From positions 62,001 through 126,000 of the forward strand of contig MDYQ01000027.1 in assembly GCA_003024175.1 (NCBI GenBank): 64,000 nt of DNA. The letters are read 5' to 3'. The position numbers were made by a program, and so were the translations under genes. This document shows, piece by piece, positions 1 through 64,000 of the stretch; position 1 is the stretch's first letter, and every line of letters starts with the position of its first letter. The notes beneath the pieces were generated by a model. That model was not told where the DNA came from. It did not search any database and saw nothing but the letters and a program-made list of their open reading frames with translations. Source of the DNA: Planoprotostelium fungivorum (taxonomy: Eukaryota > Evosea > Variosea > Cavosteliida > Cavosteliaceae).

Positions 1-3000
1 CCTGTAATCTGAAGTGAAGAACCCACAGTACGATAAGAAAGAGGCGGCCAAGAGACAGTCACCGGGTAGATTCGACATGGCAACGTCGTACTCGGTGATG
101 CTCTTACCCCATCTGGCCTTCTCGGATGCCAGACCAGCCACCAATTTCTCTGCCCTCTCCAATTTGATGGCCGTAGTCTCCGAGTCTTGTCTCAGCTTGT
201 CCTTCCTCGTGACGAGATCGTTGTATTCTGCCTTCAATTGGGCTACCTGCTCGTCGACCTCTTTCAGTGCTTGTTTCGCATCGCTGAGGGCCTTCGTCTT
301 CGATTCGAGCGTGGCGGAGGCTTCTCTGACGGCTTGTTGCTTCGGTGCGACGTCACGATAGACGTGTCCGTACACTTCCATGGCTCTCACCCACATGCAA
401 AGAGATTTACAGGCGTGGGACACTTTTCCGACCTATGACGTCATCAGTCGAGGGTAGAAGTGATGATGACGTCATCGGGGAGGGTAGAGCTCACCTTGTC
501 GGGGACGAACTCGGGATCGGAACAGGCCTTCTCGATCTTCTTCAACATGGAGTCAGTCATCTTCTCGATGTTGTAGTTGATCAGTTCCGTCAGGAAATTG
601 GGATCGTTCAACTGCCGCTTGGCTTCGGCCCACGATGTGTCCGTCTTTCTCAGCACCATGACGGTTGCCATGACCTGGTCGAGTCAGTTCCCGCCAAAAT
701 CCGTCTCAATTCACCTTCTCCACGAGGGGTGGAGGATTGGCATAAGCCTTCACTTCAGCCATGTCCTTCTTGTTCAGCGATGCGAGAGCTTTCTTTGCCA
801 ACTCCATGGCCGGCAGTGCCTTGTCTAGATCTGATTGTGCCGCGCTCGCAATGTCCTTCACTTCCGCTTCCTCTTGTTCGATCTTCTCACTCCTGGCGGC
901 CACCACCTTCGCCTTCTCGTTGGCCTCTTGTCTCCTCTGCACCATGACCATGAGGTACTCTTCACACTCTTTCTGCAGTTTCGCCACCATGGATTTACTC
1001 TCTTCGAGCGTGATCGACATCTCTTCGACCTTCTTCCTCGTGTCGTCCAATTTGATGAGACCGGTGCTCAATTTGTCCGATGCAGCTCGTACGCTGGCTC
1101 TCTTCTCTCTCAGTAGACGGATGTAGCCTTGCACGAGGATGAGGAAGTTGGTGGGGGTGACCGTGTACTCTCTCTTCATCTCGAAGGCCATTTTCTGTGA
1201 CATCTGAGCCGCCGACAAGTGGGCTGTCACGCAGAAGTCAGCGATGACGCCTGTCATCTCGGGTGTTGGGAGCTCCAGCTCCATGAAGAATTTCATGGCG
1301 ACCTCTCTGAGGGCATCTTCTGGCCATTCACTGAACCAATCGATGGTGGTACAGTTGACCAAAGCTGGGAACATTCTGCAACGGTTTCTGAAAGCTTCCC
1401 CGACGGGTGACATGCACAGAACCACGTGAATATTGTTCCAAGCCCTGCGCTCGTCAACTTGTAGATCTCACCGAAATTTCACCTCTCGATGAACCTCTCG
1501 TAAAAGTTGGTCTCCTTGGCTGCACCCTTCTCGGCCTTCTCGTTATCCTGGTTTCTCATCGTATCTCTGATCTGTGCTAATTCCTCTGACGTGTACAGAT
1601 TAGGTACTTCTCCACGAGATAAGATGTTGCAGATGTCCTCCAAGAAGCTCTCGGTCTTGATCTGGGTGTCGGTGAAGAGGAAGACCGTCGGCTTATCTTC
1701 TAATCCTGCAGCCTTGTACAAGTCCTTCAACTTCTCTCTGAAATCCGTCTCACGGAAGCCCTTCCTGATTTCGATCTGGAAGACCTAATCCGGTCAATCT
1801 CCATCGAAATCCAATCGAAATTTCACCTTCAAGCCCGCCATACTGGCCGCCAAGCGGGTGAGACTCTGTCTACCCGAACCACCGACACCGACCAGAAGAA
1901 CATTTCCTCGCGGTTGTTTGAGAATCCTGTGGATCCTACACACGTGCTCGATGGCATCCTTGAAGAGGACCAAGTCCATGTGAACGTTTCCTGCCTCCAC
2001 GTTGAACTCTTCGAGGGAATTGGTCATGTACTGTCGGATCTGTTCCAAGTTGTCCGTGGAAGGTAACTCGACGTAAGTGTCCTTCTCCGGTGATAATAAG
2101 CTGCCGAATAAGAAGGGATGAGAGGAACCTTTGAATAGTTTGCCCCAGGAGACACCGAATAGACCGGCGAGCTTATCCACCATGAGGTTCTTGAACCAAT
2201 TGCGATCCTTGTCATCCACCAGACGATCAGAGAAGACGCGGAAACACTCGTGGACCCACAGACGCAGGAGTGAGTCTTGGTTGTCGAATACATCCGGTTG
2301 AGATTGCAGCAAGCCCTGGAAGACCTTCGACATGTCTCTCAGATTGAAGATGTAGTGGGATTTGTCCGGAGTAGGAAGGAGATTGGCAGCTACCGTGTCG
2401 TAGACCTATCTACATCAGTTCACGTGATTCAACAAGATTCATCTTTACCTCGATGGTTCCCTGTACCAACAGATCACCCAGGGGTTTGATGTCCTCCTCG
2501 AAATCGGTCAACTTCTGGTTGATCATCGTACCGTAGATCCTCTTGATCTGTGGCTCGCTGGGGAAAGTGACGTTGATGACGTTGAATCGACTCATCAGTC
2601 GTGGTGAGATCTCTGATCTACCTCCACCGGGGGGGCCCATGGCACACACCAACTGCATCTCCTTGACGATCTTGGGTGTCTGCTTCGCTCGGTCGTACCA
2701 GAAGCCGTAGTCGATCCACTGTCGAATGAGCTCGAGTGGAGGCTGCGAGCCGAATTCGTCCTTCTTTGGCATGTTGAGGTCGTCGATGAAGGTGATCATC
2801 TTCTTTCCGCCCGTGGGAACGTATACGTCTTTCGTACGCTTCTCCACGCGCTCTTCGATCATCTCCTGGACTCGCTGCGCGGAAGTTTGAGCCGAGAAGT
2901 TGATGGTCAGGGTGGTCGACGTCTCCGTGTGGTATTGACTCAAGATGTTCTGATGAGGTGTGAGAGAGGAAACGAAACGAGAAAAGTGTCACCTTGATGA

Positions 3001-6000
3001 TGGCTGTCTTGCCCGTACCCGTATTTCCCACGAGTAACACGTGCTTTCCACTCTTGATCAGTGCCGATAACAAGAAACTGTACCGAATGGTATCCACCGT
3101 GGGGACTAAGATCTTGTAAAATGGAGCGTTGGTGGGATACTTCCAATTCTGAGGAATCTTCTCCTCCCACAGAGACCACCCCTTCTTCAGAGGATCGACA
3201 AAGTACTCGTAGATGGTGTCACGCTGCGGAAACTGTCCTTCGATCTCTCTCAAGAACATGTCGAATCTCCTGCGAGAGTCCTCGTCGAGGGTGGCACCCA
3301 CGGACCAGATCATGGAGAATAAGAACCACAGCTCCGTCATTCGATCGTAAAAGTCCGGATCTTGGGAAGACACTCCGTTCTCTGGTGTGGCCAGTGCATC
3401 GAAGAGGTTGCACAGTGAGATGACGGCGTTCAGGTCGGTGATGGGGAAGGCTTCCACGCAGGTGGCCTTGAAGTTGAGTGACTTCTGTACGTACTTGTCG
3501 AATAGGCGATTCAAAAGCTCCACTTGTTCCTTGTCCTGTCGTTTCGACAGCCACGATTGGACGTAAGGCTTCCAGCCTAAGACTGCTTCGGAGAGGTAGA
3601 TCATACCACAGCGAGATACGGTGGCGGGGGAGGCTGCGGACAAGTCTGGTACTTCGAAGAGGAGAGATACTTGCGGGGGCATATAGATACGCTCGCTGTT
3701 GGCCAGGGTGAGAACCTGCGTGACGTCATCGTGACGTCATGACACGTCATATCCACCTTGTTATCGTCCATGACTGAGTTCATGCTCTCGATCCACAGCG
3801 TATCTACGGGTCCATCGAAGACGATCCACTTCTCGTCCAACTTCTCGTCTGAACATGCATTTCTCATGAGTGAAGCGAGTATGCCGTCACACCACTCTCT
3901 CGTGTTTCGATCGTAACCACCGTACATCTCGTCGACGGAAATGGCTTTCGGGTTCAAGACGAACGTCTTCACTGCGTTGTAGCCGGCGACGGATTGTTTC
4001 TTGAGGCGATTGAGTGCCTGCTGTAAGACCTTCCACGTTGTCGATTTTCCAGAGCCAGTGCTGCCCACGACCATGACCGAGTGTCGAGTTAATTTCGTCT
4101 CGTACAATTGAATGGCCTTGCGGACTAATTCGGGGTGAATGGTCAATTGTCCTGCAGATAATTCTTCTTCGATGGCCACCTGAAAGGGTCAAAAAAAAGG
4201 GAGGGAATGGGGATCGAACTGGGTCACCTGCAGAGCACCGTAGTACACTTCGACTGGCTCTGCACCGGGAAATAGATCGGACAATATTCCCAAGAACAAT
4301 TGAGTGTCTTCTCCCACAAACTTGGGTAAGTTCGTGTCCCTGAGGGCCCGCAGTAGAACGAGATCTTCTGGCATCTCAGGATCTGCCCTCTTGAGACCTC
4401 CGGCTGTCACGAGAACCGACTTGATGGCTCTGAGAGTGAAGTCATAGTGATCTTGCTTGCTCAGCTGCTGGACGGCCAACTCGTACAGAGTCACGATCTT
4501 CTTCGATAAGAACTTTGCGGTGGTGAATCCTGCGGGATATCAGTGAAAACTTGTTTGAGATATCACCTTCTGAGAACAACATGATCTCGGCGATTTGAGC
4601 TGAATCAGGTACCATCATGGCGACCGGACGGAACAATGACTTCAAGTTATCCGGTAGCTCCGTTCTTCCCGCGTAACCGGGATTCATGGTGATGAAGAGA
4701 CCGCAAGAGGCGTTCAACTTGATCTCTGTACCCTCGAAGATGAATCTCCTCTTCTCCTCTGCGATGGCTGCCAAGATGGACGAGATCTGCTGGGCGACCA
4801 CGGACAGCACCTGCAGAGAGTGAGGAGAGGAACGTTGATCTTGACTCATACTTCGACTTCGATACGGTTGAACTCATCGAAGCAACTCCACGCTCCCGTC
4901 TGAGCTAAACCGGAGAAGGTTCGACCGAGAGATTTGTAGTCCAGGGCCTCACTACAATTGAACACGAGTACGTACTTTCCCAGGGATTTCCCGAGATCTT
5001 TTACCGTCTCCGTCTTACCGGTTCCAGCGGGCCCTTGCGGGTTACCACCACGCTTCAAGAGTAGAGCTGTCGTCATGGTCGTGTAGCATCTCTCGGTCAG
5101 AGGTGTCACGACTAATCTACCGGTGTTACCGAGGTATTCGTAGCCGTAGTTAAAGTGCGAGTTGGTCTGTCGGATGACTAATTCTTCTTCTTCCTTCTCC
5201 CAGTAGAATCTCAGTTGTCTCCTCCAATCGAAATCCTTCTCCGAGCCACAGTTCTGTTTGTGCAATCTGATCCCATCAATTCTCCACGATCTGACATATT
5301 ACCATCACCTCTCCATGACATCACGCGTGTGGATCTCGATGGTGAGGAGCGTGACGAGTTTGAGCCGACTCAATTTCGAAAGGTTGCCCTTGATCATCTC
5401 GGATAACCTCTTCAGTGATGCCGCGTGTCTCTTTCGAACGTCTCTCAGAGCTCCCTTGTCTCCTGCCTCGACTTCAGTCAGGGCCTTGGCGATCTCGGCC
5501 GTTTCTGAGGTCTGACTGCTGGCCAGAACGAGCTGACCGGGTGTGGAAGCGATCCACTTCTCCTTCTTGGTCTGTCCGGCACGTTTGAAGCCGACGAGGG
5601 CTTTGATGAGCTCCTTCTTCAGTGTGCTTCTCATGGCAGTCTCAACGCTGGTCAACCAGACCTGAGATTGTGTCAATCCTCATCAACGTCATGATCTGAT
5701 CGATGTCACGATGATGACGAAATGCTTACCTCGACTGGTCCATCTACAACGACTCGATCGATGAAGGGCACGTATTCTCCTTCCACCGAGTGCATTCCCG
5801 CCGCTTCGTATTTCTTCTTTCCCTCCCTCTCGAATTCCAATCTCTTGATGTTATCGAAACACTTTGACAGGTGAGCCTGCACCGCCAGAGGTTCTTTTGA
5901 CTGTCCCAAGATCTCGAGTAGATCATCGTTGGATAAGAAGTAGAAGCGAGGGAAGAAGGTTCTCTTCGTCTCCAGGTATTGATCCAGTGACTTTTGTATC

Positions 6001-9000
6001 TTTTCCAACTTGGAATTCATGTCCACGAGGGTGTCCAACAGACCATCACGGTGCGTACCTCTCAATGCGTTCGGATCCTCCACCAATTTGTCGAGGATGA
6101 ATTTCCACGAAGAGTTGACCTGATGACGTCATCACTCGACTCGTTGTAGATGGCTCACCTTGTCGAAGATGGCCGATTCACCGGGTAGCTGTCTCCTGAT
6201 GTCCTCAAATCCTGCAAAAATGTTCTCTAGATATCTCCACCCCCTCTGTACTTGCAGCAACATCTCCGTCGTCTCTAAGATGTGGCTGAGTGTTCTCTCC
6301 CAGTGTTCGACTTGGCCTTCGAATGCGTAGAAGAATCGTGAGGCCTTCATGGTGGACAGCATGACTTGATGATCTTCTAATATCTGAAAGATCTCCTCTG
6401 CACTTCTCAGACGGTACAATTCGGTGTCCTTGTGTGGGATGAGGTCCAAGTTGGTGTTGTTCCACTGATCTTCGATCTTTCGAATGGACTCTTCTATGGC
6501 CAACTCCTTCGTGGCCGATGTAGACAGAGTGGCCACCACATCCGCATAGCCGTCGAGTCCCAATGCAAACAGAGCCTGTACACTTCAGTCTGTGACGTCA
6601 GATGACGTCATCACCTGTAAGGTGAAGTCCACCGACTCTGGATCGAACGGTTTCCCGACTTCGATCTTGAGCTGCTCCCAGTGACGCAGACGGAAGGCGG
6701 GATTCTTCAGGTCCATGATGAGAGGCATGGACACCTTGAAGACGTCGATTCTCTCCTTCAGCTCCTGCCATACGAGGAGGTGCTTGATGTCTCTTCCCAG
6801 GACGACGATCTTCTTCTGGAACTTCTGTGCAGTGTCTTCCATCTGAGTGATGTTGAGTTCTCTGAAAGTGATCGATTTCCATGATTCCCAGGAGACCTCC
6901 CATTCTTCTTTCAACTTCCAGACCTAGGACGTGTCATCACGGTGATGCTCATCACTGCATGGAGTCCATGTGATGTGTGAGAGGATCTCACCTGCTCGAT
7001 CTGATCGATGTCTTTGCTCGTCTGCGTGAGCTCCTTGTAGACCGGTGCGTCGATTTGAAAGATGGTCAGCCCCTGCTTCAACTTGGTCTCCTTCTCCAAT
7101 AGAATATTCAGCTGCTTCCTAAAGTCCGCAATGATGGCGAACGCCTTCGTGGCCACGAAATTCGAGTTCTTTGGAATGTTGATTAAGAATTCCTCCCTCA
7201 TGCTGGCCACCACTTTTCCAAAGTCATCGGCTGACTGCAGTAGATTACTCCTAAAGTGCTCCTTCTTGCTCTTGATGAGCTCCTCCGTGTCGATGAGTGT
7301 CTGTCTAAAGTTGTTCCAGACTCCGGGTAGTGCCTCCAGCAGTAATTTCGCCTGCTCTTCCACTTGAACTTCGAATCGTTCGAGGGCCTTGTATTGTCTC
7401 TGTAACGGCTCGAACTTGGCCTCGATGGTGGGTAGCTCGTCTTGCATCTTCAACTGCAGTGTGATGCTCTGCTTCAGCATCTCTAAATTGCGAGGGGGTA
7501 CCTTCAGGTGGCGAATGCTATCGCTGAAGAACTCGTGGAGGTCGGATAGTTCCTTGAAGGCGTTGGTGCTCAATAGAGAAGTGTACTTGTTCTGCCAGGC
7601 GTTACAGTGACTGATGAGCGAGTACTTTAGCATCGTGCAATCGAAGCGGAGGAAGAGTGAGTTGGTGATGGTCTCTTCATTTTCGATCTGTCTCTGCGTC
7701 TCTTGCTTCTCGGTGATGTCTCTCTCGAATTCATCGAGGGTGGGGTTGAAGTTGGCGTAGCGCTTGATGGACTTCTCCTTGTCTGAATCCCACAAGTGCT
7801 TGTAGCGGTCCCAGTGGGAGAGATACTTTTGGGACACGTTGATGTGTGTCATGATACCGGTGGTCACCAGATTGGACAACTTGATGATCTCATCTTCTCC
7901 CGAGATGATGTCGTAAAAGTTGAGATTGGATGTTGGAGCTACAGCTCCACCTTCTGGTGTGATGATGACGTTGGGAATGACACTGGTATTGGAAGAACCA
8001 TCGTTCAGAGATCTCCTGTCGGAGGTAGAGGTCTCGCTCAGTGTATCTCCCCTCAATAGCGAGTCCATGACGTCACTTCCCATCTCCTTCTCCATCAATT
8101 GTGACATCCTGGGAACGATTCGTATGACAGAGATGACGTCAGAGATAACGCTCTTGATGGTGACGGTCAGCTCTTCGATGTTGGGCTTCAGCTGAACTCG
8201 GTTCATATCCAAGATGGCGTTGATGTGGAAGAGGGGATGCACGTCCGTTTTTCCGTCCCCGTTGATGCTCTTGGACAGTTCCTGGAGTGATCTGGAAATT
8301 TCGTGGGAAACTCGTGGATATGACGTCATCACCTCTTGATGGTCTGTCTGAGAGACTGTTCGATCATCTTGTCGATCTTCTCGGTGTAGGCCAACCATTC
8401 ACTCTGGACGGATCTCGTATCATTTCGAAAGACTTGGTAGCTCTTGGTCATGTAGCTGTTGATGTCTCCGTGGATCTGCTGCAATCTCTCCTTCATCTTG
8501 TTGCGGTGGACTGGACACGTCAGATCGAATTTTCGATAAAATTTCACCCTCTTCGCGCTCCAGAAACTCTTCGAGGTTGTACACTTTCTTCTTCTTGATG
8601 GATAGGAGGATAGTATCAGAGATAAGGTTGCAGCAGGCTTGGATCTTGCTGTACGATTCTTTGAAGTCGGTCACCATCTTATTTACCACGTCGGCTAATT
8701 TTCGGCTCTCCACAACGTATTCTTCGAGACCTTCAGACACCCAAGTGAGGGTGGTCAGACCGGGCTTGATGGCCTGATGACGTCATCAGATGACATTTCG
8801 TGGAGATTTCAGACACCTGATCGAGGTATTCGATTCTCTCCTTGAACAACTTTCTATCCTCGACAGACAGCACCTTCAGGATGTTGTTGTAGTCTGTGGA
8901 ATTTCAGTCGAATTTCCTCGCCTTTCTCTCACCCCTGACAACTAAAAAGACACTCTCCCTCAATATTCTAAACTGTTCTTCTTGCTCGCAGATCTGAAGG

Positions 9001-11471
9001 ACGTACTCAGGCAGTTCTTGGTTCAATCTCTCCCAGAAGAAACTCTCATTGAAGATCCTCTGGATGTTCGTGTTGAAATTGTTCTGAAGGTAAGAGTCTT
9101 CAGCGCGCGTGATGAGGGGAATGTTCAGTCGCTGTAGGGCGTTCTCATCCACAGAAGTCAACCATTCACCGAACATCTTCTTGATGTAGTCCTCCAGTGA
9201 CAACTTCGTCTGGGTGAACTGTGTAGTGACATCCGCTCTCGAATCGGCAGCGAAATCCTCGAGAAAAGTCGCAGACTCTAAGACCTGCAGACGTTGTAGC
9301 GGGAGGATAGATGAAATGATTTCACCTCGAATTGTTGTGTGATGCGCGTCAGCAAGCCTTTGCACCACAGGGCAGCTCCTGCACTCTGTGGGTGCAGAGG
9401 ATCCAGGGGTGGAGAACTTCTTCCCACGTCGAACTCTTTTCTGACCTGAATGACGTCATCACACGTCATTCACGTCATCACTTGCCTTGATGAGATCTTC
9501 CATGAAGATTCCGTACAACTCGGAGGTTCGTTTGTCCAACGTTCTCCTGATGGTCTCTCTCTTGGAAAAGTGGACAAAAATCTCGATCAATTCCACGCCG
9601 GCAGACACGGTAGACACGGTCTCAAAAGCGTAATTGATGACGTTCCTCATCATCACCTCCAGGTCTTTCAGTCCTCTCTTGAAGGAGTTATAGTCGTCGT
9701 GCCACTGTGTCGCGTTGACGTCCAATATATCGTAATCGAGCAGGCGAAGCTGATTCAGTAGCTTATCGAAGGCGAGCTCGATGTCTTGAATTCCTTTCGT
9801 CGTCTCCGGCCCAGAAGATCCTCCGAAAGAGGGAAATTCGCTCTGTACAATTGAGAAACGTCAACGAAATCTCACGCACCTTATCTCCACCGGTAGATTT
9901 CCTGGCGAATTGCATCTGTGCCTCGCAGATCTCGAGTAGATCCTTACACCTCTGCACGAAGGCATCCATCTGAGCAAAGATACTGCTCACTTCGAAGGTC
10001 CACGGTGCCCTGCCCTCGGCTTGGATTTCCCTCGCCGTCTTCGTGTATTGTTCCTTCCACGCTTCACCGCTATGTATACTGTCTTGTAATGATTCTACGC
10101 TAGTAGTGATGTCTCCATCGAAGATCTCGTAGAGAGAAATCTGCGCTCGGCAGCGATTGATGATCTCGTTGGAGACCTGTACGATTGAGATCTCGCGGAG
10201 ATTTCATGGGAGATTCACCTTGCGGAGGAGGCCGGTCAGTCTCTCTGGCACGTTGTAGTGGGACGAGAGGTCCCAGATCATTCGAATGCAGCTGAGAATT
10301 CGGGGCAAAATCGACGGAATTTCTTTGGGAGTTGCCCTGGATAACTCCTCGCATGGCTCTTGGAGGGCAGATAAGAATCTCAAGTTCTCTTGTGCTTCAT
10401 TGCTTCCCTTTTGCGTCAGATCTGACAGTTTCAAGAAGGGTTGAAGGTAGCCCTATGCTCCATCAGATGATGGATGTGTGATCGGAATCTGATGATCTCA
10501 CCGATTTGGCGATCTCTAAGACCTGCTGGATCTTGCGAACGCCAGGTCGTTGTAGTTGCTCTCTGATGCCGGAGAGATCGACAGTTCTCAATCGCCAGAA
10601 CTCGATCTCGGAGAGGGGTCCGGCGTTTTCGACGAGCTCTGCGTTGTCTTGGTTCGTAACGACCTCTTTGATCTGTCTCGTCCAATGGATGAGGATGGCT
10701 ACAGATGGTCAATCGTAACGTTACGATTTGAGATGAAATAGGATGTAGAAGAATCACATTCTAAACGATGGACGAGATCCTTCTCATTAGCGGCGAGGTT
10801 AGGATCGGTTAAATTCTCGTTTGGGATGTATAAGACTGTGGATCCTTGGCTCTGGAAAGCCACCTCCGTCAGAGAAGCCATAAACTTTTGTGCATGCCCG
10901 GTGAACTCTTTCTTAACTCCTAAATCATGTTTGAGATGCGATTGTGATGGTGAAGGGTTTCGACTCACTTGGTGGCCAGGCAGCATTGTCTAATACCTTG
11001 TTGAGGAGCTGATTGCTCATTAATTTATACAGGTTCTCAACAGAGGTGTCCGTATTGATTCGGCTGTGAAAGAATTGACTGCTGAAGTCTGTAGTATGTC
11101 CGTTCGTCTTTTCTTTTGTCTTTAAGAGGAAGATCACCTATAGATGGAAATCAGATCGATCCATTCATTTTTCGGATTATCTTCACCTCTGGAGGTGATG
11201 GAACGGGTGGATTGACGTCGATCTTGATAGACGACATCCTCGCCGGTGGAGTCGCAATGCTGGTGCCGCTGGCGGGTCTGTCCTTATATATGTCCCTGGA
11301 GAACTGTATATCACTCCATACGAAGACTCTCTTCAGATCATCTTGAATATAGTATTGCGATAGGACTTCGTTGAATGTGGGCGGAACGTTTGTAAACACC
11401 AGACCGTACTCCTTTGAAAGGAGAGCTTTTGTCCATTGTATAAAGGCATCAGTCTGTCTATCTACCACCAT
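1..11471 (-). CDS. DNAH2: Axonemal (inner-arm) dynein heavy chain, DNAH2 type, 3' part beyond window
   Basis: Force-generating ATPase of the ciliary inner dynein arm. The protein reads from high to low coordinates: tail (about 8.9-11.47 kb), linker (about 5.3-8.8 kb), AAA1 with Walker A GPAGTGKT near 5.02 kb, AAA2 with GSTGSGKST near 4.05 kb, AAA3 with GNTGTGKT near 3.02 kb, AAA4 with GVGGSGRQS near 1.87 kb, stalk helix 1 (706-1130), microtubule-binding domain (WAEAKRQL, about 370-671), stalk helix 2 (60-360) and the first residues of AAA5. AAA5 tail, AAA6 and the C-terminus lie left of the window. Blocks such as [31 protein letters not shown] and [12 protein letters not shown] match remembered axonemal DNAH2 rather than cytoplasmic dynein. 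There are roughly 25 exons with introns of about 35-95 nt. The start is the ATG at 11471 ([10 protein letters not shown]). One intron at 9447-9492 appears to have a GC donor. Family is certain; the exact DNAH2 orthology is likely. Confidence 0.9.
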
Positions 11472-11616
11472 CTCACTGCGAGGTCAGCCACAGCTGCCTT
11501 TTTGTCATTCCACAGCGGAAGGGATGTATGCTAAAAATAAAACAGGTCAAACTAACACGGCTCAACACATCGTGATTTTATATCAGAGACAGAGGGCAAT
11601 CTGTAATCTCCCTAAC

Positions 11617-14600
11617 TTAATAGAGTCCCAGAGCTTTCTTCGTGTTCTCTTGCTTCCATGATAATTGCTTCTGGAACTCTGCTTGAGTCATCTTGAAGTA
11701 TTTCACAAAGTCTTCTGTCGATAAGTACTTCTGTGGAGGGTGAGTGGACGATGAGGTCACAGATCATCACCTCTAGGTTTCTGCTGTCCAATTTAGCCGG
11801 TTTTGTTCTCAATTCCTCGATCGTGTATGTCTTTGAATACTCCGCAAACACTTCGTCCACCGTCTGAAAGGGTTCGTTCGATAACTAGTCGTCGTATCAG
11901 AATGAGATGTACGATGAACATGATTCAGCTCACCGATGTCTTTGTATGATCCCATCCGTGAAAACAAGCAGTGAAATCAGGCGGTTCTTTGCCTGACTTC
12001 ACCACCTTTTGATGTTAGCATCGCGTTGACGATCGTCAAGTGCTCACCTCCGATCGACATGAACCGCGTTTCTCGATGATCAACTTTTGATAATTGTTGG
12101 CTGTTTCGAGTGTCTTCTTCTGTTTTTCTTCGTTCGCCTTCTTTCCCACCCACACGTAGAGTCTAGGACCACCGGTGTCCAATATGGCCTGTTCTTTTCA
12201 GTATCATCAACTCAGAGGTCGTTCTCACCATATCATTATCCTCCAGGTTATCTTGGCAGAAATCAAAGACCTCTTCGGCCTGATCATCAAGATCAGATGA
12301 GGTGATAACACGGATATTCACCTTGAATGTACCAGAAGCGTTTGAGCATTGGAACAATTTAGCAAGTGAATTCTTACTCATCGTGCTATACTTTGGTGAG
12401 CCTGCGGGAAGTTCACCACCGAGTGCCTTCCAAAAACTTGCGTCTTCCTCTTTTTCTTTGATTTCAGTCACATTCAAGATGCCAGGGATGAACTTAGTAG
12501 CTCTCCTGGCCGCTTCCACCTGTAGTCGATCAGCCACATCTCACCACCGTCATCACCTTCTCGTTGCTCGCTGCAGAGCCCTTCCACAGTTTGCATTCCG
12601 TCTCGTTCATGATTAGAAAGCAGTCGAGAGAACATAGTCCGAGGGGTGTCTGAATGTGGTGAGAAGCCATCATCACACCACAGTGACTCACCACAAACGG
12701 CATCTGTATCGGATAGTATTGCGATTGGGTTGCTCTGGCGCTGACGTGAAAGAGTTTCCAGCATGGGATCGACGGATTGTGGCTCTTTGAAACTGAATTG
12801 ACCACAATAAATCTATCTTTGAACACGGACAAGAAATGCGGTGTCTCTTGGTTCTGTACCACTCGTACCTTTCACATCATCACCCGCTATCCACGATGAG
12901 ACCCTGCAGCGACTCACCTGAGTTGCTCCACCGTTTGTAATCTCCTCTCCCACATTTACGGTCAAATAAGCACTCGTGCCCTTTTCGCTCTGTGATTGTT
13001 GTGAATCTTTCGATTCAGTTTAAGCCGACTCACCACTGAACTATCTCGACCCTGCCAGAAGTACAACACATTCACTTCTCGATTTCTCACCATGTACGTG
13101 TACAAGATGATGTAACTCTCAGAACTACGGAATATTCCCCATTCTGCTTGAGGGACCTGAAGAGATCTATTTCAACAGAAAGTCACGAGCTGAACACTGC
13201 ACCTCCGTCTTTCCGAATTCTTTGATCATCCAGATGGTCTTCTTGCCTGATCCATTATCTCCATCGAATACGACTCTTGTAACCTCTGGCTTCTTGTTAT
13301 TGAACATTGCATTCACATCTAACGGTCTATCCTCGTGCTCTGCAACAGATGAGATATCGAATCCACATTCATCGCGGTGACTCACTCGTAACCGAGATGT
13401 TGCCACGAGGAGTGGAAGCCATTTGAATGGGCAGGACATCGGGCCAATTTGTAAATTTCTCTTTGAACAAAATGGTCTCTCCCCCCTCTAGGACTTTGAA
13501 GGGTTTCACCCACGACGGCCTCGATGCGTTTGATTTCATCAATTTCTGGTCGTCCTCAGTTCATCGCTCGGTCTTTTTCCCTCACCTGACACAACAGGAC
13601 GGATTCTTTCTTAAATTTGAGAGGAGCCTTCTGTCCCTGCCATACGTACACTTCGTTTCCGCTATCCAAGATGTAACATTTGTCCGCCTCGATCATTTCA
13701 CGTTGTAGCTTCCCCACCCCTACCGGAGTGTAATCGATCTGTCCATCCTTCTCCTGGACTCTGTGTATCCATCAATGATCGAGATTCGGAGCGATAATAA
13801 CCCACACATATAGATAGTCCATAGTATCAGGCTCTTCAACTGGAGGGTTCTCTGCAATCTTGGATGGCTTCCCTCCCAGTGCCTTCCAAAATTCAGCTTC
13901 TGCTGCAGCCTTATCTGGTCCATCTGTATCATATCAGCAGTGAGATCTTCTATATTGTGTCTCACCGATGTTTATGACTTCTGCCCTCGACTTCCTCTCC
14001 TTGTGCTTCATTCTGGAGGCAACATCGACTGCCTTAGCTTTCTCGATGCGATTGGCCTTGGATCCATTCCAAACGATGATCTTATCAAAGAGATCCAATA
14101 TGAACACGCATTCTTCGCTGACTGTCGAAGCCGCATAGACGACGGTCTCGACTCTTGTTCCACGACGCCCGATGACCCGAATCAGCTTCTTCTGTTTCTC
14201 GTCCATGAAAAAATCCAATGGAACCGATGAAACAGAAGTGGGTATGCTCCCTGAAGACGATGAGAAGGCATGGGATGAGGAAAATGTCACCCGTGGACGC
14301 TCTCAGATTCACTCCCTCGATAGTGGTCTGCTTGAGTGCTTGAGCCAGCAGGGTGTTTCCTGCACCTTTCGGCATGGTTCTAACCATAATGTTCGGTGTG
14401 CTGTTTGTTCTTGTTGGGGTGGCTGCCGCACTCAAAGGTATCGCAGCCGGAGACTGTTAAGATAAGATGGTGATTCGATCGACGAATTTCCACACCTTGG
14501 CTCCCATGGCCGCTTGATTCTCAGCTACGATGGACGCCGAATCAGCCTCGATCTTCGCCTTGTTCTTTAGAGCATCTTTGGTTGCCGCTCTTCTGTTTGC

Positions 14601-14690
14601 GATGGTGGGACGAGATGGTAATTTAGGCGACATGCTGAGATGTCTCATGTCGGGTGAATCAGTGAATGACAGCTCCGGACTCGACGTCAT
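11617..14690 (-). CDS. Villin: six gelsolin repeats plus C-terminal headpiece
   Basis: Actin-binding, capping, severing or bundling protein of the gelsolin/villin family. Exons show successive gelsolin-like repeats (KLIRVIGRRGTR with VFILDLFDKIIVWNG; KCYILDSGNEVYVWQG; VLYFWQGRDSS; DCFLIMNETECKLWKG; LYVWVGKK) and linkers of the type ASFWKALGG and FWKALGGKP. The last exons encode a headpiece (YTIEELRTKP, then KYLSTEDFVKYFKM) ending KKALGLY and TAA at 11617-11619. Introns are about 38-60 nt. A free-standing gene would start at ATG 14690 (MTSSPELSF), only 4 nt after the stop of the upstream kinesin reading frame. An in-frame 42-nt intron (14454-14495) joins that N-terminal segment to the first gelsolin repeat. 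The alternative is that this is the C-terminal half of a kinesin-villin fusion. The product class is very secure; the 5' boundary is not. Confidence 0.9.
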
Positions 14691-14694
14691 GCTC

Positions 14695-17600
14695 TTATCT
14701 TCGATCAGATTGATGTACCTCATGCACACTCACTGTGGAAGTGGACGAATTGGAATCATCGAAAGCTTTACGATCTGCTGTCATCTTCTTGAAGTCATCT
14801 ACTTCTACTGACCGTGTGACTGGTGTACCCGGTGTAGAGCTTTCTCTCGATGATGAAGCGTCTGGACTCTTCAGACCCGAAGCGTTCTTGGTGGCTCGAT
14901 TGGTGACAGATCGAATCCTCTGAGCGTATGCCAGAGAGTTCAAGGTCTCGTCGCGGTTGGAGAAGGCAGGTGACACGCAGACCATCATGAGGGTCTTGGC
15001 GTTACCTCCGATCGAATCGGACAGGAGCATCGTTAATTTGTTGTTTCGATAGGGGATGTGAGCTTCTCCTGATGAGAGAGCGGAGATGACGTGACCAATG
15101 GCGGCGAGAGACTTGTTGATGGATTGGGCTTCTTTCAATCTGACGTCCGTGGCACCTGATTTTCCCACTCTCTCTGATCCAGCTAAATCCACCAACGTCA
15201 GTTTACCTGTTGTTGATTATCGAATCATCGTACATCTCAGAGACGTACCTAATGTATACTCTTGTGATGGAGATTTGATAGATCGGGTCTCGATGTAGAG
15301 GGCGATCAAGAGGTGAGATCTGGACGAATGCTCGTTCATATTGGTGGACTCCACGTGTCGATTGGATGATCCCGTCTTGATGAGTTGGAGTAATTCTTGA
15401 GCGGAGTGACAATCCTTTGAAACGATGTTCTGTACGATGACAATTCCCCTCGCATCTTTCGTAATGTTCAACTTGTCTCCCGCTCGTCTGTTCGTGTGAG
15501 ACAAAATTTCGGATGTGACCCACGTGTTGATCTGCTTCTTCAAATCTTCTTTGGAGAAGAGGTCCAGCAGCTCATCGTTGTATAACTCCATCATACAGCA
15601 CGACACTTTGTACTGAGTGGTTGATTTCCCTGCCTCTAACAGATCGAATAACTTTCTCGCTGCTCTGGGAATGATTCCTGGAGACGTATCGTATCCCATC
15701 ATGGTGTGGGTCTTTCCTGATCCAGTTTGACCATAAGCGAAGATACAAACGTTATAACCGTCCGCAGCAGACTGCACCATGTCTCCTACATCATCGAAGA
15801 TCTGCTCTTGAGACGTGTCGGGGGCAAACATCTTATCGTAGTCGAACATTTTCGGCTGTTCCAGTCACACGGATGAATTCATCGAGGGAGCAGCTCACCT
15901 GCTTATCACCATCGATTCGTATGGTATATTCGTCGACAGTTGAGGCGACAACAGACTCCTTCGCTGCATTTCCAAATCCAGTGGAAGACAGAGGACGTAT
16001 ACGTCCGTACACTCTGCGGTTCATTTAAAACCTGATATCATCGATGACCCACCTGATGTTTCCCTTTTCTTGTATGTACATGTTGTAATATTTCTTGCGG
16101 AGTAGTTGCTCCTCTCGATATCTCGCATCTAATTCAGCCATCTGCTGTTTCAGGCTGACGATCGGACCGTTCTCTTCTTGCATCTGCTTGATGGCGTCAC
16201 GAAGATCTTGATTCGTCTTCTGTTGATTCTGCAATTTTTGGGAAGCTCTTGCCACCGCCTCCTTAACGGCTGCCATTTCTTTCAGGAATTTGTCGTTGGC
16301 CGCTTGCTTTGCGTCGAGGGTGGCTTGAAGCTCTTTCGACTGCTGGTTGAGCGTGGCAATTTGGGCAGCTTGTTGATTATTTTGTCGGTCGGTTTCTTGC
16401 TGAGAGCGAGCATTTTTGAGTTTCTCAGACTCTTTCATGTTCTGATACAATTAGCTTATCCGAATCAATAAATTGAAATGTATCACCTCGATGGTCTTCT
16501 CCTGATCATTAATCTTTTTCTCTTTGATTCTCAGCTGATCTTGTAGAATTCCCTGTGCAGATTCGGCGGCACGAATCATCTTCTCTGTCTCTGAAATCTT
16601 ACTCTCTAACTCCTTCAGCCTTTTAGTGCCGGTTTCGTTGTCTACGATGGTTTTCAGTGACAGCCTGATTATCTCTCTCACTCTTCTTGGCCAAATCCAA
16701 TGCTTTATCACGCTCCGCTAACTTGGTCGTCAACACTTTGATCTGGTTCTGTAAGGTAGCAGACTCCTTCTTCTCTGAATCAGAGCGACTGTTGGGACTA
16801 GTGGTGGTAGTGGATGGCGTTGGAGGTGACAAAACCTTGGACGAAACTACAAATTAATCCTCGACGACTTTGATTCACTGCTTACCTCTGGACGGTGTGG
16901 TCGTGGTTGTTGTCGTTTTCGTGGGTGTGGCGCTGGATTTGTCCGGATCCACCTCACGATCAGACATCGACACCTTTTCTTTCGGTTTACTCTTCACATC
17001 TCCACCTTTGTCTCCTCTCTTCTCGAGCAGACTCTTCAGAACGGCTGGTGTTCGTGAGTCCTGAGTGTGGTCGTTGTCTTACCCTCAGCCGTCTTGGCAT
17101 GGGTTGGGGATGGATCCTTTCCGGGTGGTAGCAGGATGGGACCGAAGATCTTGCAGATGATGGAAACAGAAACTTTGTTTGCAGATGCCAGAGAGGTCAG
17201 AGCGGAGAAGTAGTAGAGAAGAGCATTCAATAGATCACGACTGTGAATAGATAACTCTTCGACGATCTTCTGTACAGCCGATCCCGCTGTGTTGATCAGA
17301 AAACATCGAGACGACAAGGATATTCACATCGATCTGTGAGGGCTTTTGTCCATTGATTCATCATACTGGGAGAGGGAAGAAGGAGGGATTGCGGAAGATA
17401 GAATAGATACAGTTTGAGGACGGCGGAGATGGTGTGAACATCGTCAGTGGCCCATTTGTCTAAATCCACTCCTTGTGAGAGAGCCCCGGAACGGAAAGCT
17501 GTCACAGTCAGATCGGTTAAACGGTGATACGTGATGATTACGATATCACTGCAACTCACCCTTCTCATATTCGTTCTTCAATTGTTTTACCTTCGTTTTA

Positions 17601-17849
17601 TCAGATGCTTGCCGGAATAGGTTCTCTGTCAATAAGTGCTCTGCAATGAATCGGTCAACCTCTTCACCTTGACCTATTTTACTTACTCTTCTTAGACAAG
17701 ATCGCCAATATATCCTTCACGATGAAGGGAATCGTATTGGACAGATCGGGGTTCGCAGCCTCCTGGACTAATAATACAGAATCTATGGGTGAACCGAACA
17801 GCCCCGAAGTTGTTTTAGACCTCGGCGTGGTTGCTGCGCTAGCGCTCAT
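14695..17849 (-). CDS. RhoGAP - coiled coil - kinesin-14 motor protein (KCBP-like motor)
   Basis: Microtubule motor joined to a GTPase-activating domain. The N-terminal RhoGAP (about 17.1-17.75 kb) has [11 protein letters not shown], the arginine finger in TENLFRQAS, and [21 protein letters not shown] Ser/Thr/Lys-rich linker follows, then a coiled coil (16.0-16.8 kb), then a C-terminal kinesin motor (14.9-16.02 kb) with [10 protein letters not shown]-loop GQTGSGKT, switch I NEHSSRSH and switch [10 protein letters not shown]. Motor position and sequence ([32 protein letters not shown]) point to kinesin-14 near plant KCBP. The MyTH4-FERM tail of KCBP is not seen here. The start is taken at ATG 17849 ([10 protein letters not shown]); upstream in-frame codons lack an ATG, so a 5' exon is possible. 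The frame ends at TAA 14695, but a GTGAGT...AAG intron could skip this stop and continue into villin. Confidence 0.88.
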
Positions 17850-18122
17850 GCCTGCCGTCCTCCTTCGGTTATTTTGTGAAACGTTTCGGACATTTCGGAG
17901 ACCTGTGAATCTATTCTTGTACAATGGAACTCCATTCCAATCGTCACTTCCACCACCTGCTTGTGGCGATCTGAATTAGAAGATGATAAGACTGGCTGCT
18001 CTAATCTTGTCATGTGGCTCTTGACCTGCTTGACGGACGGAAAATGGAGAGAAAAGATAAGCTGAAATAAATATGTGCATATTTGTAGACGGAGAATCGA
18101 GATCAGATCACATCGTTCAGCG

Positions 18123-19400
18123 ATGATGCACCGTCTCGCCCAGACTGTCAGTCCATTGCGATCTACCAACAATGTCTGCAAGAGACTGACTTTATCTTCG
18201 AGACAGAATCTTTCAGCATCATATGCCCCCTCTAACACCTTCTCCCGTGGCTATGCTGACGCCAAGAAGCCAGCGGAGAAGAAGGAAGAGCCAAAGAAAG
18301 AAAAGCGTGAAAAAAAAGAAGAGGAAGATACGAAGGAGGTCTTCAAGGGCCCTAATGTCCTCAAGGCACTTCGTGTGAAGACCAAGTTTGTGAGTCCATA
18401 CTATTGTTGTTTGAGAATCACATCCTAATGCATTAGACAGGTCGATCAATCCAAGCTGCCTCTGGACACGAGCGGACTGGACTACAACATCCGTGTGGCC
18501 ATGCTCATCAAGCGTATCCCTCTCGTCAGCATCACCCCACAATGGAAGTTAGATTACGATGACATGAAGGTGCATGTTTTGCATAGCCTTCCAAATCTAA
18601 GTTGATCTCGCAGAAAACCGAAGCCGCTGCCCTGATGAAGCAGTGGGAACAAGATGGTAGAGATCGTCTCGAGATGGAGCTCAAGTTTAGAGCCCAGAAG
18701 ACGGGCAAGAAGAACAAGAAGCAGATGGCTAACACCCCCGTCCTTAAGAAGAGAATCGTCGATGATGGAACCACCAGCATTTTGTCCGAGAAGGTCGAGA
18801 AGAAGGCAAGCTCATCTTCTCGTTCTCACATGCCTTCGCATCATGCTCATTCGTCAATCAGATCTGGCCTCTCATCACCTCCAACGACGAGAAGGGAATC
18901 TTGAACACCACTTACCGTCAATTAACGGAGAACTTGTACATGCTCATCAAGAAGACGGAGGGATCTCCATGGCAGTTTCCCGAGGTCGGTTGGGTCAGTC
19001 AAGACCTCTCGAATCTCAAAAAGGTGAGAAAAGCGGATTATAGGGGTTGAATCGTTGTAGACGGCCGACCGCGTGTCATTAGAGACGCTGGGAGATGATG
19101 TCAACGTCCATGTGTTGGGTAACGCACCCATTCAATACAGAGATGTCTCTACACGCTCTGGAGGCGAGAAACCGAAGGACAGAGTGAGTGTTTCCATCTG
19201 ACACATGATGCATCACGATGGAAGATGAGACATTGACACGAGAGCAGATCTTCTACTATACGGCAGTTTACATGTACGGAAAGCCTGACATTGTGAAAGA
19301 CAAGTGCCACGAGTACATTTGGGTCACTCGAGATGAGATCAAGAACTACCTGGCACCCGAAGAGTTTGAGCTCTTGGATAAGCTCTTGATACCACAATAA
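18123..19400 (+). CDS. MRPL46: Mitochondrial large-subunit ribosomal protein mL46
   Basis: Structural protein of the mitochondrial ribosome with a degenerate Nudix fold. The first exon starts at ATG 18123 (MMHRLAQTV) and has the Arg/Ser-rich character of a mitochondrial targeting peptide, followed by a Lys/Glu-rich stretch. Later exons read SITPQWKLDYDDMK, a long basic helix (WEQDGRDRLEMELKFRAQ), LTENLYMLIKKTEGSPWQFP and, near the end, a GNAP motif followed by KCHEYIWVTRDEIKNYL. That last block is the hallmark of mL46. There are about six exons with introns of 30-55 nt; the intron before TADRVSLETLG ends in CGTTGTAG. The stop TAA (19398-19400) lies inside an AATAAA hexamer, and the convergent deaminase gene ends 17 nt further on. 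Confidence 0.85.
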
Positions 19401-19416
19401 AACATCCCGCAAGCAT

Positions 19417-20194
19417 TCATTCTGTACTCTCTTCTTTCTTCTTCTTCCTCTTTTCGATCGCTGGTTCAGGTGCTGTCGTTCGTGTCATTTGTGGTTGAGA
19501 AGACGACTCACCGTTCTTGTTGCCTATGGCATAGAAACGCTTCATGATGGACACCGCTTCATCTTTCAATATCCCAGAGACGACTTCGTAACCTGCGATG
19601 ACATCGTCATCATCATCATCATCGTTTAGATGTCTCAATTACCTTCTGGACAATTCTTGGACTTTTCCTGGTGGACTGAAATAGTTGTACCGCAGCCACC
19701 GAATCGATCGTTGGAACATCCAAAGTAGACTTTTCGTATTCCTGATCGTCTCAATTTCAGTTTGGGACGAATTATCCCGCCCAAAGTCTCACCGATGTGA
19801 AGGAGCGCGGAAGCACACATGATGCAAGGCTCGCACGTGACGTAGAGATCTGTCTCGTTGAAGATCTTCTTTACGGTTTCTTCATCTTTCGGTTGCAGGT
19901 TCTCCAGGATGGCATCGATGGCAACCAATTCAGCGTGTCGTGTGGCCTGTGATTGTCAGTGGAGATGAAGCGACTATAATCACATTTAGAGTCTCTGATA
20001 CGAGATTGTGTGCTCGACCGATGATGATTCCATTTCTGACAAACACACAACCAATGGGTACTTCAACTTCTTCTCGGCTGATCGACGTCTCTGCCTCGAA
20101 CAATGATCAGAAGAGCGATCCAACTTGATCTTACCACTGATAAGGCTTCTCGCATATACTGGATGTGTGATTCCTCTGATCCTTCTGCAGACAT
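19417..20194 (-). CDS. ADAT2: tRNA-specific adenosine-34 deaminase catalytic subunit (TAD2/ADAT2)
   Basis: Converts wobble adenosine 34 of tRNAs to inosine, acting as a dimer with TAD3/ADAT3. The visible cytidine/deoxycytidylate deaminase fold has the zinc ligand and proton-shuttle motif HAE (TRHAELVAID) and the second zinc motif PCIMC in TDLYVTCEPCIMCASALL, followed by VYFGCSNDRFGGCGTT, typical of ADAT2. The C-terminal tail is longer than usual and lysine-rich (IEKRKKKKEESTE). The start is ATG 20194 (MSAEGSEESHIQYM). There are about four exons. The gene is divergent from the acetyltransferase at 20275, with 80 nt between starts, and convergent with mL46. The partner ADAT3 was not seen here. 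Confidence 0.9.
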
Positions 20195-20274
20195 GAGCTG
20201 GATAGTGATATCAGATGATGGAAATTTAAATTTGCGAAACAAGATGAGATCCACATCACAGACAGCTGGCGACC

Positions 20275-21144
20275 ATGCCAAGTAAAACAGATCACAAAAA
20301 TGCGTCTCATCTCAACAGGTTCATCTCTCCAAAAACACAAGAGATTTTCACCATCACTCCCATGTTGTCCTCTGATATAGAAGAAGTAGGACAGCTCTCC
20401 GCATATAATTTCGTCCGTTATGATCCAATTACTAATGTCCTTCGTAACACAGCACCCTCACTCGAAGAGGTAATGTGTACCTGTTGGTCCTCTGATTAAG
20501 TTCGTCAGTATGATGAGAAGATGCAGAGAGGTATGACTGCATTGACTTCATTGATTCAACCTTTGGACTTGTCTTTTTGCGTTCGAGATGATCAGAATGA
20601 AATTGCTGGGTTCATCGTGGCTGAACCTTATGGAAAAGCTGTCACTGACGAGTGAGTTCGATGAAGAGATGCATGTGACAAACGAAAGGGAAGCCATACC
20701 CAAAGCTGTCGCCTACATTCTTGACCACCTTTCCTCTCAACTTTATCCTCCACCGGACGATAAGACAGTCGATCTCACTCTCCTTTGTACTTCTGATAAG
20801 CATCAGAGAAAAGGTGAGCGAGACGATGATCGAACAAAACCTTCATCATCTCATGGTCTCCTTCAGGACTTGCAGCCGGGCTAACCAAACATTTTCTATC
20901 GAGAATGGAAGCTAAAGGTTACGATCGAGTAATCATCAAGTGTACGTCAGCCTCGATGGACATACTATCCAGCTTGGGTGCAGCAGAGAGAGGAGCATTT
21001 CTGTTTGCAGATTACCAGACAGAAAAGGGGGAGAGGATATTCGAGAACATCAAACCTTTCTCCTCTCATTTTCCCACTCCAGGTGCCAGGTTGATGGTGT
21101 ATGATCTGAAGGAGAGAGAAGACAGTGACGGTAAATGGAAATAA
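20275..21144 (+). CDS. GNAT-family N-acetyltransferase-like protein
   Basis: Predicted acetyl-CoA-dependent acetyltransferase of unknown substrate. The reading starts at ATG 20275 (MPSKTDHKNASHLNRF). The N-terminal half has ITPMLSSDIEEVGQLSAYNF, as in GNAT helix 1, and EIAGFIVAEPYGK on the central strands. The motif A region reads LTLLCTSDKHQRKGLAAGL, containing the acetyl-CoA pyrophosphate-binding Q/R-x-x-G-x-A pattern, followed by MEAKGYDRVIIKCTS. About five exons are joined by introns of 25-60 nt. The stop TAA at 21142-21144 overlaps an AATAAA hexamer. The superfamily call is fairly safe; substrate and subfamily cannot be read from the sequence. Confidence 0.65.
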
Positions 21145-21212
21145 ATTTCATCAGCCTGTCAATTTAATCTCGGATTGTTGTGTCTCTGTTTGCGGCTACA
21201 AACATCATCGAG

Positions 21213-23521
<2,309 letters not shown>

Positions 23522-23606
23522 TTTTGATTGAGAGAATAGATCATTATGTTTCGACGAAATTTATGCTTTACATTTAATTTAAATCTGTAAAACTCAAATC
23601 AAGTAT

Positions 23607-25123
23607 TCAATTTGGTTTACAACATCGCAAGGTGCTGCACTGACATATGGCAATGAGATTCCTCTGAATGACATCCACATCCTCTTTGACCATTGGAGTC
23701 CCTCCTGTCTCTCTCATCATTTCTCTGTATCGATGCATCGATGACGTGTCTGGTGTCTCTGTGATGGAAGTGTCGGGGCAAGAGAGGAAGGCTATGGTGG
23801 CTAATTCACACATCATCTCCCTGTCTGCTTGAAGAGATCTAGATGTGACGTAGTCTGTTACGAAATGGAATGCGGCGAGAGACTGGATCTGTAGACAATG
23901 ATATAGATGATCATGGCGATCTGATCACCTGACGGATAAATTCCTCCATCTCCACAGTGTTTCCACCACGAGTCTCTTGCGAATAAAAAGATATCGTCTC
24001 CACTATCTTGGTTGTCTCTCCCTCCTCCACTGAAAATAGAGCATCCAGAATTGCCTCACAGACATCTCCCTTACGTTCGATCTGTTGATCCGTCATTCAT
24101 CGTGCGTTCATGATCACGATCATCATCACCCCCTCTCTGATGTTTTTCGAAAGTCTCTTGGTGATGCGAGACCAAGAGACATTCTTTCCTTCGCTGTTGA
24201 CCGTGCAGAATTTAGACTTGGTGCCTCCATCGGTCAATGTGACGAAGCCTCTGGACCTCTCGGTAGCTGGGTCGTTCGATTTCATAGAATCGAACAAGAG
24301 TGTAAGGGATACCCAATGAGGTGGATACTTAAACCTAGCCACATCTAACAACAGAACCATGTCTCTACGTTTGATGTCGGTTTGTGATCATGATGAACAC
24401 ATGTGATTGGCATCACCTTCTCTGGTCGTAACCACCCACTGGACTGAAGTGTCCTGCACCCGTTTGACCCAGGCCTCTTCGATCGTAAGATACGACCACT
24501 ACTCTCTTCTCTGGTTTACGACACGCTGCCGAGACCTCATTGCGAAACTTTTGGACGTCACTGATGAAGCGTCAGACACGCTCGATGATACATGTTCGGC
24601 CGTCACACGTACCTCTCCGAAGCGTAGTTTAATTGCGTCAGCAGACCATTGCAATCGGCCTATATTACAGGTCATCAGAAAGATGATGGGATTGCATTCA
24701 CCAGACACACAAACTGAGGGAGAGTGATTCCATTCTTCTGTACTTCTTCGAGTGGTAAACAACAGTCGAGGAACGTCTCAGAATACCACCTCCAAGGTCC
24801 CATCCAGATCCGCCCGGGATCGATCTGAAAAGCATTCAGGATCATGCTCAATGTTCCTAAAGACACAGATGTCAGCTTCTTCCTCTCCACGCTGGTGACT
24901 CACCCAAACCACAAAATGCAGGATCAGCTTGGGTGTGAAATTGAGCTGCCAGAGGAACTAACCACGTGAGTCACGATATTGATCGTATTGGCTCACAATA
25001 ACACTCCATGCCTCCATCCTCTAAGGCATCGCGAAAGATGGACCGGCCCTCTGCACTCTCGAATGCCACGCAAGTGTCAGGAAGAGGTCTTCGATAGAAT
25101 CCTCTGACGTTGGTGGGTTGCAT
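23607..25123 (-). CDS. PCS: Phytochelatin synthase (glutathione gamma-glutamylcysteinyltransferase)
   Basis: Makes phytochelatins from glutathione for cadmium and other heavy-metal detoxification. It starts at ATG 25123 (MQPTNVRGFYRRPLPD). The catalytic papain-like N-terminal domain is complete: Cys in ADPAFCGLG, then IDPGRIWMGPWRWYSE and FLDCCLPLEEVQKNGITL, His in GAGHFSPVGGYD, and Asp in LLLDVARFKYPPHWV. The C-terminal part is variable, as in the family, and ends at 23607 after a Cys-containing segment (CQCSTLRCC) that may bind metal. There are about six exons with introns near 40-50 nt. The family is known in plants, fungi, nematodes and dictyostelids. Confidence 0.93.
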
Positions 25124-25292
25124 AATTAGTTAGATGTGACGCGATGTGATGTCGCTGATGTGGTGAATGGTGTGGCAGACATCAACTACAACGGATTACT
25201 CAGAGATGCTACGATTAGTAAAGATGTCGAATATACCATCATAAGCAGTCACAGACGTGTACCGACATCAAAGACGACGGTAATCTTGAATT

Positions 25293-25715
25293 TTACTTCT
25301 TTTCGAGTTGACCGTTATAACCGAGCTTCGTCAGATCCTTCCACGTCTCTGATGAATCTCCCGATGTTTGTGTGTGATACATTTCCAAAAATCTGATACA
25401 GCTTGAGATGAAGAGTAGATGGCAATATGTTACCCCTTCAAAGTGAGTGCATTGTCGTCAGTCACGTCGAAATAATCGATGATCTCCTGCTTTGAAGAGT
25501 CGTCGAATGGAGTTCCATTGCAAGCAGTAGCGAATGCGTCTAATTCAACACTGTTCAGAGCACCATCCTTATCTTGATCAAATCTGGCAAAGATCTGGTG
25601 AACAGTCACTCCAGAGGCCAGATGTAAATGCACCAACCTCTTCGAACGCTTTTTGTGCTTTTTGGGTGAAGTCACCGGACTTCTTGTCGATGAGTGGAGG
25701 TTTTGGGGTTGTCAT
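25293..25715 (-). CDS. Small EF-hand calcium-binding protein
   Basis: Short calcium-binding protein of about 110 residues. The start is ATG 25715 (MTTPKPPLIDKKSGDF). Three exons give QKAFEEIFARFDQDKDGALN, in which DQDKDGALNSVE is a canonical EF-hand loop, then ATACNGTPFDDSSKQEIIDYF, LTLKGFLEMYHTQTSG and WKDLTKLGYNGQLEKK with TAA at 25293-25295. The second loop (DVTDDNALT) looks degenerate. The EF-hand pair followed by the MYHTQTSGD...WKDLxKLGY block resembles the EF-hand part of plant EF-hand/TPR proteins and the EF region of Miro GTPases, but no TPR or GTPase domain is attached here. Confidence 0.82.
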
Positions 25716-25843
25716 CAAGTTCAGTTTTGCGATCAGATCAGATCAGATCGGCGTTGCTTATCATCAGAATAAATTGTGGACAAATGGCTTTTTAAATTTT
25801 ACCCGCTTCACATAGTAGCCGATTCGGAACAAAACTAATAGCC

Positions 25844-27805
25844 ATGGTGGCTGTGTCTGAGGGCCTGAGGCAAGAATATAATAATCTAGTGGGTAAGCAG
25901 CGCGAAATCGCCACACTGGTAAATCAGTTCATACTGCATCGCATCGAGCCGACAGGTGAAGCTTTCCTGCGATTGGTTAGCATATCTCACCATCATAGGG
26001 AAGAATCGTGTGACGCCGGAAGAGACGAGGCATGTGGAGGTGCTGCTGAAGGGTTCACGCTCGATTGAAGCCAAGCTTTTGACGTTAGAACATCAACGAT
26101 CCATCGTAGAGGGGAGATACCGAGAGAAGAAGCAAGCTCTGAGCCCAGATATCACACCAAAACCGAATTCGCAGCCTCCAAATACTCGATCTGTGAGCTC
26201 TTCGGTTCTTCTGTTCTAATTGTAGTAGCCAACGAAGAAACCACCGATGAGATTATCAGAGATCGTCAATGCATTGGAACAAGAGACGAGGCGGTTCCAG
26301 TCTAAACTGGATGAATTCTTGGAGGTGATATTTCATCACGTCTCCCTCTGACGCCGGCTAGTTCGAAGCTTGGGTGTCCGATGATCAGGGAGACGCTGAA
26401 AGTTGGGTCTCTCATGATATTCACACGAGAGAGCAGAAGATACATCAGATCCGAGACACACTGCAACGCGGCAGCGAGAGAAACCGAGTTCTCTTACAGA
26501 AGACACCGGAGGTGACCTGTGACCTGATGCAAGGCCAGCCACCACAACTCTTCGCTCTATTTCGTACGTTAGAAGAGCAAGCCAGTGCACAGGTCAGTCC
26601 ACGCCGACACTCTCTCACTCACACTCTTCAGCTGAGCGCGAAGTTAGAGGCCAGGAGAGATCTGTATGCCAGCCAGATCGAAAAGATCTCTCTCATCGAA
26701 AAGTTCATGTTGTTGTTAGACGAGAAAGACATCGAGATCAAATACCTCAAGAGCATGGCATCGAAGCCCAGCGGTCGACGAGATGATGATCCACAGGACG
26801 AGGAAGACTTATACGAGAGCGTCCCACCCGCCAGGTGCTGTCCGTCAAGTTATTCACGTCTGATGTCTTCATCATCAGATCACCATCACCTCCACTCTCC
26901 ATAAGTCCCACTGCCCCTCGTCGTACGAGACCCGACATGGACATCTCCATCGACCAGGGAGATTTCATCAAGATGTTGGAGAACAACTCCAAAGTAATCA
27001 AGCAGGACGAAGACGATTTCGCCACTTTCTTTGGAGCCAGTCCAGGTGAAAGCATGCAGAGAGGATAGAATGTGACGTCTTCACCAGAAGAGGGAGATGG
27101 AAATAACATGGAGCGGCTCTCGTTAGATGACATCGAGGCTCTTTACACTTCCAATTCGAGCGTGCAACTGGAACAGGAGGTTCGTTCGAACACAGAATCT
27201 CTCGCTGTGAGTGATGATCGATCCGATGATGATCACTGTCTCACGTGTCGTAGTCTTCGTTCTCAGTGACGGATGAGATCATGGCCATGGGATTGCTGGG
27301 TGTTCAGTCGATCGATATGGTCTCTTCGATACAATTGGACGAATCCATATCGAATACAGAAGAGGATGTAAACATCAGAACTATACTAGTGGAGAGCAAG
27401 GAACAAGAAGAAGAGGAAGAGAAGGAGATCGATGAAGAGGAGGAGGAAGAACAAGAGGAAGAAGGAGAAGGAGAGAGAATTGATGCTGCACAACCAGCGA
27501 TCATCAGACAAGAAGAGGTGAAAGCCGAACAAGAAGAAAAGGACGAAGCGGAGGACGAAGAGGAAGAAGAGGAAGAAGTGGAAGAAGTGGAAGAAGAGGA
27601 AGAGGAAGAAGAGGAAGAAGAGGAAGCAGAAGATATAGAGGAGGAGATATATGAAGAAGAGGAAGAAGAGGAAGAGAAGGAAATCGATGAAGAGGAGGAA
27701 GAAGAAGAGGAAGAAGAGGAAGAAGAAGAGGAGGGAGAGGGAGAAGTAAGCAAGCACGAGAAGAGCTTAGTAGTTGACCAGTACCAATACGACTTTGAAG
27801 ATTAA
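25844..27805 (+). CDS. Coiled-coil protein with long glutamate-rich C-terminal tail
   Basis: Not recognised. It starts at ATG 25844 (MVAVSEGLRQEYNNL). Exons encode helical, charged segments (VEVLLKGSRSIEAKLLTLEH; ALEQETRRFQSKLDEFLE; LEARRDLYASQIEKISLIEK) expected to form coiled coils, then an acidic linker with IDQGDFIKMLENNSKVIKQD. The last exon (27266-27805) carries about 115 residues that are mostly Glu with some Asp, Lys, Val and Ile, encoded by GAA/GAG-rich repeats at about 27400-27745, and ends KSLVVDQYQYDFED. Introns are short. The extreme acidity could make it a chaperone-like or chromatin/cytoskeleton-binding polyanion, but that is a guess. Exon joins in the middle (26.2-27.1 kb) are uncertain. 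Confidence 0.6.
27400..27745 (+). repeat. GAA/GAG-rich low-complexity coding repeat
   Basis: Imperfect runs of GAA and GAG codons encode blocks of Glu broken by KEID, GEGER, VEEVEE and AEDIEEEIYE. Two near-identical KEIDEEEEEE modules (about 27425-27450 and 27680-27705) suggest expansion by duplication or slippage. The antisense frame is Ser- or Phe/Leu-rich and is only a shadow. Confidence 0.85.
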
Positions 27806-28026
27806 ATTCATGTAAATCCATTCTATTTATCATTTTTTTTACATTCGTTTGAATCTGTATCAATGCGATCCACAACGATGACAAAGACACCATACTACAT
27901 GGAAGTCAGCAAGGAAGAGAGAAGAGTCAATGAAGAAGGACAAAGAAATCCTCACAGGTGTAAGGGTTTACAGCGCCTACTGCACATGACTTACAGATAT
28001 TACGAGAATCACTCACCTGTTGGTTT

Positions 28027-29281
28027 CTATTCGTTATCCATCTCTTGGTTGTTGTCAAAGGATAGCATCTGGATTAATTCCGCCTGATCATGTTTAATTG
28101 ATTTTATTCTCTCTCGAAGAGAACTCACCGGCTTCACATCTTCTTCATCTTGTGATGAATCGTTTGTAGTGGTGTCGTCTCTCTCGTAATAGCTGTAATC
28201 ATCCTTGGTGAAGTCGTCTAAGAGGTTATCTTCGTATTCCCAATTGGAAACGAGGACAACTGGTGATGGCAGATTGACGATCTGATCGGATGATACGGAT
28301 GATTGGTAAATGGAGCAGAAGGAGTCTAATGCCTCTCGGTCTGAGCCAGTCGTGTGGCGAGCAAGTTTTCTGATCTTCTTTGGTCTCTCTTCGGCGGAGA
28401 TGTTTCGGAATGTGGACATGAATGTATGAAAGGCCATCTGAAACTCATCATCGATCGAATCGTCGACGAGAGGGCGGGGCTCGAAGGTGACATCGGACGA
28501 TGGAGCTCCTCTCTTGAGCTCATTCTTCTTTGTCGTTGGTCCGAGGAGGGAAATGAGTTGGGCCTGCTGGGCTTCTAATCTTCGGATGCTTTGTGTGAGC
28601 TCGTTGATGTTCGAGGTTGGTGCCGATGGTGGAGACAAGCTGGTGTCGTCTGTGGGTTGTTTGATAGGTTCAGGTGATGAATTGTTGGTTTTGATAGGTG
28701 CCGCTGGTTCGTTGGGTGCAGCTCTTTCTGAGATCTTTTTGGCTTGTGACTTCTTTGAGACGACCTGATGGAAAGAATGTCACACGGTGGAAAGAGAGGA
28801 TCAAAGATGGACTCACCTTCACGGGTGCAGAGTGTACGGTGTGAGTCTTGCCAGCTTCATCGCACAGCCACAAGTGGATCAAGAAGAATGCTCCCTCGTG
28901 TTGCGATGATAGTACGTTGATCTTGATCTCTATGCTGCCGCGATGTCCATTGTGTGAATTTACATGAGTGACGCTCTCTATTGGGGTCGATTTCACTGCG
29001 TCCACTTTCTTCTGAGGGTCTGAATCGTATACCAACTCCACGTTAAGAGGTGTCGTATAGAGGGATGCCACTCCTCCCGTATTAATATCGATCTGAAACG
29101 AGCAGGTCTTCACGACGATATGGAGATCAGTTGATCGCCCGTTCCTGTTGATGTAATCGATGGCCAAGGCCTCCTGCTTCTCGATGTGCATGTCTTGTGA
29201 GATTTCTGGGTCAAAGGAAGGAAAGCTCTTTCTTTGCGTCTTCTCTGCCTTTTCTCGGCAGTTTCTGTTTCGGCGAACCAT
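28027..29281 (-). CDS. Unrecognised two-exon protein with beta-rich N-terminal domain and nuclear-type tail
   Basis: About 385 residues. The first exon starts at ATG 29281 with a basic stretch (MVRRNRNCREKAEKTQRKSF) that could be a nuclear signal. A likely folded beta-rich domain follows (DLHIVVKTCSFQIDINTGGV; LNVELVYDSDPQ; IEIKINVLSSQHEGAFFLIH; HTVHSAPVKV). One intron (about 28766-28816) leads to a second exon with VVSKKSQAKKISERAAPNEP, a Pro/Ser linker, a short Leu/Gln coiled coil (LTQSIRRLEAQQAQLISLLG) and an acidic C-terminus, stop at 28027. The pattern of a beta domain ending in PVKVVSKKSQ recalls some amoebozoan transcription regulators (CudA-like), but I cannot confirm that. It is divergent from the WD40 gene, with about 40 nt between start codons. 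Confidence 0.6.
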
Positions 29282-29322
29282 TCAGAAATTTCATTGTTGA
29301 AGATGAAGAAGATCAGAAGAGG

Positions 29323-31592
29323 ATGGAAGTAGAGACGCACCTGGAGTGTTTGCATTCGTATGGAATCGCTACGACAAGGTATCTGTCGGGTATACCTGTG
29401 GACGGAGAGATATCGCAAATCGATGTCCCCCTTGGGTCATTTATCGTAAGATGGGACCTCGCCAGGAGGGAAAGGACGTTTAGCATCCATTCTGGATGTG
29501 ATCTCATCACTTGCATGATGAGAAATCCAGTGGTGAGTTTCATTCAAGAGGTTTACCTCTGATGTGACCGTTAGCATCCAATCTCTTGTACCGTCACTCA
29601 TAGAGGGGACGTTGTGCTCTGGAAATACCCGGAATGGACCCGATTATCTTCGATCCGGGTTCCAACTAGAAAGATCATGCACGCTGCCTTCTCTCCCAAC
29701 GGTGAAAAGCTCGTTCTGGCCGGTCAATTCTACGGAGGCAAGATATGTGCGCTGGATCTGTCAGCAGATGGACTCCATTTATCTCTCGTCTCAGAATATG
29801 GAGGCATCTACGACTGCGTAGAAATATCGAACGAGGGCATCATCTTTGCTGTAGAGAAGGAGGACAGAGATAATGCACGAGTCAAAGTCGTCTCCATCCG
29901 AGATGGCGTCGTTCAACGCGAGACATTTCTGGCAGGAAGAGGTGCAACCTGCTCTTCTTTCCATTCCGTCTCTTCTCTCATTGCCATTGCCAAGGGTGAT
30001 CATCTACTTCATGCATCATCGTCATCTCAACTTCTTATAGTGGATCACGAAGTGGTGGTTATGAACACACAGACATTAGACATCGTCTTCCGAATCCCCC
30101 ACTTCTCCAAAACTTTTGTTCGTTCCATCATCTTCGATGGTGATCACGATCTCTTGGCCATGACTTCCGCTGGCACGTTATCTCATTATAAGAGAGATCA
30201 ATTGTATAGAACCTACGAGGTAAACCTCCACCATTTACTTGGTGCTGAACTCATCAGATACCTGACTGTATCGTCTACTATTTGCAATGGGTCGTTCCTC
30301 ACGAGAAATTGTGGATATCAGGAGAGAATGGCCTCCACTATGTCTCCGTTGTAGACGGAGAGCGGCATGATCTGACCTACCACGAGATCACGTGCTGCGG
30401 AGTCGATTCTCGTGGAGATTTCACCTGCGCTGGAGACTTGTTGGGTCACGTGATCTTGTGGAGGGGCAGTGACGCTCACCCACTCGCACGGTCACAATTA
30501 CCTGCTGGAGTACGCTCCGTTACATTTGGCCCTGGAGAGGATATCAGCCTTCAGATTGGCTGTGTCGACGGACAAATTTGGAACTGGAGGCCGTTAGACA
30601 GTGAAGAGCCGAAGCTGTTGTTTCTATTATTAGATACAGTCACCTGCTTGAGGTGGGAGAGAGGAGAGGGATCTGACACTCTGATGGCATCTACAACGGA
30701 TGGTGAGGGGATCAGCTCGTTGTAGAATGACGGAGTGTAGGTACGGTGGCACTGCTTCGGAAGGTTCCAGGTCACGTGACCATGGCGGCGTGTCTGGTGA
30801 TCAAAGCTCATCAACCGATCGTTGGGCCTCAAGATTTGAGGGTGAGTATAAAATCAGCAGTTCTGTTCATCATCATTAATGTGATCATGTGATCATCGGA
30901 TGATGTTGAAATTTTCTTCAGTTCGGATCGATACAAAAATACGCTGAGATATGGTCTTGTTCTTGGTCACCCGTGAGTTCTATCTTTTCACCTCACATTT
31001 AAATTTCGCGTGATGTTGATGTCTTCAGGACGGCTCGATGTTTGCCACGAGTTCGGAAGATCAGACGACACACATTTGGAATCGAAACGGTGAGAAACTG
31101 GCTACTCTCAGTGGTCACACAGCTGCAGTCACTTCAGTCGATTGGACAGACACTGTCATCGGTGAGGCATCATCATCATCATCATCAATATCTCTTTCTC
31201 ATATTTCTACAGGTCAAATCATCGCCACCTGCGCTGACGATCAGACGATTCGTATCTACGAAACGAAAGATTGGAATCTACTTCACGTCTTCACGACAGA
31301 AGACATTGAAGAATGGCACACCCTCACTTATCTCTGCATCGAACCATCCGGTGATCGGTTGGCTGTGGTGAATCACTCCATCTTCCTCTTCGTCACATGA
31401 TGTTGATGGATGAGATAGGCTTCACAGAATGGATACGTGTGCGTGTGGTCACTGGAAACGAAGGAGAGGTTGTTTGCAGAGAAGATGCACGCGGGATCGA
31501 TTGAAGGGTTGTGTTGGGAGAGAGATGGACACTTGAGATCTTGCTCTTCGGATTGTACAGTCAATGTCTATCGAGTGGGGATAAAGAAATGA
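29323..31592 (+). CDS. WD40-repeat protein
   Basis: A beta-propeller scaffold with more than ten WD-like repeats, perhaps two propellers; no enzymatic motif. The start is taken at ATG 29323 (MEVETHLECLHSYGIATT); an in-frame ATG at 29303 is also possible. Recognisable repeats: MHAAFSPNGEKLVLAGQFY, CCGVDSRGDFTCAGDLLGHV, LWSPDGSMFATSSEDQTTHI-type with HIWNRNGEKLATLSGHTAAV, VDWTD, QIIATCADDQTIRIYETKDW, and the last NGYVCVWSLETKERLF followed by CSSDCTVNVYRVGIKK and TGA at 31590-31592. About nine exons; introns 30-70 nt, one (about 31160-31213) with a (CAT)n run. The end is convergent with the GPI-protein gene. Confidence 0.78.
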
Positions 31593-31720
31593 TGAGAGGC
31601 AGTTCTAAATTGTGTAAGTTTTGGAAAGAATGGAGAGCGTCTTCTGTCGACCTCTGTTCCAGTTCTTCATGTTCTGCGGCATCCAACATAGTACTCTCCT
31701 TCGATCGATACTATTTATTT

Positions 31721-32932
31721 TCAAATGAATAATGCCACTAATAAGGGTGCGAACAAGAACCCTACTGTTCGTTGAGTGGCTGAGGAAGGGGCAGTGGTAC
31801 TTGATGCACCTACAATCCATGAGTCTTCTCGCGCAATGTGTCGTGAAAAGCTGTACTCACCAAATTCAAAGCCATCGACTCCACCGTTCGTCTCTGTCGC
31901 ATTCTCCGAAGATCCTTGAGTGGTATTTGTCCCCGCGTTGGACGCAACCTCAGTCTCCGTGACGGTAGCTCTGGTGCTCTCTCCAGCGATGATGTTCGTG
32001 GCATCTGCTGTCTCAGTCTTACCATCCGCGGCTGTTGATTGGGAATTTGTAGCGGAAGACTTCGCACCGGACTGGGTGATGGAAATGGAGGTGTAGGTGG
32101 TCAGATCGTCTTCCGTGGTGGTAGAATCTCCTCCATTGTCCGTAGTCTCAGCGCTGATGCCTTGGCTAGTGGTTGATGTTGACTCGCTCGAAGAGGATGT
32201 TGATTCGCTCGAAGAGGCTGTTGTTGATTCGGTGGAAGAGCTCGATGTCGACTCGGTGGAAGAGCTCGATGTCGACTCGGTGGAAGAGTTGGTGGATGAC
32301 TCGGTGGAAGAGGTGGTAGATGACTCGGTGGAATAGGTGGTAGATGACTCGGTGGAAGAGGTGGTGGATGACTCAATGGAAGAGCTCGATGTTGTCTGAA
32401 TCGCCTCTCCAGTCGAATAAGGTCCACTGCCACATCCCTGATGGATGTATTGATCGATTTGTAAGACACAACCGGATTTGCATGGATCGAAATAGGGATT
32501 GCTAACTGCCTGGCCATAATTGATAGATGTCTGGTACCAACCGTGCTGACAGGTTGAGCCCATTGGAGTGGTGTACCGTTCGTAGAGAGAGTCAGAATGT
32601 GTCGGCTCCGGCTCGACAAATTCCTGCCACTGGTACTTGAAGTAGCCGTTTGATTGTTCGAGGCATTCATTGAGGGAGACTGTTGTTGACGCTACCATCT
32701 GATCTTCTTCGCAACTGGCATCGGAGAAAATGCTCGTTGTGGCAACCGTTACGTCGAAATCAACCTCTGTCTTGTAGTATAGTCCATCGGGCCGAAGGGT
32801 ACAGTCTGACCTATCGATAACGGCATACTGGACAGCTCCAGAGCAGAGATCATCCACGTATGTGTAAGTGATGAGAGATTTTCCGTTGACTGAGAACCAG
32901 GTGAGAGCGCACAGGAGAAGGAGGCGTTGCAT
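31721..32932 (-). CDS. Secreted mucin-like Ser/Thr-rich protein, predicted GPI-anchored
   Basis: Predicted cell-surface glycoprotein. From ATG 32932 it begins with a signal peptide (MQRLLLLCALTWFSVNGKSL). A Cys-containing ectodomain of about 170 residues follows (DLCSGAVQYAVIDRSDC; PCKSGCVLQIDQYIHQGCG), then a tandem SSTTSSTESSTT/STESTSSSS region at about 32170-32400, a Thr/Ser/Asn-rich stalk with several N-x-T sequons (TNTTQ, ENATE), and a hydrophobic C-terminus (VGFLFAPLLVALFI) preceded by small residues, as expected for GPI attachment. An intron of 51 nt (about 31810-31860) with GTGAGT donor and TTGTAG acceptor probably removes the segment before GASSTTAPSS; it is a multiple of three, so the frame is open either way. 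Confidence 0.75.
   Translation of the reverse strand: MQRLLLLCALTWFSVNGKSLITYTYVDDLCSGAVQYAVIDRSDCTLRPDGLYYKTEVDFDVTVATTSIFSDASCEEDQMVASTTVSLNECLEQSNGYFKYQWQEFVEPEPTHSDSLYERYTTPMGSTCQHGWYQTSINYGQAVSNPYFDPCKSGCVLQIDQYIHQGCGSGPYSTGEAIQTTSSSSIESSTTSSTESSTTYSTESSTTSSTESSTNSSTESTSSSSTESTSSSSTESTTASSSESTSSSSESTSTTSQGISAETTDNGGDSTTTEDDLTTYTSISITQSGAKSSATNSQSTAADGKTETADATNIIAGESTRATVTETEVASNAGTNTTQGSSENATETNGGVDGFEFGEYSFSRHIAREDSWIVGASSTTAPSSATQRTVGFLFAPLLVALFI
32170..32400 (-). repeat. Tandem Ser/Thr/Glu codon repeat (mucin-like)
   Basis: Roughly 24-30 nt units, with the plus-strand word gactcggtggaagag repeated about eight times, encode S-S-T-E-S-S-T-T type peptides in the GPI-anchored protein. 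Copies differ by few bases, so the array may vary in length between strains. Confidence 0.85.
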
Positions 32933-33613
32933 GTTTGTGTTCGGCTGTTTTATGTTCGTTCGGTCCAAATTTTCTCTAGCTGTAAGGTGATCCACTTGAA
33001 ATCACTTCATCTGCTGGATCTGAGATCATTCTCGATTGTAGTGGGAAGAAAGGAGCAGATCTGACAGATCCAGGGAAATTTTCAGAATGAATCCCTTGCC
33101 ACATGCCAATCGTGTGGAGCCCAATCTGGGGTCCCACTGCTCCACACACGTTAGTGATGACGTTTCCAGGAGCGGCTGCACGTAAACACTCATCCACGTA
33201 AAAAATTCACCCACTAACGGTCACTTCGGATGACTACTGTCCCCTGGGAGGTTCCAAATCCAGAGCTCGAACGGTGGACGTGTTAAAAGAGAGGGGAGGG
33301 GGATAGATACGGACGACGGAGTTTATGTGAATGCCCGTGATTGTCATCGTGACGGCGCATGCGCAGCTGCATCACCACCACGGCGAAAATGTCTTTTGAA
33401 CCACAAACAAGATTTGACGCGTGAATCAGGAGTGGAGGCAAAATAGAGGGCGCAGGATTCTGTGGTGCGTTTTCCAGTCTACACTCCCTAAATTACATTA
33501 CAGATGATTTTCAAACTGAGACATCTATCATCAGATGGAAGAGGTGAATCCCTCATGTTGATCACTCCCTTTCAGTATGAATGGAAAATATTTCAATACC
33601 GATTAGAGGCCTT
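32933..33613. other. Intergenic region between GPI protein and helicase genes
   Basis: About 680 nt upstream of the GPI-protein start and downstream of the helicase stop. A 70-codon minus frame (32976-33197) has no recognisable domain and is not called. A perfect 10-bp palindrome GCGCATGCGC lies at about 33356-33365. No tRNA or repeat was seen. Confidence 0.5.
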
Positions 33614-36600
33614 TTATTTCGAAATTCCCGACGCAAGGTCAGCCAAGGCTAACTCTAAAGACTTTGCATTCTGGTGGTTCTTCAATATGATAGACAGCAC
33701 CCCCGTGTGTAGTGTCTCCACGTGAATCACCGGAGACTTCTGCGACAGTCGATTCAGCCTCCCCATCAGCTGCGTCCTCTGTGACTGATTGCTGGGATAC
33801 ACGCTGGTGATCATCCAATTGAAATAAGTGACCGTATAGCCCTCGCACTTTCTAACGGTCGTGATGACTACCTTGTAGGCCGGCAGCCTCTTGTGATCTA
33901 CCTCTTCCTGGGTGATGAAGATACTCTGTCGGTTCTCTATGAGAAAGATATCCTTCGATTTCAATCCCGCGCCTCCTTGTCTCTCGCTCTTCTGAAGCCT
34001 CTCGCTCATCTCAGTCTGATGTTGTGCGTCTCTCGCCACGAGAAAGACTCCCTTCTCTCCCTCTCTCAACAGCTCCCTGACTCTCTCTACCATAGTCGTT
34101 GTGATGACGTCATAACACGTCATGACCGCCCTCCTGAGGTCCCCCGACGATGCATTCTGGTTGTGACCGCCGAGTGATACGGGCATGAGCTTCTTGTACT
34201 CCCTCTCCTTCTCCTCTGGCATCTCCAGTTCTTCCACGTGCAATTCAACTCGAATGCCAGTGCTCGTGCTCCTCGTGATGAGCTCCGCCGCGGCGGCCCA
34301 AAAGTTTTTCGAATTGACTTCGAAATCGACGATTTGTCTCAGCCACCTCGCCAACTTGTAGATGTTATCGTCCACGACGGGTGTGCCCGTGAGGGCTACG
34401 AAGAAACGAGAGAGGAGAGTCGCTTGGAGTGCGACGGACGATCTCTTCGTATCGTTCATTGCCTTGTGGACTTCGTCCATGATGAATATGGAATCAGATG
34501 ATACGGAGATGAGCTCTTCTTCGCATCTCCTCAAGTGGTCGTGTTCGATCAGGTTGACCATACCCTTGCGTAATAGTGGAGATTTCGATGATATTCGAAC
34601 GCCAGGGAGTTTGGATAGATCCGATTCGGCCTTGCTGACGGGCAGGACGACGTTGACTTTGAGATTGAAGCTGGTGATCTCGTTGATGACAGAGTTCATG
34701 GCAGATTGAGGGGTAGAGAAGATGATGTAATCAGGTAACCCCTCTTCCTGTCTTGGATTTCAATTGGATATCGTGATGATGAAATCATCGTATCGACGAT
34801 GTGTGAGGGGATCTCACCTTCTGCATCTGTTGGATAAAACTGAGAACGATGAAAGTCTTTCCTAGTCCAGGTGGTAGCACCAAGAAGATGCCTCTCTTCC
34901 CCCTCTTGTACTGTGTCCACATATCGGATGATGTCGACAGCTGGTGAGACCACGGCGTGTATTTCCTCTTATCCTTCAACTCTGGAAACTCCACCGATCG
35001 ATCTCTCTCGGAGTTTTCCTCCAGTTTCCCCTTGATCCTCTTGCACACTCTCCACAGTAGCGGTGGACAATCTACAACGAACCCGGGTTGATTGGCCTGA
35101 CCCCTCGAATAATACAGAGCGGAGGGGAATAGGTGAGATATCGTGCAGGCCAAACGGAAACTCCTGACGTCCTGTAGAACGACAGACTCTTCCAACCCCG
35201 CCCCGCTCCGGCCTATCCTGGCCCATTGTACGCGTCGACCGAAAGTGTCGACATAAGTTAATAGACGCCGGATAACACTTTCTCCTCCTTCTCTGCTCAT
35301 CATGTCGGTGATGAGATCGTCGAGTTGTAGTTCTGCTCGCTCCATCATTCCCTGGGAAGGGGTGACGCCGATGTCTAATGGATGACGTGTGATGACGTCA
35401 TAGGTGGGGAGGTAGGGTACCCTCACGTCCAATGTACAGGCCTCTTCCCACGTTCTGAAATTTCCGCGAGAATCCTTCAGTCGGTAGTACTGACCCGCAC
35501 CATCGTACTCTTCTTCTGTCCCCGTTTCAATCCCCACTCCCGGCCACTTTTTTCTCACCTTCGTCTTCACACGTAAATAATCTCATATTCTTCAGCGAAT
35601 CATCCGGAGGTATCGCTTGGTTCATTGCTAACCCTTCTGTTCTCAGAATCTTCTTCATCTGCTCGATGGCTTCCGCTTCTCTCTGGGAGGATATGATGGG
35701 CTCTGACATGTCACGTGACGGTTTACGTACGGCCACGATCTGAGTTACGTCTCCTGGTCTCAATGTTCCGATGGCCGTGGGACGTCCCGGTAACTCGATG
35801 CCTCCCACCAGCCCGGCCAGCCAGGAGTCATCCAGTTTCACTCGAAATTTCTCGCAGTTCTCTTCTTCGATTGGGACGGGCTCCACTTTCTCCGGTCGAT
35901 TGCTGTCCCAAAACCGTTTCTGGGCCCTCCGGGTCGCCAGTACGAAACTCTTCTCCTCAAATTCCCCGGAATCTTCTCGGGAATTTCTCCGGAAATTGAC
36001 GCCAGTCACTTGACCGAATAGCTTCTTGAATAATGGCGCGAAAACGGCCGAGGTCTTCACTTTCTCCTTCTTCGAAATGTCTTCAACGACTTCTGGGTCG
36101 TAGTACAATGCAACCGAAGGAGAGCAGTGTTGATCGATCAAGTGGGAGATTGGCATTTGTGTCGGTCTATGTCCTCCTGGTGGACACAGTTGTACTCCCT
36201 TCGACGCGATATTACGTACCATACCTAGGGTGGTGGTGAGGGGGGAGTCACGAATATTTGAGACGGTAGTCACCTATATCGCCCTCGAAGCTCTTGATCT
36301 CGTCCAATATGGCAGAGCAGATCTTTAGAGGTGAACCGATGCAGCGGATCACGGCGTAAGGCTCCAGAGATGCTCCATGAGTGCTGTCGAATTTGACAGC
36401 TCGCTCCGATTGATGTCCCAGCAAAGCCACTTTCATCCATTTTTCGACGAGTTTCACGTCAGGTCTCCACGATCTGACTCTCTGTGATAGAAGGGCCGCA
36501 GCAAAGAGGGACACCTTTCGAGATGACCATCAGACATGGTCATCATGATGTGATGATGATCATCACACCAATAGAGGATAGTGCTCCTCGTCGATCGATG

Positions 36601-38004
36601 CATCTTCGAACGCACAAGACAGTGCCAGCCTCTTCGTTGCACTCTCTACACCTCCGACGAATCTCTGAAGGTCAGGCACCAAAGCACCTACTCACGTCAG
36701 AATTGTACGATGACATACGATGACGTCATCACCCGGATGCTCCAACAGGGTACTGAACGTGACGAGGAGTACCACTGACGTCGGGACGTTGCCTGGGTGA
36801 CCCTCTCGTTGTAGATCGACCTCCCTTGCACCGAAGCGGATTAATTTCTGCAGCAGGCTCTTCAGCTCCCCACACGTGAACTTCTCCAATATCTTTCTCA
36901 GGCTATTGATGTGTTCTTCCACTTGCTCGTCCTCTCGACACAGCCGCTTCATGATCTCATCGTGGTCGTCTCTCGTTGATGCGGCCAGCCTGCTCACAAT
37001 AAAGACCACGTCACGCTTGTCCTCTGAAGAAATGTCTTTCGCCTTCCCGCCTTTTTTCAGCTTGCCACCCGGCCAGAGAGCTTGCGGCACGACCAACAGG
37101 TCGCGATCGTTTGGAACCTCTGCGGGCCCTTTCTTGCACTGACCAGACGTGACGTCCATCCACAGGGTATCATCAGGAAGTGACTTTGCATCGTCTCGAT
37201 GGATGATGCGATGGCTGGTGGTGACCCTCCAGTAATGCCGAAGAAAGAAGAGTGTGTGCCTCTTGGCGTTGCTGCCCGGGTTGCGTGGGATCATGTCGCA
37301 GATCTCTTGAGGTTTCCACAGTTTGGGGGTGCCATCGGGTTCGGTAGAAGTGGCGATGATCTCTGCCGATTCTTCGCTGACGCGGTGGACGAGATCACTC
37401 GTGCCCGTCCTCAAGATCTCCACTCGGACTTGACCGGAGAGAGGATGATCGCGATTGTCATCTCCAATGTAGACTTCGTCTCGTGTCTCATTGTCACTGA
37501 TCCACCTCTCCCTCTCTTCTTCAGACATGGCTCGAAAGAAGTCGATGGTATTGAGTTTGAGAATGTATTGCTTCCATACGGATGGATGTTGTCTCAGGCA
37601 GTCGATGTCCTTACTCTGAAGTGGCACTGAACCATTGTGGATGCGTAAAAGAACGTCCTTGTTGCATTTCGAGAGAGAGGTGAGGACTTCACCATGTCTA
37701 GCTCCAGTGATGGAAGTCGTGAAATGGTCCAAGATTTCTTGTGCTTGCTTCAACGTGTATTCTTTTTCCTCTACCTTCTTTGCTGATGATGACATCAATT
37801 GATTGTGTAAATCGATATGAGTCACCCTTCTTGGCGGGTCTGTCTTGTGATGTATTGGTACTCTTCCTCTTGCTTTTCTTCTCGACCTCTACCTCACTCT
37901 CGTCAGAGCTCTTCTCCTGCTTTAATGACTTTCTAATAGTCAGAGACTGATTAGGTATATGGATAACCAACCTCCTTAAGCGTTGTCTGTCTCTTGCTCG
38001 GCAT
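33614..38004 (-). CDS. Large superfamily 2 (SNF2-like) helicase
   Basis: Predicted ATP-dependent DNA or RNA translocase of about 1,350 residues. The start is ATG 38004 (MPSKRQTTLKE), followed by a Lys/Ser-rich basic segment. A long N-terminal half (35.5-37.9 kb) has no domain I recognise. The C-terminal helicase core has motif I PPGLGKT (about 34.87 kb), motif II DEVH (about 34.47 kb), motif III TGTPVVDD and a final motif VI-like TQLMGRLNRLSQKS (about 33.76 kb). The block after motif VI (VIHVETLHTGVLSIILKNHQ) recalls helicases of large DNA viruses of protists, but this copy has several ordinary short introns and looks like a host gene. The stop TAA (33614-33616) overlaps an AATAAA hexamer. 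Function is unknown beyond the ATPase fold. Confidence 0.78.
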
Positions 38005-38442
38005 CGTGCGAGAGAAATTGTGATGATCGGTCTCCCATCCTGTTCCTTCTTTCAGGGAAAGTCTCAATTGTTGTTTTCCCTCCTTTTATTTCTTTTTCTC
38101 AGAACGGCCCAATCGCAGGTCGCAAAGTGGAAGAAGATAAGACATCCTGCGGTTGTCTTCACCATGTTTAATATATATTAATGATAACTCTGTGTTGTAT
38201 GCACGTGCTGGCAAAGTATCATGCTGAGGAGTTTTATCTCTCGAATACTGCTTTCTATCACGTATCACTACTTCTGCACTTGCATTGAACACGATGGAAT
38301 GGGTGAAGAGATGAAATGAATAATAAATGCAAGAAAAAGAGAGCTCTTACAGGGTTGTTTGGTCAGGAAAATTCACGGAACCGTTTGTGGAATCATCACA
38401 TCACTTCGGCTCGAATCACATCACCTTGTGAAGACATTCACG
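38005..38442. other. Divergent intergenic region, helicase / NOA1 genes
   Basis: About 440 nt between the helicase and NOA1 starts. AT-rich patches (such as tttaatatatattaatg near 38166) could hold promoter elements for both genes. No ORF with a recognisable domain was found. Confidence 0.45.
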
Positions 38443-40813
38443 ATGATGCAATGTCGTCTTCATCGTGTTGTCCAATTAACGGCATCACAATCCATTCCTC
38501 CTGTCGTTCGACCTTTGATCAATCGAAGACTGATCTCTGAAGTCGCTAAACAACTCCCAAAGACATCTGGAACAAAGGTGACATATACATCACGTCGATC
38601 TAGTGCATCACTTTGACATCAAATCAGTCCAGGACGAATGGACCTCTCGATGCAAGGTCTCCTGAGGACCTTCTCAAGCCTATCAAGAAAGAACCACGGA
38701 AACCATTCACATCGGCACCAGCTCAGCCCAACTGCTGCAGAGGCTGCGGTTGCGAGCTGCAGAGCTCAAAGCCCAAGGAACTAGGATACATACCACCTCA
38801 AGGACACAGAATCAAAGAGAAACCGAAAGAATACATCGCCAAGAAGGACTTCAACAGGTGATGGTGTCACCATCATCGATCGATCCACCTCTCATTTTCC
38901 ACAGATTTTTCACTCCACAAGATTTCTTACCCAATGATTTCTTACAAAAATACGTCGACAGCATCGTAGAGACCAAGTCCGAGACACCACAAAAAATCGC
39001 TCGCATCGTCGTCACCGATCAAGGTTTCATCCACAAAGATGACTCCATCACAGAATCGACAAATAGTAAAGAGGAAACGATGGACGAACGAGAGAAGAGC
39101 AGTGAGGTCACCACCGAAGGGGAAGCGAGTGATGTCATCGTTGCCGGAGATGAAGCAGAGAAGGGCAACACGGAGGAGTCAGAGATGACTGAAGAAGAGA
39201 AACAAGAGGCGAAAGAGATTCTCGCCTTGAAACTGAACGAATCGATCAATTGGAAGAAGAAGAAGTCGGCGAGGGATCTCATCTGCAATCGATGCTTCCA
39301 ATTGAAGTACCACAATAAGGTGGGAGTTGTAGATGGAGGGGAGACTGATGGTTCAGGTTATACCGGTGAGAGTACCCATAGAAACGTTCAAATCGAAATT
39401 ATCTGCCATCGGGTGAGAATCTTCTTCACTTAACTTTTTTCTTCCTCTCACACTTACCTCTATCCATTGTCCAAAATATTTCATCCTCGATGACTTCCTT
39501 TCGAATGAATGATTGATTCATCTTTTACAGTTATTCCGGTCAACGTGTCATCGTCTACAAAGTTGTAGACGTCTTCGATTTCGACGGTAGTTTCATTCCA
39601 AACATGGCCGACATCACCGGAAGGAATCCCGTCGTCCTCATCATGAACAAGATGGACATCTTACCCACCGATGTCAGTCGCGAGAGAATCAAGAATTGGG
39701 CCAGAAGGGAAGCGAAAAACCGAGGTGACGTCATACACGGTGTTTCATTTCGTTGAAACCGTGTCAGGTATTCACAACGTAGTGGCGGTGCACCTGGTCA
39801 GCAGTATGTACCAACGCACGATGGAGACTTTACTGAAAGATCTGGAGAATATCGCGGAAGATCAACAGATCTTTGTCATGGGAACGAGTAACGCGGGAAA
39901 ATCTACCCTGATCAACAAGGTGGGAAGATCGGAGAAATCGATTGACTCGTTGTAGATCCTCGACGCCTACCGGGTGAGATCTCACGCGACGGTATCGGCA
40001 GTACCGGGAACGACTCTCAGTACCGGGTCATTTAAATTACCCGAAGGACCCACCCTGTGGGACACCCCGGGCGTACACAACCCTTACCAACTGACCGTAC
40101 GTCTCAACCGTAAAGACATGGAGGTCGTAGTCCCAAAAGCCCGCATCAAGCCCATGGTCAGTCCCAATTCAATCTCCCGCCATCTCCTGACGTCCTCAGG
40201 TCTGGTCCCTCCGCCCCGGCCACACGATCTTCTTGGGCGGCCTCGCCCGTATCGACTTCAAGGAGGGAAATCCGGGTACCTACTTCACTATCTTTGTCGC
40301 TTCTACCCTGAAGATTCACGTCTGCAAGACGATCAAGGCAGATCAACTGTACGAGAACCACGTAGGTGGAATGCTGTCTCCCCCCACGGAAGCTACCGAT
40401 CCCAATGACGTCATACCCTCCACCTTGGATTATAAACCCTTAAAACCACTGTACAAAGCCCGCACGATCCGAACGGAGGGAATGGGTGAGGCGAATGCGA
40501 TCGACCGTAAACCCTAAATCCGCGTACAGGTTACAAGCAAGCCACGATGGATATCGTCATATCGGGCTTAGGTTGGGTGGCCGTCACGGGTGAAGGTGCC
40601 TGGCACATTGAAGTGCAAGCACCGAGGGGTGTGGATGTTGGAACTCGCGAGCCTCTATTGGGGTTCGAAACACCCACATCGAAGAATCCAGACGTCAAAG
40701 TCCACAAGGTGTTCAAGGCAAGGAGGAGGACGAACGAGAGGGTGAAGGAGGGAGATGAAGAGGGAGACGACGATGATGACGATGAAGAGACGATGCACGA
40801 GGCGAGGAGATAA
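38443..40813 (+). CDS. NOA1: Circularly permuted mitochondrial GTPase NOA1/YqeH family
   Basis: GTPase needed for mitochondrial ribosome assembly. It starts at ATG 38443 (MMQCRLHRVVQLTAS), followed by an Arg/Ser-rich stretch suitable as a mitochondrial presequence. The treble-clef zinc finger is split: CCRGCGCELQSS with GYIPP, then after an acidic insert (Glu/Asp/Ser-rich, about 39060-39240) LICNRCFQLKYHNK. The GTPase motifs come in permuted order: G4 NKMD in VVLIMNKMDILP, G1 GTSNAGKST (about 39885), G2 region AVPGTTL, G3 DTPG in LWDTPGVHNPYQL. The C-terminal domain continues with GLARIDFKEGNPGTYF and VISGLGWVAVTGEGAW and ends in an acidic/basic tail at 40813. Domain order and motifs define the YqeH/NOA1/RIF1 family. 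Confidence 0.92.
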
Positions 40814-40929
40814 AGAGGTGGAATGAGAGGGTCGAGTGTTGGTGTTGGGTCAGGGTGACGTTTGACGTGCCCATCGGTTGGATTACAACGCAATGTGCCC
40901 AAAGAACGTCTCAAAAACACGCGAGCGAC

Positions 40930-43900
40930 ATGAGAGGACGGCTACTGTCTCTCGTCTTCTTAACTCTGATGGTCTCCGGTCTGGGAGAGAAACGAAGCCT
41001 TCTTCCTGCTGTATCGTCTCATCCTCATTTTGTACCTCACACGTCCAACGACAATGAAACCTTCTCTTTCGACATTTTATTGAGGTACTGTATATAAAAT
41101 CGTATTCCTCCCTCACGTCAGCAGACAACAAAATTTAGACGTCATAGAGAAAGCATTCTGGGCGGTCTCCGATCCAAAGCATCCTGATTACGGAAAGCAC
41201 TGGACACGTGAGCTCATCGAAGACACCGTTCGACCGAAGAAAGAGTCTTTTCAGCAAGTTCTGATGTGATTTGGTCATCACCTGAATGCCTCTTAACCAC
41301 TGATCAGATGGTTGGAAAGAGACATGCCATACGCCGAAGTCCACTTGGGACCCACATACCTGCGCGTCACCTCTACGATCGATCGGGTCCAATCGACTTT
41401 TCAGTCAACAATTAAGAGATGGAAGAATAAGAAAAGCGGTAGAAGTGTCCACAGGTCAGGAGAATCTTTCATCGACTGGTGTCGTGATGCATGTTCAGAT
41501 TACACGGACGAGCCAGCTTCCCTTCTCATCTTGAAGAACACATACACCTCTTTGGAGGATTGACAGATCTCCTTCCTCTCGATGATGGCATCGAGGTGAA
41601 TCATCACAGGACAAGTCCTTGTGACCACTTGATGACACGATGCAGATGGTAGAGACCGAGAAGAGAAACGTCGTATCACAGAGTTCCTCACCCATCACCC
41701 CCGTAGACAAGAGGTAGATGTCATCCGAGTCCATCTGATCCTCATCAGCTACACCGGCACCATCTCGGCTATCAACAGTCTCTACAACATCAATTACAAT
41801 ACGATCAAGAATTCAAAGACTACGGCAGCTATCTTCGGCTTCTTCAATTACTTTGAACAGAACGCCCTCAACGTGAGATGATGATGATGATCATCGTCAC
41901 CGTGCGTCCTCTTAACGACTTCTATTAGGACTTTCTACGTAACAGTAATTTGGCGGGAAACACACCCGTAGCAGTGGGAGATGTGACTTGTCTCTCGCGG
42001 CCGGCCAACGTATGCGTGAGTGAATTCCGATGAGATTTCATCTGACGTGTACAGGGTACCACAGAGAGTGATCTAGACGTACAAGTGGGTCGTTTCGTGT
42101 CTTAAGGTTTTAATGCATCGACAGATGGTGGCAGGAATTGCACAGAACATCAAATTGCTCTTCGTTAGCTCTGCTCCACCGAGTGCACCGGAATCGTATT
42201 ACCTACTAGAATCCATCGAAATTTACCTAGGCTTGGCACCTTTCACTCCACAGGTAAAGGACTCTTCTGATCATCCTCATCATGATCATCGACACGATCG
42301 ACCGTGTCATGATGGACATTGGTTCGTGATCAGACAGGAAAGTGAAGAAAAGTAGGTGATATCCATCAGTTACGTATCAGACGAGGACGTGTGCTTTGGT
42401 AGTCCCTCTCCTTATCTCTGCGTGAGTTTTCTTCGATATTTCATCTGAATCCAACAGGGGACGACTGATAGCTACCTGGATCGAACAGATACAGAGATCA
42501 TGAAATTGGGGTGATGACGTCATCATTCGTCATCCAATTCAAGTAAGACAGATTGATGGGTGTCTCCGTGATGGCAGCCAGTGGAGGTAAATTTCACGAA
42601 AATTTGGACGAAAGATTGATGAAATTTCAGATTACGGCGTGATCGACGTCAGCATTGGTAACTGTCCACCGGATAACACGAAGGTACGGAATTTTCCACT
42701 ACTTTTCATCGAAAATTTGTTGAATCTTCACAGTGGTGTCCCAAAGGGGGCTGTAGCTACTCTTCCTCCCAATGTCAACAGGTGACGTGATCCATCGGAG
42801 AAGTCACTGAAATCTCCAGGTTTACGCTCCGTTCGATGTACAGAATAACATCAACACCCCCACTCTGTTTCCTCTCTACGCCACCGTACCGACTGTGAGT
42901 AAGATTCAAATTTTGTCTGAATCTCATTCGTTTTATGAAACGATTTGACTGTTCCTCAGTCAGATTACAAGGCATTCTTCTCTGCCAATTCGAAATGCAA
43001 ATTGGATTTGGACTTTTCGGATCAGTTGATGTATTCGACTTGTACCTGCGATCAATTAGTCTATGGTAAATACGGTAGTACCACTTTCTCCGCGCCCGAT
43101 TACTCGAATCAGAAGAATTATTTTGGCGTCAATTGGCCAGCAACATCTGCCTACGTCACAGCGTGAGTCATTCTCGTCGATCCTTCACTCATCACTCTGT
43201 ACATCACCGTACATCCATCTCTCCCATCCATCATCGCATCAAAATCTTGACGAGACGACAGTGTGGGAGGTACAAAGAAATCAGGTGACACCGAAGTAGT
43301 CTGTTCAATCGATTCGGGAGCCTACATTTCATCTGGTGGTGGTTTCAGTCGAGTGAGTCTACCTTCTCCTATTCTTCTCACAAAGACAGCGATATCTACA
43401 GCCTGCTTATCAGAAATATGCCGTGGGCAATTGGTCCACCCAATCGACTAAGCCTCCGGCGGGAACGTACGATACGTCGTACAGGGTGAGTGGTGACGTC
43501 ACGTGACGTCATCGTGACGAATCATAGGGCTTCCCCGATGTGAGTCTCTTGGCCCATCAGATACCCATCAGTCGCTGTGACAACGGCGGGGGATCATGGT
43601 GAATCAAGCTATACTGACGTGTGATGACGTCATACAGCTCCACTATACAAGTGGACGGTACCAGTGCATCTACACCTCTCTTAGCGGCCATGATATCTCT
43701 CATCAACGATCAGAGGATATCATCCGGTAGGGCCACACTCGGCTTCTTGAACCCTCTGCTCTATCAGGTGATGACGTGTGACGTGTGATGACGTCATCTC
43801 ATTCCAACAGGCAGCTCAAGATGCTCCCGATGTCTTCAGAGACATCACATCAGGGGATAATCGGTGAGACCGACATCCATCGAATCTCACTCACATCTCT

Positions 43901-44261
43901 CATCAGCTGTGGACCGTTTTACTGCTGTCAATATGGGTGATGCACAACATTCTTTCGTCATCATGACTGTGTGAAGACTGAACATCGCACAGATTCGACG
44001 CGGTGACTGGTTGGGACCCCGTAACTGGCTTGGGTAGCATCGATTTCTCTCGTCTGAGTCAATACGCCCTGATGGTGAAACGTTTCGAAATTTAACGAAC
44101 CGACGAAATCTCAGACTCAATTCAATGTGACGTACAATACGGCCCTAGACTCTCCCTATGCTGCGGTAACACGAGTTCAAGGCCTTCCCACAACTGGAGA
44201 TAGCCCGAGGGTGCTGCAGAACGTTTTGCTCTCCTCGCTGCTCCTCTTCTCTCTCATCTGA
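40930..44261 (+). CDS. Secreted sedolisin-family serine protease (S53, TPP1/physarolisin-like)
   Basis: Acid-acting serine-carboxyl peptidase, expected in lysosome or medium. ATG 40930 begins a signal peptide ([19 protein letters not shown]). The propeptide shows the pro-kumamolisin block ([20 protein letters not shown]). Catalytic Glu and Asp lie in TTESDLDVQ (spacing as in TPP1), the oxyanion Asp in VMAASGDYG, and the nucleophile Ser in [16 protein letters not shown]. Near the end [19 protein letters not shown] contains the conserved GWDPVTGLG. The protein ends in a hydrophobic run ([15 protein letters not shown] 44259-44261) that may be a GPI signal. Many exons (about 18-20), with introns of 35-60 nt, several carrying TGACGTCA. 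Confidence 0.88.
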
Positions 44262-44624
44262 ACACGGCCGACGCTTCTGTGGAACGTCGAAAACCGAACG
44301 AGAATCTATAAATCCATCTGATGCTGGACGCACCAAGGCCAAGTGATAACGATATTTCATATCCTGTAACATTCTCCTATCACTATGCTCTACCGTCTTG
44401 TGGACGGAAGCATACGCATGAGAGAGAGGTCATCGATGAGCCTGATTAGACGCAAAAAGGACCCGATGACGCTCACCTTTCCCACGCATTCACAGTTTAT
44501 CGCTTTTTCGCATTCAATTTTCTCCGAGTTTCGTGACAATTTTCCTCCCGGGTTTGGTTACGGTGAACCGGGGATAAGCCCGAAGACTTCTTCATTTTCT
44601 GCGCCGCAGCCTCCGACCAACAAC
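44262..44624. other. Intergenic region upstream of peroxidase gene
   Basis: About 360 nt between the protease stop and the peroxidase ATG on the same strand. Short frames here have no recognisable domains. Probably the 3' region of the protease and promoter of the peroxidase; no defined element seen. Confidence 0.45.
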
Positions 44625-47327
44625 ATGATTAGAAAGTACCACACACTACTACACGTCGCCCTCATCACAATAGCCGTTGTTGGTGAGTCTCCTCATTGAC
44701 ATTGCCAAGAATCGATTGGGGACGGAAATCGGATGGTTAAGTGATGTGATGCTGAAGTAGTTCCAGCGGCCGAAGAATACAGAACGTATAACGGTTCAGG
44801 CAACAACTTGAATAACCCTGTGTGGGGATCTGCTCAGACTCCACTATTAAGATATAGTTCCACAAACAGCTACAAGGATGGATTGGGTGTTCCAATAGGT
44901 GTGGAAGACTCCATTTGTTACCAAGTTCTAAATCTTCCAAGATGCACTCCCCAGCGCCCGATTCGTCAGCAACACCGTCTTCTATAACACTACATCGATT
45001 CCCAGCCCCAAGGGACTCTCCGACTTTGCAACCTACTGGGGTCAATTCATCGACCATGACATCAGCATGGCCTCACCCTCTGTCAACATGGGAGCCAGAG
45101 AGATGTATAACATCGAAATCCCACAAGGAGACCCAAACTTTGATCCCAATTCATCAGGTGATCCCATACATTGGATTGCAAAAGCATTACTCACCTCAAC
45201 CAGGTGGACTCTCTATGAGTTTCGGTCGCTCTCCTTACGTCGCTGGTACCGGTGCCAATGGTGTCCCCAGACAGATCCTCAGCTTCCAATCTTCATTCCT
45301 CGATGCCTCTCACATCTACGGCACCGACGACTGTGAGTCCCCTCTTCATCTCCCTCCTTCTCATCTCTTCAGACACCGTCACTAAGTTGAGATTGGGCTT
45401 CAGTGGTCTGATGGCTCAGACATCGACGGGGTCAAATGAGCAGGCACCTCCAATCGGCAAGTTATCCATGGAGAACTCGAGAATGGATTACGCCAATTCG
45501 AGTCTCTTCAGCTGTGGAGATCATCGTTGCAATGAGAACCCGGGTCTTCTATCTCTCCACTCCCTCTTCGTCAGAGAACACAACCGACTCCTCTCTACCT
45601 TCGATTCCTCCATCGGGTGAGCGATCATCTGTCCATCCCGTGACATCCTGTTGACCTCATGCAGAGATGAAGCTCTCTTTCAGAAGGCGAGAAAGTGGGT
45701 CATCGCCTTGATCCAACACATCACCGAGGCTGAATATCTTCCCGCCATTTTGGGTGAGGCTAGCACCTACAACGGCTACGATCCCAATTTAGACCCTTCC
45801 CTTCTACTCGAATTCTCCACCGGAGCCTTCCGCTACGGTCACTCCGAGGTGATTTTCCCGCCATCTCCGTGATTCAAAATTCAAACTCGTACAGGTCAAT
45901 CCCAGCTTCAACCGTCTCGATTCGAACGGCTTCACCCTCTATTCAAAGGTGGACTTGTTCGACAGCTTCTACAACCCCACCATCTACCAAGACAGCATCG
46001 ACACCTTCTTCTGCGGCATGGCTTACACTCCACAACTGGCCGTCGACGTGAAATATCCAGACGTCCTGAGAAATTTCCTCTTTGGAGGAAAGAGTGGAAG
46101 CACCTTTGCCGGTCATGATCTCATCGCGATGAACATCCAAAGAGGAAGAGATCACGGTCTACCCCTCTACAACGACATCCGTCAGGCCTTCGGACTCCCC
46201 CGGAGAACTTCCTTCAGCGAGGTGAAGATCGGAATTCCGACTCCGATGATGACGTCATCAGGTCAGCTCCGATCCCCAGGTGTCCCAGGATCTCTCCACG
46301 GCCTACAACGGTAACATCGATCTGTGCGAGACCTACGTGTGCGGTATCGCTGAAGACCATTACGTCAACGGCACCATCATTGCCAACGTCGGCGAGACGT
46401 TCAGAACCATCATGAGAGAACAGTACCGCAGACTGAGAGAAGGAGACCGCTTCTACTACCTCAACCCCGATCAAGTCCAATTCACCAGCGCAGAATTAGC
46501 GCAGATCCGACAGACGACATTGTCCATGGTCATAGAGAGGAACACCGATCCACAGATCTCCCTGCAGTGCAACGTCATGGTTCTCGGTGGCAGCCCCTGC
46601 GTTGTAGACGACGGTTCGAACGCTACCATCACGACCGATGGATCTACGCTCCAGTACTCGGTCAGAGCAGGCAGCCCCGGGACTGCGAACCCTTCTTTCA
46701 ACACTTCGTTCGACCCTTCTTACTCGTGGTACGTCAACGGTAAAGAGACGCCCGTTCTGTACATGGTGGACGGGTGGAGCTACACCTTCGATTCGGCAGA
46801 GCAGAGCAGCAGTCACGGATTCATCATCACGAGCGGTCCCAATCAACTGTCGACGGCACCGTACACGGTGAGTAACGGGACGTAAGTGATGACGTCATTG
46901 ACGTGAGCAGTACGGTACAAAGCCATCTGTGGGAGGTAAGGGTTCACCCTTGGTGTACACACCCAACATCACGAGAGACGGTAGAGAGATGTGGTACAGC
47001 TGCAACCAACATCAGTCCATGGGTAACAAGATCTTCCTCTTAGACGCCAGACCGATGGACACCACCCCAACTTCTTCATCGACCTCCACATCATCGAACG
47101 TCGGTTCTACATCATCGACGTCATCATCATCGGAGACTGCCACGAGCCCGACGTCGGATGTTGGAACTCGATCTACACCGGGGGCGGGAGGAGATGAGAC
47201 AAAGACAACGTCTTCAGTAGCAACGACATCGAGCAACGAGGCGCAGGCTGTGACAGTGTCGGGAGCGACAGAAATGACCTGCGGAATCTTCCTCTTTACC
47301 ACTTGCCTCTTCTCTCTGCTGTATTAA
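44625..47327 (+). CDS. Secreted animal-type haem peroxidase with C-terminal cupredoxin-like domain and GPI-type tail
   Basis: Haem peroxidase of the peroxidase-cyclooxygenase superfamily, acting outside the cell. ATG 44625 starts a signal peptide (MIRKYHTLLHVALITIAVVG). Distal His is in TYWGQFIDHDISM, the VREHNRL block carries the usual Arg-Glu pair, the proximal His is in STGAFRYGHSEV, and later IAMNIQRGRDHGLPLYN is the family signature. After the peroxidase domain an extra segment (about 46600-47040) reads YTFDSAEQSSSHGFIITSG and EMWYSCNQHQSMGNKIFLLD, where HG...C-x-x-H-x-x-M resembles a type 1 copper site. A Ser/Thr-rich linker and hydrophobic end (TCGIFLFTTCLFSLLY) suggest a GPI anchor. 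About nine exons; one intron (about 46222-46262) ends in GATGACGTCATCAG. Confidence 0.92.
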
Positions 47328-47556
47328 AGCGAACGTACTTATCTTCGTCTCTTCTTGTCATGATGTGTTTGTTCGATGGAATGAGAGCAGCTGATGGGAC
47401 GAAGGGTTGGTGAATGAGGTGTTCTTCATGCGAACAAGTTCAGTCATTTTGAGTATCGAGTTGAGGCTGTGGACGTTGCTGTGTGGATTGTAGATTGAGA
47501 TTTATTTCGTGCCCTCTGCCCTCTGCTGATCAGTTGCGCGATTGAGACGCGATCCG

Positions 47557-49479
47557 ATGATGGACGATCCAAATTACGAACGAGAGATCTTGTCTCTGTT
47601 GAAAGACTACCAATGGTTGCACAACGATCCGAGCTCAGATCTGAACAACTTTTTCACGTGAGTCGAAGAGTTCAGGCAACCATCAACACTACCAGAGGTG
47701 ACACCTTCTCTCGATGCGTTCCGGACGATTGGCAACAGTGGCTATCGCATCTGTCGGAGGATCAGCTACACACACTGACCATCACCTCTGAAGATGCCAT
47801 CTCCTCGTGGGCTCCTGAGGTTTCATCCTTCGTCCTTCTCTAATATCTCATCTCAATCAGGTGCCTCCCTCATTAATCAAGTTCATTCACGAATGTCGTC
47901 GCCTCTCTCTTCGCAACCTCATTTCATCACAAGCCATTCACGCACACCACGATCCGCTGCGACACCACAACTCTGTCACACGAGGAATGTCCATCAAGAA
48001 ACTGCATGAAGTGCGACATCAGTAGTACTCTCATCGGTGGCTGATGGACACAGGTCCAACGATTGGGTACCTTGATCACTGAGCTGGCGGGAAAGTATTC
48101 ATCGAAAGTGAAAATTGTCGATATCGGCTCTGGTGAGGTGAGGGGAACATCATCATGTCCACCAAGTTCAACACGTCCATCACCTGAATGTCTAAGGGCT
48201 ATCTGTCCAGCGTGTTGTCTTACTGCTATGACTTGGACGTAGTCGGTGTCGACGCACAATTCACAAAGGGTGAGGTAGACTTTTCACGGAAGATTCCAAC
48301 TCCACTAGGTGCAGAGAAAAGGCGGGGCATTTTGGCGGGAGAAATATCCGGGAAGCTTCCAAAGCCCGATAGAGAAGCGGAAGTGAAACGGCTAGAAGAC
48401 AAGTTACAGTTTGTACAGCGTTTCATTCCAGTGAGAATCCATCTGGTCCATCACGTGACCCTCTGCAGACTGACGTCACGAGCCAACAGCTTCTGGATAT
48501 CGTAGGAATCGAGTGAGATGTCGTAGGTCATGCTGTGATTGACGAGACAGACATCCTGATACGAAGATCATTCTCATCGGCCTACACACTTGTGGTGTCT
48601 TAGCTTGTTCGATGTTGAGATTGTTCAACGCGTGTGAGGCAGTCGTAGGATTCGTCGGTGTGGGTATGATGTCATCGTTCGTCGTTGTGATGATGTGTGA
48701 CGTCATCAGGTTGTTGCTATCACAAGGGAAGGATAGAAGATATATTTCCCATGAGCCATACTTCTACTCGAACGATGGAGGTGGAGGTCTTGATGACGTC
48801 ATATCGTAACGATATTTCAGTCGAATTTCCATGGGATATTGGACTCTCAGAGTCTTTATCTCGCGTGTGAATCCCCGGAATTGAGATGCTCTCAGTCCAT
48901 AGAAGACCAGCGTTACGCATTGCGCAGGAGGTGATGACGTCACGTGACGTCATACTGACGTAATGCAGGTTCTATCGTTCGGTCTTAGAAGTTTCATTCA
49001 GATGTGCCTTCGGTAGCAACTTCGCTGGACATTTTGTCGTGAGGGATGTGAAGAGGCAAGACTGTGGAGATTTCTTTGATTACTCGAAGGCGGCCGCGGC
49101 TAAGCTGAGGACAAATCCACCGATAGAAGGAGCAGATCAGGTGTGTGATGATGATGATGAAGATGAGGAGTCTTCTGCTGAAACTGAAGGTGCAGGTGTT
49201 TGCAAACTGGTCCACTGACGAAAACGTGAAACAAGTGTGGAAACGTTACAAAGACAGAGAGAAGGAGATTCTAATCGTTTTACAACTACAAATGATCCTT
49301 GCCCCTGTCATCGAGTCACTGCTTATACTCGATCGATACCAGTGACCCTCTAGACTTCATTCTCTTCATGACATGCTGCTAGGTACCTCGTGGAACAAGG
49401 CATGGAAGTGAGAGTAGAGCAGCTGTTTGATGCAAAGCTGTCACCCAGAAACATCGTTCTATGCGCACAGAAGCCATAG
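47557..49479 (+). CDS. METTL25/RRNAD1-like S-adenosylmethionine methyltransferase
   Basis: Predicted methyltransferase of the METTL25 family. The start is ATG 47557 (MMDDPNYEREILSLLKDY). The N-terminal helical part has DDWQQWLSHLSEDQLHTL and SIKKLHEVQRLGTLI. The SAM-binding motif I is VKIVDIGSGEGYLSSVLSY (about 48110-48220), followed by LDVVGVDAQFTKAEKR. The second half has ILIGLHTCGVLACSMLRLF and, across an intron (about 48664-48710, containing TGACGTCA), VGCCYHKGRIEDIFPMS, a family hallmark. The C-terminus (WSTDENVKQVWKRYKDREKE, MILAPVIESLLILDR) ends at TAG 49477-49479. About ten exons. Human paralogues METTL25/METTL25B include a reported ribosomal protein methyltransferase; the substrate here is unknown. 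Confidence 0.82.
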
Positions 49480-49743
49480 AACCCGTGTACAGAGAGAAAC
49501 GAATATAAGATGGAGCCGCCTTTTGTTTCATAGTAAGAGAAGAGAAAGACACGAGAGATGAGAAGATGAAATATTTCGACGTTTGTGAACTGTTTATAAC
49601 CGACACCGAGCCTTCCGGTTGAACGTGTCTGTCTTCCTCCTCACTTTCAACTCCCTCCCCTTCCTAATCACGTCATCAGCTCCATCATCATCACATGTCC
49701 ATCGACAGACGATCGTTCACCTCGTGACGTAGATACATTGGGG

Positions 49744-52700
49744 TCATGACTTTAAATTGTTCGAGATGAAAGAGAAGCCAACTAACAGATCCATGGAGGC
49801 CACCCTGCGTGGTGCTCTCTCTTCATCGGCGATCGCCCTCGTTGGACTCTTGGCCTGGGACGCGTCACCCTGGCGTGCGGGGGCGCAGATGATGGTGTCC
49901 AGTTTCTCGTTCTCATCGATTCGGAAGTAACTCGTGTCTTCTGGTCCGGATAGCTGATGTCTTCAGTATCGCTTCATCATTCATGATGTTGATGATGGAT
50001 GATGGTGATGATGACGATAGAATGATGGTGATGATGACAATAGAATGATGGTGATGATCATCATGATGGTGATGATGACAATGGAATGATGGTGATGATG
50101 ACAATGGAATGATGGTGATGATGACAATGGAATGATGGTGATGATGACAATGGAATGATGGTGATGATGACAATAGAATGATGGTGATGATGACAATAGA
50201 ATGATGGTGATGATCATCATGATGATGATGATGTGCGTACCTCTGGCTGGAACGGAGGTGTCTTACTCCTCAGACTTGTCCATTCCACTTGATCGAAGAA
50301 TGGATGTCCCTTGATCTCGTCGAATCCCTCGTTCATACCGATCCTCTTGTGTGCGCTGGACAGGAGGCTTCGAATGAGATCTTTACAGCTCTGAACACGT
50401 CAGTCTACGTCACATGACGTCATCCTCGATCACCATGGAGATGTCTAAATCGACCTCGATGGGTGCACCATCCTCATCAAGAGCCTCCTGCTCGTCAGGA
50501 AATTGCAATTCGTTCTCGTGATCTACAATGCAATCGAAGACCTGTACACGTCAGATGACGTCATCGAGAGCGTTGTAGACGGACCTCGTGTGGCGTGTCA
50601 CCCATGAATGGCGGGAAACCGATGATCATCTCGTACAAGATGCACCCGAGGGACCACCAGTCTACCAGTTCATCGTATCCATTTCTCGTGATGATTTCGG
50701 GTGCCATGTAATAGGGACTGCCCACAAAGGAATACATCGCCTCCTTTCGAACCATTCAACACGATGAAACGCGGTTCAGATGTCTCTACCTTTCTCGCGG
50801 AAGCCCTCGCTGCCTCCCTCCTCTTGTTCATCTCGTTGATGTCTAATCGTACGCTCTGTCTCTTGTAATTCGTCGTGTCCAGCTGTACCTTGTGTGCTGC
50901 GTACATGACGGATACTCTCTTCGAGCGCATGGCTGCTGCCTTGTTGATCGCAGCCAAATTGGGACTCATGTTGTGGTTGTTCCTGCGTGGTTCTTTCGTC
51001 GAAGTTTCTTTGAAGAGGAAGTAGTGGCGCTCCGCCCCCTTGACTTCGTGAATGGAAAATACGTTCATACCAGGCGACGTCGGATTTAAATTCATCCCCG
51101 GAACGTTAAAGATGACTTCGTCTGGGTCCATGCATCGATCTACAACGGTCAGTGTGACGTCATCACACGCCATCTCACGTTCGCCGCTGGGTTTGACTTC
51201 GTAGAGTTGCCACGTGTCCGAGTCTCTCTGTGGGATGTCTAATTTCTTCACCATGGTGTGCACTACGTTGTCTACGTATGGAGAGGGGGTGAGTTCTGAG
51301 TCGAAGCTGACTGGGGCGTAACCTGTCGTGGGCATCTCCTGGAGGGCGAGCGTACGGAACGTACCGTCCCGGAGGTAGATACGTACGGAACGTAGCTTGA
51401 CTTGGTCTTTGCCCGTGATGTCCATTCGCTTGAGGATTCCACCTTTGCTGAGACCTGGAGACTTTGAGAAGGTAAGATGAAGAAAACTCACCAAAATCTG
51501 CCAATTTTACGTGGCCCGTGGAGTCGAAGAGGAAATTATCCGGTTTTAAGTCCCTATTTGTTTTTCAATCTTTTGTTCTTTTTTCTTCTCGTTATAATAT
51601 TGAAAAGTGGAGGAAAAAATCGAAAGAGGGTCACCTGTGTACAAACCCCAATTTGTGTAGAGTATTGACGGCTGCAATCATCTCACAGATGTAAAACTTG
51701 GCCTCGATCTCTGTCAACATCCTGGTTTCCAACAGATTCTTCAGATTTCCCCCCGACGCAAATTCCTTCGTACGTCAGTCCATCTACATCGTTGTAGACG
51801 ACACCCACCATGGCGAAATAAAAGTGTAAATCGTCCTGAAACGAGCAGACCAATTTGATGAGCCAGGGTGATTCCGATCGATTGAGTAACGTCAAAACTT
51901 CCCTCTCAGTCAACAGCGATTCCAACTTGTTTCTCTCCAAGATAACCGATTTCTTGATCTTCTTTAACGCAACCAAGGCACCGGTGGCCTTTATCCTGCA
52001 CAAGAAGACCTGTGCGATATCTCAGCGTGACTCATACCTCTGACGACTCACCCTGCCGAATCCACCACGACCGATCATGTCGATGACTTCAAAGTCCTCC
52101 AGCGACTGTTTCGCCCTCTTGTTCCTCAATATGTTCGTCTCCTTCCTGCGATATGCTTCCGTCATGGACTTCCTCTTCGCTTCGTCTGCTACCGTGCTGA
52201 GCTCCCTCTCGAATTCCTGCTGTCTCTCTTTCCTCTGTATGATCTCTAGTCCCATGGTCTGGTAATATTCCTTGAAAAATCTCTTGCAATTGGAGACTTG
52301 CTGGCGGGTGACATCGTTGGGAGAGGGTAAGGAGATCTCTTCTTTCGCTTCTAATATCTTGTTGATGGCGTCTAAATCGGACGTGAACGTCGTCATGAAG
52401 GGCATGAACTCTCTGTCTCTGTACTCTGAGCTGCCACTCCTGGGCCTACCATTCCTACCCAAGCTGACAGAGTGTGAGCCTCGTTCAAATGATTTACACT
52501 CACCTGAAACGACTGAAGATCTTCGTCGGTGGTAAGATGTTGTCTCCCGGCGAAGTGTAGCTGATGCTGGGGGGAGACAAAGTCGGCGGCGGCGAGTGGT
52601 CTTTCTGCGTCGGATCACTCTTGTTCCTCGTCGGCTCGAACCTGATGTCGTCAGCCGTGCACTGGGTGAAAAAATCACTTTTGCTTGAGATTCGAAACGA

Positions 52701-53632
52701 TGTTGCCGTCGCGATGGTGAATGCCCGGTGAATTGGGTGCAGAGAAAATGGCCGTCGCTCTGTCTCTGCCGGGTGCCGGCGAGCTGGTGCTGCCGGTTCT
52801 GGGTCTGACTGTGATGGGGGATAGAGGTCTCGCGGACACATCGACACATGATGCGGGAACCCAACCGCTGTTGAGGTTGTCGAGTTGACCTCTTATCCTC
52901 TCTCCCATCTCGTCTTTGTCTCCCAGGAAGGTGATGATGTCACCTCGTGAGAAGGAGAGCTGAGAGGATGAGTGAGGGCGATAGAAATTCGAAAGGTCTA
53001 CCTCGTCTGGATGCTTAGCTTGATAATCAGCGGTCGCCTCTAATTTCATTCCTGTGACACGGTTGAGATGACACGGTTGAGATGACACGGATGAGATGAC
53101 ACGGATGAGATGTGATGTCTTTACCATCGACCCAATAGAGGACGTTCCTCCTTCGGTTGTTTCCTTTACTTCTCAGTTTGACTGTGTCAGAAGAGAGAAG
53201 GTAGGCCGGAAATTTGGAGACGGCTCCTTCAGTCATGAACTGTTGGACATACTTTGTGTCTGCCACGTCTCTGTGGCTTAAAACTTCTTCTAAATATTTC
53301 GATAATTCGATGCGGCGCATCTATTGAGGTTAAGAGGGGCGAGATAAATGAGAGGACATTTGCATCTGATACGATATGAAAAAATCACCTCTCTCTCTTC
53401 TGGAGTATCTGCGTTGGCGGCAATCGATGCAGGAAGAGACAAGAGAACGTTTGGAAATTCGGCGATGATCTAAGATATCATACATCACCATTTGAAATCG
53501 TTTAATAGAAGTAAACTCGAAACGCACCTGAAAATGAAGCAATTTGAAGGCTCCATACGTTCTCTCGACATTCCACATCTCCTCTCCATCGTCCACACGA
53601 ATGGAATAGGTCTTTCGTCGAAAATCAGTCAT
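49744..53632 (-). CDS. PX - SH3 - NDR-family AGC kinase with RA-like domain inside the activation segment
   Basis: Serine/threonine kinase with an unusual architecture. ATG 53632 starts a PX-like domain (FRRKTYSIRVDDGEEMWNVE; RIELSKYLEEVLSHRDVADT). An SH3 domain follows (about 52.83-53.04 kb: ATADYQAKHPDE joined to LSFSRGDIITFLGDKDE, GWVPASCV), then a Ser/Pro-rich linker. The MOB-binding-like helix of NDR kinases (RRKETNILRNKRAKQSLEDF) precedes the kinase domain: IGRGGFGRV, VALKKI, HRDLKPDN, DFG (about 51.50 kb). About 240 residues separate DFG from SFVGSPYYMAPE (about 50.72 kb) and contain a ubiquitin-fold, RA-like stretch (VRIYLRDGTFRTLAL; DTWQLYEVKPSGERE) plus basic helices. An AGC C-tail (EDTSYFRIDENEK) ends at 49744. 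The intron before it holds a 23-bp minisatellite. Confidence 0.87.
49991..50236. repeat. 23-bp minisatellite inside a kinase intron
   Basis: About nine copies of a 23-nt unit, gatgatgacaatggaatgatggt with small variants (acaatgg/acaatag), fill an intron of about 300 nt between the exon ending near 50240 and the exon beginning near 49950. Two GATGATCATCATGAT palindromic variants interrupt the array. Other introns here are mostly under 60 nt, so this intron has expanded by tandem duplication. Confidence 0.85.
53050..53112. repeat. 14-bp tandem repeat in the intron between PX and SH3 exons
   Basis: About four copies of (t/a)tgagatgacacgg, two with TTGAG and two with ATGAG, lie within the minus-strand intron that follows the PX-coding exon. 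Confidence 0.8.
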
Positions 53633-54381
53633 AAACTTACAACAGTTGTATACTCACAACATCTTCCGGTCTCTCCTTCGCCTCTGGCTGATTACCCGAT
53701 AGAGCAAAGCTCCATCTGTTGGCGTGTCCTTCACTCATGTTTGGCTATCCAGACACATGTGGAGCACAAACCGATAGATAACGCAGTGATCCCCCCGATA
53801 AGTGACGATTCTACCGATAGTCCTCCCCTGGTCTGGCTTCCAATCTTTCGATGACGATGAGTCGGCCCTGCGTTGTAGAGGCAACAAACGGACTATCGGT
53901 TGTCAAACAGAAACTTTAGAATACGAAAAAGAGGCTGACCCTGACAACAAGAAGTCCTGAACGAAATATAAGTCCCTTCTCTTTTAAAGGTTCTCAGTGA
54001 AGGTCTTGCTGGTGTGTTTCTGTTGAACGACAGCTCAGGATCGTTCCGAAAACTGTGGGACCTCCCACGAAATAAAATCCGATGCGGAGATGATTGGTCG
54101 ATTTTAAATGGGTTCATCCCACCGTTCACGGTAGAGTAAGTAGGCTGTAAGATATACTTTGTCGCCTCCTCTGTTCTTCTTGTTAAAGATGAAATCTACT
54201 GAAAGATACCTAGCAACATGTCGTGAGAAAAGAGTGAAGTTAAGAGAGATCACGTGTCGGGATGACAGGGTCATTTGTAGTTACAGAACGACAGAAGAAG
54301 ACTTCCTCTTAGAGGAGAGAAGTCATTGTCACGCGATAAGACGCCACATCGACGATATTATTCTCTCCTGGAATAATGACT
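53633..54381. other. Intergenic region, kinase 5' side / secreted protein 3' side
   Basis: About 750 nt. A plus frame at 54189-54404 (71 codons from an ATG) and a minus frame at 53893-54129 are open but show no domain, signal peptide or clear splice context, so they are not called. The stretch most likely holds the kinase promoter and unrelated spacer. Confidence 0.45.
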
Positions 54382-55932
54382 TTATAGAGATGGGGGATTC
54401 TTAGCTGGGATGACTTTGCCAGATTCCAAGGTGAACACATTCCACATCTGCCAAGTCCTCTGAGTGAAGCTGGGATAAAATTTCAACCCAGCCTCGGGAA
54501 GGTTGGCACCGTAGACGGTCACTTCGGCCTGACTCTTGTCCCAATTTGCGGGCTGAGAAAGACCGTTGGCCTCAGGGGTAGGAACCCAGTAAGCGTAGTA
54601 TGTTCCGCGTTCCTCGCCGATGTCCATGGTGATCGGACCGTGCGTGGCAGTGTTGGACGTGACAAATGTCGAGTTGGGGCATGTCTTCTGGTGCATCTGC
54701 CAGAAATCCGACCACACTTCGCACGTGTTTGTATAAAAATGGGCATCGATGTTGAGAGGATACCTACCGTACCTTTCGAACGACGTCAGCACGTGAGACA
54801 AAGTGACGACAGATGAGGTGAGAATCATTCACTTTAAGACAACACGAATCTTGTTGTCCGTGATGGTGGGAGACATCATCACTTCGGTGACCGTGCCAGA
54901 GATGTCTCGATAGACATTGAGCTTCTGGAAGGTGTGAGATGCGATCGATGGATCGTCGTGAATGCCACTCACTTGGCTGAAAGTGCTGAAGCCTTCGATG
55001 GTGGCGTTGAGAACATAAGGTCCGGCAGCGTGCTTGAATCGAAAGATACCCTGTTCATTGGAGCGGATCTTTGCCAAGGGAGGCCCGTATGGATCTTGTG
55101 ACTGTAAGATCAAGAGGACATCAGGCATAGGTTCTCCGTTCATTGCATTCTGATGCAGGGTGAGTGCGAGGTGGAGGATAGAAACCTGCACCTTTACGAC
55201 ACCGCTGATAGAGAAGTAACCGTCACCGCCGACGTTGTTGAAGGTAGAGTAAGCAGCCACGTCTTGAGTGAGCAGGAGGAAGTAGGCCTGACCTTCCTCT
55301 CCCCCGACAGCTTTGCAGCTCAGCTTTTTGTGTTCTTGTTCGTACTGTCTATGTTGAGACGGAAGATGTGAGACGGTCGCTCACCTGGATGTCCGTGCAG
55401 GGTTGACCATTGGCGAAAGCCTTCACGGAATTGACATTGTTGTAAAAGTTTGAACCTTCGACGTAAATTCGACCACCAGAGACAGACGATGTGTCACTGT
55501 CTAACGTCGGCCAGTGTCATGATCTCGCGTCGAACGTCGCACCTCACAGAGGTGATGGTTGGCTTTCCATAGTTGAACACGAAGCTGGCTGAATTTGTAG
55601 TGTCCTTCACTGTGATCGAATGACCTCTACCCAGACCGGGAGGTACTACGCAGGATATGGTGACGTAATCAATGGCTGACGCATTGTCGCATGGGACGGT
55701 ATCATCGATGGTCACTTTGAACCGGAACGTCGTCAGCTGTGAGGGTGGCTCAACGACTCACATTACTGCGATCGAGAGAGGAGAACAAGCCTCTGATGGA
55801 GATTGCACCACCAGAGGTCGGGACTTCGCTGTATAGTCTGTCCACGGGGGTGATCTGCTCGATCTTGAGGCAGGTTTGAGCTGAAACGAAGGCCAAGAGA
55901 GGAATAGCAAGAAAGAGTGCTGCCCTCTTCAT
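54382..55932 (-). CDS. Secreted protein with IPT/TIG-like domains
   Basis: Predicted extracellular protein of roughly 460 residues. ATG 55932 starts a signal peptide (MKRAALFLAIPLLAFVSAQ). The next segment (CLKIEQITPVDRLYSEVPTS; GGAISIRGLF) and a second (GKPTITSV, then VSGGRIYVEGSNFYNN) have the P-x-x-G-x-x-x-I-x-G-x-x-F pattern of IPT/TIG immunoglobulin-like folds. A carboxypeptidase-regulatory-like beta domain follows (GPPLAKIRSNEQGIFRFKHA, GPYVLNATIEGFS). The last exon (LNIDAHFYTNTCEVWSDFWQ; THGPITMDIGEERGTYYAYW) resembles the D(L/I)D-H-pattern of YfaP-like domains in surface proteins. A GTGAATG...AAAG intron joins IRVVL to the last exon in frame. Stop TAA at 54382. Function unknown; adhesion or matrix roles are plausible. 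Confidence 0.68.
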
Positions 55933-56791
55933 CGCTTGTGATGTTTGTAAGATATGAATGAGAGTGCCGGCGTCGCTTCGACGCTGAAAAAGCAAGACTT
56001 AGCGAATACTGCGAGCAGATGATTTGGTTTGGTGTCCATGCATTTGGATCACTTATTTTTTTGTCATGCATATTCCAGTAGTCGGGAGAGAAGTGATCCA
56101 TTCTCAATGCACCATTTGACTACCAACCGGAAAAACCGAATCAGATGCAAATACTGCGAGTTCATAAAATAAGGAGTTTGGACCACTTTCGCGTCGCTTC
56201 GCGTCGCTTCGCAACCCCGAAAGCGTCCCGTCTCCAAGACTTTGAAAACACCAATGCATGGACATCCTCTCACGGCTCGGGAGACGTTGACCAAAGACTT
56301 CAGCCAGGATTCAAGAATGCCAAAGGGATTCCACTAGGTATGTGCCTCTGGGTCATTTCCGCTAGCCGGCGAGGGACTTTGTCACTGCACATTTTGGCCG
56401 GTGATGAGGTACGCCAAGGTTGACACAGTGTCCCACAGGACACCCCCAATTGTATATAGGTGAGCCCATCTCATTATAATGAGTATACTCACACGGGCAA
56501 CAGATTTGAGTTTGATGAAGGCGTTTCGTCGGTGGATCATGCAGTTGGGGACGACTGAGCACCTTCGGCGTCAATAAAAGATTCCTCATCACTAAGGTGA
56601 TGACGGTCTTGTTCCCCTTCCAATCCAGCTGCGTGAGGACTGATCCAAGCCTATCCAAGAGTGTGTTCGACTGAAACGTGATGGTGAGGAGAGGAGCTGC
56701 AGCAAGTGAACGTAGTCCTTCTCGTTGCCTGGCGATCAGCGCCTCGTTGTAGGAGATGATGTGTCACACAATCGCAATCACATTTCAGACA
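55933..56791. other. Intergenic region with unassigned open frames
   Basis: About 860 nt between divergent genes. Minus-strand frames at 56362-56658 and 56651-56854 include plausible splice signals (GTGAGTATACTC) and a hydrophobic/basic peptide (NKTVITLVMRNLLLTPKVL), so a small gene is possible but not supported by homology. A direct repeat cgcgtcgctt occurs twice near 56192-56211, with a related word near 55972. Confidence 0.4.
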
Positions 56792-59071
56792 TGGCGGATC
56801 AGAAACCGACTGAACCAAAGACTTACTCTCGTCTGGACCAGAGTGAGTCGCCACGCTATATAAACATCCAACCTCATCACATCACTAGATAAAGGAGCCA
56901 GAGATGCAGGGTATCTCGCCAACTTCTGTGAAGAGCACAACGACAACTTCAGAGATTTTCTCTTGAAAATGGTCGAATGCAAGACACTGGCAAAGTTGAC
57001 TTCCAATGCACGTGATATCTGTCTAAAGGTCTGCACTCACATGAACCTTGCTCCTGTACATTATTTAGACACGATCAGTCGCAGTTATACACGCTTCGAG
57101 GTGATCCATCATGATTTCATCACTCGCTCACTCTCTTCGAGGCCGAACTGAACTCTGTCAACAACGCCAACAAGGCCATGTCAGTCAAGAATCAGCTGTG
57201 CGACGACATGAAACATTACTTCTCATTCCTCAAATCGCATGTGGGAAAGAGTCAAATCGGTGCCCCCGGGCTCGCTGCCGTCTTCCAGAAGAAGCCGGTC
57301 GCCCTCGAAGAGTTTGGAAGGGTGAGTTGTTTCACCCGTTCCACACGATCATCACCATCATTTGATGTCGATTCACCATCTCAGCGACACCTGGGACAAG
57401 ATTATAACGAAGAAGATGCCAACCGTTACTATTACCCTCAACTGTTCTTGTTCTATGGAAGGTATATCCATCATCATCATCTGATGTACCTCCATCGTGT
57501 GCTGATGACACGAGCAGATTCTTCGATGTCTACGACGGAGCCATTCGCGGTAGAGCCATCTCCGATGCCATGAACGCAGTCGAGAAAGAACATCAGGTCA
57601 CCCTGCACGATCACCATCCATCATCTCTGACTCGTCTCACAGAGTGATCACGTCAGAAATTTGAAATCCAATCCGGCCGGCCTCTCTGAAGCCTGGGCTG
57701 GTGCGGGAGCAAACGTACCATCCGGGCCAATTCCTACGTTCAACTACGACAAGAACGAAGAGCCTTCGAATCCACAGGTGACGTCATCGTCCACATGTTT
57801 TGGGCCGGCTCGAATGTTTGCGACGGGGGTCTCATTCTGATGAGACGACAGGTAGAAGAGACTCTGGTGAGCTTGGGAGAGGCTTATAATAATGCGATGA
57901 TCGATCTGTCTGCGCTGTACAATCACAAGGGACAAGAGTGGAAGGGTGGGATTCGGGGTGGGTGGTAGGTCGGGAGTGACTGGTTGTAGACCGATGGACC
58001 ACCCTCACTCGTGAAGAGATGGTCAAATGGATGGAATTATCACGCGAGCACGCGGCCAGCCGTGCTGAGGTAAAGAGAATTCATTCGAAATCGAATCGAA
58101 GAGATGACTCGTTGTAGATGGGAGTCATGTACTGCCCAGAGATGAACGCTCAAGAATTAGCGGAAAATGGCGGGAAAGGAATGTTAGACATGATGGAAGA
58201 GTGTAGAAAGTTCAGCCAGGACATCTCACAGCTGGACCCGTTTGTGTCAAAGATATGGATGGCAATGAAAGCCAAGGGTATAGAGAGTAAGAAGGCACTC
58301 ATCACCATCGTCTACAGTAGAAGGTACGTACGTATGCGTGGTGAAAACTCAGAGAAATTCAGATGGACTCTCTTGGTGTTCTGTGTGAACGTAATCGTGG
58401 AGGCACTACAACTCGTCAGCCATGAAGATCGTGAGTGTCTCGTTGTAGATGGAAAAGTGACGGAAATTTCAGAGGCCAGCGGCGAACCTCAGAAGCCTTC
58501 GGCACCCACTACGGCCCAATCATTCGAGCAGGTGTCACATTTCGATGTGACCTCGATTCACTGTAACAGATTGTAGAGAAGACGATATCGACACTGGCGA
58601 CAGAAGAGTCTACACCTCTTCCAAAGAGAGACAGGTCTAACCCTCTGGAGAGGGCAGACCCGAATCTCAAGAGGTGTGCCTACTCCAAGTGTAAGAACAG
58701 AGAGACGTCCGATAAGAAATTTCAGGTGGAGTCGACTTCATCATCGTGATGAGACGCGATCGTGATGGAGGTGCAGGTGTGTGGAAGATGTAAAGCTGTC
58801 GATGTCATGGTGGCTTATTGCAGTCGCGACTGCCAATCGAAACATTGGACGGAGGAGGACCACAAGTCCAAGTGTGGGAAGAAACCAGGTGTGGCTCGTT
58901 GTAGATGGAGATCTGACGAACGTCACAGCCAGTGACGATGGATTGAGGAAGAGTGAGAGAGTGGAAGAGATTGATGATGAGGAAGCGGAGAGAATGGCAA
59001 GAGAAGCATTGGATGAATTGAAGTTGAGGAAACAGAAAGTAGAAGAGATGAAGGAGAAGAATAAACCTTGA
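56792..59071 (+). CDS. MYND zinc-finger protein with helical N-terminal region
   Basis: The start is ATG 56792 (MADQKPTEPKTYSRLDQ). Exons to about 58.6 kb encode an alpha-helical region not recognised (YLANFCEEHNDNFRDFLLKM; LDTISRSYTRFEAELNSV; GQDYNEEDANRYYYPQLFLF). The C-terminal part (58.66-58.9 kb) is a MYND zinc finger with the spaced ligands CAYSKCKN, VCGRCKAV, YCSRDCQSKHW and HKSKCGKK. It ends in a charged helix (EAERMAREALDELKLRKQKV) with TGA at 59069-59071. MYND fingers bind proline-rich peptides. About twelve exons; three late introns carry the word CTCGTTGTAGATGG either at the acceptor or internally. The MYND call is secure; the rest is undescribed to me. Confidence 0.8.
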
Positions 59072-59711
59072 TGACGGATCGTGATGTGATAGCTTGGAAC
59101 AGTACGGTTAAGAGAACGTTTATGCTCTGCCCATAATACGCTCAGGTTTGTTGTCTGACGAGTTTCAATCTACAACACATTCCAGAGCACATCGAAAATA
59201 GGAAAACGGAATCATTTCTGCCACACAGAGATGTCTACATGACAATTAATGTGCCTTGATACCGTGAGAGAAGTCAGCTAAGAACCACCTGAGGTGCTCA
59301 ATACCCAGCGTGAGCCGAGCTGCCGCATATAGATGTTATTGTCCCCTAGTAAATAATATAAAAGACAAAACAAGCAGTCGAGTGAACTCGTTTCATCGCA
59401 TTGCATCATCAAGATGTTCCGATATTCTTCCCAAAAATGAGCGACACATCTACAATGAGATCAATCGATCAAGCACTCAGCAAGAGGAAGCATCTCCCCT
59501 CTCTTGTTGTCAATGGATAGAGACTCGCTGTCGCTTGCTTGGAACACGAATAGAAGGCACCTCTACCTCTTCCGGTGGTTGGGCTGATGGAGAGCTTACT
59601 TCCGCGTGAAAAGAAATCCGCGCATTGACTTCTCTTTTCACGGCTTCTACGCTAACTTCTGCTCGATGTGCACAACATTCCCTGGCAAACTGTTGGATTG
59701 AAGACGCACAC
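59072..59711. other. Intergenic region upstream of SPRY membrane gene
   Basis: About 640 nt. No tRNA, repeat or ORF with a recognisable domain was seen. An AT-rich patch (aataatataaaag near 59345) could be a TATA-like element, but its distance to the ATG at 59712 is large. Confidence 0.4.
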
Positions 59712-61232
59712 ATGAGGGGCGTCCTGACGCCCCTCCTTATCCTTTTAAGCATCATCGTTGCCTGTGAATCATCGACATACATTCATCCTTCGACTGGAAC
59801 AACTACTGGAGGGACAACGACGACGAGTGGAAGGGGAGTTCGATATGGAACGGGGGTCCCAACATGCAATACGGGTGTGTTGAGAGGTTGTGATGTAAAG
59901 ATGACAACTGATATAAGATAGTCTGCAAGATCGCGCTGGCCAGTGTATTTGGTAGTATTATCGTGTGTGGAATATTATTGGTTGGACTCATCTTCCTCTG
60001 TCGAAGATGCTTTCCAGTGTATCCGAAGGCACCAAAGGTAAGTGACGTGCGTCTTGAACAATCGCACTCATTCAACACGAAGAATGCGAAAATCGTCCGT
60101 TCAGACATATACATTGAGATCTATCACAAAGGTGATCGACTCTTCACGTATCACGTCTGATCCTTCTCCACAGAGTGCATGATGTCCATCGAAGAACATC
60201 ACCCCAAGATACAACCAGAAGAGCAGATCCCAATCACTCCCAAGCTCTTCACGAAGAAATATCCGCCACAAGAGTATCTACCCTCTTCTGAACACGTGCA
60301 ATACATCATCCGCTGCGGCACACCCGCATGGCGCTTCATGCCGGACCCTGCAAGTTGGTGTGTTCAGAGGTGAGATGTCCTTCCGAAACCATCACCGACG
60401 GACATCAGGAACACTCTCGTCGATGAGACGGGGCGTCTGGTCCGCTTCTGTGGTCGAGAGGACAGCATGATGCAGACAAACTATCCCCTCTTCACACCTT
60501 CCGTCCTCCCTCAAGGAGGTTCAACAGCCTCCCCACCGTCTCAATTTTATTTCGAAGTCACCGTTCTCGATCACGACCCCAACACTGTCATGGCAGTGGG
60601 TCTGGCATCTAAACCTTACCCCTCTCACCTTCTACCCGGATGGAGCTCAAACTCCATCGGTTTCCATTCGGTGAGATCATCTTCCGTGATGACCCGCGAT
60701 GCTAATCAACTCGATCAGGATGAAGGAAAGAAATTTTTCTCGGGGGACAACAGAAATTATTACGGCAGTAGCTGGTCGACGGGAGACACGTTGGGCGTAG
60801 GGTACTTACCTCAAGAGGGAACCATCTACTTCACGATGAACGGGAGATTTCTCGGAAATGCTGAAACTGGAATTTTCCACCTACTCTTCCCCTGTATCGG
60901 TGAGGAGGTCACGTGACTCAAGAGGTTGACTGGCGACAGGGGCGGATGGACCTGCGACGTTCATCATCAATTTTGGGGAGCAACCTTATTTGTACATACA
61001 AGCGGCAGAATACAGTCCAGCAGGTGATCATCATCACATGAGATGACGATCTCTTTCTTCTGTCGTGAGACGATCGGTTGACTTTGCTGCAGGACTCACG
61101 AGAGAGTTAGAAAGACAGAAGATGTATCTAGAGACGATCCTGGGGGACCCTTGCACGGAGAGAAGAGAAGAGAATCGAGAACACATCACGATCACGATGC
61201 CAGGAGACATTGACCTCACGACGACACAATAA
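59712..61232 (+). CDS. Single-pass membrane SPRY-domain protein, Ssh4/Ear1-like ubiquitin-ligase adaptor
   Basis: Likely endosomal/vacuolar adaptor that helps a Nedd4/Rsp5-type ligase sort membrane proteins. ATG 59712 begins a signal or anchor segment (MRGVLTPLLILLSIIVACES), then a short Thr/Gly-rich lumenal part. A strong transmembrane helix follows (VFGSIIVCGILLVGLIFLC), with a basic flank. The cytosolic part has KYPPQEYLP, which includes a PPxEY-like motif that could serve as a PY element, and a SPRY domain (FYFEVTVLDHDPNTVMAVGL; SKPYPSHLLPGWSSNSIGFH; GDTLGVGYLPQEGTIYFTMN). Domain order matches yeast Ssh4 and Ear1. About six exons. The stop TAA (61230-61232) overlaps an AATAAA hexamer. Confidence 0.78.
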
Positions 61233-61259
61233 ACGATGAAATGATCAACCCATTTGATT

Positions 61260-61660
61260 TTACAAATGAATCCTTTTGATTCTATCTCACCTGAAGGAGG
61301 ATCGTAACTGAAATGAGGTTGAGTACATTTATTTACACTGCTGATACTTCGAGTGGTATGTGGTACGAGAAAGATCACGAAAGCGGTCCGCAACAGGTGC
61401 AGACAGAGGGCCGCCGTCAACATGAAGATGAGGTAAGTCTCTATCACGAGATCGATCCCGACGTCGGCAGGTATCTCAGAGTAGGACGAGCCGTCCATCT
61501 TCTCCGTCCTTGATGTGTGAGCATCGCAGACATTCGGATACTGCGGTGGCCGATTCACCGACACTCCCCCATAAGACGAGACGTCGTCTCAACTGAGTAG
61601 AACACAAGTAAAATAGCAGAGCGACAGATGGATGAACTCGATCGAGATGAGCCCCGGCAG
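61260..61660 (-). CDS. Possible EMC5/MMGT-like small membrane protein, exon structure unresolved
   Basis: An exon on the minus strand (about 61380-61500) encodes MDGSSYSEIPADVGIDLVIE followed by hydrophobic YLIFMLTAALCLHLL. The EIPADV...IETYL block resembles the PIDI...QTLL segment preceding the second transmembrane helix of ER membrane complex subunit 5 (MMGT). An upstream exon with FYSVETTSRL (about 61570-61650) could supply the end of the first helix. The region lies between the convergent SPRY gene and PP2A. Exon joins and both ends are uncertain, and the match is short, so this is a tentative call. Confidence 0.33.
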
Positions 61661-61781
61661 CTCATGGGACACATTCACCAGAGTCTTCTGTTTCTAAACC
61701 ACAAGAAGAGGAGAGATCTCACATGAAAAAAAAGAATAAAATCAACATGAGAAAAGGTCAAATGAAGCCTATATTTTTTCG

Positions 61782-63077
61782 TTACAGGAAGTAGTCAGGG
61801 GTCTTACGGGTCACGTGAGGCTCGCCACGTCTGGGTGCTGGGTCAAATTGGAGGCTGAGAAGAAGGTCAGTCGTGTCCATCGCGTGCACATCATCTCACA
61901 AGGTGTTCTTCATGTTGTCATCGATCTCCATGAAGGCAGCCTGGTTCGCACAGCGATAGCAGTAGTTTGGTGCACTGAAAATGGTCACTACATTTCGATC
62001 GTGCGCCCAGTTGTATCCCTGCATCACATCAGCACGGACCCATCCGCCTCGAATCATCCACCTCCATAACCAACTGGTGAGCACGAGCGATGAGGGTGAG
62101 TCCGTTGTTGTGGTTGAACTGCTCGGCGATGTCTTGTCCAAAGATCCAACCTGCACCTCTGGGAGAGGGACCCCATCCCATTCTCTCATCGGGATCAGAC
62201 CATAAGAGGTCACACATTGGGCCCTCGTGGGGCACCTCTTGGATTCTATCGAGACTTCGGATCTGAGAGAGGGAGTCGATGGTGGGGGAGAGACCACCAT
62301 GCAGACAGAAGATCTGTAGAAGATGAGTTACGAGGAGAGAAGAGATGGAGATATACCTTGTTTTCGATGAGAGCAGTAAGAGGTAGGTAGTCGAAGAGGT
62401 CTGTGAAGATCTTCCACACATTGGGGCTGCCGTATTTACGTACACATTCGTCATAGAATCCATATCTGATAGAGGGTCATGCGGTGTTGAGTCGAGCTCG
62501 AGAGAATATTCGGATACGGACATGGTAAAAATGTGGAATATTTCACGTCCTATGGAGGATAAAGATGCGTTGACTCTACTTACACATGAGTGATCTGTCT
62601 GCTCTCGTGGTTTCCTCTAAGGATGGTGAGACGATTCTTATATCTTGTCTTAAGGGCAACGAGGAGGGTTACGGTTTCGACAGAATAGTAACCTCTGTCC
62701 ACGTAGTCTCCCATGAAGAGAAGGTTGGCGTCAGGGCAAGAGCCTCCAATTCGGAATAGCTCTAAGAGGTCGTGGAACTGACCATGAACATCTCCACAGA
62801 CTGTTACGGGGCATTTCACCTCTTGGACGTTCGATTCTTCCATCAGAATCTCCTTAGCCTGTCATGCCAATCAGCATTGTGAGCCGATAGACTATATAGA
62901 GATAAACTATAGAACGAGGCGCAAACTCCTCTCCCATCCTCTCATTCCATTCGTTACCTTATCGCAGAGAAGCTTAACCTCATGTTCTGAAAGAGGTTTG
63001 CACTCTAAGAGCTGCTCGATCCATCTATCAACGTCACTGTGCGTAGAAGCAGAATCAGGTGCACCCCCGTTGACCAT
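61782..63077 (-). CDS. PPP2C: Protein phosphatase 2A catalytic subunit
   Basis: Major Ser/Thr phosphatase catalytic subunit working with A scaffold and B regulatory subunits. ATG 63077 begins [20 protein letters not shown], then [20 protein letters not shown]. Metal-binding and catalytic motifs are intact: [59 protein letters not shown] and [10 protein letters not shown]. The C-terminus RKTPDYFL and TAA (61782-61784) is the invariant PP2A tail methylated on its last leucine and recognised by B subunits, which separates it from PP4 and PP6. The N-terminus carries a few extra residues compared with animal PP2A. About seven exons; the first intron (about 110 nt) is longer than most here. Confidence 0.96.
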
Positions 63078-63213
63078 CTCTTCTTCCTCTTAGTCCTGTG
63101 CCCCAACAGATCTCTCCGAAACGCTGATTTGCTCGCGGTTGTTACCGCAGATTTTTGCGCTTCCGGGGGAAAAGGCAGCGGGCTTGTTTCGCAAGAGAGC
63201 ATCAACAACACCA

Positions 63214-64000
63214 ATGCAATCTCTAAGAGGGTTCAACGCAGCCAGAGTCAGCTTCGCCAGAAAGACTGTCCAGCAACGTCGTGCAACTTTTGTGCGTCTT
63301 CTTTTTCTTTTCCTTTTATCATCTCATCTCCTTCCATCGGTCTCTTATAGAAGGGACATCTCTAGACTCATCCTCTATCAGGCAACTCTTCCCGACCGTA
63401 CAGAGCCCTTCACGGCCACTCTGATTGCTGGTGATGGAATTGGACCTGAGATCTCGGAGGCCGTCCAGAAGATCTTCAACGCTGCCGGAATCCCCGTCTC
63501 ATGGGAGCCCGTTCAGGTCTCTGCCCTGACTGGTGGTGTGAACACTGAGGTCATCAACTCAGTTGAGAAGAACAAGATTGCCCTCAAGGGTGAGTCATAG
63601 CAATCCACATCCACATCCATGGATGTCCTCTTTTAAAGGATCGATTTACATTTTGTCGAGAAGATATCTAACATGCTCTATCAGGTCCCCTCGCTACCCC
63701 CATCGGAACCGGACACACTTCTCTCAACTTGGCCCTTCGCAAGGCCTTCAAGTTGTACGCCAACGTCCGTCCCTCTGTCTCCATTCCAGGCTACAAGACC
63801 CTCTATGACAACGTAGACCTCACTGTCATCCGTGAGAACACCGAGGGAGAGTACTCTGGAATCGAGCACACTGTCAACCCAGGACTCGCAGAGTCCATCA
63901 AGGTTATCACCGCCGATGCCTCCACTCGTGTCGCCCAATATGCCTTCCAATACGCTCACCAGCACAAGAGATCCACAGTATCTGCCATCCACAAGGCATC
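63214..64000 (+). CDS. IDH3A: Mitochondrial NAD-dependent isocitrate dehydrogenase, catalytic (alpha-type) subunit, 3' part beyond window
   Basis: Oxidative decarboxylation of isocitrate to 2-oxoglutarate in the citric acid cycle. ATG 63214 ([20 protein letters not shown]) starts a typical Arg/Ser-rich mitochondrial presequence; an in-frame ATG at 63139 would extend it. After a first intron (about 63290-63352) the mature enzyme begins with [20 protein letters not shown], then [34 protein letters not shown] and [17 protein letters not shown], the substrate-binding signature of the IDH3 alpha subunit. The right window edge cuts the gene after about half of its length. Divergent from PP2A with 136 nt between start codons, so a shared promoter is likely. 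Confidence 0.93.

What the first reader, a model, noticed from the sequence alone, without database searches (positions are those of the whole stretch)
14437..14740. Kinesin-14 and villin may be one fused gene: RhoGAP - kinesin - villin
The kinesin frame stops at 14695 and the first ATG of the villin frame is at 14690, with 4 nt between. A perfect-looking 40-nt intron (14694-14733, GTGAGT donor, ATAAG acceptor) would remove the kinesin stop and join the kinesin tail in phase to the villin N-terminal segment. A second in-phase 42-nt intron (14454-14495, CTTAACAG acceptor) removes the next in-frame stop and leads into gelsolin repeat 1. Elsewhere here same-strand neighbours are at least about 100 nt apart. 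A single protein with RhoGAP, minus-end-directed type motor, six gelsolin repeats and an actin-binding headpiece would physically couple Rho signalling, microtubules and actin. I know of no described protein with this order.
Basis: partly seen in the sequence, partly recalled or inferred. Interest (0 to 1): 0.82.

Follow-up and report, generated by a model that had tools for sequence, protein, structure and literature searches.

The report
Amoeba kinesin fused to actin-binding villin
In this amoeba two neighbouring reading frames, a microtubule motor with a Rho-regulator domain and an actin-binding villin, are most likely one gene for a single protein that could tie the two cell skeletons together; a public database already predicts the joined protein, but no messenger RNA proof was available here.

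Summary
The coordinates hold: kinesin TAA at 14697-14695, GAGC, villin-frame ATG at 14690, a bridging 40-nt GT-AG intron (14733-14694) and an in-phase 42-nt intron (14495-14454). Splicing 28 introns gives one open 1,678-aa frame: RhoGAP, coiled coil, KCBP-type kinesin-14 motor, S/T/A-rich linker, five (not six) gelsolin repeats, headpiece. GenBank already holds the join as hypothetical protein PROFUN_02862 (98% identical; same junction intron); none of my paper searches listed a description. Best independent support: villin-family linker homology starts about 80 nt after the join, leaving no room for an ordinary villin promoter. Weak points: AAG acceptor (only 6 of 63 reference introns score as low); the kinesin would have a normal-length tail without fusion; the deposited model looks computational and misses a RhoGAP exon; no transcript was seen; no second species was found. 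The villin's sister in the tree (P0124) carries no kinesin domain. One gene is most likely (about 0.75); a junction intron used as a switch is an open, bolder reading.

The parts
11617..17849 (-). whole fused coding region, 29 exons and 28 introns in my model, 1,678 aa
   Evidence: spliced by hand, no internal stop; deposited PROFUN_02862 98% identical over 100%, 25 of its 27 introns shared with mine
17123..17729 (-). RhoGAP domain (exons 1-4; limits converted from the Pfam match)
   Evidence: PF00620 55.8 bits in P0001; PDB matches such as ARHGAP15
16053..16780 (-). probable coiled-coil stalk (approximate limits)
   Evidence: weak coiled-coil-type Pfam hits; homologous to the C173 motor-less paralog
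14905..16003 (-). kinesin-14 motor domain, KCBP-type (limits converted from the Pfam match)
   Evidence: PF00225 344 bits; best PDB match KCBP 3h4s; tree 100/99 with the KCBP clade
14695..14697 (-). TAA that ends the kinesin frame if the junction intron is retained
   Evidence: sequence
14694..14733 (-). junction intron, 40 nt, GTGAGT...ATAAG
   Evidence: present in the deposited model; 12 of 63 reference introns score as low or lower
14688..14690 (-). ATG of the villin frame, A at -3; Met 884 of the fused protein
   Evidence: sequence
14454..14495 (-). second intron, 42 nt, GTGTGG...CTTAACAG, removes the next in-frame TAA
   Evidence: present in the deposited model
14496..14612 (-). start of the linker homologous to the segment before the gelsolin repeats in amoebozoan villins (RPTIANRRAATK...)
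   Evidence: spliced alignment starts at 14612 with P0124 and 14600 with P0122
11952..14203 (-). five gelsolin repeats corresponding to G2-G6 (limits converted from the alignment)
   Evidence: PF00626 and PF25480
11617..11884 (-). villin headpiece (core VHP about 11727-11620) and stop
   Evidence: PF02209 44.2 bits

Best explanation
The locus is one gene. A 40-nt intron (14733-14694) removes the kinesin stop and joins a RhoGAP - coiled coil - KCBP-type kinesin-14 to a villin-type protein (linker, gelsolin repeats G2-G6, headpiece). The protein would dimerise through the coiled coil, walk on or crosslink microtubules with the motor, hold actin filaments with the gelsolin repeats and headpiece, and bring a RhoGAP domain to that site. 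Shown: the frames, the introns as sequence, the domains, the families. Inferred: that the mRNA is spliced this way, dimerisation, minus-end direction, actin binding, GAP activity.
For: One 1,678-aa frame after splicing. The deposited protein PROFUN_02862 uses the same junction intron and the same second intron. Villin-family linker homology begins at 14612, about 80 nt after the join, so villin coding reaches almost to the kinesin stop; in the seven relatives I read by eye this linker lies well inside the protein behind an N-terminal extension (sequences), as it does in the fusion. Length 40 nt is typical (median 42, range 36-61 in the other 27 introns of this gene) and AAG acceptors occur elsewhere. 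An equally good bridge that is not an intron of this gene occurs at 17 of 487 comparable stops. AT in the 60 nt after the TAA is 0.47 against 0.57-0.63 after seven other stop codons; over 100 nt it is 0.48 against 0.51-0.65 (locus L050 not included). That difference only restates that villin coding sequence follows at once.
Against: No RNA evidence. Weak acceptor. The kinesin frame would end about 60 aa after the motor alignment, inside the 38-75 aa range of its seven clade relatives, so the TAA is a plausible natural end. TAA-GAGC-ATG with A at -3 also suits a separate or reinitiated villin. The deposited model is not clean evidence: it skips a RhoGAP segment that a paralog on C173 keeps. My own model is also open to doubt at two other places where the two differ: neither alignment to relatives called my 36-nt motor intron 15523-15488, and at 13805/13801 P0122 supports the deposited boundary and P0003 mine. 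No second species with the fusion was found (with length limits). A crude gene finder used the junction intron in 12 of 12 settings, but over-merges: in 2 of 12 it also joined the next gene, and in 1 of 12 it broke the gene at 14457/14387; I give it no weight.
Confidence: 0.75

Rival explanations
1. Two tandem genes 4 nt apart with overlapping untranslated regions: a RhoGAP-kinesin-14 ending at 14695 and a villin starting at 14690 or at a later ATG.
For: Normal kinesin-14 tail length at the TAA; weak AAG acceptor; signs of a compact genome (convergent stops 11 nt apart on C173); the villin half's tree sister P0124 carries no kinesin domain.
Against: Villin promoter and 5' UTR would lie inside kinesin coding sequence; deposited as one protein; the one tandem pair checked nearby is 145 nt apart.
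Confidence: 0.17
2. One transcript, two outcomes: the 40-nt intron is spliced or retained, giving either the fused protein or an 894-aa kinesin, with the villin possibly made by reinitiation at the ATG 4 nt after the stop.
For: Weak acceptor with the TAA at the very end of the intron; stop, 4 nt, ATG with A at -3.
Against: No expression data; several other introns of this gene also have low acceptor scores, so a weak acceptor does not mark a regulated intron.
Confidence: 0.08

Closest known systems
KCBP (KIN-14E, plant kinesin-like calmodulin-binding protein)
   Same: Motor falls in the KCBP clade (100/99); best PDB match is KCBP; KCBP binds both microtubules and F-actin (PMC4574192, passages read).
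   Different: KCBP carries N-terminal MyTH4-FERM and ends soon after the motor; here the N-terminus is RhoGAP and the actin-binding part is a villin behind the motor. No MyTH4 or FERM hit.
KCH (kinesin-14 with calponin homology domain)
   Same: A kinesin-14 carrying an actin-binding domain; described as actin-microtubule linkers (PMC4451249, abstract and outline only).
   Different: Actin binding by a CH domain; the two CH-kinesins in my tree fall in another branch.
Amoebozoan villins (LRR-villin P0002/P0003; P0011; P0124)
   Same: Linker, gelsolin repeats and headpiece; sister of P0124 in the tree (99/98). P0124 is an unnamed environmental record, so its host is unknown.
   Different: They carry LRRs plus extra gelsolin repeats, or a disordered-looking N-terminus, where this protein has RhoGAP-kinesin. 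The same genome keeps an LRR-villin on C134.
Class IX myosin
   Same: Cytoskeletal motor with a RhoGAP domain in one chain; myosin-IXb RhoGAP is among the PDB matches. Its domain order is recalled, not tested.
   Different: Actin motor, RhoGAP in the tail, no villin (recalled).

Membership tests
Kinesin-14 | motor groups with kinesin-14s and apart from the kinesin-3 (KIF13) outgroup | tested here: met
   tree of 21 motors, KCBP clade 100/99, three KIF13 outside
Kinesin-14 | neck and stalk on the N-terminal side of the motor ([18 protein letters not shown]) | tested here: met
   aligns with KCBP RKRYYNTIEDMKGKIRVY
Kinesin-14 | motor near the C-terminus (usual, not defining: the CH-kinesin P0044 has its motor at 391-725 of 1024) | tested here: not met
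   met only in the two-gene reading; in the fusion the villin follows the motor
Kinesin-14 | minus-end-directed movement | not testable with these tools
   needs a gliding assay
KCBP | MyTH4-FERM tail | tested here: not met
   no such hit at E 0.001 in the Pfam scan of P0001; so not filed as a KCBP
KCBP | calmodulin-binding C-terminal helix | not tested
   none
Villin | gelsolin repeats G2-G6 followed by headpiece | tested here: met
Villin | six gelsolin repeats including G1, as in animal-type villins | tested here: not met
   residues 1-129 of P0121 have no counterpart ahead of G2; so filed as villin-type, not as an animal-type villin
RhoGAP | RhoGAP domain by profile | tested here: met
   PF00620, 55.8 bits against a cut-off of 24.5
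RhoGAP | arginine finger and partner residues | tested here: inconclusive
   R of NLFRQAS and K of LKLYLFYLP align with ARHGAP15; the second basic residue of LKMFFRELP is F here. The roles of these residues are recalled.
Single fused gene | transcript spliced across 14733-14694 | not testable with these tools
   no RNA data held

The most novel reading that the evidence does not exclude
The weak 40-nt junction intron is a regulated switch: spliced, the cell makes one RhoGAP-kinesin-villin that mechanically couples Rho signalling, microtubules and actin; retained, the mRNA makes a stand-alone kinesin and, by reinitiation 4 nt after the stop, a stand-alone villin.
Probability: 0.08. Interest if true: 0.75.

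Novelty: new variant of a known kind. Interest (0 to 1): 0.5.

Why it matters
The actin-binding kinesin-14s that I met in the papers seen here (KCBP, KCH) are from plants. A protist that joined a KCBP-type motor to a villin and a RhoGAP would be an independent route to the same coupling, with a Rho regulator on the same chain, and the key step could be tested by one RT-PCR.

Tried and rejected
Six gelsolin repeats: rejected. Taking PROFUN_02862 as independent proof: rejected, because it skips the RhoGAP segment [14 protein letters not shown] whose counterpart the C173 paralog keeps (SPSFMSHWHDVIRDR). Of the deposited model's 27 introns 25 agree with mine; the other differences are the 36-nt motor intron 15523-15488, which only I remove, and the boundary at 13805/13801, where relatives disagree. 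Spliced alignment as a check of my introns: of the introns it called in the villin half, 10 of 15 (P0122), 9 of 16 (P0124) and 11 of 14 (P0003) equal mine; in the kinesin half 4 of 5 (P0006) and 3 of 9 (P0008). A home-made gene finder: over-calls introns and over-merges genes; no weight given. Search of residues 1-500 of the kinesin half: no hit at E 0.001 among 7,987 scored candidates of 0.55-1.75 times the half's length; low-complexity words may have filled that list, so it is weak evidence of absence. Another kinesin-gelsolin pair on contig C295: same strand but about 7 kb apart; not followed to gene models. The original genome paper could not be read (not held), so whether RNA-seq guided the deposited model is unknown to me. 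Paper searches whose listings (titles, abstract starts) showed no protein of this order. In PMC2867816 (kinesin evolution) a word search of the main text found 0 mentions of RhoGAP, gelsolin or villin.
Full report
Where it is. The window is G000:C207:62001-126000 of a 36.9-Mb, 471-contig assembly. A protein 98% identical to the one encoded here is deposited as PROFUN_02862 of Planoprotostelium fungivorum, a variosean amoeba; a paper on minor introns says this NCBI genome is really Protostelium aurantium (PMC10639083, passages).

The observation. On the minus strand the kinesin frame ends TAA at 14697-14695, followed by GAGC and an ATG at 14690 in the villin frame. I spliced the whole locus by hand: 28 introns, 29 exons, 17849 to 11617, 1,678 codons, no internal stop. 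A spliced protein-to-DNA alignment that knows only GT-AG and BLOSUM62 recovered part of these introns from relatives: 10 of 15, 9 of 16 and 11 of 14 called introns equal mine in the villin half (P0122, P0124, P0003), 4 of 5 and 3 of 9 in the kinesin half (P0006, P0008). None of these alignments reaches the junction, and at the second intron they start at 14495 or 14493 but choose other acceptors. The deposited protein maps to 27 introns, 25 shared with mine, the junction and the second intron among them.

How good is the junction intron. I collected 45 introns at seven other loci of this genome with at least 6 of 10 positive residues on each side; the 36 of these up to 120 nt long plus the 27 other introns of this gene make 63 for scoring. 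Of the 63, 19 score as low or lower than the junction for the donor, 6 for the acceptor, 12 for the sum: acceptable, not perfect. The acceptor is AAG; 6 of the 45 and 2 of the 27 also use AAG. As a base rate, of 487 stops that end an open frame of at least 60 codons on either strand of the window, 23 are bridged by an in-phase intron at least this good into 60 more open codons; 6 of the 23 are introns of this gene, the junction and the 42-nt intron included, and others may be real introns of other genes. Chance therefore gives at most 17 of 487.

What lies after the junction. The villin half aligns near its N-terminal end with the segment that precedes the gelsolin repeats in other amoebozoan villins: RPTIANRRAATK at 14612 against RPAGPVRRPATK in P0124, and ANRRAATK at 14600 against AGRRAPTK in P0122. 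In P0124, P0122, P0011, P0151, P0002, P0003 and P0013 this segment lies well inside the protein, behind a disordered-looking, gelsolin-bearing or LRR N-terminus (sequences, read by eye); animal-type villins such as P0121 have repeat G1 there instead. Villin coding sequence thus reaches to about 80 nt from the join. AT in the 60 nt after the kinesin TAA is 0.47, against 0.57-0.63 after seven other stops; over 100 nt 0.48 against 0.51-0.65, which follows from villin coding sequence starting at once.

What the halves are. Pfam on the deposited protein: RhoGAP, kinesin motor, gelsolin repeats, DUF7904, villin headpiece. The motor is of the KCBP type: best PDB match KCBP and a 100/99 clade with KCBP in a tree of 21 motors. 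The villin half is sister to P0124 (99/98) and separate from the genome's own LRR-villin on C134. It has five repeats, G2-G6, not six. The RhoGAP aligns its R and K with ARHGAP15 but has F at a third basic position. A motor-less paralog of the RhoGAP-coiled-coil half sits on C173 and stops at the kinesin neck (KYLDMYNKEKSQQV); the kinesin search of this genome listed no place on C173 (which scores only the best candidates).

Is it found elsewhere. The search with the full fused protein scored 7,984 candidates of 0.55-1.75 times its length and gave 422 hits, 120 shown; among those 120 only P0001 combines kinesin with gelsolin or headpiece. The villin-half search gave 57 hits, none with a kinesin domain, but could not have listed proteins longer than about 1,390 aa. 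The search with residues 1-500 of the kinesin half gave none (weak). The fusion is thus known to me from this genome only. Five paper searches listed nothing that describes it, judged from titles and abstract starts.

Against the fusion. The kinesin frame would end about 60 aa after the motor alignment, within the 38-75 aa of its seven clade relatives, so the TAA is a natural-looking end. There are signs of a compact genome, with two convergent stops 11 nt apart on C173. The deposited gene model skips a RhoGAP segment and may be purely computational; I could not read its source paper. No RNA was available.

Verdict. One gene, about 0.75; two tandem genes, about 0.17; a switch by intron retention, about 0.08. 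If fused, the most likely mode of action is that of an actin-microtubule crosslinking kinesin-14, as shown for KCBP (PMC4574192, passages), with villin as the actin-binding part and a RhoGAP domain to act locally on Rho-type GTPases. The splicing event, direction of movement, actin binding and GAP activity are all inferred.

Noticed in passing
L049 4326-5925 (contig C173:289326-290925): Motor-less paralog of the RhoGAP-coiled-coil half, ending at the kinesin-14 neck; it looks like a kinesin-14 that lost its motor.
   Followed up: partly
window 17366-17328: The deposited PROFUN_02862 removes this stretch of the RhoGAP domain as intron; the C173 paralog keeps the counterpart. Probable annotation error.
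   Followed up: yes
L048 (contig C295), about 8.7-10 kb and 0.5-1.9 kb: Another kinesin and another gelsolin-repeat region on the same strand of one contig, about 7 kb apart.
   Followed up: partly
contigs C5:35625 and C120:4736: Kinesin hits with identical scores on two contigs, perhaps a duplicated or haplotype region in the assembly.
   Followed up: no
L051 (contig C134:119501-129000): An LRR-villin gene aligned over the full length of P0003, 23 introns called.
   Followed up: yes
L049 5925-5937: Convergent open frames with stop codons 11 nt apart; suggests a very compact genome.
   Followed up: no
window 10463-10708, minus strand: Dynein heavy chain N-terminal region (PF08385) downstream of the villin end, so microtubule-motor genes lie close together.
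   Followed up: no
window 19635-19955, minus strand: Cytidine-deaminase-like frame (PF00383) upstream.
   Followed up: no
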